64,000 nucleotides of DNA from Sphingopyxis alaskensis RB2256. Its GTDB lineage: Bacteria > Pseudomonadota > Alphaproteobacteria > Sphingomonadales > Sphingomonadaceae. The translations under genes were made by a program, and so were the position numbers. The notes below the pieces were generated by a model. It made no database searches and was not told the origin of the DNA. It saw nothing but the letters and a program-made list of their open reading frames with translations. Positions 1 to 64,000 of the stretch are shown here, one piece after another. Location of the stretch: NCBI RefSeq assembly GCF_000013985.1, contig NC_008048.1:2294001-2358000 (forward strand). The letters are read 5' to 3'. Position 1 is the first letter of the stretch. Each line of letters begins with the position of its first letter.

Positions 1-131
1 CAGCCCGGCGTGTCGGCCTTCGGATAGAAATAGACGACCAGCGGCGCGCCTTTCATCGCGGCCAGCTCGATCGCCGCGCCATCGGCGTCCGGAAGTTTCA
101 AATCGGGGATGGGGTCGCCGATCGCGATCAT
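1..131 (-). CDS. bcp: Thioredoxin-dependent thiol peroxidase (Bcp-type peroxiredoxin), 3'-truncated by window edge
   Basis: The first 43 residues are visible, starting MIAIGDPIPDLKLPD and reaching VVYFYPKADTPG, which is the Bcp/PrxQ lead-in to the peroxidatic cysteine; that cysteine falls just outside the window. Family members reduce hydrogen peroxide and organic or lipid hydroperoxides in the cytoplasm, using thioredoxin. The start codon shares an ATGA overlap with the stop of glnE upstream, so the two are very likely translationally coupled in one transcript. The rest of the gene is not in view, so completeness cannot be judged. Confidence 0.85.
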   Translation of the reverse strand, partial: MIAIGDPIPDLKLPDADGAAIELAAMKGAPLVVYFYPKADTPG

Positions 132-2845
132 GGCTGTTTCTCCTGCTCAGCGGGGGCGGCAGGCCGAATCGAGGCCCACCAGGCCGCAATCTCCTGCCGC
201 GCCGCATCGTGCGCGGCAAGCAGCTGCGGCCAGCCGGGTTCGCCGCACTGGCTCGCGACGAGTTGACGCGCGGCGGCGGTCGCGGGTTCCCCGTCGGGCG
301 CGGTCAGCCGCAGCATGACGAGCATCCGCGCGAGCAGACCGTGCGCGTTGCAGGTCGCGGCGGGCGCCAGCCCTTCGCTCGTCATGCAGGCGAGCGCCGA
401 GCCGATATTGGGGTCGTGGCATCGCCCGGTCGCAAGCTGCGTCACCTGCATCGCAAACTCGAGATCGACGAGCCCGCCGGGTCCACCCTTGATGTCGAGC
501 GGGCCCCGCGGCGGCTTGTGCGCGGCGATCTTGTCGCGCATCGCGGCGGCATCGCGTGCCACGGCGTCGTGATCGCGCGGCACGGCGAGCAGGTCGGCGA
601 TGATGCGTTGCAGCTCGGCACGCGCCGCATCCGATCCATAAACCGGCCGCGCGCGGAGCAGCGCCATATGCTCCCATGTCCACGCCTCCTCGTGCTGGTA
701 GCGCGCGAAGCTGTCGAGCGTGACGACGAGCGGGCCCTGCGCGCCTTGCGGGCGCAGCCGCGTATCGACATCATAAAGCTTGCCCGCCGCGGTCGGCACC
801 GACATCGCCGCCGTCACGCGCTGCGCGAGGCGGTTGTAATAGGTCGTCGCGCCAAGCGGGCGCGGGCCGTCCGATTCGGCAAGATGATCGCCGGTGAAAA
901 GATAGATGAGGTCGAGGTCGGAGGCATGGGTGAGCGCGCGCCCCCCAAGCCGCCCGAGCGCAAGCACGACCAGCTCGCTGCCCGGCACCCGCCCATGCGC
1001 CTCGACAAACTCGGCGACGGTCGCGTCGGCGAGCACCTGCAACGCCGCTTCGGCAAGCTCCGAATAGCCGCAGGCGATGGCGAGCGGGTCGTTCGCCCCG
1101 GCGATCAGCTGGACGCCATAGGCAAAGCGCCGCTCGCCGACGCGGTCGCGCACGCGGTCGAGCAAGCGTTCATAGTCGAGTCCCGCGAGCCCCGGCGCCC
1201 ATTCGGCGAGCAGGTCGGCCTTGTTCGCGGGCGCCTCGAACGCGCGCTTGTCGATCAGTCCCTCGATCAGTTCGGCGCGCGCGCCGAGCGCATCGGCCAG
1301 CGTCGGCGCAAGCGACAGGATGCGCGTCGCGATCTTCGCCAGTTCGGGCTGCGCCGCGAGCAGGTGGAAAAAGCCCACCGCGCTCGGCAGCCCCGCGACG
1401 AGCTTGTCGAAGCGCAGCAACGTCGCCTGCGGATCGGGCGCGGCGCCGATCGCGCGGACCAGTTCGGGGAGCAACGTCTCCAGCGCCTCGAGCGCCGCCG
1501 CGCTGCGCAGCGCGCGCAGCTTGCCGCCGCGCCATTCGGCGATGGTGCGCAGCGCCGCATCGGGCGGGTCGAACCCCGCTGCGGCCAGTTGGGGCGCCAG
1601 CGCGCCCTCGTCGCGCGGCAGCCCGGTCGTCGCGGCGCGTTCGGCGACCAGCCGATCGTAACAGGCGGCGACATCGGCGGTGACCGGTTCGAGCGCCGCG
1701 AGCAGCGCCGCGCCGTCGGTCAGCCCGTCGAGCCGCGCGACGGCGTCGAGCGCCGCGGCCTGCACCGGCAGGCCATGCGTCTGCTGGTCCTCGATCATCT
1801 GGAGCCGATGCTCGATGCGGCGCAGCGTCGCATAATGATCCGCCAGCCGCGCCGCGACATCGCCGTCGATTCGCCCCGCCGCGGCGAGCGCCGCGAGCGC
1901 GTCGACCGTCGCGGGCGCGCGCAGCGACGGGTCGCGCCCACCATAGATGAGCTGGTGAACCTGCGCGAAAAACTCGATCTCGCGGATGCCGCCGCGACCG
2001 CGTTTCAGGTCATAGCCGGGGCCGAACGCCTGCCCTTGCGCGAAATGATCGCGAATGCGGTCGCTCATCGCGCCGATTTCCTTGAGCTGGCGAAAATCGA
2101 GGCTGCGCCGCCAGATGAAGGGGTGGATCGCGGCGAGAAAATGCGCGCCGAGCGCACGGTCGCCCGCCGACGCGCGGCTGCGGATAAACGCCGCCTGCTC
2201 CCACGCCAGCGCTTCGGATTCATAATAGGATATGGCAGCGTTTTCGGACAGCACGATCGGCGTCACCTCGGGATGCGGGCGGAGCCGCAGGTCGACGCGC
2301 AGCACATGGCCGTCGGCGGTGCGCGCCGACAATATCTCGACCATCCGCCGCGCGATCCGCACCGCCGCCTCGTCGGGGTCGTCGCGCGACCGCCGGGGAA
2401 GGCTATCGGGGTCGAAGATCAGGATCGGGTCGATGTCCGACGAATAGTTGAGTTCGTGGCTGCCGAGCTTGCCGAGCGCGATCACCGCCAGCCCGCGCGA
2501 AGCCTCGCCCGGCACGCGCTCGGCAAAGGCCGCGGCGAGCGCGATATCGCAGGCCCGGTCGGCGAAATCGGACAGAAGCCGCGTCGTCTTCGCGACATCA
2601 TGCTCGCCCGACAGGTCGCCGAGCGCAAGCAGCAGGGCGATCCGCCCGCGCCATAGGCGAAGCGTGCGCATGATGTCGTCGTCGATCGCCGGCGGCGTCA
2701 CCGCGGCGAGCGCGGCATCGGTGCCATCGGCAAGGAAGCGCGTCGCATCTTCGGGGTTGAGTTCGGCCAGCCGCGCCAGAAACGGCGCGTTGGCGGTGAG
2801 TCGGTCGAGCGCCGATTGGCGGCTGGAAACGTCGGATGCAGTCAT
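128..2845 (-). CDS. glnE: Bifunctional glutamine synthetase adenylyltransferase / adenylyl-removing enzyme
   Basis: The 905-residue product has the usual GlnE length and duplicated plan. GlnE adds AMP to, or phosphorolytically removes it from, glutamine synthetase according to PII and glutamine status. The N-terminal nucleotidyltransferase half carries ALGKLGSHELNYSSDID near residue 125, and the C-terminal half repeats the signature as ALGRLGGRALTHASDLD near residue 630; the paired acidic residues (DID and DLD) bind the metal. A helical PII-responsive linker lies between them. The gene is downstream of phyR on the same strand, with a palindromic repeat in the gap, and overlaps bcp at its 3' end. 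Large open frames on the opposite strand are GC-rich shadows. Confidence 0.97.
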   Translation of the reverse strand: MTASDVSSRQSALDRLTANAPFLARLAELNPEDATRFLADGTDAALAAVTPPAIDDDIMRTLRLWRGRIALLLALGDLSGEHDVAKTTRLLSDFADRACDIALAAAFAERVPGEASRGLAVIALGKLGSHELNYSSDIDPILIFDPDSLPRRSRDDPDEAAVRIARRMVEILSARTADGHVLRVDLRLRPHPEVTPIVLSENAAISYYESEALAWEQAAFIRSRASAGDRALGAHFLAAIHPFIWRRSLDFRQLKEIGAMSDRIRDHFAQGQAFGPGYDLKRGRGGIREIEFFAQVHQLIYGGRDPSLRAPATVDALAALAAAGRIDGDVAARLADHYATLRRIEHRLQMIEDQQTHGLPVQAAALDAVARLDGLTDGAALLAALEPVTADVAACYDRLVAERAATTGLPRDEGALAPQLAAAGFDPPDAALRTIAEWRGGKLRALRSAAALEALETLLPELVRAIGAAPDPQATLLRFDKLVAGLPSAVGFFHLLAAQPELAKIATRILSLAPTLADALGARAELIEGLIDKRAFEAPANKADLLAEWAPGLAGLDYERLLDRVRDRVGERRFAYGVQLIAGANDPLAIACGYSELAEAALQVLADATVAEFVEAHGRVPGSELVVLALGRLGGRALTHASDLDLIYLFTGDHLAESDGPRPLGATTYYNRLAQRVTAAMSVPTAAGKLYDVDTRLRPQGAQGPLVVTLDSFARYQHEEAWTWEHMALLRARPVYGSDAARAELQRIIADLLAVPRDHDAVARDAAAMRDKIAAHKPPRGPLDIKGGPGGLVDLEFAMQVTQLATGRCHDPNIGSALACMTSEGLAPAATCNAHGLLARMLVMLRLTAPDGEPATAAARQLVASQCGEPGWPQLLAAHDAARQEIAAWWASIRPAAPAEQEKQP

Positions 2846-2893
2846 CGCGCGCTGCTATCGCCCGCGACCCGGCACGAGGCAAGACGGTTCCAC

Positions 2894-2984
2894 CGTCGCC
2901 CCCGCGAAGGCGGGGGCCGTTGGCAGTGCGTGCGCGGCCGCGCTGCGTCAACCGACGGCGGCTCCCGCCTTCGCGGGGGCGACG
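2894..2984. repeat. REP-like inverted repeat between phyR and glnE
   Basis: Two GC-rich arms, CGTCGCCCCCGCGAAGGCGG at 2894 and its near-exact reverse complement ending at 2984, flank about 45 bases. The arms also contain the small palindrome CCCGCGAAGGCGGG. The element fills most of the phyR-glnE gap and may terminate or attenuate transcription from phyR. No T-tract is seen, so it is called a repeat and not a terminator. Confidence 0.75.
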
Positions 2985-2990
2985 ATGGCT

Positions 2991-3785
2991 TCAGGCCGGA
3001 ACCGTGCTTTCGTCGAAGAACAGCACCTGCGAGATCGCCGCGCGCAGCGTCGCGGGCTGATAGGGCTTGGTCAGCAGGAAGGCCGGTTCGGGCCGGTCGC
3101 CGGTGAGCAGCCGTTCGGGGAAGGCGGTGATGAAAATCACGGGCAGCTTCACGTCCGACAGGATTTCCTGCACCGCCTCGATCCCCGAACTATTGTCGGC
3201 AAGCTGGATGTCGGCGAGCACAAGGCCGGGCTGGTGCTTCTGCGCGTCTTCGACCGCTTCGGCGTGGGTCGTCGCGACCGCGACGACATCATGGCCAAGG
3301 TCGCGGACGATCATTTCGATGTCCATCGCGATGATCGGTTCATCCTCGATGATCAGGATGCGCGCGCGCGTCTGGCGCTCGATCTCGTCGGTCGCGTCGT
3401 GGATCAGCGCGCGCACCGCTTCGGCGTCGCGGCCGATGATCCGGCCCGCGTCCTCGATGCCGAAGCCCTCGACCGCCGTAAGCAGCAAGGCCTGCCGCGC
3501 GAGCGACGGGATGCGGCGCAGCCGCGCGTCGGCGATCGCCATGTCGCCGCGCGCCCGCTCGCCGTCGGGGGGCGCCTGCTGCGCCATCAGACCGAAATTG
3601 TCATGCACCATCCGGTAAAGCTGGATGCGCAGATCGGCGTCGGGATCGATAGCGTCTGGGTTCGCGACAAGCGTTTCAAGCATCCGGGCCACAAGCGCGT
3701 CGCCGCTCTGCTGGTTCCCCGAAACGGACCGGCCATAGCGCCGCAGATAAGGAAGATGCGGCGCGATCGACTGACCCAAAGACAT
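2991..3785 (-). CDS. phyR: General stress response anti-anti-sigma factor PhyR
   Basis: The 264-residue protein has the PhyR plan: an N-terminal ECF-sigma-like domain (about 1-130, beginning MSLGQSIAPHLPYLRRYGRS) and a C-terminal receiver domain (about 141-258). The receiver shows the acidic pair E147-D148, the phosphoacceptor D192 in LVLADIQL, T220 and K240. When phosphorylated, PhyR uses its sigma-like domain to bind the anti-sigma factor NepR and release the sigma factor EcfG. It is divergent from nepR (3997), the usual alphaproteobacterial arrangement. No ecfG gene lies beside the pair here. No EcfG-type promoter reading toward phyR was seen in the intergenic region. Confidence 0.96.
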   Translation of the reverse strand: MSLGQSIAPHLPYLRRYGRSVSGNQQSGDALVARMLETLVANPDAIDPDADLRIQLYRMVHDNFGLMAQQAPPDGERARGDMAIADARLRRIPSLARQALLLTAVEGFGIEDAGRIIGRDAEAVRALIHDATDEIERQTRARILIIEDEPIIAMDIEMIVRDLGHDVVAVATTHAEAVEDAQKHQPGLVLADIQLADNSSGIEAVQEILSDVKLPVIFITAFPERLLTGDRPEPAFLLTKPYQPATLRAAISQVLFFDESTVPA

Positions 3786-3887
3786 AGACTACCTCCTGAA
3801 AACCGCGCAAATGCTGGCCAGATTGTACGGAACACGGACAGGCTTGCAGCGCCGCCCCCATTCGCGCTCGATATAATCCAACACAAG

Positions 3888-3912
3888 GGAACGACTTAAC
3901 GTGAAAATGGTT
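3888..3912 (+). promoter_or_regulatory. Candidate EcfG-type (general stress sigma) promoter for nepR
   Basis: GGAAC at 3888-3892 is followed after 16 bases by GGTT at 3909-3912. The alphaproteobacterial EcfG consensus is GGAAC-N16/17-CGTT, so 8 of 9 fixed positions match. It points toward nepR, whose start is 85 bases downstream. This would give the known autoregulation of the stress module. Inference from motif only. Confidence 0.55.
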
Positions 3913-3996
3913 TCATGGGAAAGAAACAAACACGCCATTGCGCTTTGGTGTGTGCGCGGTTAGCAAAAGGCCCCATGTCGAGCGGATGCACTTATA

Positions 3997-4167
3997 ATGA
4001 CGTCTAAAACCGGTTCGCCCCGCGGCGAGACATCCGGAAAGGACGTCGGCAAGAAATTTTCCGCCAGGGGACAGGACGTCAATGGCGCCCTGCGCAGGGC
4101 GTATGAATCAACGGTTGACGAGGCGATTCCGCAGTCGTTGCTCGACCTGCTCGGCAAGCTCGACTGA
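3997..4167 (+). CDS. nepR: Anti-sigma factor NepR (small, 56 aa)
   Basis: This short gene encodes 56 residues ending in LRRAYESTVDEAIPQSLLDL and then LGKLD, which is the conserved NepR helix pair that grips EcfG or PhyR. NepR holds the general stress sigma factor inactive until phosphorylated PhyR displaces it. The N-terminal 25 residues are basic and probably disordered, as in the family. The ATG at 3997 gives the full conserved block. It is divergent from phyR. Its stop abuts the convergent tgt stop: TGA at 4165-4167 and the complementary TCA at 4168-4170 form TGATCA. In many alphaproteobacteria ecfG follows nepR; here tgt does, so ecfG must be elsewhere in the genome. Confidence 0.93.
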   Translation: MTSKTGSPRGETSGKDVGKKFSARGQDVNGALRRAYESTVDEAIPQSLLDLLGKLD

Positions 4168-5295
4168 TCAGGCGCGACGATAGCGCGCGGCAAAATCGGA
4201 CCGGAACGCCGCGAAACGCCCCGTGGTGATCGCGTCGCGCATCGCCTGCATCAGATCCTGATAAAAATGAATGTTATGCTGGGTCATCAGCATCGCGCCG
4301 AGCATTTCGCCGGCGCGGACGAGGTGATGCAGATAGCCGCGCGACCAGATCGTGCAGACGGGACAGCCGCACGACGCATCGAGCGGTTCCTGATCGTCGG
4401 CGAATTTGGCGTTGCGGATGTTGAGCGGACCGTCCCACGTGAACGCCTGGCCGTTGCGGCCCGACCGGGTCGGCAGCACGCAATCGAACATGTCGACCCC
4501 GCGCGCGACCGCGCCGACCAGATCGTCGGGCTTGCCAACGCCCATCAGATAGCGCGGACGGTCGGCGGGCAGCTGCGCCGGTGCAAAGTCGAGCACGCCG
4601 AACATCGCCGCCTGCCCCTCGCCCACCGCCAGGCCACCGATCGCATAGCCGTCGAAGCCGATGTCGATGAGCGTCGCGGCCGAGCGCGCACGCAATTTTT
4701 CGTCGAGCGAGCCCTGCTGGATGCCGAACAGCGCCGATCGCGCCGCATGCTCCTCCCCCGCGTCGAAGCCCGCGCGGCTGCGCGCCGCCCAGCGCATCGA
4801 GCGTTCCATGCTCGCCTCGGCACGCCGGGCGTCCACCCCGGCGGGCGGGCATTCGTCGAACGCCATCACGATGTCGCTGCCGAGCAGCCGCTGGATTTCC
4901 ATCGAGCGTTCGGGGGTGAGCATGTGGCGCGATCCGTCGAGATGGCTCTTGAACGCGACGCCCTCTTCGCTCTGCTTGGTCAGCGCCGACAGGCTCATCA
5001 CCTGATAACCACCGCTGTCGGTCAGGATCGGGCGGTCCCAGCCCATGAACTTGTGAAGGCCGCCGAACCGCGCCATGCGTTCGGCAGTGGGCCGCAGCAT
5101 CAGATGATAGGTGTTGCCGAGGATGATGTCGGCGCCCGCCGCGCGCACCTCGGCGGGGCGCATCGCCTTCACCGTCGCCGCCGTGCCGACGGGCATGAAG
5201 GCAGGGGTGCGGATTTCGCCGCGCTGCATGGCGATCACGCCTGCGCGCGCGGCGCCGTCGGTCGCGGAGATGGAAAAGGCGAATCTTGGCTTCAT
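4168..5295 (-). CDS. tgt: tRNA-guanine transglycosylase
   Basis: The 375-residue product exchanges guanine 34 of GUN-anticodon tRNAs for the queuosine precursor preQ1. Visible family motifs include the substrate-binding [11 protein letters not shown] (around D93), [15 protein letters not shown], the [16 protein letters not shown] block with the nucleophilic aspartate, and the C-terminal zinc site [17 protein letters not shown]. Length is normal. queA, acting later in the same pathway, is 5 kb away on the same strand. The gene is convergent with nepR with no spacer. A large palindromic region lies upstream of its start. Confidence 0.97.
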
Positions 5296-5344
5296 CGCGC
5301 GCGCCTATGGCGGGCGGGAACGCGAAAGTCGAGGCGGACAAAAA

Positions 5345-5474
5345 AGCCCCTCCCCTTCAGGGGGAGGGGTTGGGGTGGGGGCCATCGGCCTTGCGCAAGG
5401 CCGATGGCCCCCACCCGCTGCGACTAAGCCAGCAAGCTGGCAAGTCTCGCTGCCCTCCCCTGAAGGGGAGGGCT
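5345..5474. repeat. Nested palindrome: outer GC-rich arms around a perfect 44-base palindrome
   Basis: Outer arms (5345-5369 and 5452-5474) share the AGCCC..CTCCCCTTCAGGGG pattern in inverted orientation. Inside lies a perfect palindrome at 5373-5416 centred on TTGCGCAA, with 22-base arms and no loop. It sits between tgt and the hemerythrin gene, both on the minus strand. The outer-arm sequence recurs at 13371 and 36574, so this belongs to a dispersed repeat family. It would extrude as a cruciform or fold strongly in RNA. Confidence 0.8.
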
Positions 5475-5481
5475 TATAGCC

Positions 5482-5970
5482 CTAATCCCGCGCGTGTTCG
5501 CTTGAAGGCTCCTCTTCGGCCGCCTTGGCCTTTTCCCTCGGCTTTTCCTTTTCGAAAATCTTGATCAGTTCCTTCTTGCGCGCGTCGGACAAGTCCTTTT
5601 CCGCCGCGGGGAACATCTCTTGCTCCTCCTCGTCGATATGGTGGAGGTAACGGTCCTTCATCGTGCGGAAGCGCGTCAGCCAGCCGCTCGACGCAAAATC
5701 CATCTCGTATAATTCGGTCAGGAAATCCTCGATCTCCTTATGCTCGGCAACGCTGTGCTGCGCCTCGTCGCGCAGGTCGGGGTCGGCGAGCATCGTCGCA
5801 TAGAGCGACATTTCCTCCGACGCGGCGTGCGCCGTCACCTCGACGCGGAACGCCTCGAACAGCGTCCGGCGCTCATCGCTGTCGCCGTGGGTCGCGTCGA
5901 TCTTGTCGAGCAGCTCGCGGTGGCGATCGTGATCGGCTTTCAGCCGCGCAAAGATTCTGGTTTCGGCCAT
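5482..5970 (-). CDS. Hemerythrin HHE-domain protein
   Basis: The 162-residue soluble protein has the histidine/acid pattern of hemerythrin-like four-helix bundles: KADHDRHRELLDKIDATH near the N-terminus, HAASEE, HSVAEHKEIEDFL and HHIDEEEQEMFP. These ligate a di-iron centre that binds oxygen or nitric oxide, or buffers iron. The C-terminal tail is lysine- and glutamate-rich and probably disordered. In alphaproteobacteria such genes often respond to general or oxidative stress, and phyR/nepR lie 2 kb away, but no EcfG motif was found upstream. Exact function is unassigned. Confidence 0.88.
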   Translation of the reverse strand: MAETRIFARLKADHDRHRELLDKIDATHGDSDERRTLFEAFRVEVTAHAASEEMSLYATMLADPDLRDEAQHSVAEHKEIEDFLTELYEMDFASSGWLTRFRTMKDRYLHHIDEEEQEMFPAAEKDLSDARKKELIKIFEKEKPREKAKAAEEEPSSEHARD

Positions 5971-6033
5971 TATCGTCTCCGTCCGTTTAGCGGGTCGAAG
6001 ACAGAACGAAGCGCCAGGCGTCGGGTTCCTGTG

Positions 6034-8223
6034 TCAGGCGGCTTTCCAGTCGCTCGTCGTCGTAAAGGCCGGCAATGCCAGCGCGCTCGTCTGCTGCGCC
6101 GCGGCGGCGATCAGATAGGGCGATACGCGGTGACGCGTGCAAAGCCCGCCATTGCCGTCGCTGACCATCGTCTGTTCGAACTCGATGCCCTGCTGGTGCT
6201 TCATCGACCGGCGCACCGTCGCGGTGACGAGCTGTCCCTCGCCGAAATCGATCACGAAGCGCGTACCGACGGGCACATCCAAAATGCCCTCGATGAACGC
6301 CCCGGTCGCCGACAGGTTGCGGATGACGACGGCGTAGCGGTGATTGTCGTGGATCGCGCCAACCTTGCGGAACAGCGACAAGCGGTCGTTGCGCTGACGC
6401 GCCGGACCCGACGGCTTGATCGTCCAGACGCCGGCCTCGGTATGACCGACCAGGTCGGCACAAGGCACGGGTCGCGAGTAGACATAGCCCTGGACATGGC
6501 TGACGTTGAGCTTGCGGACGAGATCGAGCTGGTCGAGCGATTCGATGCCCTCGGCGGTCGTTTCCATATCGAGCGCCTCGGCCAGCGCGACGATCGCGGC
6601 AATGATCGCACTGTTGCGCGACCCCGGTTCGGTCGCCCCGCGCACGAAACTCTGGTCGATCTTGATCTTGTCGAACGGCGCCGATTGCAGATAGGCAAGC
6701 GACGAATAGCCCGTGCCGAAATCGTCGAGCGCCAGCCGCACGCCCAGCCCCTTCAGCGCCTTGAACATCCGGTTCGCTTCCGCCGTGTCGCCCAGAAACA
6801 CGCTTTCGGTGATCTCCAGTTCGAGCCGGTCCGGCGACAGCCCGCTGGCCGCCAGCGCCTTGGCGACGACCTTGGGCAGTTCGGGATTGGCGAACTGGAT
6901 CGGCGAGACATTGACCGCAACGCGCATCTCGCCCGGCCAGCCCGCGGCATCCTCGCATGCCTTCCTCAGCACCCATTCGCCGAGCGGCCAGATAAGATTG
7001 GCTTCTTCGGCGATCGGGATGAACAGTGCGGGCGAAATCGCCCCGCGGTCGCGGTGGGTCCAGCGGATCAGCGCCTCGACCCCGGTCACCATGTTCGACC
7101 TGGCGTTGACGACGGGCTGGTAAGCGAGCGCAATCTCGCCGCGAGCCAGCGCGTCGCGCAGATCTTCCTCCAGCGCGCGCCGGTCTTCGGCCGCCTGGTG
7201 CAGGTCGCTCGAATAAAAGGCGAAGCGGCCGCAGCCATTGCCTTTCGCCGCATAGAGCGCAAGGTCGGCGTTGCGGACCAGATCGTCGCTGCTCTGCCCG
7301 TCGAACGGCGCGATCGCGACGCCAACCGACGCGCCGATGATGCAGCGGCTGCCCTCGACCGAATAGGGTTGCGACAGGCTGGCGATGATGTCGGCCGCCA
7401 TGTCGCCCAGCTTGCCGCGATCGTCGATGTCGGGAAGGATGATCTGGAACTCGTCGCCGCCCAATCGGCTGACCATTTCCTTGTCGCCGACGAACTTGAG
7501 CAGCCGTTCGGCGACCTGTTTAAGCAGCGCGTCGCCGGCCGGATGACCGAGCGTGTCGTTGACCTGCTTGAAGCGGTCGAGGTCGAGCAGCATGATCGCG
7601 CACGAGCGCTGCTGCTGCGCAAAAGCGGCGAGCGTCGCGTCGAGTTTTTTCGAGATGTTGAAGCGGTTGGCGAGGCCGGTGAGCGAATCATAGAGCGCAA
7701 GCCGCGACGCATCCTCGGCCGAGCGGCGCTGCGCGGTGATGTCGGTGCCGCTGCCGCGATAGCCGGTGAACTGGCCGTCCGCATCATATTGCGGCCGCCC
7801 CGATATCGCCCACCAGCGATCACCGCCCTCGAAGGCGCCGCGCAGCGGCAGGTCGTCGAACGCCGACTGGCGCGTGAGCAGGAACCGCAAGGTGCGCTGA
7901 CGCTCGCCATGGCTGTCGGCGGGCAGGAAGAGGTCCGTCAAGGGCGTGCCCAGCAACGCCGCCGCCGAGCGACCCATCGTCCGCGCCACCACGTCGGTGA
8001 TATAGGTAAGCCGACCATCGGCGTCGGTCGACCAGAACCAGCCGCGCCCGCTTTCTTCGTAATTCTGGAGGAGAAGCAGCGCCTCGCGCGTTTGCAGGTT
8101 CGCTGCGGCGTCGCCGCGGCGCCGGGTCGCGCGCGACCCGATTCGACCGAAAAAGCCGCGCGGGCCTTCGTCGACGCCGTGCCCCCCCTGCTCGCCCGGC
8201 GCTGTCCGCGATGGCATGTCCAT
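6034..8223 (-). CDS. PAS-GGDEF-EAL-PilZ c-di-GMP turnover protein
   Basis: The 729-residue protein has no obvious membrane segment. It shows a PAS sensor (about 55-165), a diguanylate cyclase domain with intact GGDEF at 255-259 but no RxxD inhibitory site in the usual place, a phosphodiesterase domain with EAL at 383-385 plus DDFGTGYSS, KIKIDQSFV and AEGIES, and a C-terminal PilZ domain with NLSATGAFIEG. Both catalytic domains keep their key residues, so it could make or break c-di-GMP, with PAS input and PilZ feedback. A divergent PilZ-XRE gene follows across an inverted-repeat element. No other enzyme of this type is in the window. Which activity dominates cannot be read from sequence. Confidence 0.93.
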   Translation of the reverse strand: MDMPSRTAPGEQGGHGVDEGPRGFFGRIGSRATRRRGDAAANLQTREALLLLQNYEESGRGWFWSTDADGRLTYITDVVARTMGRSAAALLGTPLTDLFLPADSHGERQRTLRFLLTRQSAFDDLPLRGAFEGGDRWWAISGRPQYDADGQFTGYRGSGTDITAQRRSAEDASRLALYDSLTGLANRFNISKKLDATLAAFAQQQRSCAIMLLDLDRFKQVNDTLGHPAGDALLKQVAERLLKFVGDKEMVSRLGGDEFQIILPDIDDRGKLGDMAADIIASLSQPYSVEGSRCIIGASVGVAIAPFDGQSSDDLVRNADLALYAAKGNGCGRFAFYSSDLHQAAEDRRALEEDLRDALARGEIALAYQPVVNARSNMVTGVEALIRWTHRDRGAISPALFIPIAEEANLIWPLGEWVLRKACEDAAGWPGEMRVAVNVSPIQFANPELPKVVAKALAASGLSPDRLELEITESVFLGDTAEANRMFKALKGLGVRLALDDFGTGYSSLAYLQSAPFDKIKIDQSFVRGATEPGSRNSAIIAAIVALAEALDMETTAEGIESLDQLDLVRKLNVSHVQGYVYSRPVPCADLVGHTEAGVWTIKPSGPARQRNDRLSLFRKVGAIHDNHRYAVVIRNLSATGAFIEGILDVPVGTRFVIDFGEGQLVTATVRRSMKHQQGIEFEQTMVSDGNGGLCTRHRVSPYLIAAAAQQTSALALPAFTTTSDWKAA

Positions 8224-8295
8224 TCAGCAAACTCTTCGGTCTGATCCCCAGTCCGGCCGCTATGCCGACAATGCCTTGCCAGAGAGTAAATATCG

Positions 8296-8562
8296 AGAGC
8301 GGCGTGCTGTATATCTGATTCACCGAGACGGAGCCGATTTTGGCCCAGCGCGAGAAGAGAGGAGGGAGCCATGCTCTCGCATAGTGGCCGACGATCGACG
8401 CTGCGCTGGGCAAAAATCGGCCCGCCGCCTGCCGTTGCGTGAGGAAGCATCTCGGCCTTCGTCGCGCTGCCTGTCCGGATAACCAGCCCGGCCTGCACAA
8501 CGCTCCTCGCCGAGACGCTTCCTGACGCAATCCCGGTGGGTCAGATATACGGAACGCCGCTC
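8296..8562. mobile_element. MITE-like element with imperfect 28-bp terminal inverted repeats
   Basis: The ends GAGCGGCGTGCTGTATATCT (from 8297) and, read inward from 8562, GAGCGGCGTTCCGTATATCT are inverted repeats that stay alike for about 28 bases. Inside are further inverted segments, GCCGATTTTGGCCCAGCGC (about 8334) against a one-mismatch partner near 8403, and a second pair around 8437 and 8525. No open frame of its own is credible. No clear target duplication was found. It occupies the whole divergent promoter region between the GGDEF-EAL gene and the PilZ-XRE gene. Confidence 0.65.
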
Positions 8563-8697
8563 CAAGTGTTTGTTCCGAAACGCGACAGCAGGGTTTTACG
8601 GCAGGACAGGTGCATGGTGAACCTGCCGCTTTTTTCGGTCGGCCCGGCGCGCCGAATTAACCCTGTGTCGAAGCAGGATGTTAAGGCTGTGGTCTTG

Positions 8698-9378
8698 ATG
8701 AATACGTGCATGGCGATAAAGGTTTATCTCAACGACTCCCCTCCCGCGGTCGGCAAGGGGCGCGCCTCGCGGCGCCAGTTGCGCCTGCCGCTTCATGGAT
8801 CGAAAGCGACCGGCGCCGAGATCGAGGGACTCGTCCACAATATCTCCGCGACCGGAATGCTCGTCGAAAGCGACGCGGAGTTCGATGTGGGCGAGATGAT
8901 CGAGGTCAACCTGCCGCACAGCGGGAAAACCGCAGCCAGGGTGATCTGGACGAGCGCGCGCCTCATAGGGTGTCAGTTCGACATGCCGATCTCGCCCGCG
9001 ACGTTGAGCGCGGCGCAACTGCGCAGCGTCGTCGTCGAATCGGACGTGCCGCCGCCCGGAGCGGGCGTCGTGAGCGCGTCCGAAACATTCGGCAGCCGCC
9101 TTCAGCGACTGCGCGTTGCGCGGGAATTGACCCAGGGCCAGCTCGCCGCCCAACTCGGTGTCAGCGAGCCGTCGATCTCGGCATGGGAACTCGACAAGGC
9201 GCGGCCCAAGGCCGGCCGGATGGAAGCATTGTCCGAAGCGCTGGGCGTCGAGATTTCCGAACTGCTCGGCATCGACGGCACTGAGCCGCTTGGCACGCTC
9301 ATCGCGCGCGCCAAGCAACAAATAGCGCGCGCCGCCGGCGTCGGCGTCGACCGGGTGCGGGTGACGATCGAAATATAG
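8698..9378 (+). CDS. PilZ domain-XRE helix-turn-helix fusion protein
   Basis: From ATG 8698 the product has 226 residues. Residues about 21-105 form a PilZ domain with both c-di-GMP contacts: RxxxR (R25-R29, RRQLR) and NxSxxG (NISATG, 48-53). Residues about 130-190 form an XRE/Cro helix-turn-helix with RELTQGQLAAQLGVSEPSIS and WELDKARP. A c-di-GMP-responsive transcription regulator is the natural inference. The frame is open upstream to a GTG at 8536, but that start lies inside the MITE end, so 8698 (or ATG 8710) is preferred; no strong ribosome site marks either. It is divergent from the GGDEF-EAL-PilZ gene. Its stop codon overlaps another copy of the repeat. Confidence 0.85.
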   Translation: MNTCMAIKVYLNDSPPAVGKGRASRRQLRLPLHGSKATGAEIEGLVHNISATGMLVESDAEFDVGEMIEVNLPHSGKTAARVIWTSARLIGCQFDMPISPATLSAAQLRSVVVESDVPPPGAGVVSASETFGSRLQRLRVARELTQGQLAAQLGVSEPSISAWELDKARPKAGRMEALSEALGVEISELLGIDGTEPLGTLIARAKQQIARAAGVGVDRVRVTIEI

Positions 9379-9398
9379 AGCGGCGTGCTGTATATCTG
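9377..9398. repeat. Solo copy of the 21-bp MITE end
   Basis: This segment, AGAGCGGCGTGCTGTATATC plus TG, is identical over 22 bases to the left end of the element at 8296-8317 and then diverges. It overlaps the stop codon (TAG, 9376-9378) of the PilZ-XRE gene. With the inverted copy at 8542-8562 it brackets that gene. Confidence 0.8.
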
Positions 9399-9437
9399 CC
9401 CCTCAGGCTGCGGCACCTCCGATGAAGTGGCGCCCGA

Positions 9438-10493
9438 TCAAGACAGGGTGCGCGAACGGCCGCTCTGACGCGGCAACAGAAGGCTCGCATCGCCATAGCT
9501 GTAGAAGCGATATTCGCGTGCAATCGCATGGGCATAGGCCGCCTGCATCGTTTCCAGCCCCATCAGGGCGCTGACCAGCATGAACAGCGTCGAGCGCGGC
9601 AGGTGGAAATTGGTCATCAGCCCGTCGATCGCCTTGAACCGATAACCGGGCGTGATGAAAATCGAGGTGTCGCCCGCGAAGGGTGTGATGGTGCCATCGT
9701 CGCGGGCGGCGCTTTCGAGCAGGCGCAGACTGGTCGTGCCCACTGCGATCACCCGGCCGCCGCTCGCGCGCACCGCGTTGAGCCGCGCCGCGGTGTCGGC
9801 CTCGATCCGTCCCCATTCGGCGTGCATGACGTGATCGTCGGTGTCGTCGGCCTTGACCGGCAGGAAGGTGCCCGCGCCGACATGAAGCGTCAGCGTTTCG
9901 GTCGCGATCCCCGCCGCCGCCAGCGCCGCGAGCAGTTCGGGGGTGAAGTGCAGCGCCGCGGTCGGCGCTGCGACCGCGCCGTCTTCGCGTGCGAACATCG
10001 TCTGATAATCGTCGCGGTCGGCCTCGTCGGCGCCGCGCTTGCCCGCGATATAGGGCGGCAGCGGCATCGTGCCCGCGCGTTCAAGCAGCAGCTCGACCGG
10101 CTCGTCGCCGGCGAAGGCCAGGACGAAGCTGCCGTCGGCGAGCCGTTCCTCGGCCAGCGCGGCGACTCCCGAGCCGAAATCGACCGTCTCGCCGACGCGC
10201 AGCCGCTTGGCGTTGCGCACAAACGCCTGCCAGCGGCGCAGGTCGATGCGCTTGTGCAGCGTCGCGCCAATCTTCGCCTCGCCGCGCAGCCCTTCGAGCT
10301 GCGCCGGAATCACGCGCGTGTCGTTGAACACCAGGCAGTCGCCGGGCCGCAGCCATTGCGGCAGGTCGCGCACACCGGCATCGACGATATTCCCGGCGTC
10401 GACCACCAGCATCCGCGCCGCGTCGCGCGGTCGCGCCGGGCGCAGCGCGATGCGCTCGCTGGGCAGATCGAAGTCGAAGGCGTCGACGCGCAT
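9438..10493 (-). CDS. queA: S-adenosylmethionine:tRNA ribosyltransferase-isomerase
   Basis: The 351-residue product transfers and isomerises the ribosyl group of S-adenosylmethionine onto preQ1 in tRNA, forming epoxyqueuosine. Visible blocks include the start [55 protein letters not shown] and [20 protein letters not shown]. Length is typical. It works in the same pathway as tgt at 4168. The cyclophilin gene lies immediately upstream (25 bases), suggesting a shared transcript with coaD and ispA further up. Confidence 0.96.
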
Positions 10494-10517
10494 ATTGGTT
10501 CGCGCGGCTTTCCGCGA

Positions 10518-11234
10518 TTATTGCGCGATAGGCGCGTTGAGTTCGTCGATCGTCACGTCAGCGGATGCTGCGGGCTGCGCTTCGGTGAGCATCGCGGCCG
10601 GCGGCATCGGCTTGTTGTCGGCCGCGACCGACACCTGGACCATGCGCGACATGACTTCGGGCGGCTCGCCCTTCTGGATCGCATCGACATATTGCATCCC
10701 CGACACGACGCGGCCGAAGACCGTGTAGCGGCGGTCTAGCGAGAAGCGCGGCTGGAACATGATGAAGAACTGGCTGTTCGCGCTGTCCTCGCTCTGGGCG
10801 CGCGCCATCGACACGGTGCCGCGCAGGTGCGGAACCGCGTTGAACTCGGCCTTGAGGTCGGGAAGCTGCGATCCACCCTGCCCCGTCGCGGTCGGATCGC
10901 CCGTCTGCGCCATGAAACCGTCGATCACGCGATGGAACTTGACGCCATCGTAAAAACCCGCGCGCGCGAGCTGCTTCACCCGCTCGACATGGTTCGGCGC
11001 GACATGGGGATAAAGCTGGATCACCACACGGCCGCCGGTCGAAAGATCGAGGTTGAGCATATATTCGGGGTTGTTCAGATATTGGTCGGGAGTCATCGCC
11101 GGAACCGCGGGCGTCTCCGCCGCGGCGGCCGCGTCGCCCGTCGCGACGGCCGACGACGCGTCCTGCGCGACGGCCGCAGTCGCCAGACCGAACGTCATCG
11201 CCGTGAAAACCATGGGGCGGAAAAAAAATGTCAT
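10518..11234 (-). CDS. Exported cyclophilin-type peptidyl-prolyl cis-trans isomerase
   Basis: Using ATG 11234, the 238-residue protein begins MTFFFRPMVFTAMTFGLATA and then AVAQD, a good Sec signal peptide cleaved after AVA-Q or nearby. The cyclophilin core follows from about residue 50, with VKFHRVIDGFMAQTGDP, NSQFFIMFQP and RRYTVFGRVVSGM. It would catalyse proline isomerisation during protein folding in the periplasm. A longer reading frame adds 25 residues without a signal-like N-terminus, so the inner ATG is preferred. The C-terminal extension after about residue 205 is Ala/Pro-rich. It precedes queA and follows coaD on the same strand. Confidence 0.92.
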   Translation of the reverse strand: MTFFFRPMVFTAMTFGLATAAVAQDASSAVATGDAAAAAETPAVPAMTPDQYLNNPEYMLNLDLSTGGRVVIQLYPHVAPNHVERVKQLARAGFYDGVKFHRVIDGFMAQTGDPTATGQGGSQLPDLKAEFNAVPHLRGTVSMARAQSEDSANSQFFIMFQPRFSLDRRYTVFGRVVSGMQYVDAIQKGEPPEVMSRMVQVSVAADNKPMPPAAMLTEAQPAASADVTIDELNAPIAQ

Positions 11235-11318
11235 GCTGGATCGGCCTCTTGGATAATCGGAATTGCGCCCCGTCGGGCGTCCCCTAGCGGGAAAAATATG
11301 AACGCTCAATGATTGGCC

Positions 11319-11825
11319 TCAACGCTCGCCCTGGCGCAATCCCCGTTCGGCAATGCGCGCGATGACCGCCTTGCAGACGGCCGGTGTCACGAATTTGTGG
11401 ATCTCGCCGCCGAAGATCGCGATTTCCTTGACCAATCGCGACGCGATCGGCTGCAAGCCGACATCGGCCATCAGAAAGACGGTTTCGATGCGGTCGTTGA
11501 GTTGCTGGTTCATGCCGGCCATCTGATATTCATATTCGAAATCGGCGACCGCGCGCAGCCCGCGGACGATGACCGTCGCGCCTTCGCGCTGGGCAAAATC
11601 CATCAGCAGCGAATTGAACCCAACGACCTGAATGTCGCCTTCGATCGCGGCGACCTCGCGCTTCACCATCGCGATGCGTTCGTCGTCGTCGAACAGCGGC
11701 GACTTGGTGATATTGGTTGTCACCCCGATCACCAGCCGGTCGACGAGCTTCGCGCCGCGCCGGATGATGTCCATATGGCCAAGCGTGATCGGATCGAACG
11801 TCCCCGGATAAACCCCCACCCGCAT
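11319..11825 (-). CDS. coaD: Pantetheine-phosphate adenylyltransferase
   Basis: The 168-residue product carries out the penultimate step of coenzyme A synthesis, joining AMP from ATP to 4'-phosphopantetheine. The nucleotidyltransferase signature is clear at the N-terminus (YPGTFDPITLGHMDIIRRG, containing the TxGH motif), followed by RGLRAVADFEYEYQMAGMN and FLMADVG. Length is normal for CoaD. Its ATG overlaps the stop of ispA upstream by one base (TAATG), so the two are probably translationally coupled. panB, an early step of the same pathway, is elsewhere in this window (24435). Confidence 0.97.
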   Translation of the reverse strand: MRVGVYPGTFDPITLGHMDIIRRGAKLVDRLVIGVTTNITKSPLFDDDERIAMVKREVAAIEGDIQVVGFNSLLMDFAQREGATVIVRGLRAVADFEYEYQMAGMNQQLNDRIETVFLMADVGLQPIASRLVKEIAIFGGEIHKFVTPAVCKAVIARIAERGLRQGER

Positions 11826-12745
11826 TACCGGTCCCTTTCCACGACATAGCGCGCGATCGCGCGGAGCAGCGCGGCTTCGTCGCCGAAGCCGCCGAGATGA
11901 GCGATCGCCTGTTCGACGAGCAGCGTCGCCTGGTCGCGCGCGCGATCCAGCCCCATCAGCGTCACGAAGGTCGCCTTGCCCGCCGCTTCATCCTTGTGCA
12001 GCGCCTTGCCCGCCAGCGCCTCGTCGCCCTCGACATCCATGATGTCGTCGGCGATCTGGAAGGCGAGGCCGATGTCGCGGGCATAGCCGCGCAGCGGTCG
12101 GCGGCCCTCGGCGGGGATGCGCGCGAGGATCGCCCCCGCCTCCACCGAAAAGGCGATCAGCGCGCCGGTCTTGAGCTGTTGCAGCCGCGTCACGGTCGGC
12201 AGGTCGAAATCGGACGTTTCGGCAGCAAGATCCATCATCTGCCCGCCCGCCATGCCTGCCGGGCCCGCAGCGCGCGCCAGTTCACAGCACAGCTCGGCGC
12301 GCACGAAGGGATCGGCGCTCGTCGCCGGATCGCACAGCCATTCAAAAGCGAGCGCATGGAGCGAATCGCCCGCGAGCACCGCGGTCGCCTCGCCGAAGGC
12401 CTTGTGGGTGGTCGGCTTGCCGCGGCGCATATCGTCGTCGTCCATGCACGGCAGATCGTCGTGGATCAGCGAATAGACGTGCATCGCCTCGACCGCAGCG
12501 CCGACGCGCAGGGTGAGCGCGCGATCGACGTGGAACAGGTCGCCGGCGGCGCGAACAAGCAAGGGGCGCAGCCTTTTCCCTCCCGCGATCGCGGCATAAC
12601 GCATCGCTTCGTAAAGCGGCCCGCGTGGGTCGGCGGGGACGGCGAGCAATTGGTCGAACAGCGCGTCGATCCCCTCGGCGACTTCGGCCTGGGTCGCGCG
12701 GAGCAACTCGGCGCCGCGCGCATTGTCGCCGCCCACCGACGCCAC
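11825..12745 (-). CDS. ispA: Polyprenyl synthetase (farnesyl/geranylgeranyl diphosphate synthase)
   Basis: The 306-residue enzyme has both aspartate-rich motifs of short-chain trans-prenyltransferases: IHDDLPCMDDDDMRRGKPT (first) and QIADDIMDVEGD (second). It condenses isopentenyl diphosphate onto allylic diphosphates to give farnesyl (or geranylgeranyl) diphosphate, the precursor of quinones, undecaprenyl carrier and carotenoids. xseB lies 6 bases upstream and coaD overlaps downstream. The xseB-ispA order matches the common bacterial xseB-ispA-dxs cluster, though dxs is not here. Chain length cannot be decided by eye. Confidence 0.93.
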   Translation of the reverse strand: MASVGGDNARGAELLRATQAEVAEGIDALFDQLLAVPADPRGPLYEAMRYAAIAGGKRLRPLLVRAAGDLFHVDRALTLRVGAAVEAMHVYSLIHDDLPCMDDDDMRRGKPTTHKAFGEATAVLAGDSLHALAFEWLCDPATSADPFVRAELCCELARAAGPAGMAGGQMMDLAAETSDFDLPTVTRLQQLKTGALIAFSVEAGAILARIPAEGRRPLRGYARDIGLAFQIADDIMDVEGDEALAGKALHKDEAAGKATFVTLMGLDRARDQATLLVEQAIAHLGGFGDEAALLRAIARYVVERDR

Positions 12746-12751
12746 GCCCGC

Positions 12752-13015
12752 TCAGCCCTCGCCGAAGGGCGTGGTTCCCGCCGGCCGACCATCGGCGGCC
12801 AGGCTGACCTGCTCGATCCGCGCCTGCGCCGCGGCGAGCCGCGCCTCGCAATGGCTGCGCAGCGCATGGCCGCGTTCATAGAGGCTGACCGATTCCTCGA
12901 GGCTGACGTCGCCGCTTTCGAGCCGCCGGACGATCGTTTCGAGCTCGCCCATCGCGGCCTCGAACGACAGGGCGGCGATATCGGGAAGGGCAGCGGTTGC
13001 GGGGGTGTCCGTCAT
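12752..13015 (-). CDS. xseB: Exodeoxyribonuclease VII small subunit
   Basis: From ATG 13015 the 87-residue protein contains the XseB core [20 protein letters not shown] followed by [22 protein letters not shown]. XseB pairs with XseA to degrade single-stranded DNA from both ends. A longer frame adds 51 non-conserved residues and is rejected. The gene is immediately upstream of ispA, as in many proteobacteria. xseA is not in the window. Confidence 0.94.
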
Positions 13016-13703
13016 ACCGCTGCTTTGGCCTCTTCGCCCCCTCTCGGTCAAGGGCGGCGAGTCGTCGCCCCCGACGATCGCTGTCGATCCGGTCGTCCCT
13101 GCTCGTGTTGCAGCCGCGTCCGCTTTGGGGCGCGAAGCGGTCGGCGCGGCCCCGCGCAATCGGTCCAAAAGTCAGGAAAGGTCAGCCTTGTGCGGCCGCC
13201 GATTTGGCTGCGCTAGGCGCACAGTCGCGCGCGATTGACGCCCCTGTTTACTCGCCGGGCTGCGAGCGCTTTTGTCCACATTTGAAAGAGCCGGATGAAG
13301 GCTGGCACAGCCGGGCCATGTAGGACAGCGTTTTTTGGTGGCCGGTCTGGGCTGGGGAGCGGACGTAGCCCTCTCCCCTTCAGGGGAGAGAGCCACTATG
13401 TCCACTTCCGGTCGGTTTCAGACCTTCCCCGCTTTCCGTTCGGGTCGGGCGAAGTCGAAACACAAATCGACGCCGCGCCACGTCGGGGGCATCTCGACTT
13501 CGCTCAATGCGAACGGATCTATATGCTGGCAGGTTCGCAACCGGTCGGATGCCACCCTCCAGATAATTCGCGCAGAGGCCCCTCCGCGCAATCGCGATTC
13601 CGCTTTTTGCAATTGCCTCGGCGCACCGCGCGAGCCATGTTGCACCGCACAAGAAGAGAGGGGCTCGAAGGCAAGTTTTGTTCCACCAACAAGGACTTGC
13701 ACC
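13016..13703. other. Non-coding stretch between xseB and the exported small protein
   Basis: No credible gene is seen on either strand in these 688 bases. It holds a tight hairpin at 13371-13390 (CTCTCCCCT, 2-base loop, AGGGGAGAG), related to the arms at 5345, and the inverted repeat at 13435-13517. The final 100 bases should contain the promoter of the 13704 gene, but no consensus boxes were convincing. An AAGAAGAGAGGGG tract near 13647 is purine-rich. Confidence 0.6.
13435..13517. repeat. Dispersed inverted repeat, sphingomonad type
   Basis: The arms TCCGTTCGGGTCGGGCGAAG (from 13435) and CTTCGCTCAATGCGAACGGA (to 13517) are imperfect reverse complements, with GTCGAAA and TCTCGAC continuing the pairing inward. 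Repeats of the form TTCGCATTGAGCGAAGTCGAG are, to my knowledge, frequent between genes in sphingomonads. No gene content. Confidence 0.65.
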
Positions 13704-14000
13704 ATGAAAACCATCATCCTCCCGGCCCTCGGCCTGTTTGCGCTGACGCCCTCCGCCGCCATGGCGAAGGACGAAGTGGTGAAGCGCTTCGAGCACGATG
13801 GCGCCATCTACAGCTACACCGTCACCCAGGTCGGCGACACGCGCGTGCTCAAGGGGATTGAAGAGCGCACCGGCAAACCCTTCACGCTCCGCGTCGGCGA
13901 GCACCGCGTCCGCGGCACCGTCGGCTCGCAGCAGGTGAGCTTCCCGCTCCGCGAGGTCGAGCCGCTGAAAGCCGACAAGACCACGCTCGCTTCGCGCTGA
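13704..14000 (+). CDS. Small exported protein of unknown function
   Basis: The 98-residue product starts MKTIILPALGLFALTPSAAM and then AKDE, a Sec signal peptide with likely cleavage after AMA. The mature part (about 76 residues) is charged and predicted beta-rich (IYSYTVTQVGDTRVLKGIEE), with no cysteines. No family was recognised. It is a lone plus-strand gene ahead of purL, with 84 bases between. Strong codon periodicity, the signal peptide and a reasonable start support a real gene. Location is probably periplasmic. Confidence 0.78.
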   Translation: MKTIILPALGLFALTPSAAMAKDEVVKRFEHDGAIYSYTVTQVGDTRVLKGIEERTGKPFTLRVGEHRVRGTVGSQQVSFPLREVEPLKADKTTLASR

Positions 14001-14084
14001 TCGCGTCTCCGACGGCAGGCCCCTGTCGCCCAAAAGGCGATATGGGGTCTGTTCGTTTCGCCCGCGCGCCGCTAAAGGCGCGCC

Positions 14085-16328
14085 ATGACTCAGCCAGCGC
14101 CCGCCATCACCCCCGAAATCGTCGCCGAGCACGGCCTTGCTCCGCAAGAATATGAGCGCGTCCTCGCCGCGCTCGGGCGCGAGCCGAACCTGGTCGAACT
14201 GGGTATCTTCTCGGTCATGTGGTCGGAGCATTGCAGCTATAAAAGCTCGCGCATCCATCTGAAGAAGCTGCCGACCGAGGCGCCGTGGGTGATCTGCGGC
14301 CCCGGCGAGAATGCCGGGGTGATCGACATCGGCGAAGGACCGGACGGCAAGAAGCTCGCCGCGATCTTCAAGATGGAGAGTCACAACCACCCAAGCTACA
14401 TCGAACCCTATCAGGGGGCGGCCACGGGAGTCGGCGGGATCCTGCGCGACGTCTTCACCATGGGCGCGCGCCCGGTCGCGAACCTCAACGCGCTGCGCTT
14501 CGGGCGGCCCGACCATCCGAAGATGCGGCACCTGATCGCGGGGGTCGTCCACGGCATCGGCGGCTATGGCAATTGCGTCGGCGTGCCGACCGTCGGCGGC
14601 GAGGTCAATTTCCATGCCGCCTATGACGGCAATATCCTCGTCAACGCGATGACCGTCGGCGTCGCCGAACAGGACAGGATCTTCTATTCGGCCGCATCGG
14701 GCGTCGGCAATCCGATCGTCTATGTCGGCTCGAAAACCGGCCGCGACGGCATCCACGGCGCGACGATGGCGAGTGCCGATTTCGGCGAGGATGCGGAGGA
14801 AAAGCGCCCGACGGTGCAGGTCGGCGACCCCTTTACCGAAAAGCTGCTGATCGAGGCGTGCCTCGAACTGATGGCGTCGGACGCGATCGTCGCGATCCAG
14901 GACATGGGCGCCGCGGGCCTGACCAGTTCGTCGGTCGAAATGGCGTCGAAGGGCGGCGTCGGCATCCACCTCAGGATGGACGATGTGCCGCAGCGTGAAA
15001 CCGGCATGACGGCCTATGAAATGATGCTGTCGGAAAGCCAGGAACGCATGTTGATGGTGCTGAAGCCCGGCAAGGAAGAGTTTGCGAAGGCGATCTTCCA
15101 CAAATGGGAACTCGACTTCGCGGTCATCGGCACCGTCACCGACACCGGCCGCATGGTGCTCGAACATCATGGGCAAATCGTCTGCGACATTCCGCTCGCC
15201 CCGCTCGCCGACGATGCGCCCCTTTACGACCGTCCGCATGTGCCCACGCCGAAGCAGCCCGAACTGTCCGACGTCCCGGAGACCAAGGATGTCGCGGCCG
15301 ACCTCAAGGCCTTGATGGGCACCCCCGATATCGCCAGCCGCCGCTGGATCTGGGAGCAATATGACAGCCAGGTCGGCGCCGACACGGTGCAGACCGGCGG
15401 CGACGCCGCGCTGGTCCGCATCCACGGCACCAACCGCGCGCTCGCGATGAGCACCGACTGCACCCCGCGCTATTGCTACGCCGATCCGGTCGAGGGCGGC
15501 AAGCAGGCGGTCGCCGAAACGTGGCGCAACATCAGCGCGGTCGGCGCGACGCCGCTCGCGATCACCAACTGCCTCAATTTCGCCAACCCGCAGCGCCCCG
15601 AAATCATGGGCCAGATCGTCGGCTGCCTCGACGGCATGGCACAGGCGTGCCGCGCGCTCGACTATCCGATCGTGTCGGGCAACGTCAGCCTCTACAACGA
15701 GTCCAAGGCGACGGGTGGCGGCAGCGCGATCCTGCCGACCCCCGCGATCGGCGGCGTCGGCGTGATCGAGGATCTGGGCAAAGCGGTCGGCATCGGCTTC
15801 AAGCGCACCGGCGACATCGTCCTCGCGGTCGGCGAACGCATGGGCCACCTCGGCCAGTCGATCTGGCTGCGCGAAATCCACGGCCGCGAAGAAGGCCCGC
15901 CGCCGCCCGTCGACCTCAAGGCCGAGAAGCGCACCGGCGATTTCATCCGCCAAAGCATCAACGCCGGCTGGATCACCGCGTGCCACGACGTCTCCGACGG
16001 CGGCGTCGCCGTGGCGCTCGCCGAAATGGCCTTGAAGTCGAACATCGGCGTGCTGGTGAGCGAGGAACAGCCGTTCGGGGTGGCGGAGAGCTTCTTCGGC
16101 GAGGATCAGGGGCTGTATCTCGTCACCGTCTGCGACACCTGCCTTGCCGACTTCCTCGACGCCGCGAATCGCGCCGACGTGCCCGTCGATCCGCTCGGGC
16201 GCACGATCAAGGATCGCATCGTGTTCGAGCTGCCCGACAGCGATCATCAGGTGACGCTCGCCGAACTGCGCGAAGCGCATGAAGGCTTCTTCCCCAAGCT
16301 GATGGGCGCCGACGCGGCGCTGGCGTAA
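14085..16328 (+). CDS. purL: Phosphoribosylformylglycinamidine synthase, large subunit
   Basis: The 747-residue protein is the stand-alone PurL type that works with PurS and PurQ to convert FGAR to FGAM in purine synthesis. Conserved blocks include [75 protein letters not shown] and [10 protein letters not shown]. It is smaller than the 1300-residue gammaproteobacterial fusion enzyme, as expected outside that group. No purS or purQ is adjacent. A REP-like palindrome follows its stop. Confidence 0.98.
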
Positions 16329-16339
16329 CAACCCCACCT

Positions 16340-16417
16340 CGTCATTCCGGCGAAGGCCGGAATCTCGCCGGTGCGGCATAACGCGACGATGAGATCCCGG
16401 CCTCCGCCGGGATGACG
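16340..16417. repeat. REP-like palindromic repeat pair
   Basis: CGTCATTCCGGCGAAGGCCG at the left and CCTCCGCCGGGATGACG at the right are inverted, each also forming its own small hairpin. The same family recurs at 31814, 34190 and 37664. It lies between purL and the DUF72 gene. Confidence 0.8.
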
Positions 16418-16442
16418 ATATAAGGAGGGAGATGGCGGAATC

Positions 16443-17189
16443 ATGAGCATCCACATCGGTATCGGCGGCTGGACCTATGAACCGTGGCGCGGCACTTTCT
16501 ATCCGCCGAAGCATCCGCAAAAGCGCGAGCTCGAATATGCCGGCCAGCATCTGACCGGCATCGAAATCAACGGCACCTATTATGGCAGCCAGAAACCCGA
16601 AAGCTTTGCGAACTGGGCCGCGTCGGTCCCCGACGGCTTCAGGTTCAGCGTCAAGGCGTCACGTTTCTGCACCAACCGCAAGGTGCTGAAGGACGGCGCC
16701 GCCTCGATCGGGAAGTTTCTCGGTCAAGGGCTGACGCAGCTCGGCGACCGGCTCGGCCCGATCCACTGGCAGTTCATGGCGACCAAACAGTTCGACCGTG
16801 ACGATTTTGCGGGTTTCCTCGACCTGCTGCCCGACAGCCAGGATGGCCTTCCCCTGCGCCACGCGATCGAGGTGCGGCATGAAAGTTTCCGCGATCCGGC
16901 GTTCATCGACCTGCTGCGCGCGCGCAACATGGCGGTCGTCTACGCCGACAGCGACGAGTTTCCGTGCATCGACGAACAGACCGCCGATTTCACTTACGCG
17001 CGCCTCCAGCGCAGCCGCGAGGAGGTGGAAACCGGCTATGACGCGGCGGCTCTCGACCAATGGGCAAAGCGGGTGCGCGACTGGGCCGCGGGCGACCGCG
17101 ACGTCTTCCTCTTCTTCATCGCCGGAGCCAAGGTCCGCAACCCGGCGGCGGCGCAGGCGCTGATCGCGCGGCTGCGCGACAGCGGCTGA
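16443..17189 (+). CDS. DUF72 family TIM-barrel protein
   Basis: The 248-residue protein has the DUF72 hallmarks: the N-terminal IHIGIGGWTYEPWRGTFYPP, EINGTYYGSQKPESFANWA, FRFSVKASRFCTNRKVL, GPIHWQFMATKQFD and AIEVRHESF. These proteins (YecE type) fold as TIM barrels; the biochemical role is unknown. A ribosome site (AAGGAGGGAGA at about 16422) precedes ATG 16443. It is convergent with COQ4, with only four bases between the stops. Confidence 0.93.
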   Translation: MSIHIGIGGWTYEPWRGTFYPPKHPQKRELEYAGQHLTGIEINGTYYGSQKPESFANWAASVPDGFRFSVKASRFCTNRKVLKDGAASIGKFLGQGLTQLGDRLGPIHWQFMATKQFDRDDFAGFLDLLPDSQDGLPLRHAIEVRHESFRDPAFIDLLRARNMAVVYADSDEFPCIDEQTADFTYARLQRSREEVETGYDAAALDQWAKRVRDWAAGDRDVFLFFIAGAKVRNPAAAQALIARLRDSG

Positions 17190-17193
17190 CGGG

Positions 17194-18012
17194 TCAGGCC
17201 GCCTGCGCGAGCGGCACGGGCGCCGCCGCGGCTTCGGCCGCCTTTTTCCCCAAGAGGTCATAGGGGTCGATGCCGTCGGCGCGCATCATCGCGTGGACCT
17301 GTTTGTAAACGGTCGGTTCGGCGATCCCCAATCGCTGGCGCGCGGCGTCGAGCGGTTCGGCGAGCAGCGCCCCGATATCCTGATGCGCAATCTGCTGCGC
17401 GGTGCGGCCGATACGCTGGCCCTCGCGCACCGCGCCATAGATGGGATAGCGGCGGCCGAAGCCCTTGCGGATTTCGCGGGCCCCCGCCCAGGCGATGAAC
17501 AGCGTCCCCCAGCTCGGCGTCTGGCTGTAGGAAAAGGCGAGGACGCACTGTTCGCCGAGCGCGTCGCGGCCATAGCCGGTGAGGATGTGGAGCAGGTCGT
17601 GCGTATCGCGCAGCCGGTTGCCGTAAAGCTCCAGCATGTCGTCGTAGCGCGGCTGGCCACGGCGGAACTTGTCAAACTCGTCGACGAGGCCCTGCGCGGT
17701 CAGCCCCTCGCGTTCCATGAAGTCGACATAGGCGCGCCCGACGCTGCCCTCGGGCAACTGGCGCAGCCGGTCATGGTCGTCGAGCATCGCGGGCAGACAG
17801 GGTCGCTCGGCAAGCTGCTTCTGACCCTCGGGCGTCGCGAAGAAAGCCTGTGCCGCCTTGCCGAAGCGCTTGTCGCGCAGCGATTCGATGATGTGGAACA
17901 CCTGTTCGGTGTCCTCCTTGTCGGCGATGAGCCGACGGAAATGGCGCCACGCCTTGAGCGGCCGGAAACCGCCATCGACGCGGTCGGGGTGGGAGAGCGG
18001 GAAACTGGTCAT
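17194..18012 (-). CDS. COQ4-family ubiquinone biosynthesis protein
   Basis: From ATG 18012 the product has 272 residues. The COQ4 metal motif HDxxHx11E is complete: HDLLHILTGYGRDALGE. Eukaryotic COQ4 organises the coenzyme Q synthetic complex and has recently been tied to C1 decarboxylation and hydroxylation of the quinone ring; alphaproteobacterial homologues probably act likewise. Upstream residues in the longer frame are not conserved, so 18012 is preferred. It is convergent with DUF72 and divergent from the nitroreductase gene. Confidence 0.9.
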   Translation of the reverse strand: MTSFPLSHPDRVDGGFRPLKAWRHFRRLIADKEDTEQVFHIIESLRDKRFGKAAQAFFATPEGQKQLAERPCLPAMLDDHDRLRQLPEGSVGRAYVDFMEREGLTAQGLVDEFDKFRRGQPRYDDMLELYGNRLRDTHDLLHILTGYGRDALGEQCVLAFSYSQTPSWGTLFIAWAGAREIRKGFGRRYPIYGAVREGQRIGRTAQQIAHQDIGALLAEPLDAARQRLGIAEPTVYKQVHAMMRADGIDPYDLLGKKAAEAAAAPVPLAQAA

Positions 18013-18124
18013 GGCGAACCTCTGCGACGAATCCTTGCATCGTCCAGTTAGCATTACTGACATAAATGTCAATAGTTGGCAAACAACGCTGGCGCGATCA
18101 TCCGATCGCCGATAGACCGGCGCC

Positions 18125-18799
<675 letters not shown>

Positions 18800-18827
18800 C
18801 GCTGCGCGGCACTTGGAGGAAAAGGCG

Positions 18828-20078
18828 ATGAACCGGGGAACCACGACGCGCTACGAAAGCCTCGACGCGATCCGCGGGGTCGCGGTGATGGGCATCCTTG
18901 CGATGAACATCGTCGCCTTTGCCCTGCCCTTCCCCGCCTATGGCAACCCCGCCGCGGGCGGACCGCCCACCGACAGCGACGTCGCGACATGGTTCTTCAA
19001 CTTCGTTTTCGTGGATTCGAAGATGCGCGGCATGTTTTCGATGCTGTTCGGGGCGAGCACCCTGCTGGTGATCGAAAGCGCCGCCGTCGCGGGACGCAGC
19101 GGCGCGGGCGCGCATTATTCGCGCATGTTCTGGCTCGCGATCTTCGGCCTCGCGCATTTCTATCTCATCTGGTTCGGCGACATATTGTTCCTTTATGCAA
19201 TCTGCGGGCTGCTCATCTTCCTGTTCCGCAACCTGTCGGTGCGTGCGCTCCTGCTCTGGGCGATCCCCTTTTTCCTCATCGCTATCGGTCTGCACACGAG
19301 CCTCTGGGCGATGATGTCGATGGCACAGGCGGGAACGCTGCCGCCCGAAGCGGCCACCGCGATGCAGGAGGCGCTGCGGCAGATGAACGCCGATATGGGC
19401 CCGTCCACCCCCGTCTATGCCGAAGAGAAGGCGCTCTATCTCGGCAGCTATGCCAGCATCGTCGCATATCGCACCGGCGCGATGGCGGGCGATCCGCTCT
19501 TCTTCCTCGGCCTGTTCCTGTGGGAAACGGTGGGGCTGATGCTGATCGGCATGGCGCTGTTCAAATCGCATATGCTGACCGGCGAATGGGAGGCGGCGCG
19601 CTATCGCAAATGGGCGATCGCCTGTTTTGCGATCGCCGTGCCGCCGCTCGTCGGGCTCGCCCTCTATCAGATGCGAACGGGTTATGACGCGGTATCGGTC
19701 TTCGGTTCGACGATCGCGCTGTCGGTGCCCTTCGACACGCTGATGACGATCGGCTGGGCGGCGCTCATCATGCTGCTGGTCAAGACAGCGGCCAGCCACG
19801 CCCTGCGCGCGCGGCTCGCGGCGGCGGGGCGCATGGCCTTCACCAATTATCTCGTCACCTCGATCGTGATGACGACGATATTTTACGGCTATGGGCTCGG
19901 CCTCTTCGGCAGCATCGGCCGCCTGCCGCTCTATCTTTTCTGCATCGGCATGTGGGCGGCGATGCTGCTGTGGTCAAAGCCCTGGCTCGACCGTTTTCAA
20001 TATGGCCCGCTCGAGTGGCTGTGGCGCAGCCTGTCGCGCGGGCAGGTGCAGCCGATGCGAAAACGCTTGCCGGGCTGA
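18828..20078 (+). CDS. DUF418 (YeiB-type) multi-pass membrane protein
   Basis: From ATG 18828 (preceded by TTGGAGGAAAAGGCG) the protein has 416 residues. It begins RYESLDAIRGVAVMGILAMN, the YeiB/DUF418 signature, and has about ten hydrophobic segments with LFGASTLLVIE, WFGDILFLYAICGLLIF and the DUF418 C-terminal region RMAFTNYLVTSIVMTTIFYG. Function is unknown; the family resembles acyltransferase-3 membrane proteins. It lies 28 bases after the nitroreductase and is probably cotranscribed with it. Confidence 0.92.
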   Translation: MNRGTTTRYESLDAIRGVAVMGILAMNIVAFALPFPAYGNPAAGGPPTDSDVATWFFNFVFVDSKMRGMFSMLFGASTLLVIESAAVAGRSGAGAHYSRMFWLAIFGLAHFYLIWFGDILFLYAICGLLIFLFRNLSVRALLLWAIPFFLIAIGLHTSLWAMMSMAQAGTLPPEAATAMQEALRQMNADMGPSTPVYAEEKALYLGSYASIVAYRTGAMAGDPLFFLGLFLWETVGLMLIGMALFKSHMLTGEWEAARYRKWAIACFAIAVPPLVGLALYQMRTGYDAVSVFGSTIALSVPFDTLMTIGWAALIMLLVKTAASHALRARLAAAGRMAFTNYLVTSIVMTTIFYGYGLGLFGSIGRLPLYLFCIGMWAAMLLWSKPWLDRFQYGPLEWLWRSLSRGQVQPMRKRLPG

Positions 20079-20091
20079 AACGGCGCGTCGG

Positions 20092-20496
20092 TCAGTAACC
20101 GACGGCGCGACCGAAAGTGGCGGGGCGGCGCTGGACCAGCGGATTGGCCTCGCGCTCCAGCGCGGCGAGCGTTTGTTCGAACAGCGGACGCAGCGCGACG
20201 ACGCGCGGCAGATATTCGTCGGGGCTTGTCTGGCTTTCGACGCAGTGGCGCGCGAACATTTCGATGTCCTCGGCGAGCGCGCCTAGTTTTTCGCCGCCGA
20301 ACTGGCGCGCTTCGCTTTTCAGCGTGTGCGCGGGCATCACCAGCCCGCGCGGATCGCGCGCGCGCATGGCCTCTTCGATCGCGGCGACCGATTTGGTGCC
20401 GTCCTCGCGAAAATAGCCGAGAATGCGCACGAAAGCGGCCCCCAGCTGGGTGCGCGTCGCGCGAAACTCATCCCAATCGACCAGGATCTCGTCCAA
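20092..20496 (-). CDS. Histidine phosphotransfer (Hpt) domain protein
   Basis: The 134-residue single-domain protein carries AHTLKSEARQFGGEKLGALA, the Hpt helix with the phosphoaccepting histidine. Such proteins pass phosphate between hybrid histidine kinases and response regulators. In alphaproteobacteria an Hpt such as ChpT or a PhyR-pathway component might be suspected, but this lacks the two-domain ChpT layout, so its partners are open. No kinase is adjacent. It is convergent with DUF418, 13 bases apart. Confidence 0.88.
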   Translation of the reverse strand: MDEILVDWDEFRATRTQLGAAFVRILGYFREDGTKSVAAIEEAMRARDPRGLVMPAHTLKSEARQFGGEKLGALAEDIEMFARHCVESQTSPDEYLPRVVALRPLFEQTLAALEREANPLVQRRPATFGRAVGY

Positions 20497-20612
20497 TGCT
20501 TTCGTCCCTTGGTGTTCAAATCGGTCGTGGTCCCGACCGACCCATGCCCCAAAGTCGGTAAAAAAGACGTTACGAACCGCGCCCGTCCCAGCGAAATCCG
20601 CCCCATTTTGGG

Positions 20613-20834
20613 TCAGCGGCGGACGCGCCAGCGCCGCTCGTCGCCATCGGCGCTTTCGTCCACCACCGTCCAGCCGTGCTCGGCGGCAAGTGCGGCGACT
20701 TCGCGGCCTGCATTGGGGTCGTCGGCGACCAGCAGCACCGCCTCCGCCTCACGCATCGCGCGCGCAAGCCGCAGCGCGGGCCAGGGACAGCGCATCCCGC
20801 GCGCGTCGACCAGCCGCGCCATCACCTCATTCAT
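20613..20834 (-). CDS. TusA-like sulfurtransferase family protein
   Basis: The 73-residue product holds ARLVDARGMRCPWPALRLAR, with the CPxP motif of the TusA/SirA family (cysteine in RCPWP), followed by the typical beta-alpha-beta pattern. TusA relays sulfur for thiolation of tRNA or molybdenum cofactor. Candidate ATGs at 20837 and 20834 both overlap the end of der; ATG 20822 is a third possibility. Translational coupling with der is likely. Confidence 0.85.
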   Translation of the reverse strand: MNEVMARLVDARGMRCPWPALRLARAMREAEAVLLVADDPNAGREVAALAAEHGWTVVDESADGDERRWRVRR

Positions 20835-22197
20835 CATAGGGATTGCGCGCGTTGCGGAAATTGAGCCGCACCGGAACGCCCTGGAACCCCAGCTCCTTGC
20901 GCATCCCGTTGACGAGATAGCGTTCATAGCTTCCGGGCAGCGCGTCGGTGCGCGATCCGAACACCACGAAGGTCGGCGGGCGCGTGCGCGCCTGCGTGAT
21001 ATAGCGCAGCTTGATCCGCTTGCCCCCCGGCGCCGGCGGCGGATTCGCGGTCACCGCCGCCTCGAACCAGCGGTTGAGCTTCGCGGTCGAAACGCGGTTC
21101 GTCCAGATCGCGCGCTGTTCGAAGGCGACGCGGACGAGCGTGTCGATCCCCTTGCCCGTCGCGCCCGAAATGCTGAGCACGGGCACGCCCTTCACCTGGC
21201 TGAGCCCGTCGTCGAGCGCCGCGCGCACCCCGTTGAACAGCGACGAGGGATCTTCGGCAATGTCCCATTTGTTGAGCGCAACGATCAGCGCGCGCCCTTC
21301 CTGCAGCACCCGGTCGGCGATGCGCAGATCCTGCGCTTCCAGCCCCTTGGTCGCGTCGAGCAGCAGCACGACGACTTCGGCGAAATCGACCGCGTGGAGC
21401 GCGTCGGCGACCGATAGCTTCTCCAGCTTGTCCTGCACCTTCGCGCGCTTGCGCATCCCGGCGGTGTCGAACAGCTGGATCTCGTGGACCTCGCCATCCT
21501 TTTCCCAGCGCCAGTCGACGCGGATCGAATCGCGCGTGATCCCCGCCTCGGGCCCGGTGATGAGCCGGTCCTCGCCGATCATCCGGTTGATCAGCGTCGA
21601 TTTGCCGGCGTTGGGACGACCGACGATCGCGAGCTTCATCGGACCCGCGGCCTCTTCATCGGCTTCGTCGACCGCCGCTGTCTCGGCGTCCATGAAGGGC
21701 TCGACGATCGGGCGCAGCGCGTCGAACAGGTCGACCAGACCCTCGCCATGTTCGGCGCTGAGCGCGAATACCGTCTCGAAGCCGAGGCTGTAGGCCTCCA
21801 TCAACCCTGCCTCGCCCTGCTTGCCTTCCGCCTTGTTCGCGCACAGGATCACCGGCGTATCCTCGCTGCGCAGCCAGCGGGCGATTTCCTCGTCGAGCGG
21901 CGTCACCCCGGCGCGCGCGTCGATCAGGAACAGCGCGGCGTCGGCCTCGCGCACCGCCTTTTCGGTCTGCGCGCGCATCCGACCGGGCAGGGTCGCTGCA
22001 TCCTGATCCTCGAATCCCGCCGTATCGACGATGCGAAACTCGAGGCCGAGCAGCTTGCCGTCGCCCTCGCGCCGGTCGCGCGTCACCCCCGGCTGGTCGT
22101 CGACCAGCGCAAGCCGCTTGCCGACGAGCCGGTTGAACAGCGTCGATTTGCCGACATTGGGCCGGCCGACAATGGCGATCGTCGCGTGTCGCGACAT
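20827..22197 (-). CDS. der: Ribosome-associated GTPase Der (EngA)
   Basis: The 456-residue protein has two tandem G domains: GRPNVGKSTLFNRLVGKR near residue 11 and GRPNAGKSTLINRMIGED near residue 190. Each is followed by its DTAG and NKxE/NKWD motifs (VDTAGFED, CANKAEG; FDTAGMRKR, ALNKWDIAED). A KH-like C-terminal domain ends with YDE. Der is essential for 50S subunit assembly. The gene order YfgM-like, bamB, der matches the conserved proteobacterial cluster. The stop overlaps the tusA-like start. Confidence 0.98.
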   Translation of the reverse strand: MSRHATIAIVGRPNVGKSTLFNRLVGKRLALVDDQPGVTRDRREGDGKLLGLEFRIVDTAGFEDQDAATLPGRMRAQTEKAVREADAALFLIDARAGVTPLDEEIARWLRSEDTPVILCANKAEGKQGEAGLMEAYSLGFETVFALSAEHGEGLVDLFDALRPIVEPFMDAETAAVDEADEEAAGPMKLAIVGRPNAGKSTLINRMIGEDRLITGPEAGITRDSIRVDWRWEKDGEVHEIQLFDTAGMRKRAKVQDKLEKLSVADALHAVDFAEVVVLLLDATKGLEAQDLRIADRVLQEGRALIVALNKWDIAEDPSSLFNGVRAALDDGLSQVKGVPVLSISGATGKGIDTLVRVAFEQRAIWTNRVSTAKLNRWFEAAVTANPPPAPGGKRIKLRYITQARTRPPTFVVFGSRTDALPGSYERYLVNGMRKELGFQGVPVRLNFRNARNPYDE

Positions 22198-22235
22198 TCA
22201 TTTTCCTCCAATAGGGCCAGCCCTATTCGTCTGTC

Positions 22236-23570
22236 CTAGCGCCAGGCGGTGATCGTCCCGTCGTCCGCGAGGATGTAGAGGATGTTGTTCGCGACGATCG
22301 GCGATTGCGACAGCGACGACTCGAACTCGGTCGATGCGAGCAGCGCGCCGTCGGTCGGCGAAAACTCCGCCAGCGTGCCTTCGCTGTTCACCGCGATCAG
22401 CCGTCCCCCCGCCAGAATCGGCCCGGTCCAGCGGATCGGATCCTTCTTTTTCTTCTCGGTTTCGACGCGGAAACGCGCAAGCTGCTGGATCCAGCGCACC
22501 TTGCCGCTCGCCCGCGCGACGCACAACAGCTTGCCGTCGTCGGTCATCGCATAGACCCATTCGCCGACGACATAGGGGGTCGAGATGCCGGCGATCGAGA
22601 TTTCCCAGCTGCGCTGGCCGGTGACCAGCTCGTAACTCGCCATGCGGCCACCCTGGCCGAGCGCGAAGACGCGGCCGCGGTCGATCACCGGATCGGCATC
22701 GACGTCGGTAAGCGTCGACACCGACAGCGCCATTGACGTGCGCGCGAGCGCGTCTTCCCACAGGTCGCGGCCGTTTTCATAGCGATAGGCCTGCACCTCG
22801 CCCGACGAGAAACCCGCGACGATCGTGCCCTGCCCGGCCGCGGGCGACGCCGCGCCGAACACACTGCCCGGTTCCAGCGACGCCGTCGCCTGCCACTGGA
22901 CCGCGCCGTCGGCGGCATTGAGCGCGAAAATCTGGTTGTCCTGGCTGATCACATAGACGCCGCCAAAAGCCACCGTCGGCGCGCCGCGCAGCGGGCCCGC
23001 GGGCTTCACCTTCCACAGCACCGATCCGTCGGCCGCATTGAGCGCCGCGACATCGCCGACGCCGCTCGTCGCATAGACGACATTGCCATCGACGCTCGCC
23101 CCGCCGCCGAACAGCGAATCCCTGAAATCCTTGCCCGTGCTGCCGATCGCCGCGCTCCACAGCTTCGCGCCCGTGTCGGCGGCAAAGGCCGAAACGACGG
23201 CTTCGGTATCGACGACGAACAGGCGGTTGTCCGCGACCACCGGCGACGAGGCGAGGCGCTGCTTGTTCGTGTTGCCCGCGATTTTCGCTTCCCAGAGTTT
23301 GGTCCGCGCCGCGCCGAGCGCCGGATGCCCCATCGATTTCGACGCATTGCCGCCCGATTGCGCCCAGGCCGCATTCACGACCGGATCGGGCAGCACCACC
23401 GCGATCGCCGCAGTCGCGGGATCGACCTTGATGCTGTTGTCGTTCGACAGGATCGACACGCGATTGCCGATCGTCGGCGTCCTGGGGCCGCCGTCGCCCT
23501 TGAACACGCCGCAACCCGCCAGCGGCAGCGCCAGCAGCGCCGCATAAAGTCCGAAACGCGCAGTCCGCAT
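22236..23570 (-). CDS. bamB: Outer membrane assembly lipoprotein BamB
   Basis: From ATG 23570 the protein has 444 residues and begins with a lipoprotein signal (ALLALPLAGCGVF; lipidated C20, no Asp at +2, so outer membrane). The rest is a PQQ-type beta-propeller, with repeated blades such as GAKLWSAAIGS, DGSVLWKVKPAGP and DGAVQWQATASLEPG. BamB is an accessory part of the BAM complex that folds outer-membrane proteins. It starts one base after the stop of the upstream TPR gene and precedes der. Confidence 0.94.
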   Translation of the reverse strand: MRTARFGLYAALLALPLAGCGVFKGDGGPRTPTIGNRVSILSNDNSIKVDPATAAIAVVLPDPVVNAAWAQSGGNASKSMGHPALGAARTKLWEAKIAGNTNKQRLASSPVVADNRLFVVDTEAVVSAFAADTGAKLWSAAIGSTGKDFRDSLFGGGASVDGNVVYATSGVGDVAALNAADGSVLWKVKPAGPLRGAPTVAFGGVYVISQDNQIFALNAADGAVQWQATASLEPGSVFGAASPAAGQGTIVAGFSSGEVQAYRYENGRDLWEDALARTSMALSVSTLTDVDADPVIDRGRVFALGQGGRMASYELVTGQRSWEISIAGISTPYVVGEWVYAMTDDGKLLCVARASGKVRWIQQLARFRVETEKKKKDPIRWTGPILAGGRLIAVNSEGTLAEFSPTDGALLASTEFESSLSQSPIVANNILYILADDGTITAWR

Positions 23571-23571
23571 A

Positions 23572-24333
23572 TTATTTGGTTTCCTCAGTCTTCTGGGCGG
23601 CAGGCGCCGCTCCCTTTTGCTCGGCCGCGGCGCTTTCGGCGGCGCGGTCGGCGACGGCATCGACGCCCAGCATCCCCGCCATCTGGACCGAGCGCGATTG
23701 CAGCGATTTGGGAAGGTCGGGCAATTTGGCGATCCGGCCATAGAGCGCACCCGCCCGGTCGAACTGGCCAAGCCGGTAGTGGGCACTCGCCGACAGCTCG
23801 GCGGCGCTGGCGAACCAGCTCGACGCCGGATCCCTGGCGTCAACGATCGGTTTCATCCGCGCGATCACCGCCTCGGGCTTCAGCGTGTCATATTCGAACG
23901 CCGTCTGGCGAATGAGCGCCAGGTCGCGGAGCGACCGGTCGACTTGCGTATCGGCGGCGACCTTCGCCATCAGCGCGGCGGCGGCTTTGAGGTCGCCCGC
24001 GCCCGCCTTGACATTCGCCAGCTGCATCGTCGCCGCGGCGCGATAGGCCGGGGTGCCCGCGGCCGCGATCTTCTCCAGCTCGCTCGTCGCGGCGCGCGGC
24101 TGGTTGGCCTCGAGCTTGTCCAGCGCCGCGATCAGCTCCTCCGCCTGTTCGCCGCGCGCGACATCCTGCCGGTGGTTCCAGTAAAGATAGCCGCCAAAGG
24201 CCAGCAGGATCGCCAGCACGCCGCCGATGATCCAGCGGCCATAGCGCTGCATGATCGTGTCGAGCCGGTCCTTGCGGACGGCTTCGTCGACTTCCTGCAA
24301 CAGCGCGGCGTCGTTCGTCGGGCTCAGGGCCAA
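23572..24333 (-). CDS. YfgM-like tetratricopeptide membrane protein
   Basis: The 253-residue protein has a cytoplasmic N-terminus (MALSPTNDAALLQEVDEAVR), one membrane segment (WIIGGVLAILLAFGGYLYW) and a periplasmic TPR-rich region. This is the YfgM/DUF2133 plan; in Escherichia coli YfgM associates with the SecYEG-PpiD chaperone complex. The C-terminus after about residue 230 is Ala/Glu/Lys-rich and disordered. It sits directly before bamB with a single-base gap, so the two share a transcript. Confidence 0.88.
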   Translation of the reverse strand: MALSPTNDAALLQEVDEAVRKDRLDTIMQRYGRWIIGGVLAILLAFGGYLYWNHRQDVARGEQAEELIAALDKLEANQPRAATSELEKIAAAGTPAYRAAATMQLANVKAGAGDLKAAAALMAKVAADTQVDRSLRDLALIRQTAFEYDTLKPEAVIARMKPIVDARDPASSWFASAAELSASAHYRLGQFDRAGALYGRIAKLPDLPKSLQSRSVQMAGMLGVDAVADRAAESAAAEQKGAAPAAQKTEETK

Positions 24334-24434
24334 TCAAACCTCCGTAAACTGGGTAACGGCGCGAGGCCGGCCCGCTTCCTTAACGATGACACGAGGAAAG
24401 GCCAAGCGTTTCACTTGTCGGACGCGCGGGCCGT

Positions 24435-25298
24435 TCAGCCCGCGTAGATCTGATCCTCGGTCGGGAATGAACGGGACCTGACTTCGTCCGCATAATCCTG
24501 CACGGCGCCGCTGACGACGCCCGCCATGTCCCGATAGCGTTTGACGAACTTGGGTACACGCTCGAACATGCCCAGCATGTCGTCGGTGACGAGCACCTGG
24601 CCATCGCACTGCGCCGATGCGCCGATGCCGATCGTCGGACATGCGACCTTGTTGGTGATTTCGATCGCGATCGATTCGAGTACGCCCTCGATGACGATCG
24701 AAAAGGCGCCGGCCTGGGCGACCGCAACCGCATCCTCGACGATCGAGCGCGCTTCCTCCTCGCTCTTGCCGCGCACGCCATAACCGCCAAGGATGTTCAC
24801 CGCCTGCGGGGTCAGCCCGACATGCCCCATCACCGGAATGCCGCGCTGGGTCAGGAACTCGATCGTCGGAGCAAGCACCTTGCCACCCTCGACCTTGACC
24901 GCCGCGGCGCCGGTTTCCTTGAGCAGTCGCGCGGCGTTGTCAAAGGCCTGCTGCGGGCTGCCCTCATAGCTGCCGAAGGGCATGTCGACGATCACCGCGG
25001 CATGGTAACTGCCGCGCACCACGGCGGCGCCGTGCAGCGCCATCATCTCCATCGTCACCCCGACGGTGTGCGGCAGGCCATAGATCACCTGCGCGAGCGA
25101 ATCGCCCACCAGCAGCATGTCGCAATGCGGGTCGAGCAACTGCGCCATGCGCACCGTATAGGCGGTGAGCATCACGATCGGTTCGCCCCCCTTGCGCTGG
25201 CGGATGCGCGGAACCGTCAGGCGCTTCATCGGCTGCGGCGTCGGATTTGCGCGGCTCGTGGAGGTGTCGAGGGTGAGCGTTTTGGGGAGCGTAGACAT
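24435..25298 (-). CDS. panB: 3-methyl-2-oxobutanoate hydroxymethyltransferase
   Basis: From ATG 25298 the product has 287 residues. It makes ketopantoate, the first committed step of pantothenate synthesis. Conserved parts are [31 protein letters not shown] (metal ligand), [26 protein letters not shown] and the general base region VIEGV. An upstream extension of 22 residues lacks conservation. It is divergent from the 25426 gene, so its promoter lies within 25299-25425 near the operator-like palindrome. Confidence 0.96.
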
Positions 25299-25352
25299 GG
25301 CGCGAGGGCTTAGCCGGTAACGCACCGTGGCGAAAGCGGCAAAGCCACTCGA

Positions 25353-25386
25353 TGTCAATGACACTTGACTTAATGTTAAATATAAT
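25353..25386 (+). promoter_or_regulatory. Near-consensus sigma-70 promoter with an operator-like palindrome over the -35 box
   Basis: ATGACA (25358-25363) and TATAAT (25381-25386) are separated by 17 bases, a 5/6 and 6/6 match to consensus. The palindrome TGTCAATGACA (25353-25363) covers the -35 box exactly. It drives the 25426-26194 gene pair, whose second gene encodes a small XRE repressor that could bind here. The start codon of the first gene is 40 bases from the -10 box, with GGAGG at 25413. Confidence 0.8.
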
Positions 25387-25425
25387 GCACATTACGTTCG
25401 AATCATATGACATGGAGGTTCGGCA

Positions 25426-25848
25426 ATGGCGTTTCGCGAAAAGATACACTGGGTCACGCTGGTAACGATGATTCTGGCCTTTGGCTGGTATTTCCTTGCC
25501 TTTCCGTGGCACATCGCGGGCGCCCCCGCGGGCCTGTGGGCAAGCGCAGGAATGCTGATCCCGGTGACGATCGGTGTCATCGTGGTGATGACGATCGCTT
25601 CGGCGTGGATGGCGATCCGCGCGCCCGGCGAGGTGCATATGAAGGAGGATGAGCGCGACCGCTCGATCCATTTCCGCGGAACGCATTACGCCTATTACCC
25701 GCTCGTCGTCGGGGTCTGGGTCAACATCTTCGCGCTTTTCTGGGGCGTCGGGCAGGCGATCCAGCTCAATCTGCTGCTCGCGACGGTCGTGCTGGCCGAG
25801 ATCGCGCGCATCGGCGTCCAGCTTTATTTCTATCGGCGAGGTCACTGA
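25426..25848 (+). CDS. Four-helix membrane protein of an XRE-linked pair
   Basis: The 140-residue protein has four hydrophobic segments: VTLVTMILAFGWYFLAF, MLIPVTIGVIVVMTIASAW, YYPLVVGVWVNIFALFW and LNLLLATVVLAEIARIGVQL. Between the second and third lies a conserved-looking cytosolic loop, KEDERDRSIHFRGTHYAYY. No enzymatic motif was recognised. It is followed by a small XRE regulator gene; such membrane protein/XRE pairs are common in proteobacteria and archaea. The surrounding A+T-rich promoter differs from neighbouring DNA. Confidence 0.8.
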   Translation: MAFREKIHWVTLVTMILAFGWYFLAFPWHIAGAPAGLWASAGMLIPVTIGVIVVMTIASAWMAIRAPGEVHMKEDERDRSIHFRGTHYAYYPLVVGVWVNIFALFWGVGQAIQLNLLLATVVLAEIARIGVQLYFYRRGH

Positions 25849-25972
25849 TCGATGCCGCCGATGCACAAGCACCCCGCCCTCAACCACAGTCACCCCGAAA
25901 TGGGAGACGTGCCTATGGCACCCCGTGAAAAGGCGCAACGGCCACTCCTCGCAAGCGACCGGAGGGGCTGGC

Positions 25973-26194
25973 ATGGCTAAGCCGCCCTTTGCCAACGACA
26001 TTCGGACGCTGCGCTTTCTGGCGGGCGAAATGACGCAGGCCGAGCTTGGCGAGCGCGTCGGGGTGACGCGGCAGACGATCGCGGCGATCGAGCAGGGCAA
26101 ATACTCGCCCTCGCTCGAAGTCGCCTTCCGTATCGCGCACGTGTTCGGAAAACCGCTCGAGGCCGTGTTCCAGTGGAATGACGGTCGCGACTGA
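25973..26194 (+). CDS. Small XRE-family transcription regulator
   Basis: The 73-residue protein is nearly all helix-turn-helix: IRTLRFLAGEMTQAELGERV, GVTRQTIAAIEQGKYSPSLE and VAFRIAHVFGKPLEAVF. This is the short YozG/HipB-like XRE class. The ATG at 25973 has a strong ribosome site (GGAGGGG, 25961). It follows the membrane protein gene after 124 bases on the same strand and probably represses the shared promoter at 25353. A terminator follows. Confidence 0.9.
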   Translation: MAKPPFANDIRTLRFLAGEMTQAELGERVGVTRQTIAAIEQGKYSPSLEVAFRIAHVFGKPLEAVFQWNDGRD

Positions 26195-26212
26195 AACAGC
26201 GCGGCCGCGCGG

Positions 26213-26253
26213 CCCGGCCCGCGCCTCTCCCCGGGGGCGTCGGGCCGGGTTTT
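26213..26253 (+). terminator. Rho-independent terminator after the XRE gene
   Basis: A 9-base stem, CCCGGCCCG (26213-26221) and CGGGCCGGG (26241-26249), is followed by TTTT. The loop contains a small CCCCGGGGG palindrome. It lies 19 bases after the XRE stop, between convergent genes. Confidence 0.75.
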
Positions 26254-26324
26254 GGGCGGTTATGGAGTCGAAGGCGGGCGCCGGTATCTCGCGATGCGCG
26301 AGGCGCAAATGCCAGCCCGCCCGG

Positions 26325-27392
26325 TCACCGGCCTGCGCGCGCCGCCACGGCTTCGCGAACATTGTCGCTGAACAGGCCGTCGATCCCGGTTTTCAGAAAG
26401 GCCTCGATCTCCCCGACAAGGTCGCCGTGGCCCGCGGGATTGACGCCGCCCTTGTTGCCGAGCGGCAGGAAATAATTTTCGCGGCGAAAGGTCCAGGGGT
26501 GAACCTTCAATCCCGCCGCGTGGGCGTCGCGCACCAGACTGGTCGGTTCGCCGAGTCGGCCGAGCACGCCGCGCGGGATGATCATCGCCTTGTTCGGCCC
26601 GATGCCGTCGGCATAGGCGGCGATCATCTGGAGCCCCGCGGGCGACGTCATGGCGGCATAGCTTGCATCGGGCCGGTCGGCGGGGCCGCCGGTGGCATCG
26701 ACGAGCTGGATCAGGGGCAGATCGCTTTTCGCGCGCAGGTCCATCAGATTGCCGACCTCAAAGCTCTGGATGAACACCGGCGCCGCGCGCCCCCGATAGC
26801 CGAAACGGTCCAGCAGTTCCAGCATCGGCGCCGCGTGCGGCAGGCCGATCGACGCGAAATAGCTGGGGTGCTTGGTTTCGGGATAGACGCCGACCGGCAC
26901 CCGCCGCGCGCGGTTCACCCTGGCGAGCAACGTCAATATCTCTTCGAAGGTCGGAACCTCGAACCGCCCGTCGAAGGCGGTGTCGCGCAACCGGGGCAGC
27001 CGCTCCTTCGCGCGCAGCGTCTTTATCTCCGCGAGCGTGAAATCCTCGGTGAACCAGCCGGTCACCGCCCGCCCGTCGATGATTTTCGTCGCCTTGCGAT
27101 CAGCAAACTCGGCGCGATCCGCAACGTCGGTGGTTTCCGAAATCTCATTCTCGTGCCGCGCCACCAGCACGCCGTCCTTGGTGAGCACCAGGTCGGGCTC
27201 GATGAAATCGGCGCCCTGTTCGATCGCGAGCGCATAGCTTTCCAGCGTATGTTCGGGCCGCTCGCCCGACGCGCCGCGATGCGCGATGACAATCGGCGGC
27301 TGGCCGTCGAGGGTCGGCTGCGCCGTCACCGGTTCAGCCACGCATCCGGCAAGCAGCAGCGGGGCCAGCAAGGCCACAAAACAGCGGATCAT
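26325..27392 (-). CDS. Glycerophosphodiester phosphodiesterase, lipoprotein form
   Basis: From ATG 27392 the 355-residue protein begins MIRCFVALLAPLLLAGC, a lipoprotein signal (lipobox LAGC). The GDPD core follows: IAHRGASGERPEHTLESYAL, GADFIEPDLVLTKDGVLVAR and HENEIS, giving the catalytic histidines and metal ligands. The length and the ETKHPSYFASIGLP block resemble periplasmic GlpQ, which releases glycerol 3-phosphate from glycerophosphodiesters. Its start overlaps the ArsC-like stop (ATGA). A longer frame through the upstream gene is not real. Confidence 0.92.
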   Translation of the reverse strand: MIRCFVALLAPLLLAGCVAEPVTAQPTLDGQPPIVIAHRGASGERPEHTLESYALAIEQGADFIEPDLVLTKDGVLVARHENEISETTDVADRAEFADRKATKIIDGRAVTGWFTEDFTLAEIKTLRAKERLPRLRDTAFDGRFEVPTFEEILTLLARVNRARRVPVGVYPETKHPSYFASIGLPHAAPMLELLDRFGYRGRAAPVFIQSFEVGNLMDLRAKSDLPLIQLVDATGGPADRPDASYAAMTSPAGLQMIAAYADGIGPNKAMIIPRGVLGRLGEPTSLVRDAHAAGLKVHPWTFRRENYFLPLGNKGGVNPAGHGDLVGEIEAFLKTGIDGLFSDNVREAVAARAGR

Positions 27393-27739
27393 GCCGCAAA
27401 GCGCGCCTGCCAGTCGTCGGCGGAAAAGCCGACGCTGATCCCGTCCGCCGTCTCGACCACCGGGCGGCGGATCATTGCGGGCTGATCGAGCATCAGCGTC
27501 ATGGCCGATGAGGCGTCGAGCCCCGCCTTGGCGGCGTCGGGCAGTTTGCGAAAGGTCGTGCCCGCCTTGTTGAGCAGTTTTTCCCAGCCGAGCGCGTCGA
27601 TCCAGCGTTGAAGCGCGGCGGGGTCGAGCCCGTCCTTGCGGACGTCGTGAAAGCGGTGCGCAATGCCGCGTTCGTCGAGCCAGCGACGCGCCTTTTTCAC
27701 CGTGTCGCAATTCGGAATGCCGTAAAGAATCATCGTCAT
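27389..27739 (-). CDS. ArsC/Spx-family (YffB-like) thioredoxin-fold protein
   Basis: The 116-residue protein reads ILYGIPNCDTVKKARRWLDE, with a single active-site cysteine, then RKDGLD, WEKLLNKAGTTFRKLPD and IRRPVV. This fits the YffB branch of the ArsC family, whose members are glutathione-linked reductases of unknown substrate and not proven arsenate reductases. It overlaps the GDPD gene by four bases and is probably cotranscribed. Confidence 0.9.
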   Translation of the reverse strand: MTMILYGIPNCDTVKKARRWLDERGIAHRFHDVRKDGLDPAALQRWIDALGWEKLLNKAGTTFRKLPDAAKAGLDASSAMTLMLDQPAMIRRPVVETADGISVGFSADDWQARFAA

Positions 27740-27778
27740 GGGGCAAAGATTAGCAGCAGCGCATCGCAGATTCGAGGC

Positions 27779-28471
27779 TCAAGCGCCCGCGGCCGACGAT
27801 GCGGGCGTACGGTCGGCGATGCGTGTGTTGGCGCTCGCCAGCTTGCCGCGCAGCGCGCGCGCGAAGCCTTCGTGCAGTTCGGCCGCGATGCCGGGGTTCG
27901 CCGCGAGATAGGCGCGCAGCGCCGCCGCCGGGACAAACCACAGCCGCGCATTGCTGGCGAGCACGACGGTTCCCGTTGCGTGCGAGCCGTCCAGCACCGT
28001 CGCCTCGCCGATCAGCTCGCCATCGCCCAGTTGCCCGACCTCGGCGCCGTCGCGCATGATGGTCGCGCGACCGTCGGCGAGATAGAAAAGGCTGGGCGCC
28101 GCCTGATTTTCGCGGATCAGCACTTCGCCGCGCTGCGCCGAAATCCAGTGTCCCTGGTCGATCAGGCCGCGCGCGGCGTGCGCGCCCAGCCCCGGAAAAT
28201 GCCGCCGTCGCAGCTCCTCATCCTCGACCGAGAATCGCACTTTCGCCCCGCGCAGCCATAGCCGCGCCAGGATGCCGATATTGACCGCGAGGATCGCGAG
28301 CACGAGCAGGCTGTAACCGGGGTCGGAGGCGCGAAAGAGGGTGAGCGGCAGCGCGACGAACGCCGCCGCGGCAAGGCCGATGCGCGCATAGTCGATGCGC
28401 ACGACGAAGCTTGTCGCGAGAAGGAGCAGCAATGCCCCGTAGAGGAACCACGCGGAGTCGAAACTCGCCAT
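27779..28471 (-). CDS. Membrane protein with cyclic-nucleotide-binding-like domain
   Basis: From ATG 28471 the 230-residue protein has three hydrophobic segments (FLYGALLLLLATSFVV; IGLAAAAFVALPLTLF; YSLLVLAILAVNIGILARLW) and then a Crp/cNMP-like beta barrel (about 105-215) with GEVLIRENQAAPSLFYLADG and GQLGDGELIGEATVLDG. The order resembles Popeye-type membrane cNMP-binding proteins. There is no helix-turn-helix, so it is not a transcription factor. Ligand and role are unknown. Upstream residues of the longer frame are ignored. Confidence 0.85.
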   Translation of the reverse strand: MASFDSAWFLYGALLLLLATSFVVRIDYARIGLAAAAFVALPLTLFRASDPGYSLLVLAILAVNIGILARLWLRGAKVRFSVEDEELRRRHFPGLGAHAARGLIDQGHWISAQRGEVLIRENQAAPSLFYLADGRATIMRDGAEVGQLGDGELIGEATVLDGSHATGTVVLASNARLWFVPAAALRAYLAANPGIAAELHEGFARALRGKLASANTRIADRTPASSAAGA

Positions 28472-28721
28472 AGCCAATCGCTCGCATCCCGGCCCGCGGA
28501 CGGGCCACTGGGTGTATGACGTTGTCGATAGCCCTGAACCTTGAACGCACCCAACAGGCGCCAAAGTCGCAATAAACTATCAGTTCATGGTCCTGAAGAA
28601 AAGCATAGGTGCGCAAATGTCACGATAATGCTAATTTTCAGCCTCGCGCGCTCGGCAAACATTGCGCCCGACGGGCATTCACGCCATGGGGCGCATGATT
28701 CGAAAATGAAATGACAGGCAG

Positions 28722-30095
28722 ATGACGAAAAACTGGCAACCGCATAGCTGGCGCACGCACGAGGCCCGCCAGCTGCCCACCTATCGCGACGCCGATGCAC
28801 TCGCGGCCGCCGAACGCGAGCTGGCGAACTATCCGCCGCTCGTCTTTGCGGGCGAGGCGCGCGAACTGACGAACGAACTCGCGCGCGTCGCGGAGGGCAG
28901 GGCGTTCCTGCTCCAGGGCGGCGACTGCGCCGAAAGCTTTGCCGAGTTCCACCCGAACAATATCCGCGACACATTTCGTGTGCTGCTCCAGATGGCGGTG
29001 GTGCTGACCTTCGCCTCGAAAATGCCCGTGGTAAAGCTCGGCCGCATGGCGGGGCAGTTCGCCAAGCCGCGTTCGGCGGACATGGAAGAGGTGGATGGCG
29101 TCGCGCTGCCCAGCTATCGCGGCGACATCATCAACGACATCGCGTTCGAGGAAGCCGGCCGCGAGCCCGACCCCGCGCGGATGGTCAAGGCCTACAACCA
29201 GTCGGCGGCGACGCTCAACCTGCTGCGCGCTTTCGCGGGCGGTGGCTATGCCAATCTGCACCAGGTCAACGCCTGGACGCACGACTTCATGGACCGCAGC
29301 CCGTGGGCGAAGAAATATCAGGAAACCGCAGGCCGCATTTCCGAAGCGCTCGCCTTCATGGAAGCGTGCGGCGTGACGCCCGAAACGGTTCCGCAGATCA
29401 AGGGCACCAGCTTCTACACCAGCCATGAGGCGCTGCTCCTCCCCTATGAGCAGGCGCTGACCCGGCAGGACAGCCTGACCGGCGGCTGGTACGACACATC
29501 GGGCCACTTCCTGTGGGTCGGCGACCGCACCCGTTTCGAAGGATCAGCGCATATCGAATATCTCCGCGGGATCGGCAATCCGGTCGGCATGAAATGCGGA
29601 CCGAGCCTCGAACCCGACGTGCTGCTGCGCCTGCTCGACACGCTGAATCCCAACCATGTGCCCGGCCGCATGACGCTCATCACGCGCTATGGCCACGACA
29701 AGATCGAGGCGCATCTGCCCAGGCTCGTGCGCGCGGTGAAGGAATCGGGCCATCCCGTCGTCTGGTCGTGCGACCCGATGCACGGCAATGTCATCAAGAC
29801 CTCGACCGGCTACAAGACGCGCCCGTTCGAGCGCATCCTCGCCGAAGTGCGCGGCTTCTTCGCCGTCCACCGCGCCGAGGGCACGCATGGCGGCGGCATC
29901 CATATCGAGATGACCGGCCAGAATGTCACCGAATGCACCGGCGGCGCGATGGACGTGACCCAGATGGACCTTGCCGACCGCTATCACACGCATTGCGACC
30001 CGCGTTTGAATGCGGGGCAGAGCCTCGAACTCGCCTTCCTGCTGGCGGAGATGCTCAATCAGGAAATGAGCGAGCGGGCGAAGCAGGCGGCGTAA
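28722..30095 (+). CDS. Class II (plant-type) 3-deoxy-7-phosphoheptulonate synthase
   Basis: The 457-residue enzyme begins the shikimate pathway by condensing phosphoenolpyruvate with erythrose 4-phosphate. Class II features are clear: [57 protein letters not shown] and [17 protein letters not shown]. The start at ATG 28722 gives [11 protein letters not shown], typical of the family. It stands alone on the plus strand. The 250 bases upstream are non-coding, with no clear promoter boxes. A REP-type palindrome follows. Confidence 0.97.
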
Positions 30096-30102
30096 GCCAC
30101 TT

Positions 30103-30201
30103 CGTCATTGCGAGCGAAGCGAAGCAATCTCCAGCCCTCGACCTTTGCGTAAGATCGAGGGCTGGAGATTGCCGCGTCGCCTCCGGCTCCTCGCAATGAC
30201 G
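30103..30201. repeat. Large REP-type palindrome between convergent genes
   Basis: CGTCATTGCGAGCGAAGCGA at the left pairs with CCTCGCAATGACG at the right, and an inner pair (CAATCTCCAGCCCTCGA with TCGAGGGCTGGAGATTG) forms a long stem. The whole lies between the convergent DAHP synthase and M28 peptidase genes, where it could end transcription from both sides. A different family from the CGTCATCCCGG repeats. Confidence 0.85.
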
Positions 30202-30211
30202 ATCTAGAGAA

Positions 30212-31714
30212 TTACTTGCCCGGCCACCGTTTCGTATCGGCGAACGCCCGGCCGAGCGCGACGTGCAAATCGGCATCCTCGGCCGCCCCTCCGAGCGGGA
30301 TCTTGTCGGAGAAATTGTCGGCCGCGCGGTGATAATCGCCCGACAAAAAGGCTTCGAGCAGCTTCATGTCCGAAAAGCTGCCGCCGACCATCAGCGAGGT
30401 GACGCCCTTCGCACCCAGCGCCCAGCCGTCCTGTCGCTGGATGAAGGCGTCGGCCTCGCCATCCTCGTCGAGCGTGCGGCCGAGCCTGGTCGCCACCTCG
30501 CGCACCAGCGCGTCATAGGCGGGCTTGCCGCGCCCGATCGTCGCGACCGGCGTGCCGCGCGGCGAGATTGCGATCGTGTCGACGTTGAGTGCCACGGTGA
30601 TGTCGCCAAGCGGCACCACCGGATGGTCGGCGAACCAGCGCGCGCCGAGCAGGCCCTTTTCCTCCGCCGTCGTCGCGAGGAAATAGATGTCGCGATCGGG
30701 GCGCGGCCCCTTGCCCAGCCGCTTCGCGACCTCGATCAGTACCGCGATCCCGCTCGCATTGTCGACCGCGCCGTTACAGATGCGGTCGGCCTCGCCCTCG
30801 GGCGCGCAAAGGCCCAGATGGTCCCAATGTCCCAGAAACAGCACCGCCTTGCCGTCGGGCTTCGCGCCGGGCAGTTTGGCGATGATATTGTGGCTCGCAA
30901 AGGCGCGGACCGTCGACTCTGCGGTGAAGTCGGCAGCCACCGGCAGCGCCATACCCCGATAGTCGGCCGACGCGGCCGCTTCGCGCAGCGCGGCGCCATC
31001 CTGCCCAGCGGCCTTGAACAGTGCGTCGGCCGCGTTGCCTGACAGGAAACCGCTCACCGGCGCACCCGCCTTGACGCTGGCAAGGCGCATGGATTTGCTG
31101 CCGACACTCTCGCGCAGTGCGTCCCACGGCACCGCGTCGGTCGCGATCACCAACACCGCGCTCGCCCCCGCATCGGCGAGCATCTGGCGCCGCTCGCGAT
31201 AGCGCGGCAATCTGTCGCCAAAAGGCGCATTGTCGAACAGCATGATCGCGAGTTTGCCGCGGACGTCGGCATTCACCTGTCCGGTGCTGTCGATGCCATA
31301 GCCGACGAAGACCGCGGGGACGCCCGCCAGCGACACCGACGCATCGCGCCCGGTGAGCACGATGCTGTCATCGTCTAGCGGAAAATTGCGGCCGTTCACG
31401 TTGAAGGTCGCTGTCCCGCCGAGCGCCTGCGTTTCGATGAAGGGCACCGGCTGGAGCCACGGCGTCGCGCTGCCCGGCACGGCTTCGAGCCCCGCCTTCG
31501 CCCATTCGCCGACGATATAGGCGATCGTGCGATCCTCGCCATCGGTGCCCGGCGCGCGCCCCTCGAACGCATCCCCGGCCAGGATTTTCATGTGCGCGGC
31601 GAGGTCGGCTTCGGTGACCGGCGCATCGGCGGTCGCGGATGCGGCCTGCGCGGGAGCGGACGTGGCGACGAGGGCGACGGCCGCAACGGCGGCGCGAAAG
31701 AAGGAGGCTTTCAT
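30212..31714 (-). CDS. Exported M28-family zinc metallopeptidase
   Basis: From ATG 31714 the 500-residue protein starts MKASFFRAAVAAVALVATSA and PAQA, a Sec signal peptide. The catalytic domain shows LFLGHWDHLG (metal His-x-Asp), GAVDNASGIAVL (bridging Asp) and TTAEEKGLLGARW (catalytic and metal Glu). A PA-type insert lies at about 110-240. Such enzymes are periplasmic or secreted aminopeptidases. The GGG SFSDMKLLEAF segment supplies later conserved residues. It is convergent with the DAHP synthase gene. Confidence 0.93.
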   Translation of the reverse strand: MKASFFRAAVAAVALVATSAPAQAASATADAPVTEADLAAHMKILAGDAFEGRAPGTDGEDRTIAYIVGEWAKAGLEAVPGSATPWLQPVPFIETQALGGTATFNVNGRNFPLDDDSIVLTGRDASVSLAGVPAVFVGYGIDSTGQVNADVRGKLAIMLFDNAPFGDRLPRYRERRQMLADAGASAVLVIATDAVPWDALRESVGSKSMRLASVKAGAPVSGFLSGNAADALFKAAGQDGAALREAAASADYRGMALPVAADFTAESTVRAFASHNIIAKLPGAKPDGKAVLFLGHWDHLGLCAPEGEADRICNGAVDNASGIAVLIEVAKRLGKGPRPDRDIYFLATTAEEKGLLGARWFADHPVVPLGDITVALNVDTIAISPRGTPVATIGRGKPAYDALVREVATRLGRTLDEDGEADAFIQRQDGWALGAKGVTSLMVGGSFSDMKLLEAFLSGDYHRAADNFSDKIPLGGAAEDADLHVALGRAFADTKRWPGK

Positions 31715-31813
31715 GGGCGCGCGGCATGACATTTCCGCCACGGGCAGGCAAGGCGGTTCGTCGAACGACGAAGGGCGGCGGCGTTCTTTATTCTCTCGCC
31801 ATCATCCCGTTTT

Positions 31814-31905
31814 CTCAATTCGTCATCCCGGCGAAGGCCGGGATCTCGCCGGTGCATTGTAACGCTAGGTCGAGACCCCGGCCTCCGCCGGGGTGACGAA
31901 TTGAG
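31814..31905. repeat. REP-like repeat with perfect outer arms
   Basis: CTCAATTCGTCA (31814) and TGACGAATTGAG (to 31905) are exact inverted arms. Between them are two GC hairpins, ATCCCGGCGAAGGCCGGGAT and CCCCGGCCTCCGCCGGGG. Same family as 16340, 34190 and 37664. It lies just upstream of the M28 gene and immediately after the CoA-ester lyase stop. Confidence 0.85.
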
Positions 31906-31906
31906 G

Positions 31907-32710
31907 TTATCCCCTTGCCCGCGCCAGCAGCGCCCGCGCCGCGGCGACGTGCATATCCTCGATCATCCGGCCTTCGTGCCGCTGTGCGCCGCCGGTCGCC
32001 GCCGCGACCAGCGCCTCGGCCGCCGCAATCTCGCGCACCGTCGGAGCAAAGGCGGCGTTGCACGGATCGACCTGCGACGGGTGGATCAGCGTCTTGCCGT
32101 CAAAGCCCAGCCGCCGCCCCTCGGCGGCTTCGGCGGCGAAACCTGCGACATCGTCGATCGCATTATAAACCCCGTCGAAGCACCACACCCCGCCCGCGCG
32201 CGCGGCCAGTACGATCGCCTGGATCGCATGGCTCATCGCGTCGCGATCGGTCCCGTCGGGCAGTTTCAATTCGTGCGCGAGATCGTTGAGCCCCGCAATC
32301 AGACCCGCCACGCCGGGGTCCGCAGCGATGTCGCGCGCGGCATAGATGGCGGCGGGCGTCTCGATCATCGCGAGCAGCGGCAAGCCGAGCCCGCGCGCTG
32401 GGGCGAGGTCGGCGATGGCGTCGACCTTGGGCAGCACGACGGCATCGAGCGGCAGTCCCGCGAGCGCGTCGATGTCCGCCGCCTGATGCGCGGTCCCCGC
32501 CCCGTTGATCCGCACCGCGACGCGCTTGCCCGGATAGCCCGCCGTCACCGCCGCGCGCATCGCCGCGCGCGCGTCGTCCTTGCGGTCGGCCGGCACCGCA
32601 TCCTCGAGGTCGATAATCAGCATATCGGCGGCGAGCGCTTGCGCCTTTTCCAGCGCGCGAGCGTTCGAACCGGGGACATAGAGCAGCGAGCGGGGGGCGA
32701 AGTCGGTCAT
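31907..32710 (-). CDS. HpcH/HpaI aldolase / citrate lyase beta-like CoA-ester lyase
   Basis: From ATG 32710 the 267-residue protein has RSLLYVPGSNARALEKAQAL, MLIIDLEDAVPADRKDDAR, VRINGAGT, VVLPKVD, MIETPAAIYAARDI and DGKTLIHPSQVDPCNAAF. This is the CitE-like family, which includes malyl-CoA, citramalyl-CoA and beta-methylmalyl-CoA lyases/thioesterases; substrate cannot be named by eye. The glutamate in MIET and aspartate in LEDAV bind the metal. It stands alone, divergent from the SPFH gene. Confidence 0.9.
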   Translation of the reverse strand: MTDFAPRSLLYVPGSNARALEKAQALAADMLIIDLEDAVPADRKDDARAAMRAAVTAGYPGKRVAVRINGAGTAHQAADIDALAGLPLDAVVLPKVDAIADLAPARGLGLPLLAMIETPAAIYAARDIAADPGVAGLIAGLNDLAHELKLPDGTDRDAMSHAIQAIVLAARAGGVWCFDGVYNAIDDVAGFAAEAAEGRRLGFDGKTLIHPSQVDPCNAAFAPTVREIAAAEALVAAATGGAQRHEGRMIEDMHVAAARALLARARG

Positions 32711-32795
32711 GCGCTTTTCTGTGGCGCAGCCGCGCCATTGCCGCAATAAGGAAGGCGGGTTTGCAAAGACGCTTGTTTGCAAGAGGGGATGATCG

Positions 32796-33710
32796 ATGGA
32801 ATTCGCACTCGCACTGGTGGTTCTGGCGCTGGTGTTCCTGATCTGGGCGTTAACGCCCGTGCGCCAGGGTTTTGCCTATACGATCGAGCGCTTCGGCCGT
32901 TACACGCACACGGCGCAGCCGGGGCTCAATTTCATCATGCCGATCTTCGACCGGGTGGGTCGGAAAGTGAACATGATGGAGCAGGTGCTCGACATTCCGG
33001 GGCAGGAAATCATCACCAAGGACAATGCGATGGTCGCGGTCGACGGTGTCGTGTTCTTTCAGGTGCTCGACGCCGCGAAGGCCGCCTATGAGGTCAGCGA
33101 CCTGTATCTTTCGATCATGAACCTGACGACGACCAACCTGCGCACCGTGATGGGGTCGATGGACCTCGACGAAACGCTGTCGAAGCGCGACGAAATCAAC
33201 GCGCGGCTGCTCCACGTCGTCGACGATGCGACAACGCCGTGGGGGGTCAAGATCACCCGCGTCGAGATCAAGGACATCCGCCCGCCCGCCGACATTTCGA
33301 ACGCCATGGCGCGCCAGATGAAGGCCGAGCGCGAAAAACGCGCCGCGATCCTGGAGGCCGAGGGACTGCGCGCCTCCGAAATCCTCCGCGCCGAGGGCGA
33401 AAAGCAGGGCCAGATTTTGCAGGCCGAAGGCCGCCGCGAGGCCGCCTTCCGCGATGCCGAGGCGCGCGAACGCGAGGCCGAAGCCGAAGCAAAGGCGACG
33501 CAGATGGTCAGCGACGCGATCGCCAGTGGCAATGCGCAGGCGATCAACTATTTCATCGCGCAAAAATATGTCGAGGCGGTCAGCCAGTTCGCAACCAGCC
33601 CGAACAGCAAGACGATCCTCTTCCCGGTCGAGGCGACGCAGTTGATCGGGACTTTGGGCGGCATCGGCGAACTCGCCAAGGATGCGTTCGAACGCAAGGG
33701 AGGCGCCTGA
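32796..33710 (+). CDS. SPFH/paraslipin (QmcA-like) membrane protein
   Basis: The 304-residue protein has one N-terminal membrane helix ([20 protein letters not shown]), then an SPFH domain ([57 protein letters not shown]) and a long charged coiled coil rich in Ala-Glu-Gly repeats ([17 protein letters not shown]). Such proteins form large membrane-bound cages linked to FtsH-type quality control. It is followed one base later by an NfeD gene, the classic partner. Confidence 0.94.
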
Positions 33711-33711
33711 C

Positions 33712-34158
33712 ATGCCCGACTGGCTGACCAATATGGAGCCGCATTGGGCGTGGCTGTCGCTCGGCGTGCTGCTTGCCGCCGCCGAAATCGTTGCGCCGGG
33801 CTTCTTCCTCATCTGGATCGGCGCTGCGGCGATCGTCACCGGGGTCATCGCCTGGGTTGTGCCGCTCAGCGTCCCTTTCCAGCTCGGCATTTTTGCCCTG
33901 CTGTCCTTCGTCGCGCTCTATGGCGGGCGCCGCTGGCTCCGGATGAACCCGATCACGACGACCGACCCCCACCTCAACCAGCGCGGCGGCCGCCTCGTCG
34001 GCGAGGTGCTGACGGTGACGAAGGCGATCGAGGACGGCCGCGGCCGCGTGCGTGTCGGCGATGGCGAATGGCCGGTGCGCGGCCCCGACGCCGCCGAGGG
34101 CGCGAAGGTGCGCGTGGTGAGCGCCGACGGCGGGGTGCTGGTGGTCGAGCTGGCGTAA
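33712..34158 (+). CDS. NfeD-family membrane protein
   Basis: From ATG 33712 the 148-residue protein has three hydrophobic segments (WAWLSLGVLLAAAEIVAPGF, IWIGAAAIVTGVIAWVV, QLGIFALLSFVALYGG) and a C-terminal OB-fold domain with GRVRVGDGEWPVRGPDAAEG. This is the short NfeD form. It works with the SPFH protein encoded immediately upstream, the two being a conserved two-gene unit. Upstream ORF residues overlap the SPFH coding end and are not used. Confidence 0.93.
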   Translation: MPDWLTNMEPHWAWLSLGVLLAAAEIVAPGFFLIWIGAAAIVTGVIAWVVPLSVPFQLGIFALLSFVALYGGRRWLRMNPITTTDPHLNQRGGRLVGEVLTVTKAIEDGRGRVRVGDGEWPVRGPDAAEGAKVRVVSADGGVLVVELA

Positions 34159-34189
34159 CATCTCTCGTGCGTCAGGACGAGACGATGAG

Positions 34190-34209
34190 ATCCCGGCCTT
34201 CGCCGGGAT
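34190..34209. repeat. Single REP hairpin
   Basis: ATCCCGGC-CTTC-GCCGGGAT forms a perfect 8-base stem. It is the core of the family at 16340, 31814 and 37664, and lies between the convergent NfeD and GNAT genes. Confidence 0.8.
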
Positions 34210-34227
34210 GACGATGATAGATGGCGA

Positions 34228-34758
34228 TCAGCCGCCCCGCGGCCGCGAATAAATCGCCGTCACATGCCCCAGCGCGTCGGTGTCGCCGATGTGCCGGAAC
34301 CCCAGCTTCGCCGCAACCCGCTCGGACGCTGCATGGCCGCGGTCGATGATGCAGCGCACATGCTTTGCGTCGAGGTTCGCGTCGGCCCAGCCGAGCACGG
34401 CGGTCATCGCCTCGGTCGCATAGCCCGCGCCCCAATGGTCGGCATCGAACGCCCAGCCCGCTTCGGGCACGCCTTCGAGTTCGGCTATGCCGCGGCAGAA
34501 ATAGCTGAGCCCGCCCATGCCGATCAGCGCGTCGCTCGCGCGGTCGGCGAATACCCAGTAACCGAAACCCATCACCGGCCACAGCCCCGCCGAGCTTAAA
34601 AACTTGCCCCAGCTGACATCGGGCGCGCGCGGTTCGCCGCCGATAAAGCGCGTGACGCGGGCGTCGGCCCACATCGCGATATGCGTATCCTTGTCGGCAA
34701 GGCGACCGGGGCGCAGGCGCAGGCGGGCGGTTTCGATCACGGGGGCGATGGTCGACAT
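34228..34758 (-). CDS. GNAT-family N-acetyltransferase (RimJ-like)
   Basis: From ATG 34758 the 176-residue protein reads IETARLRLRPGRLADKDTHI, LIGMGGLSYF, EAGWAFDADHWGAGYATEAM and CIIDRGHAASERVAAKLGF, the RimJ/RimL-like GNAT pattern with the acetyl-CoA loop at HWGAGYATEA. The acceptor could be an N-terminal amine or a small molecule. The longer frame that runs into the upstream methyltransferase gene is not used. Convergent with nfeD. Confidence 0.88.
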   Translation of the reverse strand: MSTIAPVIETARLRLRPGRLADKDTHIAMWADARVTRFIGGEPRAPDVSWGKFLSSAGLWPVMGFGYWVFADRASDALIGMGGLSYFCRGIAELEGVPEAGWAFDADHWGAGYATEAMTAVLGWADANLDAKHVRCIIDRGHAASERVAAKLGFRHIGDTDALGHVTAIYSRPRGG

Positions 34759-34790
34759 GCGCCGCGATGTGCCCAAGCGGGCGCGCGCGG

Positions 34791-35351
34791 TCAATCGGGG
34801 TTCAGATAATGGTCGAACAGGTCGTGCAGCACCGCCTTGCCATCGACCTGCTGCCTGACGCGCATCACCGCCAGCGTATCGACGCGCGTGAGCACGTCCA
34901 CATGGCGCAGCACGGCATGATAATGCGGCCGGCCGGTAAAATCGTGGAACAGCAGGACGCAGTCGGGTTTGCAGTGGATGATCGCCTGGAGCAGGCAGGC
35001 GACGCGAAAGCGCCCGTCGATCAGCACCGCATCGGGGCTGCCCCCCATGCCGCGCCAGACCTGTGTGTGATAGCGCGGCCAGTCGCGAAGGCGGCTTTCG
35101 CCTGTCGGATAGCCCCATTCGCCGACGGGGCCGATGTCGATATGGACGGGGGTGAAGTCGACGGGCTCGGCGGCGACCTCCGCCCGCACGCGCGCGAGCC
35201 AGGCGGGGTCGCTGTCGACGCTGACGATGCGTCGCACCTGCCGCGCCGCGACCAGCGTGCTGCCGCCGCAGCCGAACTCCAGCAGCGAGCCCAGCCCCGC
35301 CAGCTGCAATTCGAAATGCCGCACCTCGGCGGCGGTCATATGTGGCTGCAT
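34791..35351 (-). CDS. Class I SAM-dependent methyltransferase-like protein
   Basis: From ATG 35351 the 186-residue protein has a Rossmann motif I variant, LLEFGCGGSTLVAARQV, then IVSVDSDPAWLARVRAE, PDAVLIDGRFRVACLL and LLFHDFTGRPHYHAVLRHVD. The glycine-rich loop and following acid (VDSD) fit an adenosylmethionine fold. Substrate is unknown. ATG 35363 is an alternative start. It lies 32 bases upstream of the GNAT gene and may be cotranscribed; it is divergent from proB. Confidence 0.75.
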   Translation of the reverse strand: MQPHMTAAEVRHFELQLAGLGSLLEFGCGGSTLVAARQVRRIVSVDSDPAWLARVRAEVAAEPVDFTPVHIDIGPVGEWGYPTGESRLRDWPRYHTQVWRGMGGSPDAVLIDGRFRVACLLQAIIHCKPDCVLLFHDFTGRPHYHAVLRHVDVLTRVDTLAVMRVRQQVDGKAVLHDLFDHYLNPD

Positions 35352-35465
35352 GGTCCCCTCCACGCGGCAAACCTATGGGACCGCGCCGCGCGCGTCCAGC
35401 GGCGGCGCGCGGGGCAAACGACATTCGCATTGGCGCGCGGGCGTCGCCGCGCTATCGGCGGCGGC

Positions 35466-36572
35466 ATGAGCCTGTTTCCGCCCGCCTCCTGCCCGCGACT
35501 GATCGTCAAGATCGGGTCGGCGCTGCTCGTCGATCCGGGCGGCGCGGTGCGGCGCGACTGGCTCACAGGCATCGCCGCCGACATCGCGGAACGCGCCCGC
35601 GCCGGGCAACAGGTCGCGGTCGTCTCGTCGGGTGCGATCGCGCTCGGCGCGCGGCGGCTGGGGCTTGCCAAGGGCGGCCGCGCGAGCCTCGAAGATGCAC
35701 AGGCGGCCGCCGCGACGGGGCAGATCGCGCTCAGCCAGGTGTGGGCCGAGGTGCTCGGCGCCGAGGGGCTGACGGCGGCACAGATGCTTGTGACGCTCGG
35801 TGACCTCGAACATCGGCGCCGCTACCTCAACGCCGCGGCGACGCTCGATCGCCTGCTCAGCCTGGGCGTCGTCCCGATCATCAACGAGAATGACAGCGTC
35901 GCGACCGAGGAAATCCGCTTCGGCGACAACGACCGGCTCGCCGCGCGCGTCGCGCAGGCCGCCGCGGCGCGCGGCGTCATCCTTCTCTCTGACATCGACG
36001 GACTCTACGACCGCAACCCGGCGCAACCGGGCGCCGTACATATCGAGCGAATCGAGCGGATTGACGCAGCGATCGAAGCGATGGCCGACACGGGGTCCGC
36101 ATCGGGCATGGGATCGGGCGGCATGGTGTCGAAAATCGCCGCCGCGCGCATCGCCAACGCCGCGGGCGCGCATCTGGCCATCGCTTCGGGTCGGATCGAC
36201 CGTCCGCTGTCGACCGCGGCGCGGCACAGCCTGTTCGTCGCCGAGCGCGGCGCGAGCGCGCGCAAGGCGTGGCTCGCGGGCGGGCTGACCGCCGAAGGGC
36301 GGCTGACGATCGACGCGGGCGCGGTCAAGGCGCTGGTGGGCGGCGCGAGCCTGCTCGCCGCCGGGGTAACTGCGGTATCAGGCAGCTTCGCGCGCGGCGA
36401 CATCCTCGATATCGTCGGACCCGACGGGCGCGTCGTCGCGCGCGGCCTGTCCGAATATCCTGCGGCCGATGCGGCTGCAATCGTCGGGCTCGGCCGCGAC
36501 GCGCAGGAGGCCGCGCTCGGCTATGCGCCGCGCAGCGCCATCGTCCACCGCGACCATATGGTGCTGCTGTGA
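35466..36572 (+). CDS. proB: Glutamate 5-kinase
   Basis: The 368-residue enzyme phosphorylates glutamate, the first step of proline synthesis. The amino-acid kinase domain has LIVKIGSALLVD, VAVVSSGAIALGARRLGL, IINENDSVATEEIRFGDNDR and GSGGMVSKIAAARIA. A PUA domain fills the last 90 residues (ARGLSEYPAADAAAIVGLGR). Start ATG 35466 gives MSLFPPASCPRLIVKIG. proA is not adjacent in this window. A REP-like repeat separates it from the next gene. Confidence 0.97.
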   Translation: MSLFPPASCPRLIVKIGSALLVDPGGAVRRDWLTGIAADIAERARAGQQVAVVSSGAIALGARRLGLAKGGRASLEDAQAAAATGQIALSQVWAEVLGAEGLTAAQMLVTLGDLEHRRRYLNAAATLDRLLSLGVVPIINENDSVATEEIRFGDNDRLAARVAQAAAARGVILLSDIDGLYDRNPAQPGAVHIERIERIDAAIEAMADTGSASGMGSGGMVSKIAAARIANAAGAHLAIASGRIDRPLSTAARHSLFVAERGASARKAWLAGGLTAEGRLTIDAGAVKALVGGASLLAAGVTAVSGSFARGDILDIVGPDGRVVARGLSEYPAADAAAIVGLGRDAQEAALGYAPRSAIVHRDHMVLL

Positions 36573-36573
36573 T

Positions 36574-36700
36574 CCTCCCCTGCAAGGGGAGGGGGACCAC
36601 CCGGAGGGTGGTGGAGGGGCACGCGCAGCCAAATGCGGCGTTCGACCTCCTGCGCCCCTCCCCCATGCTTCGCATGGCGCCCCTCCCCGTACCGGGGAAG
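36574..36700. repeat. GC-rich palindromic repeat cluster
   Basis: Several hairpins are packed here: CCTCCCCTGCAAGGGGAGG at 36574, ACCACCCGGAGGGTGGT, and ATGCTTCGCAT next to CTCCCCGTACCGGGGAAG. The sequence resembles the arms at 5345 and 13371. It lies between proB and the epimerase, same strand, and may attenuate readthrough. Confidence 0.7.
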
Positions 36701-36708
36701 AACGTCTT

Positions 36709-37629
36709 ATGACGCACCGCACCCTCGCCATGACCGGCGCAACCGGCTTTGTCGGCGGCGCGACGCTGCACCGCGCCGTCGAGGCGGGCTGGCACGTCCG
36801 CGCGCTGACACGCCGCCCGCAGGGCGAACGCGAGGGCGTAACCTGGATCGCCGGCGCGCTCGACAAGCCCGACAGCCTCGCCGACATGGTGGCGGGGGCC
36901 GATGTCGTCATGCACATCGCGGGCGTCGTCAATGTCCCGACCCGCGCCGCCTTCGAGGCGGGCAATGCGACCGCAACCGCCAATGTGATCGCCGCCGCAC
37001 GCGATGCCCATATATCGCGCTTCGTCCACGTCTCCTCGCTCGCGGCGCGCGAGCCAGGCCTTTCCGACTATGGCTGGTCGAAGGAGCGCGCCGAGGCCGT
37101 CGTGCAGGCGAGCGGGCTCGACTGGACGATCGTGCGCCCGCCTGCGGTGTTCGGCCCCGGCGATACCGAGATGCTCGACCTGTTCCGCATGGTTCGCCGG
37201 GGCGTCGCCCTCCTGCCACCGCCGGGCCGCATGTCGGCGATCTATGTCGACGACCTTGCCCGCCTGCTCGTTGTGCTCGCAGCCGACAAGGGGACGAGTT
37301 TCGGCCGGATCTATGAGCCCGACGACGGCACCCCCGGCGGCTGGTCGCACCGCGGCTTTGCCCGCGCGATCGGGCGGGCGGTCGGCCGCGCCCATGTGCC
37401 GACGCTCGCCGCGCCGGCGCTGCTGCTCAAGGTCGGCGGGCGGATCGACCGGTTCATCCGCCGCGACCGCGCCAAGCTGACCCCCGACCGTGCGCGCTAT
37501 ATCGTGCATCCCGACTGGGTGGTGGCCGATGGCGCCCGTCCGCCCGCCACAATCTGGCGCCCGGAGCGCGAGACCGACGAGGCGCTCGCCGAAACGGCGC
37601 GCTGGTATCGCCGCGAAGGCTGGCTCTGA
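36709..37629 (+). CDS. NAD(P)-dependent epimerase/dehydratase-family protein
   Basis: From ATG 36709 the 306-residue protein begins RTLAMTGATGFVGGATLHRA, the nucleotide-binding GxxGxxG loop of extended short-chain dehydrogenases. It continues with MHIAGVVNVPTRAAFEAGNA, FVHVSSLAAREPGLSDYGWS and the active-site region YGWSKERAE (Y-x3-K). Substrate is unknown; nearest subgroups include sugar-nucleotide epimerases and NDUFA9-like proteins. Upstream residues of the longer frame fall in the repeat and are not used. Confidence 0.88.
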   Translation: MTHRTLAMTGATGFVGGATLHRAVEAGWHVRALTRRPQGEREGVTWIAGALDKPDSLADMVAGADVVMHIAGVVNVPTRAAFEAGNATATANVIAAARDAHISRFVHVSSLAAREPGLSDYGWSKERAEAVVQASGLDWTIVRPPAVFGPGDTEMLDLFRMVRRGVALLPPPGRMSAIYVDDLARLLVVLAADKGTSFGRIYEPDDGTPGGWSHRGFARAIGRAVGRAHVPTLAAPALLLKVGGRIDRFIRRDRAKLTPDRARYIVHPDWVVADGARPPATIWRPERETDEALAETARWYRREGWL

Positions 37630-37663
37630 CCCGTAATCCCGACCCAAGCAGCTCACCACAATC

Positions 37664-37689
37664 GTCATCCCGGCGAAGGCCGGGATGAC
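37664..37689. repeat. Single REP palindrome
   Basis: GTCATCCCGGCGAAGGCCGG followed by GATGAC forms an 11-base stem. Same family as 16340, 31814 and 34190. It lies in the 153-base gap before sppA. Confidence 0.85.
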
Positions 37690-37782
37690 AGATTGAGGGA
37701 ATACCGACCGCCCATGCGCTCCCATCGCCCGCCCGTCGAAGCGTGCATTGCCAACGACCGGGCGCATCCCTAGATTTGACCG

Positions 37783-39768
37783 ATGACCGACAGCACCGCG
37801 ACCACGCCCAACGATCCCGCCGGCCCCTGGGCCATTCCCGTCCGTCGGCCGCTACCGGGCGAGGACAAGCCGCGCAGCACCACGAGCTTTCCGCGCAAGG
37901 TCTGGAAACTGCTCGTCGCGATCAAGGATGCGCTGGCGCTGATCTTCCTGCTGCTTTTCTTCGTGGCGCTGTTCGGGCTGCTCGCGGGGCGCCCCAATGC
38001 GGGCCTGCCGGTCAGCGAGGGTGCGCTGCTGATCGAGCTTGACGGCATCGTCACCGAACAGCCGACCGAAACCGATCCCTTCGCGGCGCTGTCGGGCGGC
38101 CCGCAACTCAAGGAAATCCGCACGCGCGATGTCGTCCACGCGCTCGAAACCGCGGCTTCGGACAAGCGCATCACCTCGGTCGTGCTCGACCTCGACCGCT
38201 TCCTCGGCGGCGGGCAGGTGTCGCTCGCCGAAATCGGCGGCGCCATCGACAAGGTGCGCGCAAAGAAAAAGCCGGTGCTGGCCTTTGCCACCGCCTATAC
38301 CACGGACAGCTATCAGATCGCCGCACATGCGAGCGAAATCTGGGCCGACAGTATCGGCGGCGTCGCGATTGCGGGACCGGGCGGGTCGCGCCTCTATTAC
38401 AAAGGGTTGATGGACCGGCTGGGCATCACCGCGAACATCTATCGCGTCGGCACCTTCAAAAGCGCGGTCGAGCCATATCTCCGCAGCGACCAGTCGCCCG
38501 AAGCGAAGGAAGCCAACCTCGCCTATGCCAGCGTCCTGTGGGACAATTGGCTGGCGGATGTGAAGAAAGCGCGCCCGGCGGCCAAGCTCGACGCCTATAT
38601 CGCCGATACCGTCGGCGCGGTGCGCGCGGCGGGCAATGACCTGTCGAAGGCTTCGCTCGACGCAGGGCTGGTCGACAGGCTCGGCAGCCGCATGGCGTTC
38701 AGCCGCCGCGTCGCCGAAATCAGCGGCGCGACCGACGAGGGCAAGCCGTGGGAGTTCAACGCCATCCCGCTCGAAAACTGGGTCGCCGCCAATCCGCCCG
38801 CAGAAAAGGGCAGCGCGATCGCGGTTGTCCCCGTCGTCGGCGACATCGTCGATGGCGAGGCGCCGACGGGGCTTGCCGGCGGCACGACGATCGCCGAGCA
38901 CATCCTCGACGCCGCCACCGACAGCAGCGTCAAGGCGATCGTCCTGCGCGTCGATTCGCCCGGCGGATCCGTGCTGGCGTCGGAGGAGATCCGCCAGGCG
39001 CTGCTCGCGGCCAAGGCCAGGAAGCTGCCCGTCGTCGTGTCGATGGCGAATGTCGCCGCGTCGGGCGGTTATTGGATTTCGACCCCGGCAGACCGCATCT
39101 TTGCCGAACCCGAAACGATCACCGGGTCGATCGGCGTGTTCGGCATCCTGCCGAGCTTCGATCGGGCGCTGGCCAAGATCGGCGTCAACGCCGACGGCAT
39201 CGCCACGACGCCGCTGTCGGGGCAGCCCGACATCTTCGGCGGCGTGAACGAGGAGTTCAACGCGCTGGCGCAGGCGAGCGTCGAGGACGTCTATACGCGC
39301 TTCACCGGGCTGGTCGCCAAGAGCCGCAAGCAGCCGCTCGACAAGATCCTGCCGATCGCCGAAGGGCGCGTCTGGGCGGGCGGCACCGCGCGCCAGCTTG
39401 GCCTCGTCGACCAGTTCGGCGGCCTCCCCGAAGCGCTCGCCGCCGCGGCGAAACTCGCCAAGGTCGAGGGCGATTTCCACGCCAGATATTTCGAGGAAGA
39501 GCCGAGCGAATTGTCCAGGCTGCTCGCCAACTGGTCGGGCGCCGGAGAAGAGGAAACCGCGGCGCTCCCGCGCGGCTGGTTCGGCATCGCGGCGATGAAC
39601 CGCCAGCTCACCGAGCGACGGCTGGTGCAGGATCTGGCGCTGCTCACGCGGGTGGGGTCGGTCCAGGCGGCCTGCCTCGACTGCCGCGCCTATCTGCCTG
39701 CCATCCCGCGGCCGGGCAAGCGCGAGGCGCAGGGCTTTCTTGCGACGCTGGCGATGTTGTTGAAATAA
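37783..39768 (+). CDS. sppA: Signal peptide peptidase SppA, 67K type
   Basis: The 661-residue protein has one N-terminal membrane helix (LALIFLLLFFVALFGLLAGR) and the duplicated SppA fold. The general-base lysine lies in NIYRVGTFKSAVEPYLR and the nucleophile serine in ANVAASGGYWISTPADRIFA, as in the long enterobacterial form where each half gives one catalytic residue. It degrades cleaved signal peptides in the inner membrane. Start ATG 37783 is followed by MTDSTATTPNDPAGPW. Length is normal for 67K SppA. Confidence 0.95.
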   Translation: MTDSTATTPNDPAGPWAIPVRRPLPGEDKPRSTTSFPRKVWKLLVAIKDALALIFLLLFFVALFGLLAGRPNAGLPVSEGALLIELDGIVTEQPTETDPFAALSGGPQLKEIRTRDVVHALETAASDKRITSVVLDLDRFLGGGQVSLAEIGGAIDKVRAKKKPVLAFATAYTTDSYQIAAHASEIWADSIGGVAIAGPGGSRLYYKGLMDRLGITANIYRVGTFKSAVEPYLRSDQSPEAKEANLAYASVLWDNWLADVKKARPAAKLDAYIADTVGAVRAAGNDLSKASLDAGLVDRLGSRMAFSRRVAEISGATDEGKPWEFNAIPLENWVAANPPAEKGSAIAVVPVVGDIVDGEAPTGLAGGTTIAEHILDAATDSSVKAIVLRVDSPGGSVLASEEIRQALLAAKARKLPVVVSMANVAASGGYWISTPADRIFAEPETITGSIGVFGILPSFDRALAKIGVNADGIATTPLSGQPDIFGGVNEEFNALAQASVEDVYTRFTGLVAKSRKQPLDKILPIAEGRVWAGGTARQLGLVDQFGGLPEALAAAAKLAKVEGDFHARYFEEEPSELSRLLANWSGAGEEETAALPRGWFGIAAMNRQLTERRLVQDLALLTRVGSVQAACLDCRAYLPAIPRPGKREAQGFLATLAMLLK

Positions 39769-39866
39769 TCCCCCCGCTTGCGGGAGGGGTTAGGGGAGGG
39801 CCTGTTCAGGCAGCTCTCCCCGAGCGACATGTCCTCCCCCGACCCCTCCCATAAATGGGAGGCGAG
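39769..39866. repeat. GC-rich inverted repeat between convergent genes
   Basis: TCCCCCCGCTTGCGGGAGGGGT pairs in part with ACCCCTCCCATAAATGGGAGG, and each arm folds on itself (CCCGCTTGCGGG; CTCCCATAAATGGGAG). It fills the gap between the convergent sppA and hydrolase genes and could terminate both, but no T-tract is present. Confidence 0.65.
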
Positions 39867-39867
39867 A

Positions 39868-40773
39868 TCAGGCAGCGACGGCAACCTCCTCCCCAATATG
39901 TCCCGCGATCGCATCGGCGAGCGTATCGACAAGCGCCAGCGGCAGGTCATGCCCCATGCCGGGGATCGTCAGCAGCCGCGCGCCCGCGATATGGGCCGCC
40001 GTGTCGCGCCCTCCCGCGAGCGGCACCAGCGGATCGTCCTCGCCGTGAATCACCAGCGTCGGCGCCTTGATCGACTTCAGCATCGGCCGCCGGTCGCCAT
40101 CGGCGATGATCGCCGCCATCTGCCGCGCAAAGCCCGGCGGATACCAGCCGCGCTCGAAATCGGCGCGGACGCGGCGCTGAAGCCGCTCCTCGTCGGACGG
40201 ATAGCCGGGGCTGCCGATCACCCGCGCCGCCTTCACCCCATAGGCAATCAGCGCCTCCTTGTCGCCGCTCATCGGGCGGTTGGCGAGCGCCTGCATCGCT
40301 TCCTTGCGCGCTTTCGGCAGGCGGCGGTTGCCCGTCGTCGACATGATCGAGGTGAGCGAAAGCACGCGGTCCGGATAGCGCGCGGCGATATGCTGCGAAA
40401 TCATGCCCCCCATCGACACCCCGACGATATGGGCCCGTCCGATGCCCAGATGGTCGAGCAGGCCGAGGCCGTCGGCGGCCATGTCGGCGAGCGTATAGGC
40501 GGGGCGCACCGGCAGGCCGATCGCCGCCTTGACGAACATCCATTTGAGGTTCGGCACCCCTGCCGCGTCGAAGCGCGTCGACAGACCGACGTCGCGATTG
40601 TCATAGCGGATCGTGCGGAACCCCCGGTCGTTCAACGCCGCGACGAACTCGTCGGGCCACAGCGTCAACTGTCCGCCCAGCCCCATCACCAACAGGATGG
40701 CGGGCGCGTCCTTCGGCCCGCGATCCTCATAGGTGATGTCGATGCCGTTCACGGCCGCCTGTTCGGTCTGCAT
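39868..40773 (-). CDS. Alpha/beta hydrolase
   Basis: From ATG 40773 the 301-residue protein has the alpha/beta-hydrolase plan: ILLVMGLGGQLTLWPDEF, the nucleophile elbow HIVGVSMGGMISQHIAAR (GVSMGG), LVIHGEDDPLVPLAGGRD (acid) and MGHDLPLAL (histidine). No signal peptide is seen. Substrate is unknown. A MITE begins 91 bases upstream of its start codon and may affect its promoter. Confidence 0.9.
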   Translation of the reverse strand: MQTEQAAVNGIDITYEDRGPKDAPAILLVMGLGGQLTLWPDEFVAALNDRGFRTIRYDNRDVGLSTRFDAAGVPNLKWMFVKAAIGLPVRPAYTLADMAADGLGLLDHLGIGRAHIVGVSMGGMISQHIAARYPDRVLSLTSIMSTTGNRRLPKARKEAMQALANRPMSGDKEALIAYGVKAARVIGSPGYPSDEERLQRRVRADFERGWYPPGFARQMAAIIADGDRRPMLKSIKAPTLVIHGEDDPLVPLAGGRDTAAHIAGARLLTIPGMGHDLPLALVDTLADAIAGHIGEEVAVAA

Positions 40774-40863
40774 GCAATTTCCCTGGCCAGGTCGCACCGG
40801 CAATCGGCGCTGACATGATTGTTCACAAGCCCAACCTGCCCCCGCTTTTGCGTTTAGGCAAGC

Positions 40864-41133
40864 CTAGGGTCAGGACCCATTAATTCCCCGTTCGAGGTTT
40901 GAAGCGATTTTGCTCAGGGCGAGGAGGAAAGGCGCAGGAATATGGACATATTTCAAGACTTTTCGACGCTGCCATGGGCAAAATCGGTCAAATCCCGAAG
41001 GGACGCCGAAATGGCTTCGATATCGGACCTTCGCGGCCTTGCGGGTAGCGATGCTACCCGCTGCACCCGCCAAGGCCCGATATCTTCGCCATTTCGACGC
41101 CTCGAACGGGGAATTAATGGGTCCTGACCCTAG
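40864..41133. mobile_element. 270-bp MITE with perfect 34-bp terminal inverted repeats and CTAG ends
   Basis: The ends 40864-40897 and 41100-41133 are exact reverse complements over 34 bases, beginning CTAGGGTCAGGACCCATTAA. Either CTAG or TA at each end is the target duplication, as in IS5-group elements. Inside, from 41009, a long imperfect hairpin is crowned by GGGTAGC-GAT-GCTACCC near 41043. It contains no credible protein frame. Its right end supplies the stop codon of the 41130-41753 gene. Confidence 0.9.
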
Positions 41134-41753
41134 CCCTCGCCGCGATGCCCGCGATAGGAGGGGAGCGCTAGCGACCAGTGGATCGCCGCGCCGCGCAGCG
41201 CAAAACCGGCGAGCGCGCCGACGACCGCCGCCACCGGCGTGCCGGCGCCAAGCCAGATCAGCAGCAGGAACAGCCCCGAGGCGAGCGCCGCGGCGGTCAC
41301 ATAGACTTCGGGGCGGACGATGATCGAGGGCACGCCCGCCAAAATGTCGCGGATCGTCCCGCCGACGCAGCCGGTGATCACGCCCATCAGCAGCGCCGGC
41401 ACGGGCGGCACGCCCCACGCCAGCGCCTTTGCCGTGCCGAACACGGCATAGGCGGCAAGCCCCACCGCGTCGGCCCATTCGAGCAATTGCCCCTGCCACC
41501 AGCGTTCGGGCGTCACCCAAACGGTCAGCGCGATCGCGATGCACACCGCGGCAATCGCCCCATCCTGCACCCAGAAAACCGGCGCACCGATCAGCAGGTC
41601 GCGCACGCTGCCCCCGCCGACCCCGGTGACGAGCGCAAAGAAGGCGGCGGTCACGAGCGTCTGCCGCAGCCGCACCGCCATCAGCGCGCCCGACAGCGCG
41701 AAGACGCCGATGCCGATCAGGTCGAGCAGGCGAATGAGGGTCTGGGTTTCCAT
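41130..41753 (-). CDS. TRIC-type (UPF0126) membrane channel protein
   Basis: From ATG 41753 the 207-residue protein has seven hydrophobic segments in two repeats of the UPF0126/TRIC family, with the duplicated motifs GVGGGSVRDLL and GCVGGTIRDILAGVPS. Such proteins are trimeric cation channels, mostly potassium-selective. Its stop TAG (41130-41132) is read from the CTAG end of the MITE, so the last residues (SYRGHRGEG) abut the insertion and the original C-terminus may have been longer. The upstream frame from 41804 is not used. Confidence 0.9.
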   Translation of the reverse strand: METQTLIRLLDLIGIGVFALSGALMAVRLRQTLVTAAFFALVTGVGGGSVRDLLIGAPVFWVQDGAIAAVCIAIALTVWVTPERWWQGQLLEWADAVGLAAYAVFGTAKALAWGVPPVPALLMGVITGCVGGTIRDILAGVPSIIVRPEVYVTAAALASGLFLLLIWLGAGTPVAAVVGALAGFALRGAAIHWSLALPSYRGHRGEG

Positions 41754-41815
41754 TATTTGCGGCGCTAACACTCGCCCCACAGTCGCACAATGGACGATGC
41801 ACAAGGAGGTTGATG

Positions 41816-42277
41816 ATGAAGGGTCGATGCGCTTGCGGGGGCGTGAGCTATGAACTGACGACGGCGCCGATGATCGTCCATTGCTGCCATTGTCGCCACT
41901 GCCAGCGCGAGACGGGAAGCGCCTTTGTCGTCAACGCGATGATCGAGAGCGAGCGGCTGCACGTCGAAGGAACCGTCGAGCTGGTGCTGACGCCATCCGA
42001 AAGCGGCCGCGGGCAGGAGATTGCCCGTTGCCCCGATTGCCGCATCGCGCTGTGGAGCCATTATCCGAAAGCCGGGCGCCGATCGTCCTTCGTGCGCGTC
42101 GGCACACTCGACGAACCGGCCACCTGCCCGCCCGACGTCCATATCTTTACGCGCAGCAAACAGCCGTGGGTTCAATTGCCCGCGGGCACGCCCAATTTCG
42201 CCGACATCTACCCCTCGCGGGAAGATGTCTGGAGCGCCGCGGCGATGGACCGGTGGCACGCGATGATGGCATCGTAA
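41816..42277 (+). CDS. GFA-family (CENP-V/GFA domain) zinc protein
   Basis: From ATG 41816 the 153-residue protein carries the GFA zinc cysteines: GRCACGGVSYEL, CCHCRHCQRETG and ARCPDCR. The family was named for glutathione-dependent formaldehyde activation, but that activity is not shown for most members. A strong ribosome site GGAGG (41805) suits ATG 41816 better than ATG 41813. It is divergent from the TRIC gene. Confidence 0.92.
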   Translation: MKGRCACGGVSYELTTAPMIVHCCHCRHCQRETGSAFVVNAMIESERLHVEGTVELVLTPSESGRGQEIARCPDCRIALWSHYPKAGRRSSFVRVGTLDEPATCPPDVHIFTRSKQPWVQLPAGTPNFADIYPSREDVWSAAAMDRWHAMMAS

Positions 42278-42316
42278 CGCGCCGCCGCTCTCCCGCACCG
42301 ACCAGATGTGCGCCGG

Positions 42317-43714
<1,398 letters not shown>

Positions 43715-43730
43715 GATTTACTCCATATGC

Positions 43731-43750
43731 GTTCCTGCGAACGCAGGAAC
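43731..43750. repeat. Palindrome on the downstream side of the GIY-YIG gene
   Basis: GTTCCTGCG-AA-CGCAGGAAC is a perfect 9-base stem with a 2-base loop. Its twin at 44066 flanks the other side of the gene, and CTCCTGCG-TT-CGCAGGAG at 44125 is a variant. Confidence 0.9.
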
Positions 43751-43758
43751 CCAGGGCG

Positions 43759-44052
43759 TCAAAGGGATAGCCTGTCGAACAAATCCAGCCATTGCGGATT
43801 ATCGCGTTCGATCAGTTCAATTTTCCACGCCCGCTTCCATTTCTTCATTTGCAGTTCGCGCTGACGCGCTTGCTGAATATCGTCGAACGCTTCGTACCAG
43901 ACCAGCGTGTGGCAGCCATATTTCTTGGTGAAACTTTCCACCACCTCATTGCGATGCTGCCACACTCGCGCCAGCAGATCGCTGGTAACCCCAAGATATA
44001 ACGTGCCGTTCCGCGCACTAGCCATCAGATAGAGATAGCCCGGCCGAGTCAT
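43759..44052 (-). CDS. Small GIY-YIG nuclease-domain protein
   Basis: From ATG 44052 the 97-residue protein is the single-domain UPF0213-like GIY-YIG type. Its N-terminus YLYLMASARNGTLYLGVTSD gives the YLY...LYLG pair, followed by R31 region ARVWQHRNE, KYGCHTLVWYE and a C-terminal RELQMKKWKRAWKIELI. It is framed by matching palindromes at 43731 and 44066 and interrupts the sucB-lpdA run. The longer frame through the right palindrome is not used. Activity and target are unknown. Confidence 0.9.
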   Translation of the reverse strand: MTRPGYLYLMASARNGTLYLGVTSDLLARVWQHRNEVVESFTKKYGCHTLVWYEAFDDIQQARQRELQMKKWKRAWKIELIERDNPQWLDLFDRLSL

Positions 44053-44065
44053 ATCGCACTTCCAT

Positions 44066-44142
44066 GTTCCTGCGGAAGCAGGAACCCGGGGTTTGGTTGC
44101 ACCGTCATTGCTCTCCACCCTGGACTCCTGCGTTCGCAGGAG
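44066..44142. repeat. Two palindromes on the upstream side of the GIY-YIG gene
   Basis: GTTCCTGC-GGAA-GCAGGAAC at 44066-44085 and CTCCTGCG-TT-CGCAGGAG at 44125-44142. The first differs from the left-hand copy at 43731 only in the loop, and both are followed by an ACCC(A/G)GG tail. Confidence 0.88.
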
Positions 44143-44185
44143 AACAGCTCGAATATCTCCTGCGTGCGCAGCAGTTCACTTGGCC

Positions 44186-45400
44186 TTACAAATCGATCAG
44201 CAACCGCGTCGGATCTTCGATCGCTTCCTTGATCGTCTTGAGGAAGGTCACCGCCTCGCGGCCGTCGATCAGGCGGTGGTCATAGCTGAGCGCCAGATAC
44301 ATCATCGGACGGATCACGACCTGACCATTGATCGCGACCGGACGGTCCTCGATGCGGTGGAGGCCGAGCACCGCCGACTGCGGCGGGTTGATGATCGGGG
44401 TCGACATCAGCGACCCGAACACGCCGCCGTTCGAAATGGTAAAGGTGCCGCCCGCCATGTCGTCCATGGTCAGCGTGCCCTCCTTGGCGCGCTTGCCGAA
44501 ATCACCGATCGTCTTTTCGATGTCGGCGAAGCTCAGCGTCTCGGCATTGCGGATCACCGGCACGACAAGCCCGCTCGGCCCGCTCACCGCGACCGAAATG
44601 TCCATATAACCATTATAGACGATCTCGTCGCCGTCGATGCGGCCGTTGACCGCGGGAATGTCCTTGAGCGCGAGGCACGCCGCCTTGGTGAAGAAGCCCA
44701 TGAAGCCCAGCCGCACGCCATGCTTCTTTTCGAACAGATCCTTGTAGCGCGCGCGCGCTTCGATCACCGCCGACATGTCGACGTCGTTGAAGGTCGTCAG
44801 CATCGCCGCCGTGTCCTGCGCCGCTTTCAGCCGCTTGGCGATCGTCTGGCGCAGGCGGGTCATCTTGACGCGCTCTTCCTGACGGCCCGGCTCGGCGGGC
44901 GCTGCCGCCGGCGCGGGAGCCGAAGCAGGCGGGGTTTCGGGCGCCGCATTCGCCGCCGCGAGCACATCTTCCTTGGTCAGCCGACCGTCCTTCCCCGTCC
45001 CCTTGATCTTCGTCGGATCGAGCCCGTGTTCGAGGACGAGACGGCGCACCGCCGGCGACATGGTTGCAACGGTGTCGATGCCTGCACCCGCGGCGGGGGC
45101 GGTCGCGGCGGGGGCGGGCGCCGTCGTCTCGGCCTTCGCGGGGGCGGGCGCCGCCGCCGCATCGCCCGCTTCAACCGTCGCGATCACCGCACCGACATTG
45201 ACCGTGTCGCCGACCGCAGCGAGCTGCTGCCCCATCACCCCCGCGACGGGCGAGGGCACCTCGACCGCGACCTTGTCGGTTTCAAGGCTGGCGATGGGCT
45301 CGTCGAGCGCGACCGCTTCGCCGGGCTTTTTCAGCCATTCGCCGATCGTCGCTTCGGTGACGCTTTCGCCCAGCGTGGGGACTTTGACTTCGGTGCTCAT
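44186..45400 (-). CDS. sucB: Dihydrolipoyllysine-residue succinyltransferase (oxoglutarate dehydrogenase E2)
   Basis: The 404-residue protein has a lipoyl domain with the modified lysine in [14 protein letters not shown] (about K43), an Ala/Pro-rich linker (85-125), a peripheral-subunit-binding domain ([20 protein letters not shown]), and an acyltransferase core ending [16 protein letters not shown] with the catalytic HxxxDG. It forms the core of the 2-oxoglutarate dehydrogenase complex. It follows sucA by 21 bases. Confidence 0.98.
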
Positions 45401-45421
45401 AGATGCAGTTCCTTAGGGGGA

Positions 45422-48244
45422 TCAGGCTTTGTTCTTGGTGCGGCGGATTTCGGCGCGAACCGACAGGCCGAGCGCATCGGCGACCAGCGCCGACTGTTCG
45501 GTCTGGTGGCGGCTCATCAGGCCGGTCGCGGGCGATGCTGCGGAGGCGCGGCCGGCATAGCGCGGGCGCATGCCCTTCTTGCCCGCTTCGGCCAGCGCTT
45601 CCTCGATCAGTTCGCCCACGAAGAACCAGGCGCCGTTGTTGCGCGGCTCTTCCTGCGCCCACACGACATCCTCCAGCTTCGGCATCCGCCTCAGCCGCAC
45701 CGCGAGCGCCTCGCCGGGAAAGGGATAGAGCTGCTCGATGCGGATCACCGTCGTATCGGTGAGGTCGGCGGCATCGCGCGCCTCCATCAGGTCGTACCCG
45801 ACCTTGCCCGAACAGAGCACGACACGCTTGATGTCGGCATCGGCGGGCGGCGTGCGGTCGGACATGATGCGGCGGAAATGCGCGTCGCCGATGAAGTCGC
45901 TGCGCCGCGACACCGCAAGCTTGTGCCGCAGCAGCGACTTGGGCGTCATGATGATGAGCGGCTTGCGGAACGAGCGCAGCATCTGGCGACGCAGGACATG
46001 AAAATAGTTCGACGGCGTCGAGATATTGCACACCTGGATATTGTCACCCGCGCATAATTGCAGGAAGCGTTCGAGGCGCGCCGAGCTATGTTCGGGGCCC
46101 TGCCCTTCATAGCCGTGGGGGAGCAGCATCACGAGCCCGTTGGCGCGCAGCCACTTGGCTTCGCCCGCCGCGATGAACTGGTCGATCATGATCTGCGCGC
46201 CGTTGGCAAAGTCACCGAACTGCGCTTCCCACAACACAAGCGATTTCGGGTCGGCCATCGCATAGCCATATTCGAAACCGAGCACGCCATATTCGCTCAA
46301 GGGACTGTCGAGCACCTCGAACCGACCGTGCGGCACGCTGGTCAGCGGGATATATTTTTCCTCGGTCTTCTGGTCGACCCAGACCGCGTGACGCTGGCTG
46401 AAGGTGCCGCGGCCCGAATCCTGGCCCGACAGGCGCACCTGATAGCCCTCGCTGAGCAGGGTGCCGAAAGCAAGGCTTTCGGCGGTCGCCCAGTCGAACA
46501 CCTCGCCATCATCCTTGTCAGCGAACATCGCGGCGCGCGCGTCGATGACGCGGCGCAGCGTCTTGTGAACCTCGACATCGGCGGGGATCGTGGTCAGCGT
46601 GCGGCCGATCGAATCGAACAGCTTTTCGGTCACGCCCGTCGCGATGTTGCGGCGCGCATTTTCGGGGTCGGTCGGCGCATAGAGCCCCGACCAGCGCCCG
46701 GCGAACCAGTCGGCCTTGTTCGGCTTGTAGCTTTTGGCCGCCTCGAAATCGCTTTCCAGCCGCGCGACCAGTTCGGCGCGGCGCGCGTCGGCCCAGCCCG
46801 GCTCGATCACGCCTTCGGCCTCCAGCTTCGCGGCGCACAGCTGCGACACCGGCGGGTGCTTGCGGATGCGTTCGTACATCAGCGGCTGGGTGAACGAGGG
46901 TTCGTCGCCCTCATTATGGCCGAAGCGGCGATAGCACCACATGTCGATCACGACGTCGCGCTTGAACTGCTGGCGGAAATCGATCGCGAGCTTGCACGCA
47001 AAGGTCACCGCCTCGGGATCGTCGCCGTTGACGTGCAGAATCGGCGCCTGCACACCCTTTGCCACGTCGGACGGATAGGGGGACGATCTGGCGAATTGCG
47101 GACTTGTCGTGAAACCGATCTGGTTATTGACGATGAAATGGATACAGCCGCCGGTATTATAACCGCGAATCCCCGAAAAACCGAGGCATTCCCAGACGAT
47201 CCCCTGCCCTGCGAAGGCGGCGTCGCCGTGGATGAGCACCGGCAGCACCTGCTCATGCTTGACGAGGTCGTCGCGCACAACCTGCTGCGCGCGCACCTTG
47301 CCGAGCACGACCGGATCGACCGCCTCGAGGTGCGAGGGGTTGGGCACGAGCGACATATGCACCGAAATCCCGTCGAACTCGCGGTCGGTCGAGGTGCCGA
47401 GGTGATATTTGACGTCGCCCGACCCGCCGATGTCGTCGGGATTGGCGCTGCCGCCGGCAAATTCGTGGAAGATGACCTGATAGGGCTTCGCCATGACATT
47501 CGCGAGCATGTTGAGCCGCCCGCGGTGTGCCATGCCATAGACGATTTCCTTCACGCCATATTGGCCGCCATATTTGATGATGGCTTCCATCGCGGGGATC
47601 ATCGCCTCGCCGCCGTCGAGCCCGAAGCGCTTGGTGCCGACATATTTGCGCGCGAGGAACTTCTCCCATTCCTCGGCCTCGATCACCTTGCTGAGAATGG
47701 CCTGCTTGCCACGCTGGCTGAACTCGACGCTCTTGTCGGCGCCCTCCATGCGGTCTTGCAGGAAACGCCGTTCCTCGACGTCGGAAATATGCATATATTC
47801 CAGGCCGACATGGCCGCAATAATTGGCCTGCAAAATCGCGACGATCTCACGCACCGTCCCCTTTTCGAGCCCCAGCGCGCCGCCCAGCCAGATCGGCCGG
47901 TCGAGGTCGGCACCGACGAAGCCGTGATATTCGGGAGTCAGGTCGGCGGGCAGTTCGCGCTCGCTGAGCCCGAGCGGATCGAGCCTGGCGGCGAGATGCC
48001 CGCGCACGCGATAGGTGCGGATCAGCATCATGGCGCGGATCGAATCATTCGCCGCGCGCTCGACCTCGGCATTCGACAACGGCGCGCCCGCCTTTGCCGC
48101 CGCGGCCTTGACCGCAACCTGCATCTGCTGCGGGTCGAGCGCGGCGGTCAGATCGTCGCTGTCGATCAGCGGCCAGTTCTTCGGCGCCCAGCTCGGGCCG
48201 GCCTGCGGCTCGTCGAGGTCGAAGCTTTGTCGTTCGAGGTTCAT
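45422..48244 (-). CDS. sucA: 2-oxoglutarate dehydrogenase E1 component
   Basis: From ATG 48244 the 940-residue thiamine diphosphate enzyme decarboxylates 2-oxoglutarate. Conserved stretches include YGMAHRGRLNMLANVMAKPY, HGDAAFAGQGIVWECLGFSG, CYRRFGHNEGDEPSFTQPLM, GQDSGRGTFSQRHAVW and LMLLPHGYEGQGPEHSSARL-like sequence. A GTGGAA ribosome site lies just before the start. Directly upstream is a run of 12 G (12 C in the coding sense); an in-frame TTG at 48310 would add 22 residues through that run. It follows sucD by 88 bases. Confidence 0.97.
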   Translation of the reverse strand: MNLERQSFDLDEPQAGPSWAPKNWPLIDSDDLTAALDPQQMQVAVKAAAAKAGAPLSNAEVERAANDSIRAMMLIRTYRVRGHLAARLDPLGLSERELPADLTPEYHGFVGADLDRPIWLGGALGLEKGTVREIVAILQANYCGHVGLEYMHISDVEERRFLQDRMEGADKSVEFSQRGKQAILSKVIEAEEWEKFLARKYVGTKRFGLDGGEAMIPAMEAIIKYGGQYGVKEIVYGMAHRGRLNMLANVMAKPYQVIFHEFAGGSANPDDIGGSGDVKYHLGTSTDREFDGISVHMSLVPNPSHLEAVDPVVLGKVRAQQVVRDDLVKHEQVLPVLIHGDAAFAGQGIVWECLGFSGIRGYNTGGCIHFIVNNQIGFTTSPQFARSSPYPSDVAKGVQAPILHVNGDDPEAVTFACKLAIDFRQQFKRDVVIDMWCYRRFGHNEGDEPSFTQPLMYERIRKHPPVSQLCAAKLEAEGVIEPGWADARRAELVARLESDFEAAKSYKPNKADWFAGRWSGLYAPTDPENARRNIATGVTEKLFDSIGRTLTTIPADVEVHKTLRRVIDARAAMFADKDDGEVFDWATAESLAFGTLLSEGYQVRLSGQDSGRGTFSQRHAVWVDQKTEEKYIPLTSVPHGRFEVLDSPLSEYGVLGFEYGYAMADPKSLVLWEAQFGDFANGAQIMIDQFIAAGEAKWLRANGLVMLLPHGYEGQGPEHSSARLERFLQLCAGDNIQVCNISTPSNYFHVLRRQMLRSFRKPLIIMTPKSLLRHKLAVSRRSDFIGDAHFRRIMSDRTPPADADIKRVVLCSGKVGYDLMEARDAADLTDTTVIRIEQLYPFPGEALAVRLRRMPKLEDVVWAQEEPRNNGAWFFVGELIEEALAEAGKKGMRPRYAGRASAASPATGLMSRHQTEQSALVADALGLSVRAEIRRTKNKA

Positions 48245-48256
48245 TTGTTTTTCCAC

Positions 48257-48268
48257 GGGGGGGGGGGG
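48257..48268. repeat. 12-base homopolymer (G run) just upstream of sucA
   Basis: Twelve consecutive G on the plus strand lie 13-24 bases upstream of the sucA start, next to its ribosome site. Such runs are prone to slippage and to sequencing error. It is the longest homopolymer noticed in the window. Confidence 0.95.
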
Positions 48269-48332
48269 TAAGGAGTGGATTTTATATGGGGAGCGGAGAC
48301 CCGCCGACAAAGGGCGTCGGCGGGCCGTCAGT

Positions 48333-49223
48333 TCAGACGCGTTCCTTCAGCACTTCGGCGAGCGTCGTGCCGAGTTCCGACGGGCTCGCCGACACCTTGA
48401 TGCCCGCGGCTTCCATCGCCGCAATCTTGCTTTCGGCGTCGCCCTTGCCGCCCGACACGATCGCGCCGGCATGGCCCATGCGGCGGCCCGGCGGTGCGGT
48501 GCGGCCCGCGATGAAGCCGGCCATCGGCTTCTTGCGGCCGCGCTTGGCTTCGTCGATCAGGAACTGCGCCGCCTGCTCCTCGGCATCACCGCCGATTTCG
48601 CCGATCATGATGATGCTCTTCGTCGCGTCATCGGCGAGGAAGAGTTCGAGCACGTCGATGAAGTTGGTGCCGTTGACCGGGTCGCCGCCGATGCCGACCG
48701 CGGTCGTCTGGCCCAGCCCGACGTTCGAGGTCTGGAACACCGCTTCATAGGTCAGCGTGCCCGAGCGCGAGACGACGCCGACGCTGCCCTTTTTGAAGAT
48801 GTTGCCGGGCATGATGCCGATCTTGCACTCTTCCGGCGTCAGCACGCCGGGGCAGTTCGGGCCGATCAGCCGCGATTTCGAGCCCGACAGCGCGCGCTTC
48901 ACCTTGACCATGTCGAGCACCGGAATGCCCTCGGTGATGCAGACGATCAGCTCGACCTCGGCGTCGATCGCCTCGAGGATCGAATCGGCCGCGAACGGCG
49001 GCGGCACATAGATGACCGACGCGGTCGCGCCGGTCGCATGTTTCGCTTCTTCGACGGTATTGAACATCGGCAGGCCGATGTGTGTCGTGCCGCCCTTGCC
49101 CGGCGTCACGCCGCCGACCATCTTCGTGCCATAGGCGAGCGCCTGTTCGGTGTGGAAGGTGCCGGTGGCACCGGTCATCCCTTGCGTGATGACCTTGGTA
49201 TTCTTGTCGATGAGAATGCTCAT
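48333..49223 (-). CDS. sucD: Succinyl-CoA ligase alpha subunit
   Basis: From ATG 49223 the 296-residue protein has the CoA-binding Rossmann domain ([20 protein letters not shown]), [20 protein letters not shown] and the phosphohistidine loop [16 protein letters not shown]. It couples succinyl-CoA cleavage to NTP synthesis with SucC. In most bacteria sucC directly precedes sucD; here mdh does, with a REP-type repeat in the 125-base gap, so sucC must be elsewhere. Confidence 0.98.
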
Positions 49224-49244
49224 GGATTTCGTTCCGTTTCTCGT

Positions 49245-49339
49245 GCCCCTGCGAAGGCAGGGGCCCATCTCCAGATATTTGATTCACCGGCCCGTCCGAC
49301 CTGTCGAGCGCGGGCGACGGGCCCTGCCTTCGCAGGGGC
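49245..49339. repeat. Inverted repeat between mdh and sucD
   Basis: GCCCCTGCGAAGGCAGGGG at the left and CCCTGCCTTCGCAGGGGC at the right are inverted copies, each self-complementary. Located in the mdh-sucD gap, where sucC is found in many relatives. Confidence 0.85.
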
Positions 49340-49348
49340 GCAAGCTGT

Positions 49349-50350
<1,002 letters not shown>

Positions 50351-50469
50351 TCACAGACCGGCGGGAGCACGGGCCAAAGCTCCGCTGCCGGTCCCAAGAC
50401 TGGCGACGCCCCTACGCCGATTCCGTTAACGAAACAACCGGGAAAAGCGGGATTTTCAGCCTTTTTTTG

Positions 50470-50496
50470 CTATTAGTTCGCAATATCTTTTGTCAA
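50470..50496 (-). promoter_or_regulatory. Candidate sigma-70 promoter upstream of mdh
   Basis: On the minus strand TTGACA (50491-50496) is a perfect -35 box. A TAATAG -10-like hexamer (50470-50475) follows at a short 15-base spacing in an A+T-rich patch. The mdh start is about 160 bases further on. The weak -10 match keeps this tentative. Confidence 0.4.
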
Positions 50497-50595
50497 TGAG
50501 CCCGCAGTCCGGCGATCGCGATCGCCCGTTGCGCCTGAGCTTTGCCGCAGCGGCAGATTAACCCTCCCTTATCCCCGTTTTGTTACGCGCGAGCG

Positions 50596-51639
50596 GTGAC
50601 GCGCGCGATCATCAGCTTCGACACCGAATTGTCGGCGGGCCTCTATCAACGGGGCGAGGGCGCGCGCGCCAATTTCGAAAGCTCGATCCTCGGCCGCTGC
50701 CGCGAGGGCGATTTCGGCATCATCTTCCAGATGGACATGCTCGAAAGATACGGCCTCCAGGGCGTGTTCTTCGTCGATCCGATGCCCGCGCTCGTCCACG
50801 GGCCGTCGATCGTCCGCGACATCGTCGCGCCCATCGTCGCGCGCGGGCACGAGGTGCAGCTTCACATCCACACCGAATGGCTCGCCTTCGCGCGCTTCAA
50901 TCCCGTCGGGCGGCTCACCGGGCGCAATATCGGCGATTTCCCGCTCGCCGCGCAGAAAAAGCTGATCGGGCTGGCGGCGGACATGCTGGTGCGCGCCGGC
51001 GCGCCCGACCCGGTCGCCTTTCGCGCCGGCAATTTCGGCGCCAACGACGATACGCTGCGCGCGCTCGCGGCGCTGGGTTTCGCCTATGACAGCAGCTTCA
51101 ACGGCGCCTATCTCGGCCATGGTTGCGACATCGCACTCGACCGCACCAATATCGGGATGCGAATGCACCATGGCGTGTGCGAAGTACCGGTCAGCGGCCT
51201 CATGGACCGCGCCGACAGCTTTCGCCCCGCGCAGCTGTGCGCCATGTCCGAAGAGGAAATGCGCGATGCGTTGGCTCATGCGGCGGCCAGCGGCGCGATC
51301 CAGTTCTCGGCCTTCAGCCACAGTTTCGAGCTGTTGAGCCGCGATCGCGCCGTCGCCAACCGGCTGGCGATCGCACGCATGGAGGCATTGTGCGCGGCGG
51401 TCGCCGCCGATCCCCGCGTGACCAGCGGCGGCTTCGCCGACCTGCCCCCGCCCCCCGCGCAGCCGGGCGCCATCCGACTGCCCGAACCGCGTCCGCTCCG
51501 CACGTTGCGCCGCACCGCAGAACAGGCCGTTGGGCACCTCGCCCACGAGGTGCGTTACGTCCGCAGCCTCGCCTATGTCACCGCCAACACCTCACGCTGG
51601 GGGAAGATTGCCGGGGGAATCCTCCTGGCCATGGCCTAG
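50596..51639 (+). CDS. Polysaccharide deacetylase-family protein
   Basis: From GTG 50596 the 347-residue protein begins TRAIISFDTELSAGLYQRGE and holds HEVQLHIHTEWLAFARF and DPVAFRAGNFGANDDTLRAL, the NodB-like pattern of catalytic Asp and metal histidines. No signal peptide is visible. These hydrolases remove N-acetyl groups from glycans, though this subgroup has no confirmed substrate. A TTG at 50542 is an alternative start. Its last 48 bases overlap the convergent zapE end. Confidence 0.8.
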   Translation: MTRAIISFDTELSAGLYQRGEGARANFESSILGRCREGDFGIIFQMDMLERYGLQGVFFVDPMPALVHGPSIVRDIVAPIVARGHEVQLHIHTEWLAFARFNPVGRLTGRNIGDFPLAAQKKLIGLAADMLVRAGAPDPVAFRAGNFGANDDTLRALAALGFAYDSSFNGAYLGHGCDIALDRTNIGMRMHHGVCEVPVSGLMDRADSFRPAQLCAMSEEEMRDALAHAAASGAIQFSAFSHSFELLSRDRAVANRLAIARMEALCAAVAADPRVTSGGFADLPPPPAQPGAIRLPEPRPLRTLRRTAEQAVGHLAHEVRYVRSLAYVTANTSRWGKIAGGILLAMA

Positions 51640-52731
51640 GGCGAGGTAGTCGTCCGACTGCATCTCCGCGAGGCGGCTCGCCGTGCGCTCGAACTCGAAC
51701 GCGCCGTCGCCCGCGACATAAAGCTGGTCGGGCATCGCCGCAGCGCTCGCGAGCAGCTTGACCTTATATTCGTAAAGCGCGTCGATCAGCGTCACGAAGC
51801 GCGCGGCCTCGTTGCGATTCTCCGGTCCCATGCGCGGGATGCCGACGATGATCACCGTGTGAAAGTGCCGCGCGACCGCCAGATAGTCCGACGCCCCGCG
51901 CGCCTCCGCACAGAGTCGCTTGAACGAAAATACCGCCACGCCCTTCAGCGCCTTCGGCACATGCAGCGTCCGCCCGCCCCCGACATCGAGGTCGAGCGAA
52001 GGGACGTGCGCGCGGTCCTCGGGCGGATAGTCGGTGAGGCGGAAAAAAGCGGCCGAGAGCGCGGCGCTCGCCTCCTCATCGGCGGGCACGAACCAGCGCG
52101 CACCGTCCCCCAGCCGGTCGCGGCGGTAATCGGTCGGGCCGTTCAGCCCCATCACCTCCAGCCGTTCCTCGACCAGCGCGATGAAGGGCAGGAAATGCTC
52201 GCGATTGAGCCCGTCCTTGTAGAGATCCTTCGGCGGCCGGTTCGACGTCGCGACCATGGTTACGCCGCGGTCGATGAGCGCGGTGAACAGGCGCGAGAGG
52301 ATCATCGCGTCGGCGCTGTTGTTCACGACCATTTCGTCGAAGGCGAGGCAGCGGACATTCTCGGCCAGCGCCTCGGCGACGAGCGGGATGGGATCGCCGC
52401 TCTCGCTTTTGCGGACTTCGCGCATCCGCGCATGAACATCGAGCATGAAGGCGTGGAAATGGACGCGCCGCTTCCGCTCGATCGAAAGCTGGTCGTAGAA
52501 GAGGTCCATCAGCATCGACTTGCCGCGCCCGACCGCGCCCCACAGATAGACGCCGCGCAGCGCCTCGGGCTTGCGGCCCGCGAGGCGCCACAGCAGGCTG
52601 CCGCGCTTCGGCACCGCCTGCAATTCCTCCTGCAACTGGTTCAGCCTGACCGCGGCGGCGCGCTGCTCCGGGTCGGGGCGCAGCTCGCCCGCGGCGACGA
52701 GCGCGTCGTAAGCAGCAAGAACGCTGGTCAC
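51592..52731 (-). CDS. zapE: Cell division ATPase ZapE (AFG1-like)
   Basis: The 379-residue AAA-type ATPase shows Walker A in YLWGAVGRGKSMLMDLFYD and Walker B in RCLAFDEMVVNNSADAMIL, plus TSNRPPKDLYKDGLNREHFL and RTLHVPKALKGVAVFSFKRL. ZapE modulates the division ring and relates to the mitochondrial AFG1. The start is GTG at 52731, overlapping the thioesterase stop (GTGA). Its 3' end overlaps the deacetylase gene. Confidence 0.95.
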   Translation of the reverse strand: MTSVLAAYDALVAAGELRPDPEQRAAAVRLNQLQEELQAVPKRGSLLWRLAGRKPEALRGVYLWGAVGRGKSMLMDLFYDQLSIERKRRVHFHAFMLDVHARMREVRKSESGDPIPLVAEALAENVRCLAFDEMVVNNSADAMILSRLFTALIDRGVTMVATSNRPPKDLYKDGLNREHFLPFIALVEERLEVMGLNGPTDYRRDRLGDGARWFVPADEEASAALSAAFFRLTDYPPEDRAHVPSLDLDVGGGRTLHVPKALKGVAVFSFKRLCAEARGASDYLAVARHFHTVIIVGIPRMGPENRNEAARFVTLIDALYEYKVKLLASAAAMPDQLYVAGDGAFEFERTASRLAEMQSDDYLALGHGQEDSPGNLPPA

Positions 52732-53219
52732 CCGGTGCTGGCCTTGCGGATCGTTCCGGCAAAACTCAGCACGATATGGCTGTCATCGGCGCCCTGCACG
52801 ACCAGCCCACGCAGGAAGATCAGCCGCCCCGTTTCGCGTACCAGTTCGACCACCGCGTCGAGCGGCTCACCGACGCGGCCGGCGCCGACGAACTGCGTCG
52901 ACAGGTCGAGCGTCACCGAATGACCGGCGTTGAGCGAGCCGAATTGGTGCGACGCCGCGAACAGCGCGATATCGACGAGCGCCAGTGTCACCGCGCCATG
53001 GACATTGTCGCCCAAATTGCTGTGCTTGCGTTCGGGGACCATGCGCACCCGCGCGCGCGGACGGCCATCGGGCGTCGGCGATTCGAGGCGCACCGTCAGC
53101 GGCTCGATGAAGGCGTTGAAGCGCGTCGCGTCTTTCAGATCCCAGCTGATCCAGCCGCCGTCCAGCTCCGCGGCGCTGAAATGATCGCGGCGCTTCGGTT
53201 CCTCGATCCCGTCGTTCAC
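52728..53219 (-). CDS. Hotdog-fold thioesterase (PaaI-like)
   Basis: From GTG 53219 the 163-residue protein has the hotdog helix [20 protein letters not shown], followed by [20 protein letters not shown] and [15 protein letters not shown]. This is the PaaI/YbgC-like acyl-CoA thioesterase pattern. Both ends overlap neighbours by a few bases (sdhB upstream, zapE downstream), so sdhB, thioesterase and zapE form one tightly coupled transcript. Substrate is unknown. Confidence 0.87.
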
Positions 53220-53998
53220 ACCTGCCGCTCGGCCTCCAGCTTCTTGATCTCCGCGATCGCGCGCGCGGGGCTCAGCCCCTTCGGGCACGCATTGGCGCAG
53301 TTCATGATCGTGTGGCAGCGATAGAGGCGGAACGGGTCTTCGAGTTCGTCGAGCCGCTCGCCGGTCATCTCGTCGCGGCTGTCGGCAAGCCAGCGATAGG
53401 CCTGGAGCAGGATCGCGGGGCCGAGGAACTTGTCGCTGTTCCACCAATAGCTCGGGCAGCTGGTCGAGCAGCAGGCGCACAGGATACACTCGTACAGCCC
53501 GTCGAGTTTTTCGCGCTCGGCGGGCGATTGCAGCCGCTCCTTGCCGCTCGGCGTCGTCGTCTTGGTCTTCAGCCACGGCTCGATCGACGCATATTGGGCG
53601 TAGAAATGGGTAAAGTCGGGGACCAGATCCTTGATGACGTCCATCGCCGGCAGCGGGGTGATCGTGATGTCGCCCTTCAGATCCTCGATCGCGGTCGTGC
53701 AGGCGAGGCCGTTCTTGCCGTTCATGTTCATCGAACAGCTGCCGCAGATGCCTTCGCGGCACGAACGGCGGAAGGTCAGCGTCGAATCCTGCTCGCTCTT
53801 CATCTTGATGAGCGCGTCGAGCACCATCGGGCCACATTTCTCGGTGTCGATCTCGAACGTGTCGAAATGCGGGTTCTGCCCCTTGTCGGGATCGTAGCGA
53901 TAGACTTTGAACCGTTTGACGTGGGTCGCGCCTTCGGCCTTGTGGACCTTGCCGCCCTTTTGCGGGCGGCTGTTCTTGGGCAGGCGGAATTCGGCCAT
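53216..53998 (-). CDS. sdhB: Succinate dehydrogenase iron-sulfur subunit
   Basis: From ATG 53998 the 260-residue protein has all three cluster sites: CREGICGSC with a later C (2Fe-2S), [15 protein letters not shown] (4Fe-4S) and [15 protein letters not shown] (3Fe-4S). It links flavoprotein SdhA to ubiquinone reduction at the membrane anchor. sdhA, sdhC and sdhD are not beside it; upstream lies the divergent flippase gene at 54128, and downstream the overlapping thioesterase. Confidence 0.98.
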
Positions 53999-54127
53999 GT
54001 CGGGCTCCCATGATGCAGTCGCGGGTCCGACTAGACCCGATTGGCGGCGGCGACAAGGGGGGTGATGCGCCGGCAATTCGCGAAAGCCGCTGGCGGCGCG
54101 GCTGACGAGCCGCTAGGGGCGGCAACG

Positions 54128-55672
54128 ATGAGCGACGACGCCGACCATTCTGCCGTCACCAGCCGCAGCGTCGCGCGCGGGCTCGGCACGACGGTCCTCG
54201 CGCGCCTCGGCGCGGTGGTCGAGATCGTCGCGCAGCCGCTCTATGTGCTGATGTTCGGGCTTGCGGGTTACGGCCTTTACGCCGTGCTGTGGGCGGCGGT
54301 GAACCTCATCGAAAATATCTTCGACCTCGGCATGACCAGCGCGATGCAGCGCACCGTCCCGCAATCGGCAAGCGATGTCGAGGCGGCGGCGGCGCTGCGC
54401 ACCGCGATGATCTTCGGCGTCGGCCCCTGCATCCTTGTCGCTGCGCTGATTACCCTGTTCGCCGCCGAGCTGGGGCCGCTTCTCAACGTCGCGGCAAAGG
54501 ACCGCCCGCTCGTCATCCCGGCGATCCGGATTTTCGTCTGGGCGCTGCCGCTCTGGGCGTTCGTCGAAATCGCGACCTCGGCGCTGCGCGCGCGGATGGT
54601 GTTCGGCGCCGAAATCCGGCTGCGGATCGTGTGGGAGCAATTGCTGCGCCTCGTCTTCGCGGGCCTGTTCTTTGCGGGCGGCTTCGGCCTCAAGGGCCTG
54701 TTCATCGCGCATCTCTGCTCGCTGGCGATCACCGCCGCGCTGTCGGTCCGCCTGCTTGCGCGGCAATATAGCTTTGCCGATCTTTGGCGCGGTCCGTGGG
54801 ACGGTCAGACGTCGCGCGACACTTTCTGGGCGGGGCTGTCGATCCTTCCCTCGAATGTCATCACGCGGCTGTTCGGCGACGCGCCCGCGCTGGTCCTCAA
54901 CATGCTGCTCCCCGGCGCGGCGGGGGCCGCGGCGGCGGGCCTCTTCACCATTGCGCGCAAGCTGTCGAGCGTGGTGCAGCTTGTGCGCATCGCCTTCACC
55001 TATGTCATGGCGCCACTCGCCGCGAGCGCCGAGCGTCGCGACCGGCGACAGGTTGCCGACATCTATGCCTATGCGACGCGGCTGATCGCGGCGATCGCGC
55101 TGCCGCTCGCCGCCGTGCTCGCCGCCGGCAGCGCCTCGCTGCTCAGCCTGTTCGGCGATCAGGCGCAGGCGGCGCAGGCGGCGCTGGTCATCCTGCTTTT
55201 CGCGCGCGCGGTCGAGGCGGTGCTCGGCATCTCCGCGCCGGTGTTGCAGGTCGTCGCCGCCTTTCGCCACCAGCTCACCGCCAGCATCATCGGGGTTGCC
55301 GTCGCCGTCGCCGCCGGATGGCTGATGGTCGGCCATATCGATCCGCTGACCGGCGTGACGCTGGCGACGGCGATCGGGCTGGTCGTGATGGCCGCAATCC
55401 CGACGCTGCAACTCGCCGTGGTCGAGCGGCTCCATCCCTTCGATGCGCAATTCCCCGCGGTCGCGCTGCGCGGGATCGGCGTCACGATCGTCGCCGGGCT
55501 TGCCGCGATGCTCGCCGACCTGCTCCCCGACCCGGTCGCGCTGCCCTTGCTGCTCATCATCGCCGCGGCGGCGATCTGGCTGGCGCTGCGCTTTGCGCTG
55601 CCGCTCGCCGATCGCGCCTCGCTCGGCAAGACGGCGCGCCGCCTCCGCCTGATCGGACCCGCCGACCGATGA
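54128..55672 (+). CDS. Polysaccharide/lipid-linked flippase (MOP superfamily, Wzx-like)
   Basis: From ATG 54128 the 514-residue protein has about 12-14 hydrophobic segments, beginning ARGLGTTVLARLGAVVEIVA and QPLYVLMFGLAGYGLYAVLW, in the order typical of Wzx/oligosaccharide exporters. It would flip a lipid-linked or lipid head-group product across the inner membrane. Its TGA overlaps the next ATG (ATGA), and the following four genes are equally packed, which places it in one biosynthetic operon. Cargo is unknown. Confidence 0.88.
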   Translation: MSDDADHSAVTSRSVARGLGTTVLARLGAVVEIVAQPLYVLMFGLAGYGLYAVLWAAVNLIENIFDLGMTSAMQRTVPQSASDVEAAAALRTAMIFGVGPCILVAALITLFAAELGPLLNVAAKDRPLVIPAIRIFVWALPLWAFVEIATSALRARMVFGAEIRLRIVWEQLLRLVFAGLFFAGGFGLKGLFIAHLCSLAITAALSVRLLARQYSFADLWRGPWDGQTSRDTFWAGLSILPSNVITRLFGDAPALVLNMLLPGAAGAAAAGLFTIARKLSSVVQLVRIAFTYVMAPLAASAERRDRRQVADIYAYATRLIAAIALPLAAVLAAGSASLLSLFGDQAQAAQAALVILLFARAVEAVLGISAPVLQVVAAFRHQLTASIIGVAVAVAAGWLMVGHIDPLTGVTLATAIGLVVMAAIPTLQLAVVERLHPFDAQFPAVALRGIGVTIVAGLAAMLADLLPDPVALPLLLIIAAAAIWLALRFALPLADRASLGKTARRLRLIGPADR

Positions 55673-56379
55673 CCGACACCCCGCCCCGCGTCGCCGTCTA
55701 TGACCTCGACCGCACCGTGCTGCGCACCCCGACCTTCACGCTGTTCCTGCTGTGGGCGGCGTGGCGCGACGCACCGTGGCGGCTGCTGCTGCTCCCGGCG
55801 CTGGCGGCGCTGATGATCGGCCATGCGCTCGGCCTCTATGGCCGCGACCGGTTCAAGCCCGCGGCGATCCGGCTGATGCTCGGCGCCAGCATCGCGCCGA
55901 CGCGCGCCCGGCGGCTCGCCGTGCGGTTCGCCGCGTGGCGCGTGCCGCGCGACGTGCCGCCGGGCGCCGCCGCCTGCATCGCGCGCGACCGCGCCGAAGG
56001 CTTCCGGCTGCTGATGGCGACCGCGGCGCCCGAGTTTTACGCGGGCGCAATCGCCGACGCGCTCGGTTTCGATGCCATTGTCGCCTCGCGCCATCGCCGC
56101 GACGCGGACGGCAACTGGCTGCCGGCGCTCGACGGCTCCAATTGCTATGGCGCCGAAAAGGCGCGGCGCGTCGCCGAATGGCTCGCCGCCAACGGCGCCG
56201 GGAACGCGCATATCCGCGCCTATTCGGATCATGTCAGCGACGCGCCGACCTTTGCGCTGGCGCGCGAGGCGTGGCTCGTCGGGCGTAGCGCCAAGGTTGT
56301 GCGGCTTGCCGCCCAACATGGCTGGCAGGTCGCCGATTTCGAGGATGCCGCCGCAGGGGCGTCAACGGAGGTTCGTTGA
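55669..56379 (+). CDS. HAD-superfamily phosphatase (subfamily IB-like)
   Basis: The 236-residue protein begins VAVYDLDRTVLRTPTFTLFL, the nucleophile DxDxT motif, continues with a hydrophobic cap-like segment (LLLLPALAALMIGHALGLYG), MATAAPEFYAGAIADALGFD (second motif) and SDHVSDAPTFALA (acidic third motif). It resembles SerB-like and lipid head-group phosphatases. It lies between the flippase and the CDP-glycerol-transferase-like gene with overlaps on both sides, suggesting dephosphorylation of a cluster intermediate. Confidence 0.88.
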   Translation: MTDTPPRVAVYDLDRTVLRTPTFTLFLLWAAWRDAPWRLLLLPALAALMIGHALGLYGRDRFKPAAIRLMLGASIAPTRARRLAVRFAAWRVPRDVPPGAAACIARDRAEGFRLLMATAAPEFYAGAIADALGFDAIVASRHRRDADGNWLPALDGSNCYGAEKARRVAEWLAANGAGNAHIRAYSDHVSDAPTFALAREAWLVGRSAKVVRLAAQHGWQVADFEDAAAGASTEVR

Positions 56380-57518
56380 TGCGCATCCTCTTCCTCTTCA
56401 TCGGCGAGCCGCACCACCTGTTCCACGCGCTGCCCATCGCCGCCGAAATGGCCGCGAAGGGTCAGCCCGTCGAGGTCGCGGTGGCAAGCGCCGATCATCT
56501 GCCCGTCGCGCAGCAGGTCATGCTCGCCTATCCGGGCTTTGCGCCGCAAATCACGCTGCTCGGGCAAAAGGGCCTCGCGCGCTGGCTGCGCGCGCGCGGC
56601 CTGTTCCGCAATCCGCGCCTGCCGATCCTGCTCGACGCGCTGCCCTTCCTCCGCCGGTTCGACGCGATCGTCGTCCCCGAACGGACGACGACCAGCATCC
56701 GTCATTTCCTGCCGCGCCGGACGCGCCTCATCTTCACGCCGCACGGCGCGGGCGACCGTGCGATCACCTTCGACGCGCGCGACCGCCGTTTCGATTTCGC
56801 ACTCGTCGCGGGCGAAAAGAGCGAGGCACGGATGATCGAGGCCGGGACGATCCGCCCCGGCCATTATGCGGTCACCGGCTATGTGAAGCTCGACCTGATG
56901 CGCCGCCTGCAAAAGTCGCGCGCGCCGATTTTCGACAATGACCGACCGACGATCCTCTATGCCCCGCATTTCCGGCGCGACCTGTCGTCGTGGGACCGGT
57001 TCGGGCGCGGAATCATCGACTGGGTCGCGGCGCAGGACCGCTACAACCTGATCGTCGCTCCGCACGTCCGCCTGTTCGCCGAAGCGAGCGACGCCGAACG
57101 GGCCGAAGTCGAACGCCGCGCCATTCCGGGCAAAATCCTTGTCGACCTGGGCTCCGAACGCCTGTTCGACATGAGTTATACCAGCGGCGCCGACCTCTAT
57201 CTCGGCGATGTCAGCAGCCAGGTGTATGAGTTTCTGGCGAAGCCTCGACCGTGTGTCTTCCTCAACGCGCATCGGGTCGACTGGGTCGGCGATCCCGACT
57301 ATCTCTTCTGGACGCTTGGCGATGTCGTCGATGACCTCGCCGACCTGCCCGCCGCGCTCGACGCCGCCCCCGGCCGCCATCCGCTCTATGCCGATGCCCA
57401 GCGCGCGCGCCTCGCCGAATCGATCGGCGGCGATCCCGCAGGCGCGGCGGCGCGCGGCGCCGAGGCGATCCTGCACTTTCTTGCAAAGGACGCCGGGCAG
57501 GATAAGAGCGGCGGATGA
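56379..57518 (+). CDS. CDP-glycerol glycerophosphotransferase-like (TagB/TagF family) protein
   Basis: From ATG 56379 the 379-residue protein matches the core of this family: RLIFTPHGAGDRAITF (equivalent of HGxPxK), RPTILYAPHFRRDLSSWDRF and MSYTSGADLYLGDVSSQVYE (equivalent of DYSSVYFDF). In Gram-positive bacteria such enzymes build teichoic acid from CDP-glycerol. A strong GGAGG (56367) sets the start. Its neighbours (CDP-alcohol phosphotransferase, two nucleotidyltransferases) supply activated alcohols. Substrate is inferred, not shown. Confidence 0.8.
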   Translation: MRILFLFIGEPHHLFHALPIAAEMAAKGQPVEVAVASADHLPVAQQVMLAYPGFAPQITLLGQKGLARWLRARGLFRNPRLPILLDALPFLRRFDAIVVPERTTTSIRHFLPRRTRLIFTPHGAGDRAITFDARDRRFDFALVAGEKSEARMIEAGTIRPGHYAVTGYVKLDLMRRLQKSRAPIFDNDRPTILYAPHFRRDLSSWDRFGRGIIDWVAAQDRYNLIVAPHVRLFAEASDAERAEVERRAIPGKILVDLGSERLFDMSYTSGADLYLGDVSSQVYEFLAKPRPCVFLNAHRVDWVGDPDYLFWTLGDVVDDLADLPAALDAAPGRHPLYADAQRARLAESIGGDPAGAAARGAEAILHFLAKDAGQDKSGG

Positions 57519-58618
57519 CCGACGCCAAACCCCTCCCCGCGCTGACGCCGATCGGCGACAATCCCACCCTCATCTGGGGCATGACCAACGCCGAGCGCCT
57601 GCGGCGGCTGGCGCGCGCCGAGGGACTGCCCGACACGCCGGGCGCATCGGGCGCGCGGCTTTACGTCAATCTGGCCTATGTCTTCGATCCCGTGTGGTTG
57701 CGCCACGTCGTCGCGCTGCCCGGCACGGTGGTGATGGACGGCGATGCGCTGGTGATGGCGCATCTGGTCGGCGGCATGACGCCGGACGATATTGCGGCCA
57801 ACCGCAGCACGCTGTCGATCATCGACTATCAGGGCAATCCGCAAATCTATAACCGCCAGCTGCGCAAGCTCGACTGCCCCTTCATTCAGCCGCTGACCCG
57901 CGAAACGCGGCGCGCGATCGAGCGGAAGAGCTATTTCGGCGCCTATAAGGGCGTGACCGACGCGCTGACCAAATATCTCTGGCCCGAACTTGCGCTATGG
58001 CTGACGCGCGGTGCGGCGAGCATCGGCATGACGCCGAACATGGTGACGGCGATCGGCGCGGCGCTGTGCATCTATGCGACCTGGCTCTTTGCGCAGGGCC
58101 AGTATTGGGAGGGGATGCTCGCGGGCTTCATCTTCATGGTGCTCGACACCGTCGATGGAAAGCTCGCGCGCTGCACGATCACTTCGTCGAAATGGGGCAA
58201 TGTCGCCGACCATGGCGTCGACCTCATTCACCCGCCCTTCTGGTGGTATTTCTGGGGCGTCGGGCTCGGCGCCTGGGGTCTCGCGCTGCCCGATCAGACC
58301 TTCCTGCTGGTGATGATTGCTGTGGTCGCGGGCTATGTGCTCCAGCGCGTGATCGAGGGGTTGTTCATCAAGGATTTCGGCATGGACATCCATGTCTGGC
58401 GCCGGTTCGACAGCCAGTTCCGCCTGATCACCGCGCGGCGCAATCCCAATTTCGCAATCCTGTTCTTCGCGACGCTCGCCGGACGCCCCGACATCGGGCT
58501 GATCGCGGTGGCGTGGTGGACGGTCATCTCGCTGGTCGTCCATGCGGTGCAGTTGGTGCAAGCCTATGCAGAGCGGCGCGCTGGGCGCCCTATTGTCAGC
58601 TGGATGGAGGAAGCATGA
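57515..58618 (+). CDS. CDP-alcohol phosphotransferase with N-terminal nucleotidyltransferase-like domain
   Basis: The 367-residue protein has an extra N-terminal soluble domain (about 1-130) and a membrane CDP-alcohol phosphatidyltransferase domain. The family motif is complete: D211-x2-D214-G-x2-A218-R219-x8-G228-x3-D232-x3-D236, within DTVDGKLARC and WGNVADHGVD. Four acids bind the metals. The N-terminal domain recalls the degenerate cytidylyltransferase-like domain of archaeal AF2299 and of inositol phospholipid enzymes. It would join a phospho-alcohol from its CDP derivative to a lipid. Overlaps neighbours at both ends. Confidence 0.9.
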   Translation: MTDAKPLPALTPIGDNPTLIWGMTNAERLRRLARAEGLPDTPGASGARLYVNLAYVFDPVWLRHVVALPGTVVMDGDALVMAHLVGGMTPDDIAANRSTLSIIDYQGNPQIYNRQLRKLDCPFIQPLTRETRRAIERKSYFGAYKGVTDALTKYLWPELALWLTRGAASIGMTPNMVTAIGAALCIYATWLFAQGQYWEGMLAGFIFMVLDTVDGKLARCTITSSKWGNVADHGVDLIHPPFWWYFWGVGLGAWGLALPDQTFLLVMIAVVAGYVLQRVIEGLFIKDFGMDIHVWRRFDSQFRLITARRNPNFAILFFATLAGRPDIGLIAVAWWTVISLVVHAVQLVQAYAERRAGRPIVSWMEEA

Positions 58619-59043
58619 ACGAAACCATCGCAAAGTTCGGCCACCCGGCGACGCTGATCGCCGACTATGCGCATTGGGTCGTGCTGCTTCGCCCCGCGCA
58701 GCCGACGCTCGGCGCGCTGGTGCTCGCGGCGAAATCGGACGCCACGGCGTTCGGCGACCTGCCCGCCGCGGCTCACGCCGAGCTCAAGACCGTCACCGCC
58801 GCCATCGAGGCGGCGCTGAGGCAGGCCGTCGGCTATGCCAAGATCAATTATCTGATGCTGATGATGGTCGACCCCCACGTCCATTTCCACGTCCTGCCGC
58901 GCTATGATGGCGAGCGCAGCGGCGCCGGGATAACGGTCGCCGATGCCGGCTGGCCGGGGCAGCCCGATCTGGGGCAGGCGGTAAAGCTCGACGAAAGCCA
59001 GATCGCCGCGCTCACCGGCTGGCTCAAACCCTATTTCGCGTAG
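58615..59043 (+). CDS. HIT-family protein
   Basis: The 142-residue protein contains the histidine triad in PHVHFHVLPRYDGE and an AP4A-phosphorylase-like first half (AHWVVLLRPAQPTLGALVLA). HIT enzymes hydrolyse or transfer nucleotidyl groups, so a role with the CDP-linked intermediates of the cluster is plausible. Its ATG overlaps the stop of the CDP-alcohol transferase gene. The last 13 bases overlap the convergent nucleotidyltransferase. Confidence 0.92.
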   Translation: MNETIAKFGHPATLIADYAHWVVLLRPAQPTLGALVLAAKSDATAFGDLPAAAHAELKTVTAAIEAALRQAVGYAKINYLMLMMVDPHVHFHVLPRYDGERSGAGITVADAGWPGQPDLGQAVKLDESQIAALTGWLKPYFA

Positions 59044-59795
59044 CGGCCTTCGGCCACCCATTTGGCGGTGAGCGCCTCGGCGGCCTCGACATCCTGCGGA
59101 AAGTCGACTTCCTGCCATTCGAGCCCCTCGATCGACACGGTGCCGACGCGGTTGCCCTTGGCGATGACGTCGATCGCGCGCAGATACCAGCGCTCGACCC
59201 CGTCGGGGGTGCGCATCATCTGGTCGACCTGGTTGCGGAAGATCGACGGGCCGTCGCCGGTGAAGGCGAGCATCCCGATCGATTCGGCATTGGTATCGGG
59301 GGGCAGCAGCCGCTTGCCGATCTGGTGGAGCCGCCCCTCGGCGTCGCGGTTCACCTTCATATCGTCGTCGTCATAATCGGCTTTGACATCGACGGTGACG
59401 GTGATCGGCTCCTTCACCCCGTCGATCAGTCGCGCGACGATCTCGTCCGAAACGATGGTGTCGCCGTTCAAAATGATGAAATCGCGGTCCATTTCCTCGC
59501 GCGCGATCCAGCAGGTGCCCAGATTGTCGGCGACCTGAAAGAAGGGATTGAACAGCGTGCGGATGCGCGCGCCCGTGTCGCGATAGAGTTGCAGCGCATG
59601 ATCCTCGACGCGTTCGGTGCGGAACCCCGTGACGACGACGATGTCCCTGATCCCGTTCGCGACGAGCGCCGCGACCTGCCAGCTGATGAGGCTGCGGCCC
59701 CCCAGTTCGATCAGACATTTGGGAATGTCGCGCGTCAACGGCAACAGACGCGATCCCTGTCCGGCCGACAGGATGATGGCTTTGGAAATGGTCAT
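59031..59795 (-). CDS. Sugar/alcohol-phosphate nucleotidyltransferase
   Basis: From ATG 59795 the 254-residue protein has the NTP-transferase signature ILSAGQGSRLLPLTRDIPKC, ILNGDTIV (metal acid), and later VDVKADYDDDDMKV. It resembles phosphocholine or inositol-phosphate cytidylyltransferases more than classic RmlA in size. It would make a nucleotide-activated donor, possibly CDP-linked, for the transferases opposite. It is the last gene of a three-gene minus-strand run with ATGA overlaps, convergent with the HIT gene. Confidence 0.9.
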   Translation of the reverse strand: MTISKAIILSAGQGSRLLPLTRDIPKCLIELGGRSLISWQVAALVANGIRDIVVVTGFRTERVEDHALQLYRDTGARIRTLFNPFFQVADNLGTCWIAREEMDRDFIILNGDTIVSDEIVARLIDGVKEPITVTVDVKADYDDDDMKVNRDAEGRLHQIGKRLLPPDTNAESIGMLAFTGDGPSIFRNQVDQMMRTPDGVERWYLRAIDVIAKGNRVGTVSIEGLEWQEVDFPQDVEAAEALTAKWVAEGRYAK

Positions 59796-60586
59796 AGGCG
59801 CCGCCCTATAGCCGCTTCGCCCCGCGCGGCAAATATCGCTTCGATCAGCGCGATGTCGGCGGGCTTGTCGGCGTCGATGCACGCCACGGGGTCGCTCATC
59901 GGCACCACTTTCGCCGCAAGGCCAAAGCGCCGCCCCGCGCGCGCCACCCCTTGCTGGATGGTGAACAGGCGCAGCAGCGCGCCGATGAGCAGCCACGGGC
60001 CGAAAGCCGCGATAATCTTCAGCCCCTTTTTGCGGTCACGCTCGATCCGCCCCCAGAAATCGAGCAATGGCAGGACGCGCTGCCCGCGCAGCCGAAACAG
60101 GTTCGCCCCCGACCACCAGCCGCCCCGGAACTTCAGCCAGGTCCGCCGCGATTCGGGATAGTGCGCCAGCAGCACGTCACGCTCGACCATCGCGACTGCG
60201 ACGTCGCTGTCCACCGCGCCGCGCAGGAACTCGGCGATCATCGCCGGGGTGAGCAGCACATTGTCGGCGGTGGTCACGAGCAGCGGATCGTCGCCCGGCG
60301 GCAATGCGGCGGCGAGCGAGCTGCTGATCCCCTCCCCCGATGTGGCAAAATGCAGGTCGGCGATGCCCGCAAGGCCCGGTTCGGCGGCGAGCGCTGCGCT
60401 GTCCTGCGCCAATATGGTGATCGCCCCTACCTCTGGCGCGGCGCGCAGCGCGGTCACGACATGGATCAGCATCGGCTGCCCCGCGACGGGGAGCAGCGCC
60501 TTGGTGGGCACCCCGCTGCCCGCCAGCAGCGGGTCGGCGCCGGGACGGCTGCCCGCGAGGACGATCGCCGCTATCGGGCCGGTCAT
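59792..60586 (-). CDS. MobA-like nucleotidyltransferase
   Basis: The 264-residue protein starts IAAIVLAGSRPGADPLLAG and PTKALLPVAGQPMLIHVVTA, the MobA/IspD-like NTP transferase loop, with LLVTTADNVLLTPAMI as the metal-binding TADN site. It also has a hydrophobic C-terminal half (FGPWLLIGALLRLFTIQQGV). A second nucleotidyltransferase gene follows with a four-base overlap. The two may act on successive substrates or one may be a regulatory partner. Confidence 0.87.
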   Translation of the reverse strand: MTGPIAAIVLAGSRPGADPLLAGSGVPTKALLPVAGQPMLIHVVTALRAAPEVGAITILAQDSAALAAEPGLAGIADLHFATSGEGISSSLAAALPPGDDPLLVTTADNVLLTPAMIAEFLRGAVDSDVAVAMVERDVLLAHYPESRRTWLKFRGGWWSGANLFRLRGQRVLPLLDFWGRIERDRKKGLKIIAAFGPWLLIGALLRLFTIQQGVARAGRRFGLAAKVVPMSDPVACIDADKPADIALIEAIFAARGEAAIGRRL

Positions 60587-61536
60587 CGCTCTGCGTCCAC
60601 CGGCGCGATGCGGCGCGCGGTGACACCGCGAAGGAAATCGCTCGCTTCGTCGAGCACCGGCCCGCGGTTGCGAAAGGGCGCGGCGAGCGCCATGACGATC
60701 CCGGTGTGGCCGACGCCGGGATAGATGCGCAGCGTCGCCGACCCGCCCGCGCGCTCGATCGCGGCGGCGAGGTTCTGGCTGTTGCGCGGGCGCACCACAT
60801 CATCCTCGTCGCCGCTCGCAAGCCAAAGCGGCGGCGCGTCGCCGCGCGCGAAATGGATCGGCTGCGTCCGCTCGATCGGCCGAACCTTGCCCATCGCCTT
60901 GTCGGCGCGGCCGCCCTTTTCGAGCGGCAGGAAGTCATAAGGCCCGGCAAGGCCCGCGACGCCGCGGACGATCGACGGATCGCTTTTCGCGGCGCGCAAC
61001 CATTGCGGGTCGAGCGCGAGCATCGCGGCATTATAGGCGCCCGCCGAATGCCCCATCAGCGCGATCCGGTCGGGATCGCCGCCGAGCTTCGCGATATGCT
61101 CATGCGTCCACGCGACCGCCGCGGCGCTGTCTTCCAGAAAATCGGGCCAATGCGCCTTCGGCACCAGCCGGTAATCGGGGATCACGACGACAAAGCCCTG
61201 CCGCGCGAGCGCGCGTCCCGCGAAACCATAATGGCCGCGCTCGCCGCTGTTCCAGCCGCCGCCATAGAAAAAGACCACGACGGGCAGCCGGTCGCCTTCG
61301 CGCAGGCTGCCCGGCACCCAGATGTCGAGCGACTGGCGCGGCCCGCGGCCATAGGGCTGGTCGGCGATCAGCAGCCGCGCGCCATCGCCCTGCCCCAGCA
61401 GCCGGTCGGCCAGGTTGAGCGATTTCGCGCCGCCCGCGGCGATCATCCTGGCGCCGCCGCCGAACAGCAGCACGAGCAGCAGCAGCACGAAGAGGATCTT
61501 GATCAATCGCCGTCCCTTGCAAAGCCGCGCCGCCAT
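60583..61536 (-). CDS. Membrane-anchored alpha/beta hydrolase (esterase-like)
   Basis: From ATG 61536 the 317-residue protein has an N-terminal hydrophobic anchor (IKILFVLLLLVLLFGGG), the oxyanion strand VVVFFYGGGWNSGERGHYGF, the nucleophile elbow IALMGHSAGAYNAAMLAL, and a terminal histidine in YPGVGHTGIV. This is the hormone-sensitive-lipase-like/BD-FAE esterase plan. It heads the minus-strand operon with the two nucleotidyltransferases. The much longer open frame upstream is not real. Confidence 0.88.
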   Translation of the reverse strand: MAARLCKGRRLIKILFVLLLLVLLFGGGARMIAAGGAKSLNLADRLLGQGDGARLLIADQPYGRGPRQSLDIWVPGSLREGDRLPVVVFFYGGGWNSGERGHYGFAGRALARQGFVVVIPDYRLVPKAHWPDFLEDSAAAVAWTHEHIAKLGGDPDRIALMGHSAGAYNAAMLALDPQWLRAAKSDPSIVRGVAGLAGPYDFLPLEKGGRADKAMGKVRPIERTQPIHFARGDAPPLWLASGDEDDVVRPRNSQNLAAAIERAGGSATLRIYPGVGHTGIVMALAAPFRNRGPVLDEASDFLRGVTARRIAPVDAER

Positions 61537-61630
61537 CCCGCCGCGCCCTACAGCGCCGCGCGGCGCGTCACAAGCGCGTAACATTGGCGCGGCGCGCGAC
61601 CTTTTGTCCGCTCGCGCGTAGAAGAAGGCG

Positions 61631-62461
61631 ATGACCTGCCCCTTTTCCCGCCCCGCCCTTGTCTGCAACAGCCACAGCGGCAGCCACGACGAGGCCGTCC
61701 TCGAAGCGATCGGGGCGGTCTGCCGCGAACAGGGCGCGCCGCTCGCCGCGACCTTTGCGCTGCCCGATGACGCGATTCCCGACGCCGCCGAACTGGCCCG
61801 GCAGCAGATCGACCTCCTGATCGTCTGGACCGGCGACGGCACGATCAACGCGGCGGCAGGCGGTGCGGCGGGGTGGGACGGCGCGATCCTGCCGCTGCCC
61901 GGCGGCACGCTCAACCTCCTGTCGAAGGCGCTCCACGGCGACCGCGACGCGCCCGACATATTGGCGGACGTGCTGCGGGGCAAAGGCCACCGACGCCCGG
62001 TGCCGATGCTCCGTTCAAAAGACGGCGATGCCTTCATCACCATCGTCGCCGGCCCCGCGACGCGCTGGGCCGAAGTGCGCGAAACGATGCGGCAGGACGG
62101 GCTGATCGAGGCGAGCCGCGCGGCGCCCGAGGCGCTCGACGCGATGATGAACGCGCCCGGCGTGCGCGTCGCGGGTCAGGACCGCGACTGGCCCGCGATC
62201 ATCCTGACCCCCACCCCGCACGGCATCCGCGCCGACGGCATCGTCGCCGAAGGCTCCGCCGATGTGCTCCGCCACGGCCTCGCCTGGCTCGGCGGCGATT
62301 TTCGCGACGGGCCGAGCGAGCACGTCGCGACCGGCGACACGATCATCCTCGAAAGCGACGCGCCGATCAGCCTCGAATATGACGGCGAACTCAAGGAAAC
62401 GGAATCGCCCGCGCGCTTCGCGCTCGGCACGAGCACGGTCGATTTCATCGCGACGGCATGA
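61631..62461 (+). CDS. Diacylglycerol kinase-family lipid kinase
   Basis: The 276-residue protein has the catalytic-loop motif LLIVWTGDGTINAAAGG and the following LPLPGGTLNLLSKALHGD. The family phosphorylates diacylglycerol, sphingosine or ceramide, or undecaprenol. In Caulobacter a member of this family acts as a ceramide kinase; sphingomonads make sphingolipids, so such a substrate is possible here. It overlaps the next gene (ATGA). Divergent from the hydrolase. Confidence 0.88.
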   Translation: MTCPFSRPALVCNSHSGSHDEAVLEAIGAVCREQGAPLAATFALPDDAIPDAAELARQQIDLLIVWTGDGTINAAAGGAAGWDGAILPLPGGTLNLLSKALHGDRDAPDILADVLRGKGHRRPVPMLRSKDGDAFITIVAGPATRWAEVRETMRQDGLIEASRAAPEALDAMMNAPGVRVAGQDRDWPAIILTPTPHGIRADGIVAEGSADVLRHGLAWLGGDFRDGPSEHVATGDTIILESDAPISLEYDGELKETESPARFALGTSTVDFIATA

Positions 62462-63306
62462 CACGGCTCTTTCATATCAGCGACCTGCATTTCGGGCTCG
62501 AAGACCCGGCGGCGCTCGACTGGTTTACCGACTGCGTCCGCGCCGAGCGCCCCGACGCGGTCCTCATCACCGGCGACCTCACGATGCGCGCGCGCGCGCA
62601 TGAGTTTGCCGCAGCGTGCGACTGGATCGAAACGCTCGACGTGCCCGTGACGGTCGAGGTCGGCAACCACGACCTGCCCTATTTCAATCCGGTCGCGCGC
62701 TTCTTTCATCCCTATCGCCGTATCCGCCGCATCGAACGGCTCGTCGAGCGCGAAATCGACCTGCCCGGCCTGGCGATCGTGTCGCTCAAGACCACCGCGC
62801 GCGCGCAGTGGCGGCTCGACTGGTCGAAAGGATGGGTGACCGACAAGGCGCTCGCCCGCACGCTCGCCGCGATCGACGCGCTGCCCCCCGGCGCCATGCC
62901 ACTCGTCACCGCGCATCATCCGCTGGTCGAGGCGGGCACGAAAGGCCGCGCGCTGACCCGCGGCGGCGAGCGCGCGCTGGCGGCCTTGGCAAAGCGCGGC
63001 GTCGCGGCGGTGCTGACCGGCCACGTCCATGATGCTTTCGACCTGGTGAAACAGACCGCGGGCGGGCCGATCCGCATGATCGGCGCCGGGACGCTGTCGC
63101 AGCGCATCCGTTCGACCCCGCCCAGCTTCAACGACCTGCTGGTCAGGGGCCGCGCGCTGTCGGTGCGCGTGCGCAATCTGGCCGACGTGCCGACCCCCGA
63201 CATGCAGATTACCGACATCCCGGCCGACGCGCTGCCGCCGCGCGATCCCGGCGAACCCGTCGCGCCCGTCCACGCCGTCCCGCCCGTCGATCCGCCGGTG
63301 CATTGA
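62458..63306 (+). CDS. Metallophosphoesterase (calcineurin-like)
   Basis: The 282-residue protein shows the five phosphoesterase blocks in order: FHISDLHFG, LITGDLTMRARAHEF, VEVGNHDLPYF, LVTAHHPLVE and VLTGHVHDAFD. These bind a two-metal centre. Possible substrates are cyclic nucleotides, lipid-A-precursor-like nucleotides or phospholipids; none can be chosen by eye. The C-terminal 40 residues are Pro-rich. It overlaps the DAGK-family gene by four bases, so the two are coupled. Confidence 0.93.
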   Translation: MTRLFHISDLHFGLEDPAALDWFTDCVRAERPDAVLITGDLTMRARAHEFAAACDWIETLDVPVTVEVGNHDLPYFNPVARFFHPYRRIRRIERLVEREIDLPGLAIVSLKTTARAQWRLDWSKGWVTDKALARTLAAIDALPPGAMPLVTAHHPLVEAGTKGRALTRGGERALAALAKRGVAAVLTGHVHDAFDLVKQTAGGPIRMIGAGTLSQRIRSTPPSFNDLLVRGRALSVRVRNLADVPTPDMQITDIPADALPPRDPGEPVAPVHAVPPVDPPVH

Positions 63307-63355
63307 CGCGCGCGTCCATCCCGTTAGGTTGCAACAAAAAACGGGATGAGGGACG

Positions 63356-64000
63356 ATGCTGACCAAGGGCGACGATTACCCGCTGCACCAGCGCGCCGAG
63401 CCGATCGCGTTCGCGGGCGCCGACCGCAATTTTTACGACCGCTATTTCTTCAACGGCTATGCGCCCGACGGGTCGGTCTTTTTCGCCGCGGCGATGGGCT
63501 TTTATCCGCAGCTCGGCATTGTCGACGCCAGCTTTTCGGTCATCGTCGATGATGTCCAGCATATCCTGCACGCCAGCCGCCGGTCGGACGGCGAACGGCT
63601 CGACCTGTCGGTCGGGCCGGTCGCAATTACAATCGACGCGCCGCTTGAAACGGTGACGCTGCGCATCGCGCCGAACGACGGGCTGCTCGCAGGCGAGCTG
63701 CGCTTCGCCGGGCGCCATTTCCCGATCGAGGAACCGCGCTTCACGCGCCGCAACGGCACGCGGCTGTTCATGGACTATACGCGCATGACGCAGAACGGCC
63801 GCTGGTCGGGCTGGTTGTCGGTCGGCGGCCAGCGCGTCGATGTCGCCGATGGCTGGACGGGCACACGCGACCGCAGCTGGGGCATCCGCCCGGTCGGCGC
63901 AAGCGAGCCGCAGCCACCACCGGGGGGCAATTTCGCGCAATTCTTCTGGCTGTGGACGCCGTGCAATTTCGCCGACCGCTCGCTCTTCTTTCACAGCAAC
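63356..64000 (+). CDS. Conserved hypothetical protein, CrtC/DUF7064-like, 3'-truncated by window edge
   Basis: Starting at ATG 63356, 215 residues are open to the window end without a stop. The start is MLTKGDDYPLHQRAEPIAFA and later blocks are DRYFFNGYAPDGSVFFAAAM, RFTRRNGTRLFMDYTRMTQN and TGTRDRSWGIRPVGAS. The RDRSWG signature is typical of a lipocalin-like family related to CrtC hydratases and seen widely in sphingomonads and mycobacteria. Function is unknown. A weak purine-rich ribosome site (ATGAGGGACG) precedes it, 49 bases after the phosphoesterase. Confidence 0.75.
   Translation, partial: MLTKGDDYPLHQRAEPIAFAGADRNFYDRYFFNGYAPDGSVFFAAAMGFYPQLGIVDASFSVIVDDVQHILHASRRSDGERLDLSVGPVAITIDAPLETVTLRIAPNDGLLAGELRFAGRHFPIEEPRFTRRNGTRLFMDYTRMTQNGRWSGWLSVGGQRVDVADGWTGTRDRSWGIRPVGASEPQPPPGGNFAQFFWLWTPCNFADRSLFFHSN

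What the first reader, a model, noticed from the sequence alone, without database searches (positions are those of the whole stretch)
54128..61536. Compact cluster for a CDP-alcohol-based phosphodiester head group or polymer
Eight adjacent genes encode a flippase, HAD phosphatase, CDP-glycerol-transferase-like enzyme, CDP-alcohol phosphotransferase, HIT protein, two nucleotidyltransferases and an anchored esterase, nearly all overlapping by a few bases. Together they could activate an alcohol phosphate with CTP, attach it to a lipid, extend or trim it, and export it. Sphingomonads replace LPS with glycosphingolipids, so an anionic, phosphodiester-bearing envelope lipid or teichoic-like glycan is plausible. 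I know of no described sphingomonad pathway with this exact set.
Basis: inference. Interest (0 to 1): 0.78.

Follow-up and report, generated by a model that had tools for sequence, protein, structure and literature searches.

The report
Sphingolipid phosphoglycerate head-group module
A bacterium of the sphingomonad group carries a compact, strain-variable gene set that very probably adds charged phosphoglycerate units to its ceramide membrane lipids, and part of it looks like an exchangeable cassette that could give related strains different surface lipids.

Summary
They are not a wholly unknown pathway. The phosphotransferase and nucleotidyltransferase 1 are orthologs of Caulobacter CpgA (42-44%, only match in each direction) and CpgD (51-53%), which act in turning ceramide phosphoglycerate (CPG) into ceramide diphosphoglycerate (CPG2). 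CpgD is a CTP:phosphoglycerate cytidylyltransferase; 11 of 12 active-site positions taken from two papers are kept. HIT, nucleotidyltransferase 2 and the TagF-like gene also have homologs in the Caulobacter cluster. Ceramide, cpgB and cpgC homologs lie about 60 kb away. cpgA and cpgD come and go together (17 of 25 same-genus genomes have both, 8 neither). New here: (i) the HAD gene seems to stand in for the Caulobacter phosphoesterase CC_1158; (ii) the TagF-like slot plus the first 130 codons of cpgA behave as one exchanged cassette (up to 98% identity in the catalytic domain with 43% in the N-domain), sometimes with glycosyltransferases in the slot. Verdict: new variant of a known kind. The lipid itself is undetermined.

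The parts
54128..55672 (+). Flippase (Polysacc_synt/Wzx-like); frame gene of the locus, kept in most genomes without cpgA
   Evidence: Pfam PF01943 5e-8; no tblastn hit to the Caulobacter cluster at 1e-3; present at the site in 6 of 8 cpgA-less genomes
55669..56379 (+). HAD-IB phosphatase; proposed functional stand-in for Caulobacter CC_1158
   Evidence: PF12710 9e-32; near cpgA in 6 of 22 outside loci (adjacent in 5), in none of the 13 that have a CC_1158-type phosphoesterase
56379..57518 (+). TagF-like (CDP-glycerol glycerophosphotransferase-like) GT-B enzyme, homolog of the Caulobacter gene at the CC_1167 place; variable slot
57515..58618 (+). CpgA ortholog: cytidylyltransferase-fold N-domain + CDP-alcohol phosphotransferase
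56300..57904 (+). Exchanged cassette: slot gene plus first 130 codons of cpgA
   Evidence: Type I-II nucleotide identity is 12-38 points below type I-I in this block and at most 8 points below it elsewhere between 55.6 and 59.0 kb; protein identities
58615..59043 (+). HIT protein, homolog of the Caulobacter gene at the CC_1157 place
   Evidence: 52% over 132 aa; PF01230; HVHFHV motif read directly
59031..59795 (-). CpgD ortholog: CTP:phosphoglycerate cytidylyltransferase
   Evidence: 53% to Caulobacter CpgD, E 2.5e-72; 11 of 12 positions named in two papers identical
59792..60586 (-). Nucleotidyltransferase 2, homolog of CC_1153 (CofC/MobA-like); near-universal in relatives
   Evidence: 40% over 259 aa; 39 of 41 genomes at E 1e-10
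60583..61536 (-). Membrane-anchored alpha/beta esterase; frame gene, not specific to the cpgA module
   Evidence: PF20434 9e-30; at the site in 7 of 8 cpgA-less genomes

Best explanation
This is the sphingomonad form of the phosphoglycerate head-group module of ceramide lipids. Core genes elsewhere in the genome make ceramide, ceramide-1-phosphate (CpgB) and ceramide phosphoglycerate (CpgC). [quoted passage not shown] The HAD enzyme probably removes a phosphate from an intermediate, the kind of job proposed for CC_1158 in Caulobacter; the flippase exports the lipid. The TagF-like enzyme, or the glycosyltransferase found in its place in some sister genomes, probably adds a further strain-specific group. 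Shown elsewhere, in Caulobacter: the CpgD and CpgB reactions and the genetics of CpgA and CpgC. Inferred here: every activity in this organism, and the roles of HAD, TagF-like enzyme, HIT, NT2 and flippase.
For: CpgA: only match in each direction, 1.6e-86 and 3.0e-86. CpgD: best match 2.5e-72, next in that genome 9.4e-8; 11 of 12 positions identical, the 12th (T88 to A) contacts CTP by its backbone in the preprint. Five window genes have homologs at 40-52% in the Caulobacter cluster. Own genome has acpR, spt (53%), cpgC, cpgB, lptF2, lptG2 and cerS homologs at 2279.7-2290.7 kb. cpgA and cpgD both present in 17 of 25 same-genus genomes (own included), both absent in 8. In 22 outside loci cpgA lies near cpgC in 14, cpgB in 13 and spt in 11. 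No MIPS found, with the control ringing in 6 of 14 genomes.
Against: No lipid of this organism is known. Heaver et al. 2022 (PMC9246714, section 10 and passages) saw a phosphohexose-like and a PI-like dihydroceramide in two other sphingomonads. cpgB identity to Caulobacter is low (28%). The TagF-like gene was not found in 4 same-genus genomes with cpgA and cpgD, nor in G025, and is near cpgA in only 3 of 22 outside loci; cpgD is near cpgA in 9 of 22. CC_1157 (HIT) mutants show no high cofitness with the cluster in Caulobacter. G026 has a cpgD-like gene (48%) but no cpgA match.
Confidence: 0.74

Rival explanations
1. An inositol-phosphate or phosphohexose ceramide pathway, like the alternative cluster of Bacteroides vulgatus (nucleotidyltransferase + CDP-alcohol transferase + HAD).
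For: Same three enzyme classes; nucleotidyltransferase 1 resembles IPCT and CpgA resembles PIPS and IPCT-DIPPS; Novosphingobium acidiphilum makes a PI-dihydroceramide-like lipid.
Against: No inositol-1-phosphate synthase found in the genome; closest characterised ortholog is CpgD, with its glycerate-contacting residues kept. Inositol uptake is not excluded.
Confidence: 0.1
2. A teichoic-acid-like polymer on a lipid other than ceramide, built by the TagF-like enzyme from CDP-glycerate or CDP-glycerol.
For: TagF-like family and fold; flippase and CDP-alcohol donor enzyme in the same region.
Against: Neither Pfam nor NCBIfam reports a TagD-type CTP:glycerol-3-phosphate cytidylyltransferase among the 10 window proteins tested (the rest of the genome was not searched for one); cpgA clusters with ceramide genes in other Alphaproteobacteria; the TagF-like gene is missing in 4 same-genus genomes with the rest of the module.
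Confidence: 0.1
3. The mosaic pattern in the cassette is faster divergence of two neighbouring genes rather than exchange of a DNA block.
For: Surface-lipid enzymes can evolve fast; no donor genome was identified; in the GT4b and empty-slot genomes HAD is also diverged (67-70% to type I, against 83% within type I), so the edges are sharp only for the type I/II comparison.
Against: Sharp edges between types I and II; pairs with a 98% identical catalytic domain and a 43% identical N-domain; 193 of 1223 pairs with catalytic identity of 90% or more have N-domain identity under 60% and only 9 lie between 60 and 70%.
Confidence: 0.12

Closest known systems
Caulobacter crescentus ceramide diphosphoglycerate (CPG2) genes CC_1152-CC_1168 (CpgA-D)
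   Same: CpgA and CpgD orthologs, homologs of CC_1153, CC_1157 and CC_1167; same genome carries spt, cpgB and cpgC homologs
   Different: Module is split from the ceramide genes; HAD in place of the CC_1158 phosphoesterase; a flippase without detectable similarity to CC_1166 in tblastn, and an esterase; exchanged TagF-like/cpgA-N cassette
Sphingomonas wittichii orthologs listed by Olea-Ozuna et al. 2024
   Same: Sphingomonad with orthologs of 16 of 17 cluster genes but no CC_1158, scattered over 6 regions
   Different: Its supplementary table was not available here, so gene-by-gene identity with the window arrangement is untested
Bacteroides vulgatus alternative inositol-lipid cluster (Heaver et al. 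2022)
   Same: Nucleotidyltransferase, CDP-alcohol transferase and HAD together
   Different: Lies near MIPS; none was found in the window genome
TagF / Cps3D polyol-phosphate polymerases
   Same: GT-B fold and a weak sequence profile match (Cps3D E 0.0068)
   Different: About 15% identity; substrate unknown

Membership tests
CpgD CTP:phosphoglycerate cytidylyltransferase | Orthology to Caulobacter CpgD | tested here: met
   53%, 2.5e-72, far above the next match in either genome
CpgD CTP:phosphoglycerate cytidylyltransferase | Active-site residues contacting CTP, Mg and glycerate | tested here: met
   11 of 12 named positions identical; T88 to A is a backbone contact
CpgD CTP:phosphoglycerate cytidylyltransferase | CDP-glycerate formation | not testable with these tools
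   needs purified enzyme
CpgA (CPG to CPG2) | Reciprocal best match and CDP-alcohol motif | tested here: met
CPG2 pathway | Ceramide synthesis genes and CpgB/CpgC in the same genome | tested here: met
   spt 8.9e-137, cpgC 8.4e-49, cpgB 5.4e-14; acpR and cerS homologs; aasR was not found in the stretches read, cerR only as a 33% match
CPG2 pathway | CC_1158-type phosphoesterase | tested here: inconclusive
   window gene at 62458-63306 is 26% identical and is kept in 7 of 8 cpgA-less sites, so it is probably not CC_1158; the rest of the genome was not searched; HAD may replace it
CPG2 pathway | CPG2 present in the membrane | not testable with these tools
   needs lipidomics
TagF-type glycerophosphotransferase | PF04464 over its curated cut-off | tested here: not met
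   15.8 against 22.1 bits for the window protein; at E 0.01, 30 of 48 alignment members match
Bacteroides-type inositol-lipid pathway | Inositol-1-phosphate synthase | tested here: not met
   PF01658 no match in G000, control rings in 6 of 14

The most novel reading that the evidence does not exclude
In bacteria whose outer surface is built of sphingolipids, the ceramide head group is a strain-typing, antigen-like trait: a recombination cassette (TagF-like or glycosyltransferase gene plus a matched N-terminal domain of CpgA) is swapped between strains within a fixed frame, as O-antigen and capsule genes are elsewhere. The CpgA N-domain, a dead cytidylyltransferase fold, would act as the partner or acceptor-recognition domain of the slot enzyme.
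Probability: 0.35. Interest if true: 0.8.

Novelty: new variant of a known kind. Interest (0 to 1): 0.58.

Why it matters
CPG2 helps Caulobacter survive without LPS, and several of its enzymes are still unassigned. This locus offers gene-neighbourhood evidence on three of them: HAD as a stand-in for CC_1158, and CC_1157 and CC_1167 as possible pathway members although the 2024 paper set them aside as probably unrelated. If the cassette reading holds, sphingomonads have a serotype-like variation in sphingolipid head groups, which could bear on phage resistance, grazing and surface charge, and can be tested by comparing lipids of strains with different cassettes.

Tried and rejected
Inositol and glycerol readings: see rivals. 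The lipid kinase next door (61631-62461) as the ceramide kinase: rejected, the CpgB match is at 2284.5-2285.4 kb and the neighbour gave no hit to the Caulobacter cluster at 1e-3. The neighbouring metallophosphoesterase (62458-63306) as CC_1158: weak (26%) and retained without cpgA in 7 of 8 genomes. The eight genes as one inherited unit: rejected. The TagF-like gene as an essential CPG2 enzyme: not supported (not found in G001, G009, G010, G022 and G025; G009 is 88% complete in about 550 contigs); Olea-Ozuna et al. also report no CC_1167 ortholog in three beta/gamma-proteobacteria that they predict to make CPG2. Of 12 TagF-like copies read at places without cpgA, 8 have HAD beside them (G003, G004, G007, G013, G015, G017, G019, G027), G026 has a CC_1158-like gene two places away, and G033, G038 and G039 have neither. 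These copies fall in a different half of the gene tree from the module and Caulobacter copies, with low support and long branches, so I do not lean on them. Foldseek proper ('pdb') never ran: the machine was busy; the VIA-align second look was used instead.

HAD and CC_1158-type exclusion: 13 loci with the phosphoesterase, 6 with HAD, 3 with neither, 0 with both, of 22 (p 0.0011). One search checked that all 13 match Caulobacter CC_1158 (31-45%, E 2e-42 or better) far better than the window's own phosphoesterase. Several loci share a genus; by genus I count 9, 4, 3 and 0 of 16, p about 0.02 by hand. One HAD locus (G122) is a 4.3-kb contig, so its missing phosphoesterase says little. At most about 9-10 kb on each side was searched, less where the contig ended.
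Full report
What is there. The window lies at 2294001-2358000 of contig 2 of a 3.37-Mb genome; the nearest named relatives of its proteins are Sphingopyxis, so the host is probably Sphingopyxis. Eight genes fill 54128-61536 in two convergent units whose ends overlap by 13 bases. To the left lies sdhB (named by me from its sequence); to the right a lipid-kinase-like and a metallophosphoesterase gene.

Identification. Reading on Caulobacter phosphosphingolipids (PMC11324152: part 1 of 9, section 9 and passages; PMC12275187: parts 1 and 2 of 4; PMC13228409 preprint: sections 6-8 and passages) suggested a comparison. A 17-base pattern from a published cpgD primer found a Caulobacter vibrioides genome, whose cluster was fetched. 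Window genes against it: TagF-like 40% to the gene at the CC_1167 place, CDP-alcohol transferase 42% to CpgA, HIT 52% to the CC_1157 place, nucleotidyltransferase 1 51% to CpgD, nucleotidyltransferase 2 40% to CC_1153; the metallophosphoesterase 26% to CC_1158; flippase, HAD, esterase and lipid kinase no hit at 1e-3. CC numbers were assigned by me from gene order and the paper's description. CpgA is the only match in each direction. Of 12 CpgD positions named in the two CpgD papers (catalytic R16, K26, D112; CTP, ribose and glycerate contacts), 11 are identical.

Rest of the pathway. The same genome holds homologs of acpR, spt, cpgC, cpgB, lptF2, lptG2 and cerS at 2279.7-2290.7 kb, 57-68 kb from the module, which begins at 2348.1 kb. 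Among 41 genomes (own plus 40 relatives) cpgC matches in 39 (G009 only in part), cpgB in 41 (G037 only a short match at 6.7e-5) and nucleotidyltransferase 2 in 39. cpgA and cpgD are variable: both in 17 of 25 same-genus genomes and neither in 8. Outside the genus, G025, G033 and G039 have both at 39-53%, several genomes have remote matches only, and G026 has only a cpgD-like gene at 48%. In a class sample 20 of 289 genomes, own included, have cpgA at E 1e-20. So most of these sphingomonads should be able to make CPG, and those with this module CPG2 or a variant; this is inference.

HAD and HIT. In 22 outside loci around cpgA (the 19 others from the class sample and 3 from the order), a CC_1158-type phosphoesterase is near cpgA in 13, HAD in 6, both in 0 and neither in 3. 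This suggests one phosphatase replaced by another; Olea-Ozuna et al. noted that S. wittichii lacks CC_1158 and that the CC_1158 mutant is often intermediate in phenotype. HIT is near cpgA in 10 of 22. Against HIT: CC_1157 mutants show no high cofitness. For CC_1167: cofitness 0.57 with spt and 0.54 with CC_1159, and its homolog sits beside flippase and aasR in G217 and G313. Against it: near cpgA in only 3 of 22 loci.

The exchanged cassette. In 17 genomes with the module, the slot between HAD and cpgA holds a TagF-like gene of type I (10, own included), type II at 39-43% identity (3), a glycosyltransferase (3: G001 on the other strand, G022, and a fragment in G009 matched by eye) or nothing (G010). 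Between types I and II, CpgA residues 1-130 are 50% identical on average (80% within type I), residues 131-367 are 93% (92% within), and flippase, HAD, HIT, NT1, NT2 and esterase differ by no more than 2 points downward. Sliding identity over 9 genomes (6 type I, 3 type II) puts the edges at the 3' end of HAD and codon ~130 of cpgA. In the glycosyltransferase genome G022 and the empty-slot genome G010, HAD is diverged as well (67-70%), so the block may be longer there. N-domain alleles and slot types go together: alpha 11 genomes (type I in 10, glycosyltransferase in G001), beta 4 (type II in 3, empty in G010), gamma 2 (G009, G022, similar glycosyltransferase). In 121 CpgA proteins, 193 of 1223 pairs with catalytic identity of 90% or more have N-domain identity under 60%, 9 lie at 60-70% and 1021 at 70% or more; the extreme is 98% against 43%. 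These 121 are the query and its 120 listed best hits, not a random sample.

Genomes without cpgA. At the same site 4 of 8 (G004, G007, G012, G019) hold two genes after the flippase, in G019 a phospholipid-methyltransferase-like gene (PF04191) and a small P-loop-like gene without a Pfam match; the other three were judged by size and place only. G003 holds flippase, nucleotidyltransferase 2 and esterase; G015 flippase and esterase; G013 another flippase, HAD, a TagF-like gene and GT2-like genes; G017 is rearranged. The P-loop and GT2 labels are read by eye.

Limits. No lipid was measured. Gene calls in relatives came from a simple codon-bias script. Literature: the listings of searches (15 of 250 rows shown; 15 of 67 shown) showed no paper on this module in Sphingopyxis or on a role for CC_1167; the library is open-access only, and the original CPG2 paper (Zik et al. 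2022, recalled) was not read.

Noticed in passing
L067:12384-13851 (G019) and same place in G004, G007, G012: In G019 a two-gene cassette (PEMT-like methyltransferase and a P-loop-like protein) lies where HAD-slot-cpgA-HIT-cpgD would be, between flippase and nucleotidyltransferase 2; genes of the same sizes are there in G004, G007 and G012.
   Followed up: partly
L091, L094, L095, L096, L097 (about 4-5 kb from cpgA): A second CpgA-like gene (34-36%) lies between the lptG2 and cerS homologs on the opposite strand to cpgA; it could be the missing transferase for the first phosphoglycerate.
   Followed up: no
L085:8163-14416 (G026): A run flippase-TagF-like-NT2-CC_1158-like-cpgB-cpgC without cpgA, tying these genes to the CPG core.
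   Followed up: partly
window 36721-37626: An epimerase-family gene 33% identical to Caulobacter CerR, a candidate for the ceramide reductase of this genome.
   Followed up: no
window 61631-62461: The lipid-kinase-like gene beside the module is 47-51% identical in G005, G006, G014 and G016 but 71-97% in the other 11 relatives whose locus shows it, another sign of exchange at this locus.
   Followed up: no
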